This document shows positions 1 to 64,000 of a stretch of DNA of 64,000 nucleotides, one piece after another. A program made the position numbers and the translations under genes. Location: contig OZ005694.1 in assembly GCA_963930775.1 (NCBI GenBank), positions 2,294,001 to 2,358,000 of the forward strand, given 5' to 3'. The notes below the pieces were generated by a model, which searched no databases, was not told the DNA's origin, and saw only the letters and a list, made by a program, of their open reading frames with translations. The stretch's first letter is position 1. Every line of letters starts with the position of its first letter. The DNA is from Cliona cf. orientalis. Its lineage: Eukaryota; Porifera; Demospongiae; Clionaida; Clionaidae.

Positions 1-1145
1 ATCAGTGCCAAAACTGGTGGGTCATATTAACCTAAAATATGCTATCTCATGATCAGTAGTACTCACTTATATAGTTATACATGTATGTGAATCAATAAAA
101 TGCTGATATAAAATCACCATTATTATTCTTTTGTTCACCTACCATTGTTACATGATGAGGATCGTTTCCGTAGCATCGATAAATACTGCTTTCAGAATCT
201 AGCTATATCTATAGCTATTATACTTGGATTTATCTAATCTAAGTACATTGTACGTGATTTATCTCAATGATTTTTCAGAACTGGATAGCAGTATTGAGAT
301 TACTATGAAAACAGTTGCTGAAGTGATATCGTTCTCAGTTGCTCTGCATGAATAAACGAAGATTCTCTAGTCATCCTAGTCTAGTCGAAATGTCGGCAAG
401 TTTTACCGAACAGTTAAGTTGTCCGAAAAGAATCTTCATTTATTTAAAACAGTTGCTATCACATAACAATGGCAAGTGAAGAAAAGGATCTGATCATTTC
501 TTATAGCTAGGCATTTTTTGTTGACTATAGAAGCAAGTGCAACTCATATTTAGGTTAATATAGCTATGACCCACTGCCTTTTGCAGTGATATAATATATA
601 CATTATACAGCTGCATGGTCAAGCGTGGGTGGTAGAAAGACCTGCTCCTGACCAATCAGATCACAGCATTTGCTACAACTAGGATTTAGGTATGAATGTC
701 TAAGTGATGAGGAGTCCCCCACTAAATCACTAATGAAGATCAGAAACCGAAATCAATGACCAATAATTGGTCATGGTTACCATCTTCCCCCAGTGGGTAT
801 TATAAAAATTCTAATTACAGCGACAAAAACATATAATTCAGAATTGCGCTTGGCACTCCCATTAGAATTAGCTACTTAAGGCGCCAATTTTATATCTCTG
901 ACTGTACTTTGGTGCTCGCTTTAATTAGAACAACATTAATATTATTTAAAGTGGCATTTACATTAGAGCAGTGCTGTAATTGAACTTTTGCAGGAGTAGA
1001 CACTGTGTAGCAGGGCACTTAGAGTCAGTATAGCTAAACATCCGTTATGATTCCCAGATCACTGTACCAACTGGGGTCAGATGTGCACTGACATGCAGCA
1101 AGACCACGCCACTGTTTGTTGTGGCATCTACATCTCTCTACCTGT
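1..1145. other. Intergenic, no gene recognised
   Basis: AT-rich sequence with no convincing exon. Positions about 645-692 hold a stretch (a CCAATCAGATCA core, then a TTGCTACAACTAGGAT-type end) that recurs near 52870-52915 and 53725-53775, where it ends the tails of foldback repeats, so it is a fragment of that interspersed repeat. Confidence 0.5.
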
Positions 1146-1263
1146 GGCTTCTTAGTATCTATTTCCCATATAAACTTGTTAATAAACCTGTAAATTTTTC
1201 ATATAAACCTGTAAAAAAATTGTTGCCTATATATGGTTAGGATTGTTGCTAGGCAGCAGTTTA
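1146..1263 (-). repeat. Tail of foldback repeat, reverse orientation
   Basis: This stretch is the reverse complement of the tail that follows the foldback repeat at 53098-53233 (compare 53280-53360): the repeated ACAGGTTTATAT motif and CCTAGCAACAATCCTAACC are shared. It continues at 2183-2234 after an inserted element, so tail and foldback 2235-2378 form one copy split by a later insertion. Confidence 0.75.
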
Positions 1264-2182
1264 GCGTAAAGTGCCAATTATCGACATACGGTTTTCTCCC
1301 GCGTGTGCTGTTGCTTAGGAACATCGCCTGAACTTCGAACTTGGACCAAAAGGTAGGGGGTCGCCAGGGCTACAAGTACCTAAAGTCTCAGGGGGCTGCC
1401 TATCAAAATACGTCTGCAATGGCAATTTTAGCTTATAATTGCGAATGCCAGTTATCAACAGTCGGTACGTATTATCGGCACACCGTATACTTTCAATACA
1501 ATCAATTATCGTCACTTGGAGCTTTGTCATCACAGTGCATGCAATCCAAGAGTAAGAAAATTATATAAAAAAATACTAGCAGGTGCATAATCATGAGCTC
1601 TAACCAGTGGCGTAGCCAGGGGTGGGCCTAGTAGGGCCAGGCCCGACCAACTTTGTTCTAGTAATGCTTACTACTTAACCATTGATCGTGTCAGCCTCTC
1701 AATTCTATGAGAATAGGGCAGAAATAATCCAGATTGTAGGCTATAGATTGAGATTCAGCACTGTTAATTTGGGGTGTGGTCAAACCTATCGCTACAAGTG
1801 ACCATTTATCATATTTGTGCCCTACCAGACTCCTAGCTCTAGCTACGCCACTGGCTCTAACTACTGAGACAATTTCATGTTCATAGGTGAGCTTGTTCGA
1901 TCTTTATCGTTTTTTCAATCTTGGCAGAAGCGTCTCGGGAACGGCACCATCGCGTCTTTGCCCCTGTATTGAGAAAGTAAGATACTGTGAGGGTCATCTT
2001 ATCACAAATGAAGCAAAACTTACCTTCAAAAGTCCAGCCTGAAGCACAGAAGCGAGTCGCGATCGACCACGCGAAGTTATTATTAAACGCGCCACGCCCA
2101 CTGCCTATACTAAGGCCCTATGTCGATAATCGATACCCGTATTTCCGATAGTTGATACCTGTCGGTAATTGGCACATTACGC
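1264..2182. mobile_element. 919-bp TIR element with TA target duplication
   Basis: The ends are near-perfect inverted repeats of about 23 bp (GCGTAAAGTGCCAATTATCG at the left; GCGTAATGTGCCAATTACCG on the complement of the right end). The element is flanked by TA at 1262-1263 and 2183-2184. Removing it plus one TA restores the sequence seen at the empty site in the related copy near 53280. No transposase is visible inside, so it is non-autonomous. TA duplication suggests a Tc1/mariner- or PIF-like mobiliser; the superfamily is not certain. Confidence 0.75.
1605..1853. mobile_element. 249-bp hAT-type MITE nested in the 919-bp element
   Basis: Starts CAGTGGCGTAGCCAGG and ends with the inverted counterpart CTACGCCACTG. 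It is flanked by a perfect 8-bp duplication GCTCTAAC at 1597-1604 and 1854-1861, the hallmark of hAT elements. Its left end, with a subterminal GGGCC...GGCCC pair, resembles the left end of the autonomous hAT element at 10571-13406, which may be its mobiliser. Confidence 0.88.
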
Positions 2183-2234
2183 TATATGTCAAGCCTATTC
2201 ATGGGCATTAAAATTGCTGCTAGGATCTAAAGTT

Positions 2235-2378
2235 GTTAGACACTGTTTAGCTGGTTTCTACGTGATTTAGAAGACCTTAGGGCTCAGTAGAACCCTCGCT
2301 TTGCTTGGGATTCTACATATATAGAGCCCTTTGGTCTTCTAAATCATGTAGCTAGAAATCTCCTAAACAGTGTCTAAC
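2235..2378. repeat. Foldback MITE (GTTAGACACTGTTTAG family), copy 1
   Basis: Nearly the whole segment is a palindrome: GTTAGACACTGTTTAG at the left and its complement at the right, with inner arms containing GATTTAGAAGACC. Related copies lie at 47567-47686, 52579-52714 and 53098-53233. Confidence 0.85.
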
Positions 2379-2879
2379 TATTATATTATTATAGTAGCTA
2401 TAGTATCCCATACATGTAATAACTTGCAATTTCGAGTCCACATGGGTGCTTACCCAGGATGATTATATTATACAAAATTACAAAAATGTTCCATTTATCA
2501 TCATTCAGACAAAAAAATGGGAAGATTTTGCACCATTTTTCATGCAATCCTGCAATGTTTTGTTAGTGTACGTGGGATCAGTTTATACATCAATCCTGCA
2601 AACGGGTCAGTGTGATGCTTTAAAACACAATACCATCCCATATCAGTATACATTTTGACATTCAGTATCAGAATAATAATATTATTATTATGAACCTGAA
2701 AGTGGTCGATTACATTTGCAAATCAAACAAAATGAAGTATAAAATTCTGTTCTTTTTTTCCCAAAATGATCTTTTCAAAATCAAGCTAAATGATGATAAA
2801 AGGTCAACCAACATGAAAGTCAGCCTTCCTTTGCGATCTTCCACAAAATAGCTCCTTGGACTCCAGAGACCAACAGCAA
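2379..2879. other. Intergenic, no gene recognised
   Basis: AT-rich sequence with only short open frames. A GTGCTTACCCAGGATGATTATA-like patch near 2448-2468 recurs near 3360, so it is repeat-derived. Confidence 0.4.
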
Positions 2880-3190
2880 GGAAAACAAAGGACTTGAGAT
2901 TGATTTCAAGCACCACGATTGAAAGCCAGAGTACATATATAATATAGCTACAAGGAAGGCAAACAAAGGACTTGAAATTTCAAAGACCATGATTGAAAAT
3001 TAATATTATTACAAGGAAGGCAAACTGAAGGACTTAAAATACCATGATCAAAAGTTTATAATTATACAAGGAAAAGCAAAGTAAAGAAATTGAAATTTCA
3101 AAGACCATAAGCATGATTGAAATTGTGGATACAGCTGCATGCAGGCACAGCAAGCTAAAGGACTTGAAATTTCAAAGACCCCCAATGGAA
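2880..3190. repeat. Degenerate tandem repeat, about 60-70 bp unit
   Basis: Four to five diverged units share an ACAAGGAAGGCAAAC, AAAGGACTTGAAATTTC, AAAGACCATGATTGAAA order. Unit length varies because of AT-rich insertions. No coding sense is apparent. Confidence 0.65.
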
Positions 3191-4069
3191 TAATAATCAT
3201 ATTGGTCACTAATTTAGGTTGCTGATCTTGGCATTAGTGATTTAGTGGGGGAGCCCTTGTCAACTAGAGATTCATACAGTATCATAGTGTAGTATCCTGC
3301 GTACATGCCCAATTGCAAGAGCACTTGAACAACTTGCAATTTTTGGTCCTTATTATGGGTATTTATCCAGGATAATACAGCTATTACATTGGCACATGGG
3401 CACTCACCCCCTATTAACATTAAGGCAACTCTGTGATAATATAGCAACAACCCCAAATCTTGATCTGGATTTTTTAATAATAGATCACTGTTGCAACAAA
3501 ATAATAGAGCACCTTATGTTAATGTGATTTAATAATAATTATGCACTCAGTAACAATTTACTTTTTTGCGGTTATTAGGTAATTATGAGGTAATCTATAA
3601 GGTAATTACGAGAAAATTCAGGGCCTCGATGGAGCCCTTCTGGGACTTGAAATTCAGTGAAATATGTAGAGTATCTTGCGTGTGTATCCAGCGAATACCT
3701 TATAAGCAGCGTGTTGCCTTCTCTGACGAGCAGCGACGGCCGAACTTCATGCGTTCTCTAGGCTGACGTAATCCCGCGGATAGCCCTGCGCTGTATATAG
3801 CACACACCATGAGCAGCGTGCCGCCGGACCAATCTAGCTGTACTGCGCTGTTGAGTTCTTCTTAGCTTTGAAATTTGTCACTATCGAGGTCCAGAGACAC
3901 TCTCAGATTCCCAATGATCCGTATGGATCCAAGGCTAGTCACTGCGACTGAGGCGCCTGCATCGAACTGTACCCACTATATTGACGACCTTTACCACATA
4001 CACCATTTCAACTATGCAGCTACTGAGTGCATGGTCAAGTGTTCATAATATTGAAATTCACTTTTCATA
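3191..4069. other. Intergenic with a GC-richer patch at about 3620-4020
   Basis: No gene recognised. From about 3620 to 4020 the sequence is richer in CpG and GC than its surroundings and holds a 45-codon open frame (3914-4051, plus strand). This could be a relic first exon or a displaced promoter region, but there is no recognisable domain and no clear splice partner. Confidence 0.3.
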
Positions 4070-4230
4070 GCAGTCCAAACATTAAGATGCATGAGGGAGA
4101 GAAAGAAAGTCTTCATTTTTTTCACTATAGTATCAGCTCTATTTTTGTCGATGCAATGTTTATCGAGAAGGAGCATGCACAGACGCGCAGCTAGCGAGGT
4201 TCAGTAGCATTGACCTATTACAAGTATAGC
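4070..4230 (-). pseudogene. 5' remnant of the beta-helix/multi-TM gene family
   Basis: Matches the start-codon region and upstream flank of copy C (22750-22805, continuing at 32549-32650): the complement of the MKTF start region, the TATCAGCTCTATTTT segment, GAAGGAGCATGCAC and TACAGCTGGTCA all occur in order. Only the signal-peptide start and 5' flank remain. A MITE follows immediately at 4237. Confidence 0.7.
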
Positions 4231-4236
4231 TGGTCA

Positions 4237-4600
4237 CAGTGGCGGATCCAGGGGGGGGTGCATGGGGTGCTATTGCACCCCCCTTGGGCTAGACACTGAG
4301 TCAGCAATTAGCCTATTGCACTGGCATGATGCTGCTGCCTAGTGAATCTCACTCACTATTAATTATACAAACCATTTTCTGTTGATATCATATCATAAAT
4401 AGACGAACACAAACGTTGATCGACAGTCTTCTCAACAAGTATCCATGAACTGTGGCTAAAATTTCTATTTAAAGAGCACCGTCACGCCCAATTGTGGGCG
4501 TGGCTCATTAAAAAGGGGCGTGGTCCAAAATTTTTCGCGCGCTTCGCGCGCATTTACTTATCTGAGCACCCCCATTCCAGAGATCCTGGATCCGCCCCTG
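4237..4600. mobile_element. 364-bp MITE, CAGTGGCGG termini, 5-bp TSD
   Basis: Termini CAGTGGCGGATCCAGG and CCTGGATCCGCCCCTG are inverted repeats. The direct flank GGTCA is repeated exactly at 4232-4236 and 4601-4605. Two other insertions with CAGGGG-type ends (34981-35312, 36480-36858) also have 5-bp duplications. A 5-bp TSD with these ends fits a hAT5-like group, but that assignment is inference. Confidence 0.85.
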
Positions 4601-4773
4601 GGTCAGATGTGGGTGATAGAGAGATTAAGAATCCACAACATAAATAGCTAGTGATAGCTAAAACTAGCATGTAGCTAACCTATAGACAGGGGTGGGCAAG
4701 CGAACTGAAACAACGAGCCAAAGTTACAAAGGAAAGTTCTACTGCAGAGCCAATGCCCATACACAGCACTGAT

Positions 4774-4817
4774 GATCCCCCCCTCCCCCCCCCTCCCCCC
4801 CCCCCCCCCCCCCCCCC
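4774..4817. repeat. Poly-C tract
   Basis: About 40 bases of almost pure C with a few T interruptions. Its length is likely unstable in assemblies. Confidence 0.9.
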
Positions 4818-6379
4818 AAAGCTTCATATGAAATATTACGGGGGCTGGCAAAAGTACTCAGGATGATTATTAGCTATCCCTTCTGCTTGAGAAAAGAGCA
4901 TACTTGATGAAATATCCCTTGAGCCTCGTATTGTAGCTAAATAGCTAGCTGATATTCTTCAATTGATTACACAAATAAAAATAATACCTAAAGGCAGTGA
5001 CAAATCTAGCTTAGTGTAGTTAATACATTATTGTCAGATCTTAGCCAAGAGCCACAAGAAATCCTGGTAGAGCCACAATTGGCTCTTTGGCTCCCATTTG
5101 CCCACCCCTGTATAGAGGGTGTGCAAATATTAAGTAGGCGTTAATTATAATAATGGTGACATTGTAGCTATATTCAGTTTTTATAATTTTGTTATTAAAT
5201 TTAATTTTTGTGCTTAGCATCATGCATCCTTGAAGTATCCCACCTATGATACAGATCAAAGCTACCACCGGGGCAATGTACTGTAAATTAGGGCAATAAT
5301 AATTATCATGATAATTATTGATATCCCTATGGCACAGTGAGTATATGTACCAGCTGCCAGTGACACCACTGGCCTCAATTTGTGATCTGGGCAACATACA
5401 TCTACAGTACAAATTCATACACACTACTAATGGAGAGTCATATGTAGCTAGTCCACATGTACCAGTGCACATCTGGCCCCAATTTGTGATCTGGAAAATA
5501 TTTTGACCACCAAGTGTCCTGCTATACAGTGTCTACTACCCACTGAGAGAAAATTTAGGAAGATGGTCACAATTAACCATGACAAAATTTAGGTTCCTGA
5601 AGGTGTTTGATCTTGGCATTAGTGATTTAGTTGGGGAATCCTTGTCAAATTTAACTTTGACTACATCCAACATACTTTCTACAAAATGAGCATACTTGTA
5701 CCAATATATTATGTCAAACAAATACGGAGTAGATTTACATCTACAGTACAAATTCAAACATACTACCAACAGAGATGCTTAAAATAAATAGTTCATAGCT
5801 TTTCTCATAGTTGGTCATGAATGTATATTAAACACACAATACGCATGCATACACAAACATGCACACACTGCATGCACGTAGCGTGACACGCACGTACACA
5901 CACACACACACACACGTAAGCAACGTATGTCATAAGACTCAATCACTTTCAGCAGCTTCCTCGGTTTACTGTTCTCTATTTCAGTGAAACATTGGCAAGG
6001 AAGTGCTGCTTGACTACTAAAATTAATCGAATACAATATGTCATTCTGAGCTAATAAGGCCACTATTGGTTGAAAATTAGTTTTTCATCCCCCGCCCGCA
6101 TGGAATTTTGCCCCTGCTTCAATCTCGTCATTATGCCATTATAGTAATAATGCTACTACGCATGCACAGATCTGCCTTCTGAGATATCTGACCACGCTAG
6201 TGTTGCTTCTTTGTGTATACATTTAAGGATCAAGAAGTGTTTACATAGCACATTTCCTGGAATGCACTAGAGTAGCTAATTAAAATAATGGCATAATGGT
6301 AATGTACTGCCCGCCCACATACAATAATTCTGGGAAAGTCCCTGATGAGAAACTACTATTCAACAAATAGTGGCCTAAT
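4818..6379. repeat. Flanking-sequence duplicates of the gene-family units
   Basis: No intact gene. Segments here recur beside the family copies. About 5335-5500 (CCCCAATTTGTGATCTGG and neighbours) matches 16260-16330 and 32760-32830. About 5785-6030 (a CA/TG-rich stretch, then CAGCAGCTTCCT and AAGTGCTGCTTGACTACTAAA) matches 7005-7200 and about 19205-19240. These are 5' and 3' flanks of duplicated gene units, so the array once had more copies than now carry coding sequence. Confidence 0.6.
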
Positions 6380-6735
6380 GACTAGTGCAAAACCGTACAA
6401 TTATTATTCCTCAAAACTTTAAGCTATACACAGTAGCTTGAAAATAAAATTACTAACAACTAGTCATATAAAATATTATTATTAGTAGCTACCTACTAAT
6501 AATTATACTACAGAGATCAATGAAAAAGTAAAATTGAGTTTGTAGCAGAAAAATTATCCCTCAAATATTTTCAGTTAGAGTTTATTTTGGTATCTGCTTC
6601 ATTTTGTGTATTTAGCGGAAACTGGCATGGTAATGGGCTGAGGAGTATAATTGATCAGCCCTTCAAGTTCAGCATCTTCAATTCGCTCATGAGCGATGTC
6701 ATCATCATTGATCTCACCTTGGCAATGCAACTATT
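6380..6735 (-). pseudogene. 3' remnant of the beta-helix/multi-TM gene family
   Basis: The 3' flank shared with other copies (ATTATTCCTCAAAACTTTAAG through CTGCTTCATTTTGTGTATTTAGC) leads into the complement of the conserved C-terminal tail, residues DIAHERIED (about 6655-6700). Homology stops near 6720. The rest of the gene is missing. Confidence 0.7.
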
Positions 6736-7693
6736 AATGACACAAAGGTGATAGCATTCCAAGGGCATTGAAGGTGCTTCTAAAGGCCTGAGGGTCTCTT
6801 AAGAGTGTAGATCCCATTCATGATTGGATGAAGTATTAAAAACATTGCGACTGTAACCATGATGGCATGAAAAATAATGTAAGATCTTGTGAATGTGGTT
6901 CAAGTGCCGTCCTGACTGGAACATAATAATGGTGATATTGTAGCTATATATATTCAGCTTTTATAATTTGCAGGATATAGCTATACTACTTATAAGTAGT
7001 CCATAATTTTCTCAGAGTTGGTCACATATTAAAAACATAACGTGCATGCACATACAAACATGCATGCATGCATGCATGTACGCATGCACACACACACACA
7101 CACACATCATAAGACTCTATTGCTTTCAGCAGCTTCCTTGGTTTGCGGTTCTCTACTACAACACAACATTGGCAAGGAAGTGCTGCTTGACTACTAAATT
7201 TCGATGTTAAAGTATTTTCGGACAGAATGGCTTGTGCGAAATTAAACGCACGAAATACATACACAATATTAACGACAATACAGTACAGGGTCGCTTGTCC
7301 AAAAAATATTTAACGCGAAAAATTATCGCATGAAATATTTTAGACACAAAATATTTGTGATTTATGGTAGAATATAATATCTTTGCTAATAATGACTAAC
7401 AAATTCTTCTTTTATCTTTGTGCAAAAGCATGCAATTAGCTATTATTCCTCAAAACTTTAAGTTATACACAGTAGTAAAAATAAAATTGCTTCATGAAAG
7501 GGGGAGGATTCATTAACAACTAGTCACACAAAATTATTTAGTAGCTATCATTCTACTAATAATTATACTATAGAGATCAATGAAAAAATAAATTTATATT
7601 AATTTTGTAGCAGAAAATTATCACTCAAAAATATGTACAGTATGGTTATGTGCTTTATTTTGTGTATATAACAGAAGCTGGCATGGTAATGGG
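6736..7693. other. 3' flank of the split family gene
   Basis: No separate gene seen. The stretch contains a CA/TG microsatellite (about 7045-7106) and sequence shared with the flanks at 5785-6030 and 14920-15110. It probably includes the 3' UTR and polyadenylation region of the minus-strand gene ending at 7694. Confidence 0.5.
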
Positions 7694-10570
7694 TCAAGGA
7701 GTACCATTGATCAGGGGTTTAAGTTCAGGATCTTCAATTCGCTCATGAGCGATATCATCATCATCAATAATGCCATGGCCTTGATTTCGTCTGCACCTCC
7801 AACCAGCACTGAGACAAGGCTTGATCAAACTCCACACAACAATGACACAGAATTGAGCAAAGGTGAGTCCAATTGATACCATAAGCAATTTTGACCTTGA
7901 TTCGGTAGATTCCCACCTGTACAGAGTTCCAGAACTCAAGACAATAAGGTTCAGCAAGGTAGAACTTTCTAGAACTCTCACGTCTACTCGCTTATAAACA
8001 TTTTTGATTGATATGAAATAAAATAAGAAGGCTGTGAACAGAAATAGTGCAAACACATTCAATTCTGGGTTATATACTGAAGTTACTGTCAATAGAACAA
8101 GGAGTAGTCCTCGAACAAGAAGCATTGTTCCAAACCAGTATCGGTGCTTATCCTTCAAAGGAGAGAAGTAAGCATCATAGACAGGAGCTAGCTTGTTGAT
8201 CCACTTGAGTGGCCTTAAATGAGACACTCTCCTCAAAGGCTGAATGAACAGAAGCATGAGTGTATAGGGAAGCCACAAGAATATAAAAGTAGCAATGGCT
8301 GCTACAAAAAGATAAATGTGAGGGTGCTGGCAGTAGTGTAGGTTTCCATCGATGTACCACACAGCATAGGAGGTGTTCTGTGGGTACCGTGCTATCACGG
8401 CAACTGAGGTGGCATCTATCACAGTACGAAGGAGCTTCATGTAAGATAGAAGGAAGAGTGTGGCTAGAAGAGGAACGGCTCTGCTACCAATGAGATTAGT
8501 GAGGCGAGAGGAGTAGCGGCAAGCAACAATGATAACACCAGCAATGGCCCAGATGTAGAATGGGAATAGAAACTGCAGCCATGTCTTCCAATATGCATCC
8601 AGTCCAACAAAAAAGCAAGTCTCGATTCCAAAATCCAAGTTGAGCCAGGCAATAAAAACTTGAAGAAATGTGAATAAATAATCTGCTCCGGTGTCTGAGG
8701 GAAAGAGTATTATCTTGTAGGCCCATACAATGTTAGCATAGAAGATGACTCCATTAATGAGTCCTTGAGTGGCAGTGAGGTTGAGTGCAAGGATAGAGAA
8801 CACAAGGAGGACACCAGCAGCAGCGAAAGCAAGCAGGAGCGCCACGTTATGACTGTTGGGACATTTAATGCACCGAGAAGATCCAATTGCATGGCTAAAG
8901 TTGTCCATGCAGGCACCACACAGGATGCCGGTTCGGTTGGAGGCACACTGCTTGCTAGGATTATCTCCTATGTTGACTGTCTTGTTACCAGATTTGCAGT
9001 AGAGTAGAGGACAGAATCTGTTGTACATGATACCAGTGCTATGATCCTCATTGAATATTGCATTTACCCATGCAGTATCATTCCACTGAAGGAGACCAGT
9101 TTTGTTTTTCACTAAACAACTGAAGCCATTGTTAGCCAAGACAGGATAACAGCTGCATGTGGTTTTATCATGATTTAGAGTCAGTCCTGGAGGGCAGCCT
9201 GAGAGTAAGGTGATATTAATGAAAATAGGGGATGTTAGGAGGTCATTGTATATGCACCCAGACTGATTATACGAATTATAATGAGATATTTGACTCTTGA
9301 TCACATTTTCATAGTGGAAGATATCATGTTCTGTTGATTCAATGCTAATCAAACCAGATACTGGCAGAGGTGATGTTTGCAACAGTAAAAATTCATAATC
9401 ACGTTTTGAGTAAACTGTATAGTTAAAAGGAACACATTTTTTACTGTCGAATACCAGTTGGGATTTATCTCGAGAATCTGGATAAAGGGATCTGGCATGG
9501 ATCGTACCAACTGTAGTGCCAAAATCATAACCCACTATACATGCAGGTAATGTGATGGTTTCACCACGATAAACACTAGTATTAGTGAAAATATATGAGA
9601 AATTAGCACACTGTGGTTTACCATTGGAGTCACAGAGACACACACGCTGAGGCCCAGAGGATACCGGAGATAGGCTCGTATTGAATTTGATGCCAGAATC
9701 AAAGGAGATATTAATGTATCCATCAGGTTTTTCACCTTGAATCAAACAGTGAGGTTTTCCTTGCTCATTCACATAGCCTATGAAACCTCTAGAACATGAG
9801 TAATCCCTTACACTTGCTCCATAAATGTGGTGACCAATACCATATTGAGCATAGTTTGTTATAAAAGATACTTTAGCGGAGTAGTCTGTGATCATGAATA
9901 TACAAGGTAGTGAAGACTGAGAATACGCTGCTCCACCAACATCAAATGCTGTGTTGTTAATAAACTGAATACTCGACTGATACCCCACTGTGGTCATGAG
10001 TAATGATGGCATGGTACTATAGAGAGCACCTCCTTGAAATGCTGAGTTGTTGAATATAAGTAATTTGGAATAATTGCCAACAATGATAGCGGGGTGGACA
10101 CCTGCTTCAATATAAATTGCACCACCTTTCACTTGTGCTAAATTCGCAACAAAATTTACTGATTTATTGGTGTTGATGATAATGGAACTATAAGTAAATA
10201 TTATTGCTCCTCCATATGTTGCTCTATTGCGGTAAAATTCAATACCACTTGTATTCACGTGAACGGTTGAATTCAGTAACCTTAGGGCTCCACCGCTTAA
10301 GGCATGGTTGTATATAAATGTCATGCATGATTCAACACCTACAGTAATCATCCCATCCTGTATTGACACTGCTCCACCTAAAAAGTCAGCAGAATTATTC
10401 ATAAACACTACCCTTGCTTTAGCACCAATGTGCATTGTTGCATAATTCCCCGACACTGCTCCTCCATAATTGTTACATGTTAGGTTGACAAAGTACACAG
10501 TTGCACCTGTTGTGATTTTAAGTGAAGATTTGAGCTCAGGGTGAGTGGTTTCTAGATACACTGCTGTACC
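7694..10570 (-). pseudogene. Beta-helix/multi-TM membrane protein, 3' part, split by hAT insertion
   Basis: An open frame of more than 950 codons encodes the C-terminal part of a large membrane protein. In order: repeated GGAV/GGAI motifs spaced about 20-30 residues (right-handed parallel beta-helix like chlamydial Pmp repeats, Pfam Chlam_PMP); a Cys-rich stalk with CPPGLTL, a CxCYP and a CGACMDNF motif; then from about residue 575 nine or ten hydrophobic spans; and a cytosolic acidic tail (DDDDIAHERIEDPEL). The upstream part of the same exon lies at 13407-14164. The joint is interrupted by a hAT element, but removal of the element and one 8-bp duplicate restores one uninterrupted frame of about 1,210 codons. 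The ATG at 10573 is internal and partly outside the host sequence, so it is probably not the native start. Function unknown; a surface receptor or adhesion role is a guess from topology. Confidence 0.85.
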
Positions 10571-13406
10571 CAAAAGCGTCGTTTGGGTGGGGCCACTAGG
10601 GCCTTGGCCCTACCTACTTATCGACCTGTAATTAGGCTAAGCTATGCTGATTAAAGCTGGGCTACACCGATCACGTGACCTAGCATGTGATCGACTAGCA
10701 TAGCTAGCTGTGACTCAGTGATGTCAAGAGTATATACTCTTGGTGATGTGCAGTCTGTGCAGAAATGGCAAAACGTAAAAAGACGGATCAGCTAACGTTG
10801 GACTGCTTTGTTAGGTAAGATTTTGTGTATAATAAAGCTTGGTTTATGCTGATATTAATATTTACAGACCAAGGTCGCGCGAGTGCAGTGTGGAGTCGTC
10901 TAGATCACGCGAGCCCAGTGTTGATCAAGATAGTATGGCCAGTGCTGAATCAGGTTCGGAGGCGGAGAGCTTATCATCATCGGTTGAAATGGATGCCACT
11001 ATCCACAGTGACAGTAGTAGTAGATTGGAGGTCAGCTCAGCAGTGTGTGCTTCAAGTGAGGGTGATACTTCTTCAGTGGATACACCCATTGTTAAAGCAT
11101 CAGATCCAGGTCGTGGTCCTTTAGTAGCCAATATAAAGATTGGACCATTCAGACCACGTGCAAAGGAATTACCTGGACTGAAGTACCCATCGCGGTCACA
11201 AGGTAGCCGCCAGCGTTCCTTTCATGAAAAGTGGTATGATGAATTTGATTGGTTGGAATACAGCATTGAACTAGATGCTGCATTTTGCTATTGTTGTCGT
11301 CTAAGGGGTAGTCATATGTCAGGAACTCGATCTGATCCATCATTCATTATCCATGGCAACAGAAACTGGAAAGAATGCCCTAATTCCTTCCGAAAGCATG
11401 CAAGCTCTGAGTTTCACAAAACCTCCTATGTTCATTGGATACAAGGTCAAAGAATGCAAACTGCTGGTGACTCTGTAGCACAGCAGCTCAGTCGGCAGTA
11501 CCGCAAAGAGGTCCAAGAGAATAGACGAAATATAAGGAAACTTCTTGAAATAGTTCAACTCTTCTGTAAGCAAAATATTCCATTTCGTGGCCATAATGAG
11601 AGTGAGCAATCAAGTAATCGGGGAAATTATTTAGAAATTCTTCACTGGATAGCAAAAGATTCTCCTGAATTAAAGAGGCATCTTGAAAAGTCGTTTCATT
11701 ACACCAGTCCAGAATCGCAGAACGAAATGATTCAACTACTTGGGCTTAATGTTCAGAAACAGATTGTTATGGAGTTGAAAGAGGCTGGCCCATATGCACT
11801 TATTGCCGATGAAACCATGGACATCTCCAGAAAAGAGCAGTTTAGTATATGTGTGCGATATGTAACTGGTCAACTACAAGTTCAAGAGCGATTTCTGGGA
11901 TTTTGGGATGTAGCTACAACTGATGGTGAAACATTGTGCCTTAAAATTCAGGAGATTCTCAGTCAGCTTGGAATCAACTTGAACATGCTAAGAGCACAAG
12001 CATATGATGGTGCTTCAAACATGCGTGGGCGATACTCAGGGGTAGCAACTCGCATCAAAGAATTAGAGCCACGTGCGATATATATACATTGCTATTGCCA
12101 TCTTCTCAATCTTTCTCTGCAAGATAGCTGTACATCTGATCACCTAATAAGAAATACATTAGGCAGCGTGAATGCACTGTATGATTTCCTTGAAGCATCA
12201 GCTAAGAGACATAGTAAATTTGAGGCTGTCCAAAAGGCTATCAATACTGCAAAACCACCTACAACACTAAAGCATCTATGTGAAACTAGGTGGGCTTCAC
12301 GTTATCGAGCTGTTCATGCTGTAAAGGACCTATATGATGCCGTGATTAAAGTTTTGCAGGATATAGAACAAGAAGATGGCAAAGCTGGGGCTGATGCGGC
12401 TTCGCTGCTGAAGTCAATATCAACATTTTCATTTTTCTTCATAGTCTTGTGCTTGGATGCTGTATTTAGTGTGATTAATATTCTCTCGCAGTACTTGCAG
12501 GAGAAGACTATGACTTTCTCACGAGCAAGGACATGTACCAAATCCATACTCAGCACCCTCTCTCAGTTTAGAAATGACCAAAAATTTGAAAGTCTGTGGA
12601 AGGTAGCATCAGAAAAGCAGGCACAGCTGGAATTGGAGCCTCCAACTCTTCCGAGGCATCGCAGAATACCGCGTAGGATAGATGATGGAGAAGCAGAGAA
12701 TGAACAATATTCAAGTGTGGAAGCATATTTCAGGAGATCTTACTACAGTATGTTAGACATTTTGATTTCTGAAATCAATCAACGGTTTAGTGAAAACTCG
12801 TACTCAGTTCTAACTGCATTGGAAGCTCTTCTGTTGGACTCCTTTACTTGTCCCGAGCCGAAAGCAGAGCATCTAGCTGAAGTAGTAGGATTTTATGGTG
12901 ATGAATTTGTATCAGAGAAGCTGAAAAGTGAATTGATGGTTTTATATGGATTTGTGAAGAGTATTTCACCTCCCTGTTCTCGTGGCCATGAAGAGAAGTC
13001 AGTCGATGACTTGATTAGTTTGTTTTTGGAGCACAGCTGCTACCACATGCTTCCAGAGATATCTAAACTAATGAAATTGTATCTTGTAGTTCCAGTAAGT
13101 AGTGCAAATGCAGAGCGATCTTTCTCTGTGCTTCGCCGTACCAAAACTTGGCTAAGATCAACCATGCGTGAGGAGAGACTGAGTGCTCTGGCTTTGTGTA
13201 ATATAGAAAAGGAAGTCACTAACTCTCTGAGCTTAGATGACCTATTGGATCAGTTTTGTAGTGCTAAAGATCGCAGATTGCCTTTAAAGTGAAGTGTATT
13301 GTTATTTTTATTGAATTATGTTATTATACACATTCCTGACATAATAAAATTATTGCTTCCAGTGTACCCTGGCCCTACCCTCCAATAGAGTCATGTGACG
13401 CCACTG
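10571..13406 (+). mobile_element. Autonomous hAT transposon inserted in a coding exon
   Basis: The 2,836-bp element is bounded by an exact 8-bp target duplication GCTGTACC (10563-10570 and 13407-13414). The right end is canonical (complement begins CAGTGGCGTCA). The left end CAAAAGCGTC is imperfect at its first bases but shares GCGTC and a subterminal GGGCC...GGCCC pair. It carries one transposase gene with one short intron. The open frame and perfect TSD suggest a fairly young insertion. A damaged left terminus could affect mobility. Confidence 0.93.
10765..13292 (+). CDS. hAT transposase (ZMYM1/DUF4371-like), two exons
   Basis: Exon 1 is 10765-10814 and exon 2 is 10868-13292, with a 53-nt GT-AG intron (GTAAGA...TTTACAG). 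The reading frame closes at 824 aa. I chose the ATG at 10765 because its short Lys-rich exon (MAKRKKTDQLTLD) joins in frame, whereas the ATG at 10839 lies in the intron. After a Ser-rich leader comes a TTF/ZMYM-type zinc finger (CYCC, later His pair), a DUF4371-like region, the RNase-H-fold catalytic Asp residues in IADETMDIS and QAYDGASNMRG, and the C-terminal hAT dimerisation block with SSANAERSFS and the trailing Glu. No stop or frameshift is visible, so it may be active. It resembles domesticated ZMYM1-type proteins, but the flanking TSD shows it belongs to the transposon. Confidence 0.93.
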
Positions 13407-14164
13407 GCTGTACCTGATGATGAACCCATTGGAGAGTTGATCCCTGTAGTACTGTTGGTGAAGTTTACATTTCCTGCTAATGTTACTACACTAGAAAGGG
13501 CAGCAATAATTGAATATAATCGATGTCCGTATGACTGAAATATGCTGTTGCTCACAATTATCCCATCACTATAATGACTCCTAACAAAGCAGTTTTCTTT
13601 GAATGTACAGTTGTCCAGTAAAGCTTGTGAGCCACTTCCTGTAATGTTGATGAAAGATAAGGTTTCATTTATGCCAGGATAGCCATTGAGGTTGGAGCTC
13701 TTCACTGTAATATGGCTCTCTGTAAGATTTATCGCAGGACATCTCATCGTCAGGGTTGTGATGTTCACAAAGCTGACATTGAAGAACCGAATAACTGTGC
13801 ACTTGGATTTACTAACAAAATTATGATCAATGATGACATTCTCTCTGGATTCTGCAGTTCCTTTCATGACAAATGAGTGTAGATTTTGTACAGAGGAGTT
13901 TTTGGTATAGTTGTGGATTCCACACATGAATAACAGTGTTACATTGACGTGGTCTGATGAAAAGAACTCACTGCTATGCTCGGCTAAGTAGTCCATTGTA
14001 TAACAGAGCTGACCAGGTGGGCAGCTGTTGTTTTCAGGGCAAGAGCTGAGGTGCTTTACTGGCTTGACATGGTAGACCGTACCCTCAGTTAGCCTGACGC
14101 AAATTGATCCAAATATCAAGATGAAGAGATGAGATAGCAGCCTCATTATTGAGCTACTTTTCAC
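13407..14164 (-). pseudogene. Beta-helix/multi-TM membrane protein, 5' part, split by hAT insertion
   Basis: Starts with an ATG at 14164 and a typical signal peptide (hydrophobic LLSHLFILIFGSICV). It continues with the family's conserved N-terminal module: a Cys-rich SSCP...SCPPGQLCYTMDYLAEHSS segment, HVNVTLLFMCGIHNYT, then Asn-rich beta-helix coils with many N-x-S/T glycosylation sites. Coding sense runs without interruption to the target duplication, then enters the hAT element and meets a stop at about 13391. A transcript would give a truncated secreted fragment of about 257 aa unless the element is spliced out. The 3' part of the gene is at 7694-10570. Confidence 0.87.
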
Positions 14165-15114
14165 AGCTTAGCTATGTCTACCACAATAACCAATCAAGAA
14201 GAATGAGAGATCATGCAAGGGTGCATGAAGGGACACACAGCTGCGAGATTCAATCTGACTAGCGCAACGGAATCAGTGACTTAAATACAGTAGGTCATGC
14301 AAGGGTGAATGGTAGGGCAGGGCAGATGATATATGTATGCATAAGAAATTAAGAAGCAGAGCTAATTAAGTTAAGACTATACAGATAGTATGGCAGCCAA
14401 TAGTACACCCACCTGAAGCCACTGAGAATTAAGGGAAGGTCCATAGAGGCCTCAAATAGGAAGAGTGACTATGATGTTGTGGCTGGCTGGTGAATGAGCA
14501 AAAACACGGCCTATTATAGTTAATTGGGCATCGCCCATGAAAGGATTGATTTCCTTCAGTGGCTAAAAATAAACATCTGTTGTGTTTCCAGATCACAAAT
14601 AGGTCATGACCAACTGTAATAACAACAGTACACAGTGCCATATGCGTGAAGGGTGCAAATAAACTGAACATATAGCTAGCTATATGTACTACAATATGTA
14701 CCTGTGCTAATGACTTATAAATAATAGAAACTCTCACCGTCACTAAAATGCATGTATGAGGAAATATATTATTTTTGTCTGCTATTGCTGTGTTTTGTAT
14801 AAATAAATCTTGCTAGCTAGACTGTGAAAGTTTGTTGCATATGAAATTCATGGCACGTACATTGAATTTTAAATTAAGGTGCAGCTGATAGAATTTTTTT
14901 ATCCTTAGCGCAAAACCGTGCAATTAGCTATTACTCCTCAAAACTTTAGCTATACACAGTAGTGAAAAAAATATTACGTAGTAAAGGGGGAGGATTCAGG
15001 AACAACTAATAACATGGCATAGTATATATAGCTACAGAGATAATGACAAAGCATAAAACTTTGCGGTTTTGGTATCTGCTTCATTTTGTGTATTTAGCAG
15101 AAGCTAACATGGTA
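14165..15114. other. 5' flank of split gene and 3' flank of copy B
   Basis: No gene recognised. From about 14900 onward (CGTGCAATTAGCTATTACTCC, then TGGTATCTGCTTCATTTTGTG) it matches the 3' flanks at 6380-6640 and 7420-7680, showing that the duplicated unit includes the downstream non-coding region. Confidence 0.55.
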
Positions 15115-15815
15115 ATGGGCCGAGGAGTATCACTGATCAGTGGTTCAAGTTCAGGATCTTCAATTCACTCATGAGCGATGTCTTCATCATTGATGACATC
15201 ATGGCCTTGATCTCGTCTACATTTCCAACCAGCACTAAGACAAGGCTTGATCAAACTCCACACAACAATGACATAGAATTGAGCAAAGGTGATTCCAATT
15301 GACACCATAAGCAAATTTGATTTTGAGTCAGTAGACTCCCATCTATACAGAGTTACAGAACTCAAGATAATAAGTTTCAGTAAGGTAGAGCTTTCTGGAA
15401 CTCTCACGTCTAGTCGCTTGTAAACATGTTTGATCGATATTATGAAATAAAATAAGAAGGCTACAAACAGGAGCAGTGCAAATACATTCAGCTTTGGATT
15501 ATCCACTAAAGTTACAGTGAGTAAAACCAGAAGTACTCCTCGAACAAGAAGGATTGCTCCAAACCAGTATTGGTGCTTATCCTTCAAAGGAGATGAGTAA
15601 GCACTGTAGACAGGGGCTAGCTTATTGATCACTCATTCCTATGGTCGGCTAAGTAGTCCACTGTGTGACAGAGCTTACCAGGTGGCAGCTGCTGTTTCCA
15701 GGGAAAGAGCTAAGAGGCTCCGTTGGTGAGACGTAATAGACCACTTCCATCTTGATATCAGCTAGCACATAAATCAGTCCAAATATTAAGATGGGTCGAG
15801 AGAGAAAGTCTTCAT
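15115..15815 (-). pseudogene. Family copy B, internally deleted
   Basis: The 3' part (15165-15632) encodes the last three or four membrane spans of the family (KDKHQYWFGAILLVRG ... LYRWESTDS ... VVWSLIKPCLSAGW), and the tail stops at HE. At about 15632-15640 the sequence jumps directly to the N-terminal Cys-rich module (15640-15800) and the damaged signal-peptide start near 15815, where the ATG frame hits a stop within ten codons. About 2.8 kb of the middle is absent relative to the split copy. A clear non-functional deletion derivative. Confidence 0.88.
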
Positions 15816-16387
15816 ATTTTCACTTTATCAGCTCAATTTCGTCATACAGTGCTTATGAAGAAGGAGCATGCACATGCAGACACACAGCTATAGCTATAGA
15901 GAGGTTGACTTAAGTACAGCTGGTCAACCATGGGTGGTAGAGGGATTAAGATAAGCAGTGTGTGGTTTTGTGTGTGTGTGTGAGTGTAGGGGGAGGGGAG
16001 GGGGTGGGGGTAAGGATACATACTAAGCTAAGGACTACAGATCAGCCATACCTGGCACACTACAGCTATTTGCACACTAATGAAGTAAGTTTTTCAAAGA
16101 TTTCGACGAATTCATTAGCTGCTCAGATGCCTAGACTTTGAGGTTTTAGTGGTTTTTGTGCTGATTGATTGCTTTACCATGGCCTGGCAGATTGGGTGCA
16201 AATCAAACCACATGCACCCCCTTGACAAAGCCACTGATAATGACATCATGATCAAGATGTAATACAGTGCACATCTGGCCCCAATTTGTGATCTGGGAAA
16301 CATGCATAGCTACATCTGCAATGCAATTTTAATTTATACTACTAATAGAGAGTCTTAAATAATCGATAGCTTTTCTCACAGTTGGTT
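15816..16387. other. 5' flank of copy B
   Basis: Contains TTTATCAGCTCAATTTCG, GAAGGAGCATGCACATG and TACAGCTGGTCAA in the same order as at 4110-4240 and 32549-32650, then a GT-rich microsatellite (about 15968-16010) and the CCCCAATTTGTGATCTGG segment near 16273. This is the conserved upstream region of the family unit; promoter activity is inferred only from its conserved position. Confidence 0.55.
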
Positions 16388-18991
16388 GACGCTGATTTAG
16401 AGGGCATGCGCAGAGCTGTAGCTATACAGTGGTGGCAAAATTGAAATTTTGGCTGGCGTTGCGTTTGTAGCGGATTCCCTGACAATCAGCCAAGCAATCA
16501 AGATGATTCTACAGGACTTCGGCCGACCAGTGTATCAGTCATCCACCAGCGAGTGTAAAGGTAACAACAATAATATTAATAAATACTGCCATGAATGCGA
16601 AGGACACGTCATTCTAATCTATTTGTTCACTGTGCAGGTAGAGGACATTCTGGGCATGTCCAGATGGCCTTCCGGTTTGTGAGAGCTTCCTTGTCAACAG
16701 AGACACAAGCGCCAGCATGGCACCACATTTTGCAGCTTGTGCACTGGACCATCGTTACGTTTTCAAGCACTGGTAATCTGCAGGTGCAGAATACTGGATA
16801 AGACTGTTCTCCTTTCACTGTAAGTCTATATCCACTTCGTCTCTCCCTCTTCACTGGGAACATCGTCATGTCCTGGCTCTCAAGACAACGGAGTAAATGT
16901 GTGTGGTAGCACACACCTGTAGATGGACAGCTACATGTTTCACTTGGATAGAGTGTTACCACTCTTGTGATGTCAGATGTTCCTTTCACATTGAATATGT
17001 GCATCTGAGGATTAAAGGATACTTTGTTATTCTGCACTAAATCCCTCGCTCGGGCATGGATAGATAATTGCTTCTTGTGTTCAGTACAAGTATCTTGGGT
17101 AAATGTAGGCTCATCACAGGTAGTGGGCACAGTCGTGGTCTCAATTTCACCACTTTCTTTGATCCGCTGAACGATCCCTTCTGGACTTTCGGTAGGTAGG
17201 TACTCAATATCTTGAGCATCAACTTGAAGTGTCTGGTAAAGAGGACGAAGGTGGTATTGCCCCAGACCTGTAGAGATGTGTGTTTAGTACAACAAGCATG
17301 TATGATCAGTACTCTTATCTAAGTACTCTAATTTAAAAGCAGTTACACGCCGTTTGGTACACCTATAATATCAGTTTAAATACCTGTTTAGTTTAGTTAA
17401 ATCTAGTTTAAATACCTGCAAAACCTCTCTTGATTTCATTGTAGTAATACACCTGCAGCTGATACAAAGCAAGCACAACTGTGTCAAGCGGGGCTTCTTT
17501 CCAGGACTGAAAATCCTTCACCACACGATTGAGACCTTCAGACTGGTTGTTGGTGATGCCACAGTATGGATTGTAGAGGTGGACTTGTTCAAGCACCCAC
17601 CTACCGATTTGGACAGGAACAGCTGGATGTATCTCATTCCGATAGTACTGTTCAAAAGAAGCATCCCACCTTTCACAGCATTGTTCTAGGAGTTGGTTGT
17701 ATGCCTCTTCTGAAGGAGAATGAAAGAGCTGGGACACGTCATCAACGTAGATGGTGATGTCTGCAGCTGGAGCACCATGTTTCCGAAGCCAAAAGCGAAC
17801 GTCTCTAAAAAGATGATTCCAGCACTGTACCATTTTGAGATTTGGTACTTCAAGCTCAGCTGCTTTGGTAATAGCTCTTTCCTTGTCAGTTACCATGCAG
17901 GACTTTGTGGTCTTTAGAGAAGGAATGTGGCGGACAGCTTCTTGGAACAGCACTCGGTGTGTCTCGGTGAATTTTCGTTCATGGATCAGATACATAGCTG
18001 GAACACACGGCTTTTCTGTGAATAGGGTGTGTCTGAATAGGAGCGGAGAGACATAAAAATCTCCTAGTTGAAAGGTGGTGTCATATGAAAGCAGTTGCCC
18101 TTCCTCCTGAAGCATGAGCACTTTATCTGCTTCATCAAGAATTTCCTGGAGACCACACACACAGACCAGATCAGGAAAAGTCGAGATCTTGTGTACATAC
18201 CCAGGTGTGTCATATGCTATTTCGTGCAGGTTGTAGAGTTCGTCTTTGGAAATTCTTGTTTGATGCAAATGCTTAAACCTGAGATTTCGAAGCTGTTTCA
18301 TATTACGTGGAGTATGTGTGGGAACATGTTCAGGTTGACAGGTCATCTGGCTTATCTCTTTCTTGTACACCACATTAGCTTTTTTCTCCTTGCATTCGGC
18401 TGCGCACTTTTTCAAGTATGATGGACAAGTTCGTACAAATGGAGTAGAAGTGTTTGCATTTCGATGTGGAAATTTTGAAACACATTCTTCATTGCCAATG
18501 TAGTGGATAAGTGTTACTGCCTTGCTGTCTATCAGCTGATAAGCATGCCTTTGAAAAGATTTGGATGGGCCATTGGGTGTGTCTAATACAAAGTAGCTCT
18601 TCTTAAGCACAGGATTCTTTCTTGGAAGTGCAGTGACACCATTGTTGATCCATCTGATCTGGTCTGCTCGCCAATCATCTACATATTAATATATGTACAA
18701 TCAAATTCACACGTTTATTGCAAGAGGTAGGTGTGATTACCTTCATTTTCTGGATTCTCTCTTCGAAAGATATAGACTTCACTGCCTTTTACACTCACTG
18801 GTGGATGACTGATACACTGGTCGGTCGGAGGCTCCTGTAGAATCTTGATGGCTTGGCTGATTGTCAGGGAATCCGCTACAAACGCAACGCCAGCCATCAC
18901 AGCTCGTCAATTTCAATTTTGCCACTTCGCACGCTCGCATTTCCCGCTACACTCCAGCTACAGCTCTGCGCATGTCCTCTAAATCAGCGTC
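16388..18991 (-). mobile_element. MULE-like DNA transposon with long TIRs
   Basis: The element begins GACGCTGATTTAGAGG and ends with its complement CCTCTAAATCAGCGTC. Inverted homology continues inward for roughly 170-190 bp (16388 to about 16561 against about 18795 to 18991), with small indels. The right TIR contains the first coding exon of the transposase, so the left TIR carries a second, partial, inverted copy of that exon. No clear 9-10 bp target duplication is visible at these borders. Confidence 0.8.
16627..18897 (-). CDS. MULE-type transposase with SWIM and PHD fingers, three exons
   Basis: Exons 18741-18897, 17416-18678 and 16627-17267 join in frame at GT-AG junctions to give 686 aa. 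The ATG at 18897 opens exon 1. The middle exon holds a MULE-like DDE core: first Asp in LLSYDTTFQLGDFYVSPLLF, second in MVTDKERAITKA, then CWNHLFRDVRFWL and a Glu in TNNQSEGLNRVVKD. Exon 3 carries a SWIM zinc finger (CSCPSTGVCYH), as usual for MULEs, and a C-terminal PHD finger (CTC, CTSCKMWCH, CPEC). A PHD reader could bias insertion or binding toward modified chromatin; that is inference. No frame break is seen, so the enzyme may be intact. Confidence 0.87.
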
Positions 18992-19199
18992 GTGCGTTTG
19001 GGAGCTGTCCCGTATATTAGTAGGCGGGACGGGACGGGATATCCCGGAAGTGTCCCGTCCCGTTCCGTGGAATAGTAACAGGTTCCCACACAAAGCAATT
19101 TCATCATCAATTTCATCTTCATTACTCATCATTACTCATAATTACCTCATCGCGAGGCCGAATTGTTTTTTGTGAATTGGGACTCTGGACGTAATAATG
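18992..19199. other. Spacer with GC-rich imperfect palindrome
   Basis: Near 19020-19070 GGCGGGACGGGACGGGATATCCCG and the following TGTCCCGTCCCG form an imperfect hairpin, unlike the AT-rich surroundings. No gene. Confidence 0.5.
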
Positions 19200-19457
19200 T
19201 TAATGTTGGTAAGGAGGTGCTGCTTGACTACTAAATTGAACGTACTATCTGTGATAAAAATGACTAATACATTATTTCTTGTTTTGTGCAAAATCACGCA
19301 ACTATTATTTCTCAAACTTTTAAGTACGCACAGTAGTGAAAACAAGAAAAAATATTACACAATGAAATTTAAGGATCTACTAACAACTAGTCCCATAAAA
19401 TTACTCAGTAGCTATCTATTAACAATTATACAACAGAGATCAATGGAAAAGTTTGTA
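19200..19457 (-). other. 3' flank of family copy C
   Basis: Matches other family 3' flanks (GGTGCTGCTTGACTACTAAA near 19215; CACGCAACTATTATTTCTCAAAC near 19295; CAACAGAGATCAATGGAAAAG near 19430) in the normal orientation, although the adjacent coding tail is reversed. Confidence 0.6.
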
Positions 19458-22400
19458 GTAGAAATTATCCATCAAAAATGTCTCAGTGCTGGTTGGAGGT
19501 GTGGACAAAATAAAAGCAATGATGTCATCGATAAGATCATTGATGATAGTGACATTGCTCACGAGCGAATCGAAGATCCTGAACTTGAACCACTGATCAA
19601 TGATTCACCTCAGTCCATTACCATACCAGCTTCTGCTAAATGATTGAAGCAGCTAACAAAACTGCAAACAAGACTTGATCAAACTCCATACAACAATGAT
19701 ACAGAATTGAGCAAAAGTGATTCCAGTTGACACCATGAGCAATTTCGACCTTGATTCTGTAGATTCCCACCTGTACAGAGTTCCAGAACTCAAGACAATA
19801 AGGTTAAATAAGATAGCACTTTTTAGAACTCTCACATCTACTCGCTTGTAAACATTCTCAATCGATGTGAAGAAAAGTAAAAAAGCTATGAGCAGGAAGA
19901 GTGTGAACACACTCAGTTCTGGATTGTCCACTGAAGTTATAGTCAATAAAATCAGGAGTATTCCTCGAACAAGAAGCATTGCTCCAAACCAGTATTGGTG
20001 CTTATCCTTCAAAGGAGAGAAGTAAGTATCATAAACAGGGGCTAGCTCCAGGCCTTCCAATAAGCATCCAGTCCTATAAAGAAGCAAGTCTCGATTCCAA
20101 AATCCAAGTTGAGCCAGGCAATAAAGACTTGAAGAAACGTGAATGAATGATTTGCTCTAATATCTGTAGGAAAGAGTATTATTTTGTAGGCCCATACAAC
20201 GTTAGCATAGAAGATGACTCCATTAATGAGTCCTTGAGTGGCAGTTAGGTTGAATGCAAGGATAAAGAACACAAGGAGGACACCAGCAGCAGCAAAGGCA
20301 AGCAGGAGCGCCACATTATGACTGTTGTGACATTCAATGCACCGAGATGATCCAATTGCCAGGCTAAAGCTGTCCATGCAGGCACCACACAGGATGCCAG
20401 TTAGGTTGGAGGCACACTGCTTGCTGGGATCATCTCCAATGTTGACTGTCTTCGTACCTGCATGACTTGCAATAAAATAGTGGACAGAATTTGTTGTACA
20501 TAGCTAATACCAGTGCTATGACCTTCATTGAAAGTTGCATTCACCCACACAGTGCCGTTCCACTGCAGGAGACCAGTTTTGTTTTTTACTAAACAACTGA
20601 AGCCATTGTTAACCAAGACAGGATAACAACTGCATATGGTTTCATCATGACTTAGAGTCATTCCTGGAGGGCAGCCTGGGAGTAAGGTGATATTTATAAA
20701 CACTGGAGTGATTAGGAGGTCAGTGCTGATACATCCAGACTGATTACACAAATTATACACTGATATTTGATTCTTGATAATATTTTCATACCTAAAAATA
20801 TCATTTTCTTTTGATTCATTGCTAATGTAACCAGATACTGGCAGAGATGATGTTTGTAACAGTAAAAGTTCATAATCAAGTTTTGAGTAAACGATATAGT
20901 TGAAAGAAGTACATTTTTCACTATTGATTACCAGTTGCAATTTGTCTCGTTTTGAGTGAGAATCTGAATATAGGGATCTGGCATGGATCGTACCAACTGT
21001 AGTGCCAAAGTCATAACCCACTATACATGCAAGTAATGTGATAGTTTCACCACGATAAACACTGGTATTAGTGAAAATGTACGAGATATTAGCACATTGT
21101 GGTTTACCATTGGAGTCACAGAGACATACACGCTGAGGAGCAGAGGATACCGGAGATAGGGTATCATTGAAGCCAGGGTCAAAGGAGATATTAAGTTCAC
21201 CATGGAGACCTTTATATAGATCAGAACAGTGAGGTTTTCCTTGTTCATTCACTAAACTTATGAAATCTATCTATAGAACATGAATCATCCCTTACACTTG
21301 CTCCATACATGTGGTGACCAACACCATGTTGTGCATAGTTTCCTGTGAAAGATATTTTAGCAGAGTAATCTGTGATCATGAATATACAAGGTTGAGAAGA
21401 CTGAGAATACACTGCTCCACCAACATCAAATGCTGTGTTGTTGATAAATTGAATGCTCGACTGATATCCCACTGTGGTCACGAGTAATGATGGCATAATA
21501 CTATAGAGAGCACCTCCTTGAAATGCCGAGTTGTTGAAAAACATTAATTCGGAAAAATTACCAACAATGATAGAGGGGTAGACACCTGTTTTTATGTAAA
21601 TTGCACCACCATTTACTTGTGCTGAATTCATAATGAATTTTAATGACTTATTAGTGTTAATAACCATGCTTCCATACGTAAAATGTATTGCTCCTCCAAC
21701 TGATGCTCTATTGTCGTAAAATTCAATACCACTCGTGTTCACATGAGCAGTTGAATTCCGTAATGATAGAGCTCCTCCATATTTGTCTGCATGGTTGCAT
21801 GTAAATATCACATATGATTCAGCATCTATAGTAATCATTCCACCCCACATGTACACCGCTCCACCAGCCCAACCAGCAGCATTATTCATAAAGACCACCC
21901 TTGCTTTAGCACCAATGTGCATTGCTGTATTCCGCCCAGACACTGCTCCACCATCATAGCTACACGTCAGGTTGACAAAGTACACAGTTGCACCCATTGT
22001 GATGTTAAGTGAAGATTTGACCTCAGGGTGAGTGGTTTGTAGAAACACTGCTGTACCGAATGAATTAATTAAAGAGGGGATCCCTGTAATACTGTCAGTA
22101 AAGTTTACATTTCCTGTTAATGTTACTGCACTAGAAAGGGCAACAATAATTGATTTAAGTCGATGCCTATATGACTGAAATATGCTATTGCTCACAATTA
22201 TCCCATCACTAAGATTACTCCTAATGAAGCAGTTCTCTTTGAATGTACAATTGTCCAGTAAAGCATGTGAGCCTTTGCCTGTAATATTGATGAAAGATAA
22301 ACTTTCATTTATGCTAGATCTAGAGTAGCCAAAGAGATAGGAGTTCTTCACTGTAAGGTGGCTCTTTTCAAAATCGATTGCAGGACATCTCATGTCAGGG

Positions 22401-22803
22401 TTGTGATGTTCACGAAGTTTACATTGATGAATAGAGTAACTGTGCATTTTACAAGTTGCATACCAAACTGATTGTCAATAATGACATTCTCTCCGGATTC
22501 TGTAACTCCTTTCATAACAAATGAGTGGAGATTTTGTACAACCAAATCCTTTGTATAGTTGTGGACTCCACACATGAATAACAGTGTTACATTGACGTGG
22601 TCTGATGAAAAGAACTCACTGCTATGTTCGGCTAAGTAGTCCATTGTGTGACAGAGCTGATCAGGTGGGCAGCTGCTATTTCCAGGGCAAGAGCTGAGAG
22701 GCTCTGTTGGTGAGACATAATAATATACCACATCCTTCTTGGTCTCAGCTAGCACATATATCAGTCCAAATATTAAGATAAGGGAGAGAATGAAAGTCTT
22801 CAT
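19458..22803 (-). pseudogene. Family copy C, frameshifted, internally deleted, inverted 3' end
   Basis: The true start is the ATG at 22803 with a signal peptide (MKTFILSLILIFGLIYV). Compared with the split copy, it has lost one base between 22393 and 22394 (CTGAC-ATGAGA for CTGACGATGAGA). It has gained 4 bp near 21262-21275 (duplicated ATAG), which restores frame, and shows two further small insertions at about 20455-20510. It lacks about 390 bp coding several membrane spans between YWKAW and LAPVYD (near 20050). Its last coding segment (about 19478-19668: SAGWRCG to the tail) lies in inverted orientation on the plus strand. Despite this, codons between lesions stay close to the paralogue, suggesting recent decay. 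Confidence 0.9.
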
Positions 22804-22808
22804 TTTTA

Positions 22809-22845
22809 CCCCGCGCGCATGCGCAAGGGGTAAAGTAATCGGTCG

Positions 22846-22878
<33 letters not shown>

Positions 22879-23135
22879 GAGCACAAAAATCGCCATATCT
22901 CGAGACCTAGGCACATGTGCGATTCATAAGCACAAGGAATCAGTCGAATTTGACGAAAAAATGGCTTTAGTGTATTTCAAATCGATAGATACTATCTACA
23001 AGCGTCAGAAATAGTGCCATTTTGTTGGCAATCGTAGCCACGCCTATTGACAGTGCCTACTATCATAACTTTGGAGGCCATGCAGTGGCATCTTATTACC
23101 CCGCGCGCATGCGCAAGGGGTAAAGTAATCGGTCG

Positions 23136-23168
<33 letters not shown>

Positions 23169-23694
23169 GAGCACAAAAATCGCCATATCTCGAGACCTAG
23201 GCACATGTGCGATTCATAAGCACAAGGAATCAGTCGAATTTGACGAAAAAATGGCTTTAGTGTATTTCAAATCGATAGATACTATCTACAAGCGTCAGAA
23301 ATAGTGCCATTTTGTTGGCAATCGTAGCCACGCCTATTGACAGTGCCTACTATCATGCATCATGCATGTAGGCCAGCTCAGATCATGCGCCATGCGCGCG
23401 GGGTAAAGTAATCGGTCGTGTCGTTGTCGTTGTCGTTGTCGTTGTGAGCACAAAAATCGCCATATCTCGAGACCTAGGCACATGTGCGATTCATAAGCAC
23501 AAGGAATCAGTCGAATTTGACGAAAAAATGGCTTTAGTGTATTTCAAATCGATAGATACTATCTACAAGCGTCAGAAATAGTGCCATTTTGTTGGCAATC
23601 GTAGCCACGCCTATTGACAGTGCCTACTATCATGCATCATGCATGTAGGCCAGCTCAGATCATGCGCATGCGCGCGGGGTAAAGTAATCGGTCG

Positions 23695-23727
<33 letters not shown>

Positions 23728-23965
23728 GAGCACAAAAATCGCCATATCTCGAGACTTAGGCACATGTGCGATTCATAAGCACAAGGAATCAGTCGAATTT
23801 GACGAAAAAATGGCTTTAGTGTATTTCAAATCGATAGATACTATCTACGAGCGTCAGAAATAGTGCCATTTTGTTGGCAATCGTAGCCACGCCTATTGAC
23901 AGTGCCTACTATCATGCATCATGCATGTAGGCCAGCTCAGATCATGCGCATGCGCAAGCGCAAGA
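22809..23965. repeat. Four-unit tandem array, about 275-300 bp per unit
   Basis: Four highly similar units have TAAAGTAATCGG anchors at 22831, 23131, 23404 and 23680. Each unit has a palindromic head (CCCCGCGCGCATGCGCAAGGGG in the first two, shortened later), a (GTCGTT)n hexamer run of variable length, a conserved body (ATCTCGAGACCTAGGCACAT ... CGATAGATACTATCTAC) and a GTAGCCACGCCTATTGACAG end. The body is almost identical between units, so amplification is recent or homogenised. Open frames through it encode poly-Thr or poly-Val from the hexamer and are not genes. Confidence 0.93.
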
Positions 23966-23988
23966 CATCATCATAAAATTTCGATACA

Positions 23989-26900
23989 ATGACAAGTTTG
24001 CTCAGTTCATCAAAGATGGAATTACGCAGAGAGAGAAAGCGTTCATTGAAAGTTCGAGAAATGATCGAGGTTGAAAATGAAGTAAAAAAAGCTAAGAAGG
24101 ATAGGTAAGTGCTGATGCCTACTTTACGGTTTAAACTTTATCTGGCATTCTAACTATATGCAGTAGGAGACGGCAGACGGTATCGTCCATGGCCACTAAG
24201 CGTCGGTCTGTTGATTGCAGAGAGAGAGAAGCTATGGCTATGGCTACCAAGCGTCAGTCTGCCGAATACAGAGAGAAAGAGGCTGTGGCTAAGGCTACAA
24301 AACGACAGTCTGCTGAATTCAGAGAGAGAGAAGCTCAGGCTATGGCTACCAAGCGTCAGTCCGCTGAATTCAAAGAGAGAGAGGCTGTGGCTAAGGCTAC
24401 AAAACGACAGTCTGCTGAATTCAGAGAGAGGGAAGCTCAGGCTATGGCTACCAAGCGTCAGTCCGCTGAATTCAAAGAGAGAGAGGCTGTGGCTAAGGCT
24501 ACAAAACGACAGTCTGCTGAATTCAGAGAGAGGGAAGCTCAGGCTATGGCTACCAAGCGTCAGTCCGCTGAATTCAAAGAGAGAGAGGCTGTGGCTAAGG
24601 CTACAAAACGACAGTCTGGTGAATTCAGAGAGAGAGAAGCTCAGGCTATGGCTAGTAAGCGCCAGTCAGATGACTTCAGAGAGAGAGAAGCACAAGCAAA
24701 GAGACAATGCCGTATCAGAGAGAGATCTACGGCCAGCAGCATCTTGCAAGCTTCTCAAGCTTTCATTGCAGCTACTAAAGAAGGACCAGATTACATGTGT
24801 GTCTGCTGCAATCGCTTGATGTACAGGAAAACTGTAATCGAGTTCAAGGTCACCAAATACAGCAAAGCACCTGATGACTTCACTGTACCTCATTCTGGGA
24901 CCAAACAATGGATATGCAAAACTTGTGACAATGCACTGAAGCGGGGAAAGTTGCCTGCTCAAGCCAAGGCCAATAATTTGGACCTTGAGGATATACCATC
25001 AGAGTTATCAGACTTAAATTCATTGGAGGTGCGGTTTATTTCGTTGAGGATCCCCTTTATGAAGATGGTGGCACTTCCCTGTGGCAAACAACGTGCCATT
25101 CATGGACCAGCTGTCAATGTCCCAACTGATCTTACTCCTGTGTGTACCCTTCTACCAAGGCTTCCATCTCAAATGCAGATGGTTCCAATGAAACTGAAGC
25201 GAAAGCTATGCTACAAGGGTCACTACATGTTTCAATACGTACGACCAGCTAAAGTGCTTGCTGCACTACAGTGGTTAAAATTGAATAATCCACTGTATAA
25301 AGATATAGAAATCAACAACGACTGGACAAGCAATGCTGGACAGGACGATGCTGATCTTTGGGAGGCAGTATCAGCAGAGCAGTGTCTACCACCATCATCA
25401 CCAACACCGTCAACTACTAGTCAGGCAGTATCAGCAGAGCAGCGTCCACCACCATCATCATCACCACCGTCAACTACTAGTCAAGCAGTGTCAGCAGAGC
25501 AGTGTCCACCACCATCAGCTACTAGTCAAACGCTCATCGAACAACTGCAACTGAATGGTAAGTGATGTGCTAATTAACTACATTCTATGGTAACAGTACA
25601 CTGTATGTGTGCATTGTATGTGCACGAGTGTGCTGTGTGCATGTGTGCATGTGTGCATGAACATATTAATATGAATAGACAATTATTAATTATTATTCAT
25701 TGTATGCAGTACTATGTCTAGAGATAAAAATTATTCCCACAGTGACAATGAGATTTCCCCAATTAATAATTATAAGGATATCTTTTGTCTTTTGTTTTAC
25801 AGTATTATGCTGAGAAAGCTATATAAATAATAATTATATATTCCTCTTTTTGGTATTCAGATGAAGCTACTTTGAATTCCCTGGCCAGAGAGAGAGGATT
25901 TGCAGTTCAAGATGTACCCGGCGATGGAGACTGTCTCTTTTCAGCAGTGGGTGTGCAACTAGAGAACATTGGCATCCAGAGTGGTAGGAGAAATCTGAGA
26001 GCAGAGCTTGTGGAACACCTGCAGAGTTCTCCATACACACATGGCTCTTCCCATTTGAGGGATTATATATCGGCCCCCGTAATAGCTGATGATCCCCTTA
26101 ATGCAGATACTGAAGCACCAACTAGGCAAGACGAGGTCATTAGTTCTATTCAGGATGCTGACCTGAGACAGCAACTGAGGTGGTTATAGTATTTAGAAAG
26201 ACTGAATGCAGGTGCGTGGGGAGATCACATAGCTGTTCAGGGACTGGCTGATATGCTCCACGTCGACATACATATCATCTCGACCATCAATCCTGACATG
26301 GAACTAGTCAGAACCTCTCACCACACTTCCATTGGAGTCATCCACCTAGGCTTGATTGGCCAATTCCACTACCAGGCGCTTGTAAAGCTTGAAGAGCATT
26401 GCGCTGCTAACACTTTGTTAGAAAGTCAGGTACCTGTATCCCCAGAGGAAAAATATGACCAAGAATTTGTTGAAGATCAAGAAGCCTTAAAGCATCAAGC
26501 CCAGCTCAGAGGATTGCCCTATGACAGCTGCCTGCTGAGGGAAGATACAGTTGATACAACATCAGATAATATCTTTGCTATTGCTCCAGGTGAAGGACAC
26601 AAGCCAATCAGTATCCTCCAAGACAAACACTTTGAAGAAATGTGCAATCCAACCAAATATCCAACTGGAAAATTTGGTTTGATTACTGAGAGAAAGATAA
26701 AGCTCACAGTTCGCAAGTACTTCAACCAGAGACTGCTTGATGCAGATGGAAGATTTGCAAGGGATATTGAGTACTTGCTGACAGCACAGTATGCTGTTGA
26801 AAGCAAACAGGTTGCTGATGATGCTAGTATTGCACTCAGACAAACTCAGGGGAGGTTGCACAGAGGACAGGTGCTCACTGCAGGATCAATAAGAAACCAG

Positions 26901-29900
26901 CATGTTGTCAACGAGATGATCCAAAAAGACCATGCTTACCGCTTCCTTAAGAATGTACGTGGTTCACCAGCCTATTTCCAAAGAGTCATGTACGATGTGC
27001 TTGGGATGATCAGGCAGCTAGGAATTCCAACATGGTTCTTCACTCTCTCAGCAGCTGACATGCAGTGGCCAGACGTCATCCAGACAATAGCCAGACAGTA
27101 TGGCACCATACTGACTGATGATGATGTGAAAACAATGTCATTTGAGGAGAAGAGCAAGTGGTTGAGACAAAATCCAGTCACTGCAGCCAGACACTTCCAG
27201 TATCGTCTCAACACCTTCTTTCAGCTCTTCCTTAAGAGTACAGCTCATCCTCTTGGTGAACTAGTCGACTATGCCATCAGAATCGAGTTCCAAGCCAGAG
27301 GATCTCCTCATGCTCACACCATCCTCTGGATCAAGGATGCACCCAAGTTGAATATCAACACTGATGAAGAGGTGTGCAGCTTCATTGACCAGTATGTCAA
27401 ATGCAACATCCCAGATGATGAAGAGTTGTCTCAGCTGGTCTCCAAAGTTCAGAAGCACCGCCATTCAGCCACATGCAGGAGACATGGCAAGTGTCGCTTC
27501 CACTATCCTCGTCCACCAAGCCCAAAGACAGCTAGTGATTGCTCGTCAGTCCATTGCTGCCACATATACAGAAGAACAAGCTGAACAGGCAGTGAAAGCC
27601 CTAGCTGCTGTGCGGAAAATTTTAGATGACAAAGACACTCCTGAAGATATCAGCATGGATGAACTCTTTCTGAAAGCAGGAGTATCATCTAACATATACC
27701 TGTGTGGATTGAAGATATATGTTCCACTGGAAACAGTGTTGTCATGCAAAGAAAACCATCAGAATCATGGATCAACACTTATAATCCAGATGTCCTCAGA
27801 ATATGGAAAGCCAACATGGATTTGCAGTATATCCTGGATCCATATGCATGTGTGATGTACATAGCTGCATACATGCTCAAGAGTGAATGATCAATGGGAG
27901 AACTACTGAAGCAGGTGTCTAAAGAATGTGGAGGTGAACAAATTAGAACCCAGCTGAGACGTCTTGGATCAGTCTTCCTCAACCATCGTGAAGTCAGTGC
28001 TCAAGAAGCAGTGTACAGAATCCTGTCATTACCACTCAAACAAATGAGCAGGAAAGTAATCTTTGTCAACACAGCTGCCAAGGAAGATAGGGTATCCCTA
28101 CTGAAACCTATTAATCACATTCAACACATGGATGAAGACTCGGAAGACATCTATCAGACCAGCTTGATAGATAGATATGCTGCTAGACCTGATCAACTCA
28201 ATCACATGTGTCTTGCTGAATTTGCTGCTAATTATACGACTCGTAGTGGACAAGAGGTTCCAGAAGACGAGACTAGTGACGTATTGCCCAGAGCTGAAGA
28301 TGGAGAAAGTAGACGAAGTGAAAGCATCAAACTTAAGAATGATCTTGGACGCATGTACAAAAGAAGGAGAGAAGCCATTATTCGATTTCACCGGTTTAAC
28401 CAAGAGAAAGAGCCAAGTAAGGTGTACAGATCCAAGATAATGCTTTATCTTCCATGGAGAGATGAAAATTCTGACCTACTAGGTGGATATATGAACTTCC
28501 AAAGTCATTATGAAGATAAAAAGGATGATATTTTGGAGAATGAAAGGAAATACAGTCAGAATGCTACTGAAATTGATGAAGCCATTGATGACCTAACTGA
28601 GCATGGACCACCCCAGCATGCATGGGACCAGGTAGCTCCAGGTGCAGCTGAACAACAAGCTCAAGCTTAAGCAGATGGTATTGAAGAAATGAGAATCATT
28701 GAGCAGGAAGACTTGGATGCAAATGCATCCCTTTTTCAGCAGCAGCAAACAACTCCCCTGCTCCAGAGGTTTAGCTTGGAAACCAACAGAGCGCTTATTC
28801 CACCAGATGAGTACCGTGAGCTCATGAGAGGTCTAAACACCAAGCAACGACAGATTGTGAACTATCATAGAAAGTGGTGTAAAGATGCTGTCATAGCTAT
28901 GAAGAAAGGAGAACCTATCAAGCCTTACAGAGTGTTTGTCAGTGGTCCGGGTGGAGTTGGTAAAAGCTACGTCATCTCTCTCATTCGCAGAGATGCAATA
29001 AAGTTGTTGCTCCTCTCAGGACAAGTGGAACCTGAAAATGTGGTAGTGTTGCTAACAGCACCCACAGGAGTTGCTGCATTTAACATTCAGGGGATGACTA
29101 TACACTCAGCGCTTCTACTTGGTACATCAAAGTTTAGCTCCCAGCCTCTCACACAGGACAAGCTGAACACTCTCAGAACAAAGCTGTCCAATTTGCAATT
29201 GCTCATCATTGATGAAGTCTCTATGGTTGGTTCCAACATGCTACTCCAGATCCACAAGCGACTCCAGCAGCTGAAGGGTAAAGGAGATGATACAACCTTT
29301 GGAGATATCAGCATACTTGCTGTTGGTGATCTTTACCAACTACGACCAGTTGCACAGCCACATGTGTTCGCAGAGGTTGGTGATGCCTATGCACGGCTCC
29401 ATAAATCTGGCTCCCTTTGGATTGATGAATTCAAAATGATTGAGCTGGATGAAATCATGAGACAAAGAGATGATAGCCAGTTTGCCCAGCTTTTGTGTCG
29501 AGTGCGCACTGCCACCTGCACTGATGAGGACATCAAGGTACTCGAATCAAGAGTCATCACAGACGATCATCCTAGCTATCCTCATGATGCCCTCCATGTA
29601 TATGCTCGCAATGCTCATGTGGATGATCAAAACAAGTTGAAATTAAAGGAACTTGCTCCAGAACAACAACATATAGTAATCAAAGCCATCGATAACACCA
29701 AGGACAAGCATACACAATTGCTTAACTTAAAACCATCAGACAACAAAGCTGACACAGGAGGACTCGTCAGTGAACTACATCTTGCTGTTGGTGCCAAGGT
29801 AATGCTAACTGTTAATGTTGATGTTTCAGATGGATTAGTAAATGGTGCACGAGGAACTGTTGAAGATATCATCAAAACTGGCAGTGAAGTCACCTTAGTC

Positions 29901-30989
29901 CTTGTCAAGTTTGATCATTCCCGAGTAGGTGTCACAGCAATTGCACAGAGTCAGTACCGCAGCCAGTATCCTGAAGCTGTACCTATCAGCAGACATGAAG
30001 CAGTATTCTTCATCGGAAAGAATAAAGCTGCTGAAGCAAGTAGGAGGCAGTTTCCACTTGTGCTAGCCTGGGCCACTACCATTCATAAAGTGCAAGGACT
30101 GACAATGGATCAAATTGTTGTTGATATGAAGAAAGTCAAATTTGATGCAGGGCAAGCATACGTAGCCTTTAGTCGAGTGAAAACTCTTCAAGGCCTATTC
30201 ATTAAAAACTTTAAACATGAGAACATCAAAGTTAGTGACAGTATTGTGAGTGAAATGAAAAGGTTGTCTACACAGAGCCTCCCCAGTGAACCAGTACCAA
30301 AGGTACTCAGTCTACCTAAGGATGGCTGGATGAAAATCAGTCATCTGAATGTACGTTCATTCTTGGCAAAGTATGAAGATATCATCAGAGATCAAGCTAT
30401 GAAGCAAGTCAACATCATGTGCTTCACTGAGACCTTCTTCCAGCCTGGACAGCACCTTGAAAGTAGCCATTTGCCTGTGACAGAAGAATGTACAGTTTTC
30501 CGGCAGGATCGTATCCAAACAAGCACTGAAGATCTAGCCAAGGGTGGAATAATGATAGTATGCCCCTCTTCATTGCAGCCTATTAGGATGAATGTCCCTC
30601 ATCCACCTGAGCTAGAAATACTGACTGTTGAAACAAGTTCCACTCATTCTGGGGGCAGAATGTGTATTATAGCAGTCTACAGACGTCCACAGCAACATCT
30701 AGCCGCATTCTTGTCTCTCATTGGTGACTATTTAGCAAATCTTCCCCAGATAGTGCCCACCATTATTGTTGGCGACTTCAATGAAGATATTTCAAGGTCA
30801 AACTCATCCAGATTGCTCCAGTTAATGACATCCAGAGGATTTTCTCAGCTGGTTCAAGTGCCCACCACAGACTCCGGGTCACTTTTGGACCACATATATT
30901 TTAATGGCATCATCGAAAACAGCTTTGTAGATGTCATTGACACATACTACTCAGACCATGACGCTACTTATTTATCATTCCAAATATAG
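23989..30989 (+). pseudogene. Helentron Rep-helicase-endonuclease polyprotein, degenerate
   Basis: Exons 23989-24104, 24164-25557 and 25861 onward join in frame. Order: a 17-aa charged repeat (ATKRQSAEFREREA, about ten units, 24189-24700); a CxxC zinc-finger and DUF6570-like region (24790-25330); a Pro/Ser/His-rich linker; an OTU cysteine-protease domain (GDGDCLFSAVG); Helitron-like N domain with HUH motif GSPHAHTILW (about 27300) and CRFHYPRPP; the Y2 tyrosines in MYIAAYMLKSE (about 27855); a PIF1-type helicase (GPGGVGKS, IIDEVSM, IHKVQG); and a C-terminal AP-endonuclease-like domain (IIVGDFNED, SDHDATYLS). Lesions: TAG at 26187, frameshifts near 27525 and 27730, TGA at 27888, TAA at 28668. 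The helicase-endonuclease half (28689-30989) is open. The order is typical of Helentrons; this copy cannot make a full-length protein. Confidence 0.9.
24189..24702 (+). repeat. 51-bp coding minisatellite (17-aa repeat)
   Basis: About ten tandem 51-nt units alternate between two versions (ATKRQSAEFREREAQAM and ATKRQSAEFKEREAVAK), giving a higher-order 102-bp period. Between second-version copies the nucleotides are nearly identical. The peptide is a highly charged Arg/Glu helix, possibly a nucleic-acid-binding or spacer arm. Confidence 0.92.
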
Positions 30990-30999
30990 CACATATCAG

Positions 31000-31299
31000 G
31001 TATATAATATCTGCAGTAATAATATTATTATAGCTAGCTTATAAAGTATCTTTTATGCACATTATAGTAGCCGATTCAAGTCTGCCATTCGAGTCTGCAG
31101 TTTCAACATCACACACTTCCATCTACATCCACAACTGCGATACCACTCATAGCTATCTCAATCCATATCTGATCTTGTCTTCATGATGAAGATCGAGTAT
31201 TATCATCGTAAGTATAATAGTATATAGGGTGAGTAATTAATATATTAATTCATTTTTCCCTACATAAGATAAATATGTATCAAGTAGAATTTTAAAAGC
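31000..31299. other. Spacer after the Helentron coding region
   Basis: AT-rich sequence following the stop at 30987-30989. No further coding domain is visible. Confidence 0.5.
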
Positions 31300-32215
31300 C
31301 ACCTACAAATAGTGCTAAGGTGGTCAATGAAGATAGCCTTATGGCCACCTACCTTCATGGTAGTTCAAAGACGGCCTTATGCCTCACAGTCACCTCCCTT
31401 CAAGTATACACCAGCACATCAGTACCACTCACAAAATCTTCACTCTTTTCTCCTAAATCCCTATTGGGTGAAGCCTAATTCGAAGTCCCAACAAGGGTGA
31501 AGAACTCATGAAGGATCTGCTATTGCTTCAGAGGCCACCCACTTAAGGGTAGTTCTAAGATGGTCAATGAGGATAGCCTTACGGTCACCTACCTTCACGG
31601 TAGTTCAAAGACGACCTTTAGGGTAAAGCCTCATGGCCACCTACCTTGGGTACTTCAAAAATGGCCTCGGATGTATCTACTGCTGCTTCACAGGCCACCC
31701 TCGAGGGTACTTCAAAGATGGCCTCTGAAATTGGATACACCAACACATCAGTACAAATCTTCATTCTTATCTCCTAAATCCCTATTGGGTGAAGCTGACT
31801 TCAAAGTCCCAACAAGGGTGAAGAACTCGTCCAGTATCTGCTACTGCTCAAACACATCAGTACAACTCTTCACTCTTACCTCCTAAATCCCTATTGGGTG
31901 AAGCTGACTTCAAAGTCCCAACAAGGGTGAAGAACTCGTCAAGTATCTGCTACTGCTCAAACACATCAGTACAACTCTTCACTCTTATCTCCTAAATCCC
32001 TATTGGGTGAAGCGGACTTCAAAGTCCCAACAAGGGTGTCACGTAGCTATCTGCTACTGCTTCAGAGACCACCCACTTAAGGGTAGTTCTAAGATGGTCA
32101 GTGAGGATAGCCTTATGGTCACCTACCTTCACGGTAGTTCAAAGACGACCTTTAGGGTAAAGCCTCATAGCCACCTACCTTCGGTACTTCCAAGATGGCC
32201 TCTGAAGTTAGAACC
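31300..32215. repeat. Minisatellite with about 109-bp unit and longer blocks
   Basis: Units with ACACATCAGTACAACTCTTC, CCTAAATCCCTATTGGGTG and AAAGTCCCAACAAGGGTGAA start near 31743, 31852 and 31961, a 109-bp period. Second blocks (GTAGTTCTAAGATGGTCA, GATAGCCTTA, CACCTACCTTCACGGTAG) occur near 31310, 31550 and 32083. Tandem arrays near an end are common in Helentrons and their short derivatives, so this fits the element's 3' region. Confidence 0.88.
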
Positions 32216-32546
32216 ACCAGCACGTCAATAATTATACATCTCGTAGATAAATCAATCCCTGCCAATAGCACTACCTGACATCTTTTACTACTATAATTCT
32301 CCCCTGCAGGTATGAAGATCAAGACCCTCAGTGATGACACAAACAGACTGAGTATCATGACCTGTGTACACAGGATAATGATGATATCTACATATATAAG
32401 CACACTGTTTTTGTCTGAGAGGAACAGTTCTAATTCTTTACAGTGATATAGCTATTACCTACTAATGACTATTATGTTTATGCACATTCATACAGCTGAA
32501 AAGCTACACAAGCGCGCGGGGTATGTGCTCTATGAGCTCTAGTTTC

Positions 32547-32868
32547 TTATTTTATCAGCTCTATTTTGTCAATACAGTGCTTAGGCAGAAGGAGCATGCA
32601 CTGATACACAGCTATAGCTAGTGAGGTTGATTTAATTACAGCTGGTCAAGCAAGGGCAGTGGAGAGATTAAGACAAGCAGTGCCATGGTTTAATTGGTGG
32701 GGGGGGGGGGGGGGGGGGGCAGGTTAAGGATACATATCATATGATATTGATATCCAGTGAGATATATGTACCAGCTTGCAAGTACACATCTAGCTGGCCC
32801 CAATTTGTGATCTGGGAAACATACATCATTCTACAGCTCAAATTCATAACTACTATTTACAGAGTCTG
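32547..32868 (-). other. 5' flank of family copy C, displaced by the Helentron
   Basis: TTATCAGCTCTATTTTGTC, GAAGGAGCATGCAC, ATTACAGCTGGTCAAGC and CCCCAATTTGTGATCTGGG match the upstream regions of copy B (15820-16300) and the remnant at 4110-4240 in order. A poly-G run of about 22 bases lies at about 32698-32719. This segment shows that copy C and its upstream region are separated by 9.7 kb. Confidence 0.75.
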
Positions 32869-33024
32869 TGTACTCATGAGCGAATCGAAGATCCTGAATT
32901 TGAACCGCTGATCAATGATACTCTCTCTGTCCATTACCTTGCCAGCTCATGCTAAAATTAATGAAGCAGCTACCAATTGCAAATATTTGAGGGATAATTT
33001 TGATCTCTGTAGTACAATTATTAT
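32869..33024 (+). pseudogene. 3' remnant of a family copy in opposite orientation
   Basis: Plus-strand sequence encodes the conserved C-terminal tail (HERIEDPEFEPLIND, from about 32877), then family 3' flank in the same sense (ATGAAGCAGCTACCAATTGC, TTGAGGGATAATTTTGATCTCTGTAGTA). The fragment is therefore inverted relative to all other copies. It is cut by the TIR element starting at 33027. Confidence 0.75.
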
Positions 33025-33026
33025 TA

Positions 33027-33878
33027 CAGTCAACTCTCTCTTAGTGAACGCTCCAAATAGCGGACTCACACGTTATAGCGGATACTGCTCCATGCACGGA
33101 TTGATTTCCCTATTATTGCTGAACAAAAAACTCCCTAATAACGGACTCTCTGGTTTCCGGACAGCGGACACTTCGGATTGAACGCTGTAATACAATACAA
33201 TGATAATTGTTTCCTGAATAACGGACAGTGGGTGGGGCATAGCATGCATGCATGGCTTGCATAATATCGTATACAAATCACAAAAAATCATCTCACTTAC
33301 AGTTAGGCTCTCTGATTCAAAGTGCCATGGGTGAATCAAGTTGCTCTGCCGAGGAGTATGTTGCTGGAGAAGATGCTATATCCCTGTGTGTGCTGACTTT
33401 GATTGTGAAGACTGGGATGAGAATTGGTTGAACAGTTTGAACGTCGACAATCCCGATTCTGATACTGAGGAAGTAGCTAGATTATGATCTACTACCGGCA
33501 CCACCCAAAATAACATGTTTAAAGCAAGCTATTGAAGCTGTGGAGGATGTACAAGCATTCTTGGAACACCAAGGCTATGTTGAGCAAGCAACATCTGTAG
33601 CTAGGAAAAGTGATGATTAATCTAGCTGGCATTAGTGTTCATAATTATACTCAGACTACAATTGTTCACTACTTTTCATAATGATAGTTTTTGAGGTACT
33701 GAGTCATTGAATTCTCATATTAAACATGTTAACATCATTTGAGTCATTGATATTCTTATTTTAAACATTATTAAGCATGAATTTCACAACTCAAATTGAA
33801 CTCCCCAATAGAGGACACTCTCTAAGTAAAGGAAAAAGGCTGTCATACCAAAGTGTCCGCTATTCGGAGAGTTGACTG
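33027..33878 (+). mobile_element. Deleted pogo/Tigger-like transposon
   Basis: The termini CAGTCAACTCTC and GAGAGTTGACTG are inverted repeats flanked by TA (33025-33026 and 33879-33880), as in Tc1/mariner-pogo elements. The interior (about 33330-33620) keeps a broken coding remnant resembling the C-terminal tail of Tigger transposases (PPKITCLKQAIEAVEDVQ, then FLEHQGYVEQA). The catalytic core is missing, so it is a non-autonomous derivative. Confidence 0.78.
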
Positions 33879-33880
33879 TA

Positions 33881-34677
33881 GCAGGTATAGCTACCAAATA
33901 ATTACAATATTCACAGAATTGCATGTCTAGCTAAATCAACACAAAATTGTTTCGATCATATAGCTATGTCCAAGTTGAAACCGTTAAATACCCAATAATT
34001 CCAACAAGCCAAACTGTATGTAAGAGTTCTCTTTCTCGAGATGGAATTTTGTCAGACACATGCACAGTAGAGAAAGTAGCAGTGAGAAAAGCTGGCCATA
34101 GCTAGTATTGCAGATATATTCTTTCATAGCCAACGCTTCAATAGAAGTAGCTACATGTAGCTAATGAAATCTTTGTGACTGCCAAATCAACAACAAAATT
34201 AGAGTATGACACGAATGTTATCAACTGTACAGTATAGACGATTCTGCTCTAGCTTGCGGATCCCATGCCCCTTTCAAAAATTCCAATTAGTGCACACCTC
34301 TACAATTACATACACTCATGCATGTACACATATTATTGTACATTTATGCACCTGATTAAGTATTTTTCTTCATCTGGTGACATTCCTTTCTGTACGTGTA
34401 TGTTCCCCTCTGTGCTCTGTGCCAGTTCAGAGATGATTCTTGGCAGGCCCTGTACAGGAGAGTGTCAATGTATTGCCCCATTGTTGCCCCACCTAGCTAC
34501 CTTGTTCCCCACTGGCAAAATGTGGGGATTTGATTATATTTGCATGACCGATAAACACGCCTGGATCAGGGGTAATTGATCAATATTAATTAGATAATAG
34601 GGGGAAATACACAGTCCTATGATGGGGGCCATGATTTGATCCCGGTAGTAGTATTTGTTCTAGGCCCAGGAGAGGCA
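33881..34677. other. Intergenic, no gene recognised
   Basis: AT-rich sequence. A 104-codon open frame at 34265-34579 has no recognisable domain and no supporting splice signals, so I do not call it. Confidence 0.4.
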
Positions 34678-34687
34678 ATTGATTTCA

Positions 34688-36096
34688 GGCAGTCTCTATT
34701 CAGTGGACTGGACTACTGGAATGGAATACTGGACTCGCCTTTGACCCCAAAAATAGCATATACAAAAAACTTCAATTAGTCCCCTATAGCTTGGTGGGGC
34801 GGGTGGGGTTATAGAATAAGATGGCCTAATGGCCTTTGGCCTTGTGGCTCTATGGCCAAATGGCTAAGCAAGCAATTTATCTCCATTTGAGGTGGGATAG
34901 CATGTCCCCAGGTCTCTTGCTGGGAATGATCTGACACTGAATGAATATTAACTGATCAATGAAAAGAATAGGTACACATGCAGGGGAGGCGGAACAGGGG
35001 GGGCAGGGGGGGCAATCGCCCCCCCAAAGTTAAGATCAGTGGGCCTTGCCCCCCCAGTCTGGATGGCTATATATACATGTAGTTAGGTCTATAGTAGATT
35101 ATTACTATAATGCATGTACACTGTATTTCTGGCAACTCACCTAGCTACTATCATCAATTAAAGTTCGTCAAACCAAAATTCTAACGTAACAGCCATGAAG
35201 GTGCAAACTAGCTAGCTACAAGCTCTGTATACTGAACTGTACTATGACATTGTTGTAAAAATTGTGGGTACCTGACTGCCCCCCCAAACTGCCCTACCCT
35301 CAGCCGCCCCTGACATGCACTCATTTAATCATGCTGAGCTGGTGCAATTAGCTAGATTCTTCCGAGATAAAATTAATAGTCCCCATAACAACGGAATCCT
35401 GTCCAGGTATACTCTGGGGTACCAGCCCCTTCGCAGGCTGGTATATACCCCAGACTAGTTCAGGTGCATGCATGACAGTCGAGTCCAACTTAACGTCAGG
35501 AAAATACTTGTATCGTTTTGAATACATGACACTAATAGTTTGACACTACACTCAAAGTGACACAAAATTGATAATAAGATGTCACTCATAACACATGAGA
35601 GCTAATATTAATTACAAGTATTATTGTACGATAATCGCATGTATGTAGCTAAATTAATAGAGTTATCCTGTCATGTAGACACACTGATGTTAAGTTGGAC
35701 TTGGCTGTTGTGTACTGTTGTTATGGGGATTACTTATCTCGGAAGAATCATAATTGCACTAGCATGATCAAACGAGTGCATGTGTGTCTATGCTATAATT
35801 TCTTTTCATTGATCAGATAGTTTAACATTCATTCAGTGTCAGATCATTCCCAGCAAGAGACCTGGGAACATGCTATCCCACCTCAAATGGAGATAAATTG
35901 CTTCCTTAGCCATTTGGCCATAAAGCCACAAGACCAAAGGCCATTAGGCCGTCTTATTCTATAACCCCACTCGCCCCACCAAGCTATAGGGGGCTAAATG
36001 AAGCCTTTTGTATGCTATTTTTGGGGTCAAAGGTGAGTCCAGTATTCCATTCCAGTAGTCTAGTCCAGTGGTCCAGTCCACTGAATAGAGACTGCG
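34688..36096. mobile_element. 1.4-kb foldback element with 10-bp TSD (MULE-like)
   Basis: Two arms of about 400-480 bp (from 34688 to about 35503, and about 35690-36096) are reverse complements: GCAGTCTCTATTCAGTGGAC outermost, GGTCAAAGG/CCTTTGACC, TGGCCAAATGGC, and TTCCGAGATAA near the centre. The 10-bp sequence ATTGATTTCA flanks both ends exactly (34678-34687 and 36097-36106). Long TIRs, a starting G and a 9-11 bp duplication fit a non-autonomous MULE. The left arm carries a later MITE (34981-35312) absent from the right arm, and a smaller hairpin near 35410-35450. Confidence 0.88.
34981..35312. mobile_element. 332-bp MITE (CAGGGG family) nested in foldback arm
   Basis: Begins CAGGGGAGGCGGAACAGG and ends CAGCCGCCCCTG; flanked by ACATG at 34976-34980 and 35313-35317. 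The right arm of the host foldback lacks it, giving an empty-site reference. It is a close relative of 36480-36858, sharing AAAGTTAAGATC and TCTGGATGGCTATATATA. Confidence 0.88.
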
Positions 36097-36308
36097 ATTG
36101 ATTTCATGTATAACTATGGCATGTCATATTTATGATATCTCATACGTAGCTAAAGACTTCTTATGCATGCATACTATACATCTCAGATGTAACTATGCAT
36201 GTCACATGCAGGTCCATACCATGCCATACTTTAGTATTGCTCTTATATATAACTCTAGTACCAGCAGGCCCACCAGACTCTGAGTACATTCAGTTGTTAT
36301 AATATTTA

Positions 36309-37017
36309 TCATACTCTAGAAAGTATACTATAGTCATGATAATTATGTCTATGTACAATGAATCCCACACCACTCTCGGCAATTGATTTCATAAAGGAAA
36401 ATCTCCCGGGCCACCATTCCGTGTGGGGTGGTACCTGGGGCAATATACATGATACGGTAGTGGCATAAATGACCACCATCAGGGGAGGTGGAACGGGGGG
36501 GGGAATTCCCCCCCCCCCCTCCAAAGTTAAGATCCGAGTGGGCCTTGCTCCCCCAATCTGGATGGCTATATATACTACATTATTACTATAATGCATGCAT
36601 GTACACTGTATTTCTGGCAACTCACCTAGCTACTATCATCAATAATTATTTAAGTTTGTCAAACCAAAATTCTAACCGGCATATATAAATAGCCATGAAG
36701 GTGCAAACTTAAACTGAAACTAGCTGGCTAACTACAAGCTCTGTATACTGAAATGTACTATAAATATTATATGACTGTGACATTGTTATAAAACTTGTGG
36801 GTACCTGACTGCCCCCCCCCCCCCTCCCCCCAAACTGATCTACCCTCAGCCGCCCCTGACCATAATCGGAGGATAGACTAGAACGCACTTGCTTTGATGC
36901 GGAATGACTGTCGGAATGCTGCTTGGAGTCTCTTTTTCTTTGGTCAAACAAGAATGTAATCGAGTTCTTGATCACTACTAGAAAAACGTTTGCCACGAGC
37001 AGCATCTTCTTCACCAC
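36309..37017 (-). pseudogene. Small open frame interrupted by a MITE
   Basis: An ATG at 37005 opens a frame beginning with a hydrophobic MLLVANVFLVVIKNSI stretch, followed by a Lys/Ser-rich segment. At 36859-36863 it meets the target duplication of the MITE 36480-36858. If the MITE and one ACCAT copy are ignored, the frame continues without stop to about 36351, giving roughly 90 residues with a second part containing MYIAPGTTPHG. I recognise no domain. An N-terminal signal or anchor followed by a basic segment is all that can be seen. Chance is possible at this length. Confidence 0.3.
36480..36858. mobile_element. 379-bp MITE (CAGGGG family)
   Basis: Begins CAGGGGAGGTGGAACGGG and ends CAGCCGCCCCTG, with ACCAT duplicated at 36475-36479 and 36859-36863. 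It contains two homopolymer C tracts. The second half matches the MITE at 34981-35312 closely. Confidence 0.88.
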
Positions 37018-37522
37018 GGTTCAAGGTTAGGTATCCATCAACCATAGATAGTTAGATAACACAATCACCAGCCGATACTATGGCCATCTTCACAGAGCAG
37101 CCTCCATGGCAGTATAAATTTAATATAATATTATTTTTGTTGTGCACCCATGGACTCATGTTTCCTGTACTATAGAAAATTCCAAACCAATAATTATTAT
37201 TAGTTAGTATTTCTCATCCCCCTTGATTTCGCCTGCATGTATTTCCATCAGCACCAAAAGTGTAGCTACGTACCGCCTCAATTTTTAGACTGCCGAATAT
37301 GCATTTCCTAAGTAGTTCATAGGGCAGCCTGGGAGTAACACTGCATGCATTCACAACCAGTCGATCCCAAGGGAAAGATTTGTATATATTCCTTGACAAT
37401 TAGTAACTGTTGATAAGTGTCATGAACTATTATACATTCATGGGTAATAGTTAATTACAGCAGTAGCTACATGTACATACATGATCATAATAATAATAAT
37501 AATTAATGTTTATAATACAAAA
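37018..37522. other. 3' flank of P4HA, no gene recognised
   Basis: AT-rich sequence downstream of the P4HA stop codon (minus strand), presumably including its 3' UTR. No clear exon of another gene. Confidence 0.45.
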
Positions 37523-40500
37523 CTATTCCTCTTGGGACAGTCCACAAGGTCTTCTGAACTCCTGACCTCTTTCATGGATCCACTTGTTACACACTGCAGT
37601 GGTAGAAACAAAAAAATTAAATCAAGCAATAAAACTGACAAAGTTTTGCCGATTTGCATTATGTTAGATAATTGCAAGTGAAAATGCATACCAGGAAATC
37701 AATAATAATATACCCCAGAAATCACAATTCAAGTGTTGCGGTATGCAAAATAACAATAATGACTACAAGACATGATCATAGCGTCATCCCAGGATCACTC
37801 CCAGCTGGCTATAAAATGACATCCCTTGCTAAAATATCCATCTTTGCCATTCAATGTAATTCACAGTAGCTAGGAAAAGATAGTCTATAGTGAGGGAGTG
37901 CTCTTACCCCATTTTGATCCAACTAGCACGGGACAGCCTGCATGCCGTGTCCTCAAATCTCCATCACCTGATTTCTTCAGGTTCCACCAGAAGGCAGCAT
38001 CTCCCTGAACAAAGACAAAACAACAATCACCTCTCTCCCTCCCTCCCTCTCCCTCCCTCTCTCTCTTCCTCCCTCCCTCTCCCTCTCCCTCTCCCTCTTG
38101 CTCTTCCTCTCTCTATCTCTCTCTCTGTCTCTCGCTCCCTCCCTCCCTCTCTCTCTCTCTCTCCCTCCCTCCCTCTCCCTCTCCCTCTCTCTCCCTCTCC
38201 CTCTTGCTCTTCCTCTCTCTATCTCTCTCTCTGTCTCTCGCTCCCTCCCTCCCTCTCACATTCACTCACGCTATGTCACATAAGTTGTACGTACATCATA
38301 GACTCTGACTTACATATGTTGGAGGTATCCTTGCTCCTAATGAAGGAAATACTGTAGCTCCACCCAACTCAACTTTACTCATCTGTAGATGACAGCCAAA
38401 AATTGGTACAGTAATTATTAGTCAAAGATAATATAATTGTTATAGTTATGACTTACATAAAAGAGAACTGTTGCTATTCTGTTGCCAGTCCCAAGGCTAG
38501 TGAACGAGTCCTCATGTTTCTACAGGAGCCGATGAACAGAGAGGGAGAGAGAGGGTAAAATACATTGTATACCTCTACCGATAATAGTATCACTATGCCA
38601 TAGTACCGTAGGTAGGATTTTAATTAAACTAATACAACACGTGGAAAAAAATAATATCAATTTTGAAAAATGCGCATTTTTCTGGTAAAGGTCGTCAATT
38701 GCTCCATATTATTATGTTATAAATGTTATGAGTATTTGTAAAATGCTAATTTCATTGGATCATGTGTTGTATTCTATTAACTATGGTACAGTCGAACCTC
38801 TAATAAAGGACCCTCCGGGAAAGGGACACTGTTATTAAACTTCTCTGTATAGGGGACACCGTTTGGAGTCCCAAACACTACCATTCCCTATAGTTTCTAT
38901 TCATAAGGCTAAAAAATCCTAATAATTATTCCTAATTTGCATATGCTAATGAAGCAAAATTGATGCTCAAAAATCTTACTATTAGGATAAAATCCTAATC
39001 TTTGGCAGCACTGTATATTATACTAGCATAGCATACCTGTACCTGTGCAAAGTCGTAGTGTGGCTCATAGTGTCCTCCTATGCCGTAGTTGACAACCTGA
39101 AGCTGCTCTGCTGTGGACATTGTCAGTCCAGTGATGTCTTCAATTCGCTGATCAATCCGCTGAACGTAACCCAGTGGATCATCATCAGGGCTTAGCCAAC
39201 CACTGTGTATGATTATAATAATATACAACATGCATATCACAGGTCACACAACGTATTTGCTCGATCAGACGCCTCTCTCGATTAGTTACTGCTCTCGAAC
39301 AGTAGCCGTACCACGCCTACTATTCGATAAGCACATTAGTACGTTAACATGCCTTATGACTCGTTCTCCATGGCAGGTACAAAAAAAAATAACGATAAAT
39401 GCTTAGCAGACTTCTAGAACAAGTTCTAACCCTCTTCTACATCAGCAAAGTGGTCAGTTTAGCGATATTAAGCGACTACTTCTCCACGGATTGCCTCTCT
39501 GGCAGCTTTTGATATTAAACGAACATCGCACAAACCTGGGCAATGAAATAAATAGTAGCTGCGACGTCCGATCGAGCAAATACTGTAATCATAAAAATTA
39601 CAGTGTATAGTGTATGTATCAATGGTGGATAGACAAAGAGCCATTCCAAGTTAGTCTGTCTGTACCTTTTGCTTATCCTGTAGTTTGCATGGATGAGGTT
39701 GCCATGGACGTCATGCACTGTCGCCCGATTCAGCTGAAATCAACATACAACTAAAACTCAATTCTTGAAATGTTTATGCTCGACACTTTTCACTTGGAAT
39801 GGCCCTTTGGCTATTGCTGATTAGAAGTATTATTATACCTTTTACTAATGCGGTAGTTAGCATGCTCAAATTTTCCCGTTCTCCAGTTTCTAGCTGTAGC
39901 CCTTTGCAGCTGCAGGGAATTGGGTAAGGGGTCGTCACACAAAGAACTAGAAATAGGTAAGTGGTCGTTACGCGTATCAGTACTCGAATAGCGGCCAATG
40001 GGGCCTTAGAGCCATTCCAAGATCCCAGAACACCCTCACAGTCATACAAAATATAATTACAGCACTTAAGTGCACTATATCAGCATGCAAGATACATGTA
40101 CAGTCTACATAGTCTACATGTAGGCTAGCACCAAACCCAAACCTTAGGAGTAACCATCTCATTACCTGAGAAGGCAAACCTAATCCATGCAAAAGGCAGA
40201 GTCACTTCCACTTCAAGGGTGTAGCCGTGGCTCAATAAGCCCTTGGTATACTTTCATTTTGCCAAAAGGGACGAGCCACTCTCATTAATTCATCGCTGCC
40301 ACGGTCGCAATCCAATAATGAGAGTGGTCACAAAATTGGGTGTGGCAACATCACCCCCCCCCCCCCCCAACCATGAAAAGTTATCTACACCCATGCACTT
40401 AGGTATACTTACAATAGGAGCTGCTAGTTCTCTCAGTCTTGCCATCTCTTTCTCCGATATGACCCCTCTGAGTACGTATATCTTGGGATCAGGGTACATG

Positions 40501-43500
40501 ACCTCGACCTTGACTGGTCTGATGATGAGGCGAGGGTTGCGTCCAGCGTCGTAGTAGTAACACGTCAGCTTGTGGTGGTCCTTGGCCGGCTAAAAGAAAA
40601 GACAAATGGCTAGTCAGTGTTCTCCCCAGGCAAAATTTAAGGCATGATAGTAGGGCATAGCTTGGGTGGAGCCTGTGACCACATCAAAGCTTATATAAGG
40701 ATTAGCACTATTCCCACATCAAAGGGAATTCTAAACTGAAGGCTTGTTGGGCCGACATGCCTTAGGAGAATACTGCCATTATGATTGAAGGACTTGGTAG
40801 ATCATAGTTGAAATGTCGGCCAGTTCAGTTAAGACGTCTGCAGAGAATCTTTGTTTATTTCATAACTACATGTATGTACATATAAAATTTTGGCTTCTCC
40901 ATTATAGGGCTCTGTCCATACTGGTGGGCATTGACCCCCTGTGCGCCCTCCTCCCGCCCCTTTCCCTTCGCTTTATTTATTTATTCATTCTGAATGACCT
41001 ATGGAGATCTATACTTCATACTGTATGGCGGGTAATTTCATGGGGTGCTAATTTTCGTGGTTGACTTGGCAGTCACGAAATTTCCTACCCACAAAAATTA
41101 ATGCACATGGTGTGGCGAGTGGATAGACGATGGGTGTGGTCAAAAACGTTGTGGGCACACGGCGAACTGTTCGCAGTGTTAGTATGCAACAGTAGCCACT
41201 GTCATCCGGCTAATGGCATCCTTAACACTAATGTTCTTCTATATAGCTCATGCTATTTATCCAAGTCTCTGTAGATGTGGCTTAGTGATAAGGATATTCG
41301 TGAGCGAGAGCGAACATGTGTATCGATTACATCATCATTTGTGCAGTGCCACGCCCCTGGACTGGGTTGCTGTCACAAAAGCTAAAACCACAAAAATTAA
41401 TTCTGAAGGCTTTCTCTAACTTTTCACGAAAATTAGCACCCACGAACATTACCCACCTAACAGTACATCTTAGTACTAGTCTTGGTATAAGGGGCAGTGA
41501 AGTTAACCATGATATTGATAGCTATGAGCTATATGTAGATCATGTTACACCAATCTGGCATTATTTCTCTCAATGAAAAATAATTCACCATTAACACGAT
41601 CTAGCTCATAGCTATCAATATCATGATGAACACCCAATCAAGAAGTTCGCTGAAAAGCGAAGTTAACCATTTTCTAAACTAGTAGTTTACCTCGTAACTA
41701 GTCACTTAATTAATAACTAACCAGAGGTTTTGCCTCTCTGCATAGTGCCTCATATGCTTCCTTCTCAGACGGCTGCAGTCTGTCTGTCCCGCTAGGGGGC
41801 GGGGTCATCTCAGCGTCAATGAACTTGTCGGGATCATTGGCTTGTATGTCCGAAAAGTAGGCAAGGTTGGATAACGCTCGCTCGTGGTTTGGCTCTGGTC
41901 AAATGAATAATATTATTATGGTGGGTGCATGGACATACATTGTACATGTACGATGAACTTGCATGCATGGTTGACAGTGTTAAGGGAACTACTGTGTTTA
42001 TGCTAATGAAACACATGATCTAACTAGCACAAGAAAACTCGTGTTCTAGGATTTTTCATAGTGTATCTTAATGAACGACCTTTACCAGAAAATCGCACAA
42101 AATTAATTAGTTTTTAAGCTTGTATTCTATTTGCATAAACACGGTAACATTATTCCTTTAGTTTGTATTAACTCAACTGTTTGAATAGCTCATACAATAA
42201 TTATTATAGTCGTTACCACCACGAGGCTTATTATCCTTATTACCAGAGTTTTTTACTGAGAGCTTCCAAAATCAACACACTGTCTGCATGCTGCTACAAC
42301 TCAACAACGTCAATCCCACATAACCAATGTAACTACTGCCCGAAAATTGGGCCTCCCCCACCTCTGTCTACACCCTTGTTATCCCATGGAAACTGTTCGT
42401 ACACCATATGATTGATATTAGTGGATGTACCATTCTGCAACTGACACTCTATCTGCTGCTACAACTCAACGTCAGTCCCACATATATTATGGTACATGTG
42501 TATGTAACTATTGCCCAAAAATTGGCCACCATCCCAAGCCCCCACCCCTGTCTACACCCTGTGTTATCCCATGGAAACTGTTCCCAAATACAATGTCATG
42601 TACACACACTGTTCATGCATGTACACGTACACTTTATGGCTGGTCAGAATCAGGGCTGCCATATCATAATCTTTTGACAATGAAACATACACCAAACCCT
42701 GAGATAATCATGGTACCTTATGGGAGTAGAAGGCTAAAAAAATCCCGATTTGCATAATATTAAAATTGATGCTCAAAAATCATAATATAGGAAAAAATCC
42801 TAATCTTTGGCAGTACTGGTCAGAATAATAATATTAGCGGACATACCATTCTGCAACAGGTCCTTAGTGTAGAGCATGGCCTTGCGATAGTTACCGAGAG
42901 AGTATTCAGCAAATGCCAAGTGATCGTACACCAAAGTAAGATCAATACCCTCAGTGTCACCTGGAATGAGGAATCAGGAATGGAAAATGTAAAATACATG
43001 GTGACTGTCATGGATACATTATATAATATTATCTAAGCATGCATGACAACCATCAGTGCATTGTAGACATGGGAAGTGGCTAAATATAACTGTTTTGTGG
43101 CATGGAATACAGAGAACAATAGAGGCACACCCTACACTAACTTAATATGCATGAGTATGCATGTACAAGCATATGTAACAACTCTGGAAAGATGCAGTGC
43201 TAGGACCATATATAATTATACTATATACAACGAAAAATATTTTTCAGACGATCATTTTTCTTATATATCGTATTTATACTTAGTATAGTTCATGATCAAG
43301 TTTCAGACCATGCAATACCTCACCTAGCATGATCACGAGGTTTGTGCTGCGCATTCATAGCAACCGGGCACATCCAAGACGCATATCCATGCCCTCATGT
43401 AATGACACGGACTACCGTATTTATTCCAATAGAAATCGCACCCCGAATAGTAGCCACCCTCGAATAGTAGCCGCACGCATGCGTGAACACAATTAAGTGG

Positions 43501-46500
43501 GTGTGGCTACGTTCGCACGCCATGAACAATTGTCAGTTCGAGGCAAAAGTATGACAGAAGACGTCTCTGGCTTTGTTCTGCTGCTGTTTTTCGATCATAA
43601 TATCTCGAATATTTGAAAATTAATCCTGAAAAACTAGTCTGTCACAACAAGATACCACCACCTAGCATGATCACGAGGTTTGTGCTGCGCATTCATAGCA
43701 ACCGGGCGCATCCAAGACGCATATCCATGCCCTCATGTAATGACACGGACTACCGTATTTATTCAAATAGAAGCCGCACCCCGAATAGTAGCCAAAATAA
43801 ATAAAAGCCACCCTCGGTTAGTAGCCGCACTCCAGCTTATTTATTTTGGAGGGATACCTTTGCACTGATCTGAGGTATTGCATGGTCTGAAACTTGATCA
43901 TGAACTATACTAAGTATTTAAATGCAGTAATGATGTATAAAGATAACCCATGCATACCGTAGTGTCCCAGGCATTGCAAGTGTGTCCCCTCCCGCCCGAT
44001 GGTGTACATGACTTGCAAGTGTTGGAAAATGTACGTTCAATCTAAGACATTATACTACTGGTATAATATTATGGTAATCTACATGTAGTCTGGTACAGCT
44101 GCCCTGCATGGATTGAACGTACATTTTCCAACACTTGCAAGTCACGTACACCAAGTCCGTAGTGCGGCCAGCTAGTGCATGCATGGCGGGAAGGGACGCA
44201 CTTGCCTGGGACAACTATGCAAATTAAATTAACAGTGATTAGCTGTGATACTTATGATAATAATGGGTTTGCAATACTATAGGACAACTATGATAATAAG
44301 AGAATGTAGCTACTATAATCCGCAATGCTATGCAAATGTTAATAATTATGTAAAAGAGCCGCACAAAGGGCTGGCATGCAGTGGCAGCTATCTGATGCCA
44401 TGCTCATAGAATTCGCTTGGGACATTTCAAGATTCGCAAACTTTTTTCTACATTATTGTAGTATTATTATACCAAATTCCAAGCAATTATATTATTACTC
44501 CAGTGGTGTATATTTGACACTGCACAAATTAACAGTCATTAGTTACCATCATTATGATAATGATGCATGGATTTTGCTAAGTATAACTATGATAATTACT
44601 ATAATTAGTATTCCTTCCTGCATGCAGACCATGAGACACTTCGCCTCTGGAACAATTACTTGGCATGTAAATCATTGGTATAGCAATAATATTACAATAG
44701 TATAGAGCAAAGGGGAATGGGAGAGCCTTGCAATGTCCCAAGCGAAATCAGTGAGCATGCCACGCTGACAGCTGTGCATGCTTGTGCAATGAAAACCTGA
44801 CCAAGCTCATGCAGAATATTATATTATGCCCATAGAATATTATTATTGCAATTGGGATTTACTCCATTGGTTTAGGATAATAATAACCAAAGAATTTAAT
44901 TATACACAACTGTAGGGTTCTATGGGATGGTTTATCTAGGTTGCTAAGGACTCCGACAGTTATTGGGCATACAACTATACTGCATGCTGTTGTCCTAGCG
45001 CTATCGATCTCTTTGCTTTCTCATGGTGAGGAAAACAACAAAGTATGGCATGATATAATATTATTTTTATTATGACACAAGTACATGTAGCTAGTGTCAC
45101 GGAGACTTGATCACATGCATTCCCATATGCATATTATGAGGAAATAAGTGCAATATTCTATATGAGTTTAGTCAGGTTTGCATTGCTAATTTGTATATGC
45201 ATACAAATCACGGCATAGGCATGGAGCCCGATACTTCAAGAAGGTAACTGCTCGCTGTTAACAATCATCACTTGTCTAGTAGGTAACCCTACTGTTATGA
45301 CACTGTAAAACTGTGTAGTTATCCCCCCCCCCCCCCCCCCCAAACCTTCAGTATCTTCCTATGCCTATGGGTAGGAAGATGGTTTGATAAGGTGGGCCAT
45401 GGCTTCTACGTCTATGCAACCGATAGGTCAAGTCCTGATATGCACCCAGATAACTTTAAAAATACCATCTTTCAGTGCTATATACATCTCAAGCCACTCT
45501 TGTTTAGTTTAGACTGACCTTGGTCAAACTTGTTGAGAGCTTCCAGCATCCACTCCCTGGCATGTACCCAGTCATCTTTCAAATAGTCCTGTCGACCAAT
45601 CAGGTAGCAGTCCTTAGCTGGAGGGGTATACACAAGCATAATATCTTATATATTCAAAAAAGCAGACAGCATATTATATCACAGTATGTATTCATACACA
45701 TGCATGGAGCTCAGAAGGTACGTACATGTAACTACTGGCTGTTAACAATCATCACTTGTCTAGTACATGTACATGTACATGTACATGTAGGTATACCAAC
45801 CCCTACTGCTATGACACTGTAAACGAAACTTTGTTGTCTAAGGAAATGCTCAGAGTGATGAACCTCATGAACTTTATTGCGTACACACACTTACAAGTGA
45901 GTACACAACACTGACACACAAAATGTCGCACATACATACTTGACACTCTCCATTGCTAGGGAACAAGAAGCAAACTTTTAGCCCAGGGGCTATTGTTGCC
46001 AGCCTCCAATAGCACACTTCCTATAAAGGCAGGTATTTGACCTTAGTTGACCCTCTTGTGTACACAAATAGTACATGTGTGGTTATACAAATTCAATACA
46101 CACACAGATGAGCTAACAATGGACATTGTCATTAAGGCTTGTGACATGCACAATACTATACAGTGTATAAAATTATATACAAGAGAAATGAAGATGGACA
46201 ACAGTTAATCTATAGGAGTTCATATCATATTAACTTTTATAGGAATCTTGAGAGCTTTAAGAAGAAACCTTTAAACAACACACACACATACATATATAGC
46301 AGTGCCATGTCATCAAGAGAGTTAAGAGATGCAAGACTGAGTGCACTTCTGGACCAATTAATGTGATTTAAACGGTATTTGTCCGTATATTTGTCAAAAT
46401 TAATAGCGCTGATAGTTTGCCAGTGAAAACTTTCATTTCTAGGCAATTACACACACGCACACTCACGTTGACTAATCCCTACCATGGACGCACATACTCA

Positions 46501-49485
46501 TACACAAACACCACTAGTCATAACAACATCTGTTGTGTGGTATCATGAATGGGCAACCTTGACTTGACCTTATGGTCACCTTTAATGTGGATACACCTGT
46601 AGACCACACTCTTCCTCGTAGCTAGCTCTAGGCTACATAGTTAACTCATGAGAGCTTTAAAATATTTACATTTATGTGTACACGACCACTTTTATGTACA
46701 TGTAATAGAAGCTCACTGTACGCCAGTAAGACGATTTCTTATAATATACTGTACATGTACAATGTCATGTATATGCACTTACTTATTACAAGTGGCCCTA
46801 CATTTGCACGAGGTGTGCAGGTATGTGACGGGAAATCGAAGCTTTGTGTACATGTACATGTAATAGCAGGAGGGAGGGAGGCAGGGAGGGGAGGAGCAGA
46901 GAGAGAGAGGGAGAGGGACAGAGAGGGAGAGGGAGAGAGAGAGGGGGAGGGAGAGAGGGACAGAAAGAGAGAGAGAGGGAGAGAGGGAGGGAGGGAGAGA
47001 GAGTTCTAACCTGACATGTCTAGTGACTCTTCTTTCCCAAGCACTGCATTCGCCAGATCAGATGACTTGACCTGGTAGGTGTCCTGTAATCTCCTGAGAG
47101 CAGTCACTGCTCCAGACATGTCCTCACTGTTAGGAAGACGGTAGTTGTTCAGAGATATGTTTGCCATTAAATCTGCAACATTACAATGGAAAGGAATAAC
47201 AAGACAAGCATTTCTTAATAATGTTGATAGTATTTAAAATCAAATATAACTCAGAAGTTGAGCACACAGAAGATGGGGCTAGGGATTTATATACAGAGTT
47301 CTTATTACTGATTAGCATTAATGCCACATGTAGCTAAGTGCCATCGCTGAAACTCTTTAGAAGTATAATGCAGTGTTCTCCCCATGAGAAAGTCAAGGCA
47401 TGATAGGAGGGCATGGTGTGGGTGGAGCCTGTGGCCACATCAAAGCTTTTGGGTTACCCCATTCCCACATCAAAGGGAATTGAGTCTGTATACTGAAGGG
47501 TTGTAGGGCCAACACGCTTTGGGTATGCTAGGGAGAACACTGCAATGAGAGAGAGGATCTAAAGTGGTTAGATACTGTTTTAGTCAGTTTCTACATGATT
47601 TAAAACCCTTGTTTCGCTCGAGATTCTACACTATAGAGCCTTTCGATCTTCTAAATCATGTAGAAACCTTCTAAGCAGTGTCCAACTATTATATATAATG
47701 TATACGGAGCTCTGTATTCACAGGATTAGCGTTTCTCAGTTCACCTTTGGCGTTGTCCTCGTATAGCTTGTCATGAATCTTCATCCATCCATTGCTGTAC
47801 CTATTGACCAGCTGAAAGGCATTGACTGGGTTGAAGAGATGAGCTGGGGGGTTGTCTCCTGCAAGCGACTGCGCTCTACCAACCTTAGCAGCAAAATCCT
47901 CCAAACCACGCAGTCTATGGGCAGTGGAAATTGGTTGTGTTATTATAAAATACTGTATAGCCGAAAATTTTGCCAGGGAATTAAATTTGGTGGTTTAGCG
48001 ATCTATATTACAACTGTCAAATTAAAATCAGCCAAATTATCTACTCGCATATATTATATACGGGCGATCCCATACTGAACTGCCAAATTTAAATCCACCA
48101 ATATTCTTGTAATAGCGATTTTGGGCTCAAATACCAAATTTAATTCATATATCAATATTTCCGGCTGTACGGTATATTATGATCAATATAATATATGTGA
48201 CGGATAAGACTGGTTCCTCCAAATTCATTAAAAACTCAATCTTCAAATAGATTTTTTAAAGAATTCATTACTTTTTCTCCAACATTGTTGTGGGAATTTG
48301 AAAAACTAGTAGTTGGCACTTATGAACAAAATACACTAGGTATGTCAGGCTAGCATTTTGGCTCTTTGCCGCATGCTTAAGACAATTACCCAATCAAAAA
48401 CACTCCCGGTAGACACAAGGATGATTGAATTCCAGTGTCTCCCATGCATAACAGCCGATTGTATAGCGGGAAACTTTCGAGGGAGAAAACTTTCACGAAT
48501 TTCACGATTTTTCAGCCATCCGCAAAAGTTTTCTCCACGAAATTCTAGGCATGCCACACCCATTATGCGACCAGTTTTAATATTCCGCGAAAGTTTTCTC
48601 CGTGAAATGCTCCTTTCCTACTGATCCATGAAAGTTTTCTCCCTCGAAAATTTCCCGCTATACGATACCCATGGGATGCCCATTGTTCCACTCCCTCGCC
48701 CCCTTCTATGTATAAATATCTGCCGCATATTAAATTTTATCACATACTGATGTGTCAATTACACCAGTGCCATACTTCAGTATCACATTAACACAATGAC
48801 CGTAATAAATTACTGTAAATACTTTGTCAAAAATTAATGTCCAACAGTGTACTATCATAGTGTCCCGGGCAAGCACCCACTCCTGGGTAAGCACCCATGT
48901 ACCGCATTTCAAGGGGTCACTGTAGCAACTTCTATACCAATGTATGGAAATTTATCCCGGGTAAATGTCCATGCAGGCCAAAATCGCGAGTTTTGTTTAA
49001 GCACCCATGGGCGCTTACCCGGGACACTACAGTACTAATAGTTTGATCACGGTTCTGAAATAGCAATATCGACCATATCAAGCTGTAAAGTATGTATCAA
49101 CGATATCCAATTGTACGGCCTAATGATCACTGTAACATTGGTTCTAGTAGCTCACATCAATATCAATCAACGACGACTACTTAACAAATAAAGAACTGCT
49201 CATCAACACTACTGAGCAGAATGCAACGTGCAGATATGCATATTAAATATTTGGGTTAAAGTCACGGATGCAATCATCAAAATGTTAGTATTGTAACACT
49301 GTGAGCTACCTTTGTTTTTCAGCATGTATGTAGGCATTGAGACCTTGCAGCAGCTCTCGCTCGAGATTCAGCAATCCCTCCATGTGGACCAGCGCTGTGA
49401 ACAGCTCACACTGCGCATGCTCGATAGCAAAGCCACCGAGCAACAGTAGTGTCACTGCGACTGCTGAATAGCTGCGATGATTCAT
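37523..49485 (-). CDS. P4HA: Prolyl 4-hydroxylase subunit alpha, 13 exons
   Basis: Hydroxylates proline in collagen X-Pro-Gly repeats in the ER lumen, using Fe(II), 2-oxoglutarate, O2 and ascorbate, with protein disulfide isomerase as beta subunit. Coding exons: 49310-49485, 47745-47914, 47011-47172, 45519-45617, 42847-42960, 41722-41894, 40413-40589, 39666-39733, 39043-39202, 38457-38519, 38314-38382, 37908-38004, 37523-37593. All junctions are GT-AG and the sum is 1,599 nt, or 532 aa, the family's usual length. Signal peptide at residues 1-26; tetramerisation and peptide-binding domains in exons 1-5; dioxygenase domain with iron ligands H428 and D430 (EPHYDFA) and H498 (TRHAGCP), and 2-oxoglutarate Lys508 (SKWVCNKW). 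It ends RPCGLSQEE. The head-to-head neighbour is H2A.Z. Introns hold MITEs and microsatellites. Confidence 0.96.
38029..38257. repeat. Pyrimidine-rich microsatellite, P4HA intron 11
   Basis: CT/CCT repeats with an internally duplicated block (CTTGCTCTTCCTCTCTCTAT near 38096 and 38204). In the P4HA transcript it reads as a GA-rich tract. The Leu/Ser/Pro-rich open frames over it are artefacts. Confidence 0.93.
38640..38790. repeat. Dispersed repeat (GGTAAAGGTCGTCAATT family)
   Basis: TTTTTCTGGTAAAGGTCGTC followed by an AT-rich body and GGATCATG recurs near 61350-61430 and, inverted, near 60160-60185, 61550-61570 and 42075-42095. Probably a MITE family. Confidence 0.6.
41019..41467. repeat. TIR repeat in P4HA intron 6
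   Basis: GGGGTGCTAATTTTCGTGG near 41042 pairs with CACGAAAATTAGCACCCACG near 41425. GGTAATTTC and ATTACC lie outside these on each side. Non-coding MITE-like insertion; boundaries approximate. Confidence 0.65.
41508..41638. repeat. Short inverted repeat pair
   Basis: CATGATATTGATAGCTATGA (about 41509) pairs with its complement near 41607-41633 across a loop of about 75 nt. Intronic hairpin, possibly a small MITE. Confidence 0.55.
43278..43915. repeat. 45-bp inverted repeat flanking a direct duplication
   Basis: The outer arms 43278-43322 and 43871-43915 are exact reverse complements. Inside, about 130 bp (ACCTAGCATGATCACGAGGT onward) occurs twice in direct orientation, near 43322-43455 and 43662-43795, with CGAATAGTAGCC motifs in each. 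A compound repeat in P4HA intron 4. Confidence 0.85.
43960..44217. mobile_element. Foldback MITE (TAGTGTCCC family)
   Basis: Ends TAGTGTCCCAGGCA and TGCCTGGGACAACTA. The inner arms GACTTGCAAGTGTTGG and GAAAATGTACGTTCAAT pair with complements near 44110-44150. Same terminal motif as 48858-49028 and 51501-51600. Confidence 0.75.
45325..45342. repeat. Poly-C tract
   Basis: About 18 C residues in P4HA intron 4. Confidence 0.85.
46866..47004. repeat. Purine-rich microsatellite next to P4HA exon 3
   Basis: GGGA/GA repeats end six bases from the exon 3 splice donor (exon boundary 47011). In the P4HA transcript the tract is CU-rich and sits directly after the 5' splice site. Confidence 0.92.
47567..47686. 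repeat. Foldback MITE (GTTAGACACTGTTTAG family), diverged copy
   Basis: GTTAGATACTGTTTTAGTCAG at the left pairs with AAGCAGTGTCCAAC at the right; the body is shorter and more diverged than the copies at 52579 and 53098. It is preceded by GAGGATCTAAAGTG, the family's usual flank. Confidence 0.75.
47951..48174. mobile_element. TIR MITE (TACTGTATAGCCGAAA family) in P4HA intron 1
   Basis: TACTGTATAGCCGAAA at the left and TTTCCGGCTGTACGGTA at the right are inverted. The body repeats AAATTTGGTGG-like motifs in both senses and resembles 59035-59239 in an LRMDA intron. Confidence 0.7.
48464..48660. mobile_element. 197-bp foldback MITE, TA-flanked
   Basis: TAGCGGGAAACTTTCGAGGG at the left and CCCTCGAAAATTTCCCGCTA at the right are near-perfect inverted repeats flanked by TA. 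GAAAGTTTTCTCC or its complement recurs four or five times inside. P4HA intron 1. Confidence 0.8.
48858..49028. mobile_element. MITE (TAGTGTCCC family) in P4HA intron 1
   Basis: Ends TAGTGTCCCGGGCAAGCACC and CTTACCCGGGACACTA. It shares the TACCGCATTTCAAGGG body with 51501-51600. Confidence 0.78.
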
Positions 49486-49978
49486 GACTTGATTGGTGAT
49501 AAGTTGATTCTGTAAGTGAAAACATAGAGATCAACACTGATCGATGAATATTTTTTACTAGCAACGTAGCATGCTACCTCCTTCTACGAGGCTGCAACAA
49601 GCTAGGCTTGTTTAGAACGAAGTGGGAATGTTCTCACCTGCAAAGAGAAACGGCTAAAATCTCATTGCTGACTCAGCTCTTATATAGCCTCGCAAAACAC
49701 AAAGCCTTTTTGTGTACCATTTGTGCTGAGCTGGCAAATTGGAACTTTATGAGCAGGGGCTCAATAAGTTTCCCCGCGCTATTTGCGGGTGGGCGTTAAC
49801 AATTTTTGGCGCCAAATGTTTCAAACACTCGAATCTGATTGGATGATTGGCACGGCTATAGAAATTCCACTTCCCGCTTTTTTCTGGTCAGCACAAAGAA
49901 GAGCGGGCAGATTTGTCAAGGTCAAGATACTCAACTCTAAGGCTTTTTTGACGTCTCTTTCGTCTATAACCGTCTACA
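49486..49978. promoter_or_regulatory. Divergent promoter of P4HA and H2A.Z
   Basis: Start codons on opposite strands are 493 bp apart. A perfect palindrome TTTGGCGCCAAA (49805-49816) matches the E2F consensus, and two ATTGG (inverted CCAAT) boxes lie at 49838-49842 and 49846-49850, all on the H2A.Z side. This pattern is usual for cell-cycle histone genes. On the P4HA side a CTTACAG acceptor (complement of about 49514-49520) suggests a 5' UTR intron. Factor identities are inferred from motif shape. Confidence 0.6.
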
Positions 49979-51788
49979 ATGGTGAGTACTCAAATTTATA
50001 ATCATCCTATAAAGCTTTGAAAGTTATATGACTGACTTTTATGTTGAGCTAGGTTGGTAGTTGGTAAGAGGCGGTCAAGGCGTGTGAGAAGTACAAAGTG
50101 AGAATCTGTCTCTAAGCTTTTCGAGGCGAAAGGGGCAGCACAGTTGGTTGAATAGCATGTTTATAACGCGTTTCGAGTAGAAACGTTGTGTATCTTGAAG
50201 CACAGATGGTACAGTAACTGCCCAAAGCTTAAAAGCTTAACACGCCCCTTGCTATATGCATACTCTGTGTATAAATACCTTCCATGGTAACTTATTTGTT
50301 GTCTATTTGGAAAGAAGCACAGATTAGTATCACACCTCCCTCCTCAAATATCTTTCCTTTCTCCCCCTCCCTTCATTCAGGCTGGAGGTAAAGCTGGTAA
50401 AGATGCCAAGGTGAAGGCTAAGGCAGTGTCTCGCTCGACCAGGGCTGGTCTTCAGTTCCCTGTCGGTCGTATCCACAGACATCTCAAGTCTCGCACGACC
50501 TCCCACGGCAGAGTGGGCGCAACTGCCGCTGTCTACAGTGCAGCCATCCTAGAGTATCTAACTGCTGAGGTGAGACCTACACTTACACACCATGAGAAAT
50601 CTGTCTAATTTCTCATTCGAATTATCACCTTGGTTGGAAAATTGTTTCACTACTAGTGTTATGTTGTGACAGGGGATGTTACATAGTGGCACGCGTGTTC
50701 ACAAATTCCATCCCCCCCTCTCTTTCTTATTAGGCCACTTCAATTTAATATTGTATTTCTTGGGCTGGTCTTTCCTCAGGATAGGGTCAGTAGGCCGGAA
50801 AATAAATTCAATCAACTGGGCGTGTCCTAAGTCAATAATCAAGTCTCATCTCGAAAAACCTATTGTGCATGCTCAGAACGTAACCTCTGACCCCAAAACT
50901 AATGTAGTTTTCTCTGAAAGTAGGGTTGGTCAGGCCCGAGAAACAGAGTATTAACTTGAAGTGGCCTTATTGTCTAGAATCATTACGGTGTTTTGATCAT
51001 TTTCCCCAGGTTCTAGAATTGGCTGGTAACTGCTCCAAGGATCTTAAGGTGAAGCGTATCACCCCTCGCCATCTCCAGCTGGCCATCAGAGGAGATGAAG
51101 AGTTGGACACGCTCATCAGAGCGACCATCGCAGGAGGAGGTGCGTCACTCGCTTCTAGATTAAATACATGTCAGGGTGGGGGTATATGAATCTGGAGGAG
51201 TGGGGCCCAATCTTCTAACGGATGGCCAACATACGGCATATCAGCACAGGCATCAGCCTGACTTATCATTTGCTTTGCTTGACTTACTGCTTGTTACTGG
51301 AGTAGTTATGGGTGGGGCAGAGAGCAAGACATCACAGTCATGTGACTGCTTCTAGTGGTGATCATAGGGCTAGAGGTGACCAAAACTTTTGACCACACCT
51401 ATCTTAGTCATCAATAAGATATTAAATTTTGTGCGATGGGTACAAGCAGGCAAGAAGATTCACATAGCTACCGATAGTTTGGAACTTCATGCTATCACTG
51501 TAGTGTCCCGGGCAAGTTCCCGTGTACCGCATTTCAAGGGATCAATGGAGCAGCTTCTATATAAAACATATAATATTGATCCCGGGTACCTGGGACACTA
51601 CGGTATTAATCATTTTGAGGTTTTAGTGTTGCCAAATTCTATTAACAATCCTCAACGTCGTTTTTCGTAACCGTAGAAACTAACACCAAACATCTTACAC
51701 TAACACTCTCCTCTCTCTCCCCACCCCACTAGGTGTGATCCCATACATCCACAAGAGTTTGATCACAAAGAAGACCAAGGCACAGTAG
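49979..51788 (+). CDS. H2AZ: Histone H2A.Z, four exons
   Basis: Replication-independent H2A variant placed in nucleosomes at promoters by SWR1/SRCAP remodellers. Exons 49979-49981 (ATG alone), 50381-50569, 51010-51139 and 51733-51788 total 378 nt, or 125 aa. The sequence is the variant, not canonical H2[60 protein letters not shown] and a Lys-rich tail. Introns and the absence of a visible histone stem-loop after the stop also fit a polyadenylated variant gene. The first coding exon is only the start codon. Intron 3 contains a small MITE. Coding sequence appears intact. Confidence 0.98.
51501..51600. mobile_element. 100-bp MITE (TAGTGTCCC family) in H2A.Z intron 3
   Basis: TAGTGTCCCGGGCAAGTTCC at the left, GGGTACCTGGGACACTA at the right; a shortened relative of 48858-49028. 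Confidence 0.75.
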
Positions 51789-52249
51789 AGGGCGCAACCA
51801 GCCACCCTCTCTCCCACAAGACTAACAGTCTCTCCACCATGCTCCTATGGCAACTACAATACCACGACACACCCACATAGCTCTACTACACTGTATACCA
51901 CACTATTTTAATTTTATTGTCTTTAGCTATCAAGCTTCACATTCAAGAACATGTTTGTAATGCGTGGCAGTGATATGTGTGGCTTGTAATTTTCTTATAT
52001 CTATTGTACATAGAGATTGTAGTTTGATGTCTCTGTGATTAACAGTGATAATACATTGTGATGACAGTATATTATACAGTGATGTGTGTTCTAAAACTGA
52101 TAGTGCACAAAAGTAAAGAGTTTAGCTTTACATTTTAAAGTGTGGTTTTGATGTAGGCTTGCATAATTAATGCATTATTGTACTATGAAAATTAATTGTG
52201 AAGATAAAGAAAAACCCAATAGTACGTATAATAATACTGTATACGTGAA
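51789..52249. other. H2A.Z 3' flank
   Basis: AT-rich 3' UTR and spacer. No further gene seen. Confidence 0.5.
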
Positions 52250-52470
52250 AAAATTATTTGTAGGATAACAAATTCCCCGAGCCCAGCTACAATAATATAC
52301 TTTTATTTTGTACTGTAGGAAAATTAAATTGGTGGAATTTTTTTGTCAATGTGATAATTTAAAAGGTTGCCATATCCTTCATGCAATCTTTAACACAGGA
52401 TAAAAAATTATTCTGATAAAATCTGCACCAATATAAGTGAGAACCGGTGACGAATTGGCAAAATTTATTA
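52250..52470. repeat. Dispersed repeat (GCCCAGCTAC ... GGTTGCCATATCC)
   Basis: The order GAGCCCAGCTAC, GTGGAATTTTTTTG, GGTTGCCATATCCTT, TGCAATCTTTAACACAGGA recurs at 63811-64000 in the RACK1 intron in the same orientation. Confidence 0.75.
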
Positions 52471-52578
52471 ATCTCCTGATGAAATTTCTATGTATACAGT
52501 ACTACTGTGCCTTTGATGGATTGGAAGTATGGCTTGAGATTGGCTAAAATTAATAGGGCATGGTATTATATTATAATA

Positions 52579-52714
52579 GTTAGACACTGTTTAGGAGGTT
52601 TCTACGTGATTTAGAAGACCGAAGGGCTCTGTGTAGAATCCCGAGCGAAGTGAGGGTTCTACTGAGCCCTGAGGTCTTCTAAATCACGTAGAAACCGACT
52701 AAACAGTGTCTAAC
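52579..52714. repeat. Foldback MITE (GTTAGACACTGTTTAG family), copy 3
   Basis: A 136-bp near-perfect palindrome: GTTAGACACTGTTTAGGAGG and its complement at the ends, CTACGTGATTTAGAAGACC inner arms. It is followed by a tail (GATCCTAGCAACAATGCCC onward, to about 52915) shared with the next copy. Confidence 0.9.
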
Positions 52715-53097
52715 TACTTTAGATCCTAGCAACAATGCCCAAAAGCTTTGTATATAAACAATTGCCTAGCAACAAACTAGCCATAGGCTAACAAAATTTA
52801 CCAGGTTTTTTATGGAGCTTACAAGGTTTTTTATGGGGCTTACAAGGTATTTTATGAAGGATAGATATTACAGTTTAACCAATCAGATCACTGTATTTGT
52901 TACAAGTAGGATCTAAACCCTGGTAATACATGACCGTAGTGATGACACACATTGTGAAGTGGAGCTGGTATAATATTATATCAATACTGAACTTCAGGTT
53001 CAGCAATAATATTATTGTTGTTATTGACTTTCAGTTGAGTGAGTCATTATGCACGTGGTTTTCACTTGTGGCAGCTGCAACCTGCAGATACATAATA

Positions 53098-53233
53098 GTT
53101 AGACACTGTTTAGGAGGTTTCTACGTGATTTAGAAGACCGAAGGGCTCTATGTAGAATCCTGAGCGAAGCGAGGGTTCTACTGAGCCCTGAGGTCTTCTA
53201 AATCACATAGAAACCGACTAAACAGTGTCTAAC
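53098..53233. repeat. Foldback MITE (GTTAGACACTGTTTAG family), copy 4
   Basis: Almost identical to 52579-52714 and in direct orientation 519 bp downstream, with the same tail running to about 53780 once the nested element 53360-53688 is discounted. The palindrome and tail seem to move or duplicate as one unit. Confidence 0.9.
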
Positions 53234-53359
53234 AACTTTAGATCCTAGCAACAATGCCCATACTATTAGGCTTGACATATAAACTGCTGCCTAGCAACAA
53301 TCCTAACCATAGGCAACAATTTTTTTACAGGTTTATATGAAAAATTTACAGGTTTATAT

Positions 53360-53688
53360 TAGTAATGGGCAATATACCGTCCATACCGTGATACCGAGGT
53401 ATTGATTATTAACCGTTAAACGATACAAATACCGTGATACCGTATCTGCCATCATAATTTTCTTCCATCCGTAATAAATGAGAGTATAATCTACAAATCG
53501 CCCTATAAATTTGTATAATCAGATTCAAAAACTACCGATGTTGTAGCCATTAATGCTTGATTATCAAATTTTAGCGTATATACATGTATTACCATATTAT
53601 ATATCCCACATACCGTGGATACCGTGATACCGCAATATTTTCTGTACAACATACCGTCAGCTACTATTTCCAATACCGCCCATTACTA
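53360..53688. mobile_element. 329-bp hAT-type MITE with perfect 8-bp TSD
   Basis: Begins TAGTAATGGGC and ends GCCCATTACTA. GTTTATAT is duplicated exactly at 53352-53359 and 53689-53696. The body is rich in ATACCG/CGGTAT motifs. It is inserted in the tail of the adjacent foldback repeat. Confidence 0.92.
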
Positions 53689-53780
53689 GTTTATATGAGC
53701 TTTTTACAGGTTTATATGAGAAATAGATACCTGCTCCTGACCAATCAGATAACAGTATTTGTTACAACTAGGATCTAAAT

Positions 53781-54219
53781 GTATAAAGAAGATATTCTAA
53801 TAATTTCTACGAAGATAGACCAGGAAAATGTTCACATTATTAATTATTATTATTGATCAAGGATGTACTGGATCATGCCATCATACACACCAAGGGAAGC
53901 CTACTATACCGTAGATTGGGATATTTTTGCCGGTAAAAATTATTTCGCTTGTTAAATTTTCGTCACATACACAAACATACATAATTATTATAATGTACTA
54001 ACTAACGCACACAAAATAATTATTTCGCCGTGTTCAATTTTTATTGGGAAGGATTATTGATGAAAATATTTGGACGACGAAAATTTCCCGATCTGTGGTA
54101 CATGTAAATCTACTGAAGAGTAGCATAATTATTATGTGACAGCCCATACCTAAAATTATAGAGGCATAAATACACCGGACTTTTATAACTAACAATCATG
54201 GCATATTCCAGCAGCTTAC
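53781..54219. other. Spacer, no gene recognised
   Basis: AT-rich, with a TTTCGTC/GACGAAA-bearing repeat near 53910-54090 (inverted TACCGTAGATTGGGA-like and CCCGATCTGTGGTA-like ends). It may contain the last exon of the minus-strand gene at 54220-55051. Confidence 0.4.
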
Positions 54220-55051
54220 CAAGCTATTAATCTGAGCCTGCTTTTTCAATACACTGCAAGGAAAGATTCAGAGATATGAATACACACATATAGGGCCAAG
54301 CACATCAACATAAAGGAGAACATTATAATATATATTCTGGTCTGACCTCCCAGTGCAGGGGGAGGAATGACCTTATACAGATCTTAATGAAAGGGAGTCA
54401 CTCTGAAACAGGGTCAATACCAAACTCTTTTAGTATCCTCTATAAGAATATATACCCCTGTAATGAAGAGACCTCCTTTACTTAGAAATATGTGCAAAAA
54501 TATTTCTGAAGATCACGAGGAAATTTCCTTCAATCAGGACGTAACAGAGTGGTTCCACTTACGTAATATTTGGACCCCCTATGCAGACCCTGAAAATTAA
54601 TCCTGCTCACCATAAATCAATTTTATAACCCCTGATCGTCTGAATCTCTACTATAGACTAGTTGATCACATGCATGGGGGTCCATACATTCTGAAGTTGG
54701 GGGGTCCAAATTTTTCGAAATATATGGACCAGGGGAACAAACAAGGAGGGGGGGTCCAAATTTATTGTGATCGTGATGATTCCACTGCTTACGTACACTG
54801 ATGTATCAGTATGAGTATGTATCGTAAAATACGTTGTATTTAATATTTGTATGATCATACCCCTCCAGGCCATCATTAACAACAGCTAGTTGTTCCCTGC
54901 AGGTTGTGGTGATCCTGATCAAGTGGTCGATCATGCCTGTAGTAGAGTTGGGATCAGCAGTCGTCACTCCAAGGCTGGGCACAGTGAGCTCTGGGCCCAC
55001 TGCTGCTACAGCTGCTGATGAGCTCGTGGATGGTGATGGCTCGTCACTCAT
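54220..55051 (-). CDS. Small unidentified protein, at least two exons
   Basis: Exon 1 (54861-55051) starts at an ATG and encodes a Ser/Ala/Thr-rich leader, then an amphipathic segment (GMIDHLIRITTTCREQLAVV). A GTATG donor joins in frame to exon 2 (54220-54253: GVLKKQAQINSL), bounded by a TTGCAG acceptor and a GTAAGC donor. An acceptor near 54113 would place a stop immediately, giving about 75 aa, but this end is uncertain. The helical, Gln/Lys-rich C-terminal part resembles small coiled-coil subunits of larger complexes; I cannot name it. It is head-to-head with the LRMDA-like gene, 382 bp apart. Confidence 0.55.
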
Positions 55052-55433
55052 AGTTAGTAGAATAGCCTAGGTCAGAGCATGAAAGCTGGGCTCGAGCTCA
55101 TGAGCTGTCAACAAAATCTATCGTCGACCATTACCTTGCGATTGTTTGACGACCGGTACCAATGTATATACCAGTTGGCCTCAGACCCTATATAAATTGT
55201 GGAGGGTCGAAATTATTGCTATTTACACTGTAGTTGACGATTACGATTCAGATTCAATACATGATAGCCTGAAATGTGTATGATCTTGTGTGAGTGTGTG
55301 TATCACAGGTGCAGCACTGGGACAGGTGTGGTGTGCTTTAAATGGAACTTCGCTACTTTGACCTTTCAAATTTCACTACGTCATTCGCCATAACAAAGAG
55401 CTTGCATCAGCACTAGCATAGACTACACTGGCC
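55052..55433. promoter_or_regulatory. Divergent promoter, small gene and LRMDA-like gene
   Basis: The 382 bp between opposite start codons contains TTTGACCTTTCAAA (about 55358-55371) and CTACGTCATTCG (about 55376-55387), the latter CRE-like. No TATA box stands out. A shared promoter is inferred from spacing. Confidence 0.5.
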
Positions 55434-61768
<6,335 letters not shown>

Positions 61769-62470
61769 CTCAATGTGCCAGCACCCTCTCTCTCTCTCTT
61801 TCTGTAGTTTAGTGCGTCCGTTTGTGTGTGTGTGTGCACATTATTTTTTGTCCTACCAACAATAACCGCTTTTTATGCTCTCAGCGAGTTACAGGAAATA
61901 CCAATAATAATAATAATTATTATTAATTATGTTTTATGTTCCTGATTATTATTTAACGCATTGTGAGCTTGTTATGACATTGTGCAGTATCTTTTTTTAT
62001 GGCATACTTATCGTCAATAATTATTATTGGATGTTGAGAATCGATTGATGTGAAATTGTGTTGTCAATAATAATTGCACAGCAACAGCTATTATTAATGG
62101 TTAACTTCGGACCAATAAGCTATATTATACGCAAAGTAATTAATTTTGATCATGCAATGTCATGATTGTATTAAAATTTAAGACAAAAGCCCCCAGAAAA
62201 ACGAATTTTATTATGAGAATATTAAATAAATTAAAATAATGAAGGGCTCAGAAGCTAAGTGGGCTATATAACCTCGAACTAAATGTGGGAATTATCTAAA
62301 AAGCTCAAAAATGGACTAAAAACCATGCCAAAATTTTCAATTTCTATACCTCATGAAATATATATTTAAACATATTATTTTCAAAATTCGGAGAGCTAAG
62401 TCAATGGGTTAGCCCACTTTAATTTGCCTCTGAGCCCTTGATTATTATTTCTCTTATGAATGGGAACCAT
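61769..62470. other. Spacer between LRMDA and RACK1
   Basis: AT-rich sequence with the LRMDA 3' UTR at its start. No gene recognised. Confidence 0.5.
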
Positions 62471-62624
62471 CGGAGAGCATTAAAATTTAGTGGGCGGGGC
62501 TGAGCACGCTGCTGCCCCTATACTACTGCGCATGCGCGGGTATCCTTTCTTTCCTCGTGACTTGGAGTAGCTAAGGCTACGAGTGGTGAGTGTATCCGTT
62601 GGAATCAGGAGAGGGAGAGAGAGA
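62471..62624 (+). promoter_or_regulatory. RACK1 promoter and 5' UTR
   Basis: GTGGGCGGGGC (GC-box-like, about 62490-62500) is followed by TGCGCATGCGC (62527-62537), a perfect NRF1-type palindrome. The pyrimidine run TATCCTTTCTTTCCTCG (62541-62557) could be a 5' terminal oligopyrimidine start, as expected for a ribosome-associated gene. The transcription start is inferred. Confidence 0.55.
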
Positions 62625-63361
62625 ATGAGCGACCAACTTCGCCTGAGGGGGACGTTGAAGGGTCACGGTGGATGGGTGACTCAGATTGCCACCACTCCCA
62701 GCGTACCTGATATGATACTCTCGGCTTCGAGAGGTACGTACCCACATGTATCACAAATTAGGGATGGAGGATGAATTTTATCCTAGTGTACATTATTATG
62801 CAAGAGAGAGGTAGTGGAATAGTAAGAGGGGAGACAGTGTGTTACATGTGTGTGTCTGTGGGGTATGCGGTGTGATTGATCTGTACACTCACATCACTAA
62901 TGTTAATACCCTACGTGCTGACCTGCCTGTTCACGACCTTGCATGAGCAGAAAGCACATGGCCTGGTGTGGGTATGGTCGATAGGCGTGGCCAGAAAAAA
63001 GCAGAGGCATAATGGAGCCAGTTGTTCGACGATTCCGACAGATTCCCTGTGCTTATGAGTCACTCTGATGCCTGGATCTTCAGATCTGGCAATTTTTGTG
63101 TTGACGACAGACAGACAAAACCAATTGCTTTACCCCTTGCTGCGCATGTGTGCGCGGGGTAATTACACGTACATTGTATACTGTATTAATTTATGTGGAA
63201 GTTCCTCAATTGAATGAAGTATGTAAAGCATGTGAGAAAGAGAGAGAGAGGATTTGTGGGAGATTGAATTCTTGGCATGAAGAGGGGTGGACGTGAGTGG
63301 TTTATTACCAGTATGTCTGCATGAATGAGCTTGAACGACTAGTGTGTATGTCAGTCAGTGT

Positions 63362-63394
<33 letters not shown>

Positions 63395-64000
63395 TTGCAG
63401 AAAGAAGGATGGGTGGGTAGTTGTGTTCAGGTGGTGGTGTGATAAAGGAATGAGTTTGTGTGTGTGAGAGAAAGAGAGAGGGGTGGGAGGGAGAGCGAGA
63501 GGAGGAGGGAGGAAGAGAGAGACAGACACAGAGAGAAAGAGAGAAAGGGGAGAGAGATTAAATGTGAGGTAGATTCCAGTCTCCCTTCTCCCTCCTTCAG
63601 ACAAGACGATCATAGTGTGGAATTTGACTCGTGATGAGACCAACTACGGTATAGCCAAGCGCAGTCTCCATGGACACAACCACTTTGTCTCAGATGTTGT
63701 CATCAGCAGTGATGGACAGTTTGCTCTCTCTGGATCTTGGGATAGTACACTAAGGCTCTGGGACCTCAGCACGTGAGCAACAGTATTACCTGCACATGTG
63801 AAGCTTTATTTACGGTATACTTGAAAATTTTGGCTGGATAAAAGTTTCATCAAGCCCAGCTACCTTTGTGTAGCGAAAAGTTTGTGGAATATTTTTTCGC
63901 CAATGCAGTAATGGTTGCCATATCCTTATGCAATCTTCAACACAGGACAAACAATTAGCCTGATAAAAATTTTCACCAATGAGCAGGTGGCGAAATCAGC
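62625..64000 (+). CDS. RACK1: RACK1, WD-repeat ribosomal scaffold, first two exons (truncated by window)
   Basis: Binds the 40S subunit head near the mRNA exit and scaffolds kinases such as PKC; a seven-bladed WD40 propeller of about 315 aa. Exon 1 (62625-62733) starts with [20 protein letters not shown], and exon 2 (63601-63772) continues in frame with [17 protein letters not shown], then [20 protein letters not shown] and [15 protein letters not shown]. These are the conserved first two WD repeats (GH...WD dipeptides visible). Both junctions are GT-AG; 93 codons and two bases are present and the rest lies beyond the right edge. Intron 1 contains GA/GT microsatellites. Confidence 0.97.
63116..63165. 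repeat. Solo copy of the array-head palindrome
   Basis: TTTACCCCTTGCTGCGCATG followed by TGTGCGCGGGGTAA is an imperfect palindrome equivalent, in reverse, to the head of the tandem units at 22809-23965. RACK1 intron 1. Confidence 0.65.
63231..63580. repeat. GA- and GT-rich simple repeats, RACK1 intron 1
   Basis: AGAGAG, GTGTGT and GGGA/GAGA tracts reach close to the exon 2 acceptor region. The minus-strand frame over them is low complexity and not a gene. Confidence 0.9.
63811..64000. repeat. Dispersed repeat, second copy
   Basis: Same order of motifs as 52250-52470 (AGCCCAGCTAC, GTGGAATATTTTTTCGCC, GGTTGCCATATCC, TGCAATCTTCAACACAGGAC), continuing past the window end. Confidence 0.75.

Follow-up and report, generated by a model that had tools for sequence, protein, structure and literature searches.

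A hAT transposon has almost certainly inserted recently, with duplication of 8 bp, into a single-exon gene of a tandem family in the sponge Cliona cf. orientalis, and the insertion is a presence/absence variant between sequence records. It lies in a stretch of 64,000 nucleotides that was analysed as a whole and is called the window hereafter. The insertion is well supported and of an ordinary kind. It provides a clean case of a live-looking DNA transposon in a sponge genome, with empty sites, paralogous and very probably allelic, proving the insertion. Among the matches listed from the literature on hAT elements and sponges, on element splicing and on sponge insertion polymorphism, all in excerpt form, no comparable case was found.

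Anatomy of the insertion

An initial sequence-only reading had described a hAT element between exact duplicates, splitting an otherwise lesion-free coding exon, and the details bear this description out. Two identical copies of GCTGTACC flank the element (Table 1), the chance identity of two random 8-mers of the window being about 4e-5. Removal of the element and of one duplicate brings the two host halves into phase as a single minus-strand open stretch of 1,209 codons, close to the 1,210 or so first claimed, of which 1,202, counted from the ATG, make up the single-exon host gene. The transposase frame is likewise open and matches DUF4371 (PF14291, E 6.1e-29) and the hAT dimerisation domain (PF05699, E 6e-10), in keeping with the identity put forward at the outset; transposase and host gene are on opposite strands.

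Table 1. Features of the insertion locus, in window coordinates.
Feature	Position	Strand	Remarks
Host gene, 5' half	13407..14146	-	ATG at 14146
Host gene, 3' half	7694..10570	-	stop at 7694-7696
hAT element, 2,836 bp	10571..13406	+	between exact 8-bp duplicates; other copies share ends
Target site duplicate GCTGTACC	10563..10570	.	downstream of element, host-gene sense
Target site duplicate GCTGTACC	13407..13414	.	upstream of element, host-gene sense
Left terminal repeat CAAAAGCGTC	10571..10580	+	7/10 identical to right end
Right terminal repeat, CAGTGGCGTC on minus strand	13397..13406	-	compared with left end
Transposase exon 1	10765..10814	+	inferred from ATG and GT-AG
Transposase intron, 53 nt	10815..10867	+	TAG/GTAAGA ... 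TTTACAG/ACC; inferred
Transposase exon 2	10868..13292	+	DUF4371 and Dimer_Tnp_hAT; stop ends at 13292
Hypothetical GT-AG intron, 2,850 nt, in frame	10564..13413	-	both sites inside duplicates; sequence only
Broken paralogue, ORF pieces P0332 and P0326	21248..22896	-	synteny anchor; 100% identical

hAT elements have a length of 2.5-5 kb (PMC3942097), a range into which this element falls. The 8-bp duplication of hAT elements is seen in two complete insertions, with GCTGTACC here and GAGATCAC on contig C8, and their dimerisation domain is present. As for the terminal inverted repeats of 10-25 bp, those of this element are imperfect, with 7 of 10 end bases alike, a score reached by 0.5% of random pairs; the ends are set by the other copies, the left one agreeing with that of the C8 copy and the right one with those of the copies on C8 and C1. 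In its 8-bp duplication, putative short terminal repeats and hAT dimerisation domain, the element is similar to BuT2 and the Tip group, and its size of about 2.8 kb is also that of BuT2 (2,775 bp) (PMC3942097). The likeness is one of features, and a difference is that no more than 7 of 10 bases agree between the two ends. The combination of DUF4371 and hAT dimerisation domains is also found in the ZMYM1-like proteins of animals and plants; unlike these, the protein identified here is encoded within duplicates and element ends, which points to a transposase and not to a domesticated gene.

The transposase likely comprises 824 aa, starting at ATG 10765 and interrupted by one GT-AG intron. In an alignment of 23 sequences, D324, E759, C418, H421 and W485 are invariant and D390 nearly so (numbering from D324 to E759 is that of the 817-aa ORF), columns that we take to be the catalytic Asp/Asp/Glu and the CxxH and RW motifs of hAT transposases. 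These enzymes carry an N-terminal zinc finger of the BED or TTF type, for which the ORF without exon 1 gave no Pfam match at 1e-3. By sequence, the search against solved structures returned a weak match to Hermes (E 0.0035-0.0051). Among the relatives listed, the first to carry a name is a Corticium candelabrum protein (42% identity), and one of Ephydatia muelleri also appears, both species being sponges. No relatives were found in viral contigs.

Other copies of the element

The 216.8-Mb genome (149 contigs) harbours at least three copies of the element, namely those of the window, C8 and C1, with Kimura distances of 0.018-0.020. The C8 copy, which has the duplicate of its own mentioned above, is split by an insert of 14,567 bp, and the C1 copy is a truncated, 3' fragment. 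The window copy differs from the 5' piece of the C8 copy by 10 nonsynonymous and 21 synonymous codons, from its 3' piece by 1 and 10, and from the C1 fragment by 1 and 9, respectively. As the codon changes are mostly silent and the two C8 pieces and the C1 fragment contain one stop each, these comparisons fit a transposase that was maintained in this family until recently. The window copy is the sole intact element among the copies found, and it could serve to test whether hAT elements are still mobile in a sponge genome.

Neither the C8 nor the C1 copy is the source of the insertion, both being non-identical to the window copy; in the 3' part common to all three, the window copy has 11 unique differences and the other two have 5 each. 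P0121, a protein with 98% identity to the transposase (481 aa), is encoded on a contig of 4,812 bases. It spans the point at which the C8 copy is split, and judging from this it is a further copy elsewhere. Two short matches of 73% identity, on C9 and C1, point to related elements. The genome search found no small non-autonomous derivatives with both ends. Short matches to the left end alone occur on C7 (49 bp) and C10 (38 bp); the one on C7 (C7:3662134-3662182, L008), with 86% identity, is perhaps the end of a related element. Approximately 35 bp with the palindrome CAAGAGTATATACTCTTG, at about 10718-10755 of the window, are present in this copy and missing from the C8 copy; this stretch has a 38-bp match on C10.

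The insert of the C8 copy (C8:5633179-5647745; L009, L010) has terminal inverted repeats starting with GTAGGAACGCAAACGC and a duplicate of 8-9 bp, and it encodes a RecQ-like helicase (DEAD, Helicase_C) and a DUF6589 protein; it is probably a large DNA transposon. By eye, an inverted repeat of about 85 bp encloses the C1 fragment (C1:24299473-24300358, L003) between its arms, as though another element had captured it.

Empty sites among paralogues and in a second record

In all 13 paralogues fetched, both flanks of the insertion are present and neither end of the element has a match. The site is continuous in the nine with aligned letters, with a single 8-mer that reads GCTGTACC in five of them, GCTGTGCC in three and GCTGCACC in one, and in the other four the two flank matches have exactly 8 bases in common. 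These single 8-mers in paralogues also show the duplication. At the protein level, 98 of the 119 other homologues listed (the best 120 of 486 found, P0001 included) align across the insertion site and 21 start downstream. Four of these alignments have some 26-36 extra residues near the site and several have small gaps, none of them element-sized.

The insertion had been proposed to be recent and maybe polymorphic, and the protein P0001 (1,152 aa; source ENA) speaks for this. It is identical to the upstream host half over 197/197 residues and to the downstream half over 958/958, continuous across the site, the three residues at the duplicate being common to both matches. Its first residue is an internal Met, 50 residues past ATG 14146, the earlier part of the allele lying outside the record. 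Among the matches listed, the closest full-length relative after P0001 is 84% identical, and shorter ones are up to 88% identical. The opposite situation, with all haplotypes carrying the insertion between decayed host halves, is at odds with this protein, which is intact across the site.

P0001 is encoded on a contig of 1,007,164 bases, as are P0003, P0109, P0326 and P0332, and we infer from the equal size that they share one contig. The window encodes P0326 and P0332 identically, some 8 kb away from the element. P0109 is 99.87% identical over 750 aa to a gene at C6:2.187 Mb, 117 kb off, and P0003 is 99.81% identical over 1,069 aa to C6:2.096-2.099 Mb, about 207 kb off. As its proteins match surrounding genes at 99.8-100%, this contig appears to cover the insertion locus. 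Five others from a contig of that size (P0009, P0014, P0021, P0046 and P0092) had no comparable match in the part of the cluster examined. P0001, known from protein alone and not from DNA, is thus very probably the empty allele.

It is conceivable that P0001 is a gene model in which the insertion was treated as an intron and left out, the host being eukaryotic and the record giving no method. Nevertheless, of the nine cut positions at which P0001 would be recovered exactly, not one has GT...AG borders, and the overlapping ORF pieces of the broken paralogue are listed as two proteins, as if by a caller that does not join exons; the internal Met start of P0001 is also in the style of a plain ORF caller. 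Both the cut positions and the separate pieces argue that P0001 stems from uninterrupted DNA, and a skipped intron is very improbable. We give just as little credit to the idea that P0001 is an excision product and not the ancestral empty site. hAT elements do excise, but they usually leave changed or extra bases, none of which is evident in the P0001 protein, and the paralogues share the clean site. An ancestral empty allele is the reading that we retain.

Within the assembly, the empty junction was not found even when up to 3 mismatches were allowed. The search there for a second haplotype contig (haplotig) covering the locus was likewise negative, flank matches of at least 600 bases being at most 90% identical, the locus itself aside; short flank pieces (61-228 bases) reach 93% identity (40 of 255 candidates scored). 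No second record with the insertion emerged: the N-terminal piece retrieved 107 proteins of 365 candidates with a best identity of 86%, and for the C-terminal piece no other protein came near 100% among the best 120 of 486. Of note, the paralogue that includes the synteny anchor is broken into several ORFs at 20401-22914 of the window, with one break near 22393.

Alternatively, the element might be carried as an intron with splice sites in its own duplicates, so that the host protein of carriers would be in frame minus Gly-Thr, which we consider very unlikely. A suitable pair, CAG/GTACAG ... GGTACAG/C, is indeed present; the exon would end at 13414 and resume at 10563, with two residues lost and the frame kept. 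Only 102 of the 2,866 host 8-mers would give such a pair. Nevertheless, about 1 in 28 host sites thus suffices by chance, which makes the presence of the pair weak evidence, and 18 in-frame GT-AG combinations, this pair included, were listed near the element ends. The donor and acceptor contexts of the pair look weak by eye against the consensus. Neither strand of the C8 duplicate contains both a GT and an AG, and P0001 retains Gly-Thr and so lends no support. DNA transposons acting as introns have been reported, some with duplicate-derived splice sites and some changing the codon number (PMC9860276). The Introners described there are DNA elements in coding exons with possible splice sites in the duplicate, as is the case here; unlike them, this element encodes its own transposase and measures 2.8 kb, and instead of many similar genic copies we found three, a lower bound.

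The host gene family and the fate of the broken copy

The host gene had been taken to encode a large membrane protein, with which its predicted features agree. Its N-terminus is hydrophobic as judged by eye, Pfam detects Chlam_PMP repeats, and a simple scan gives six hydrophobic C-terminal segments. The AlphaFold model of P0001 (mean pLDDT 72, mostly >80 over residues 71-480) contains a predicted beta-helix. On the basis of these predictions, the proteins of the family look like secreted ones that combine a beta-helix with a multi-pass membrane portion. The fold search with this model returned nothing at E <= 0.001, its top rows being mostly weak beta-helix matches such as tailspikes, and the search of solved structures by sequence gave no match. 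No description of such a beta-helix membrane family was found in the excerpts of the literature on Porifera and the Chlamydia polymorphic membrane protein. We found no relatives of the host half searched in prokaryote genome contigs. One protein of the family, P0266, is assigned to a metagenome-assembled genome of Proteobacteria and may be animal contamination of that record.

The 5' flank and the N-terminal part of the host gene match a tandem family, chiefly on C6 at 1.46-2.31 Mb and at 10.9 Mb, with at least 72 matches (40 of 255 candidates scored). Pairs of C6 members at 1.80/2.07, 1.52/2.23 and 1.84/2.26 Mb have equal or near-equal scores, suggesting segmental duplication.

In the scenario that we favour, a cut-and-paste hAT transposon, presumably mobilised either by the transposase it encodes or by that of a sister copy, inserted recently into one member of this family with the usual 8-bp target duplication. 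The insertion breaks the host copy, presumably with loss of its function. The read-through product would have 251 residues, i.e. 247 of the host followed by four others and a stop, and the 3' half is without the hydrophobic N-terminus, its first Met coming after 48 residues of open frame. Given the dozens of paralogues nearby, the loss of one copy is probably tolerated, and a large beta-helix membrane gene family would thus absorb the breakage of one of its members.

The window contains traces of other elements. A probable Helitron-type element is represented at 24189-30989 by ORFs that carry DUF6570, Helitron_like_N, PIF1 helicase and endonuclease domains, and an ORF at 17408-18610 bears a MULE transposase domain.
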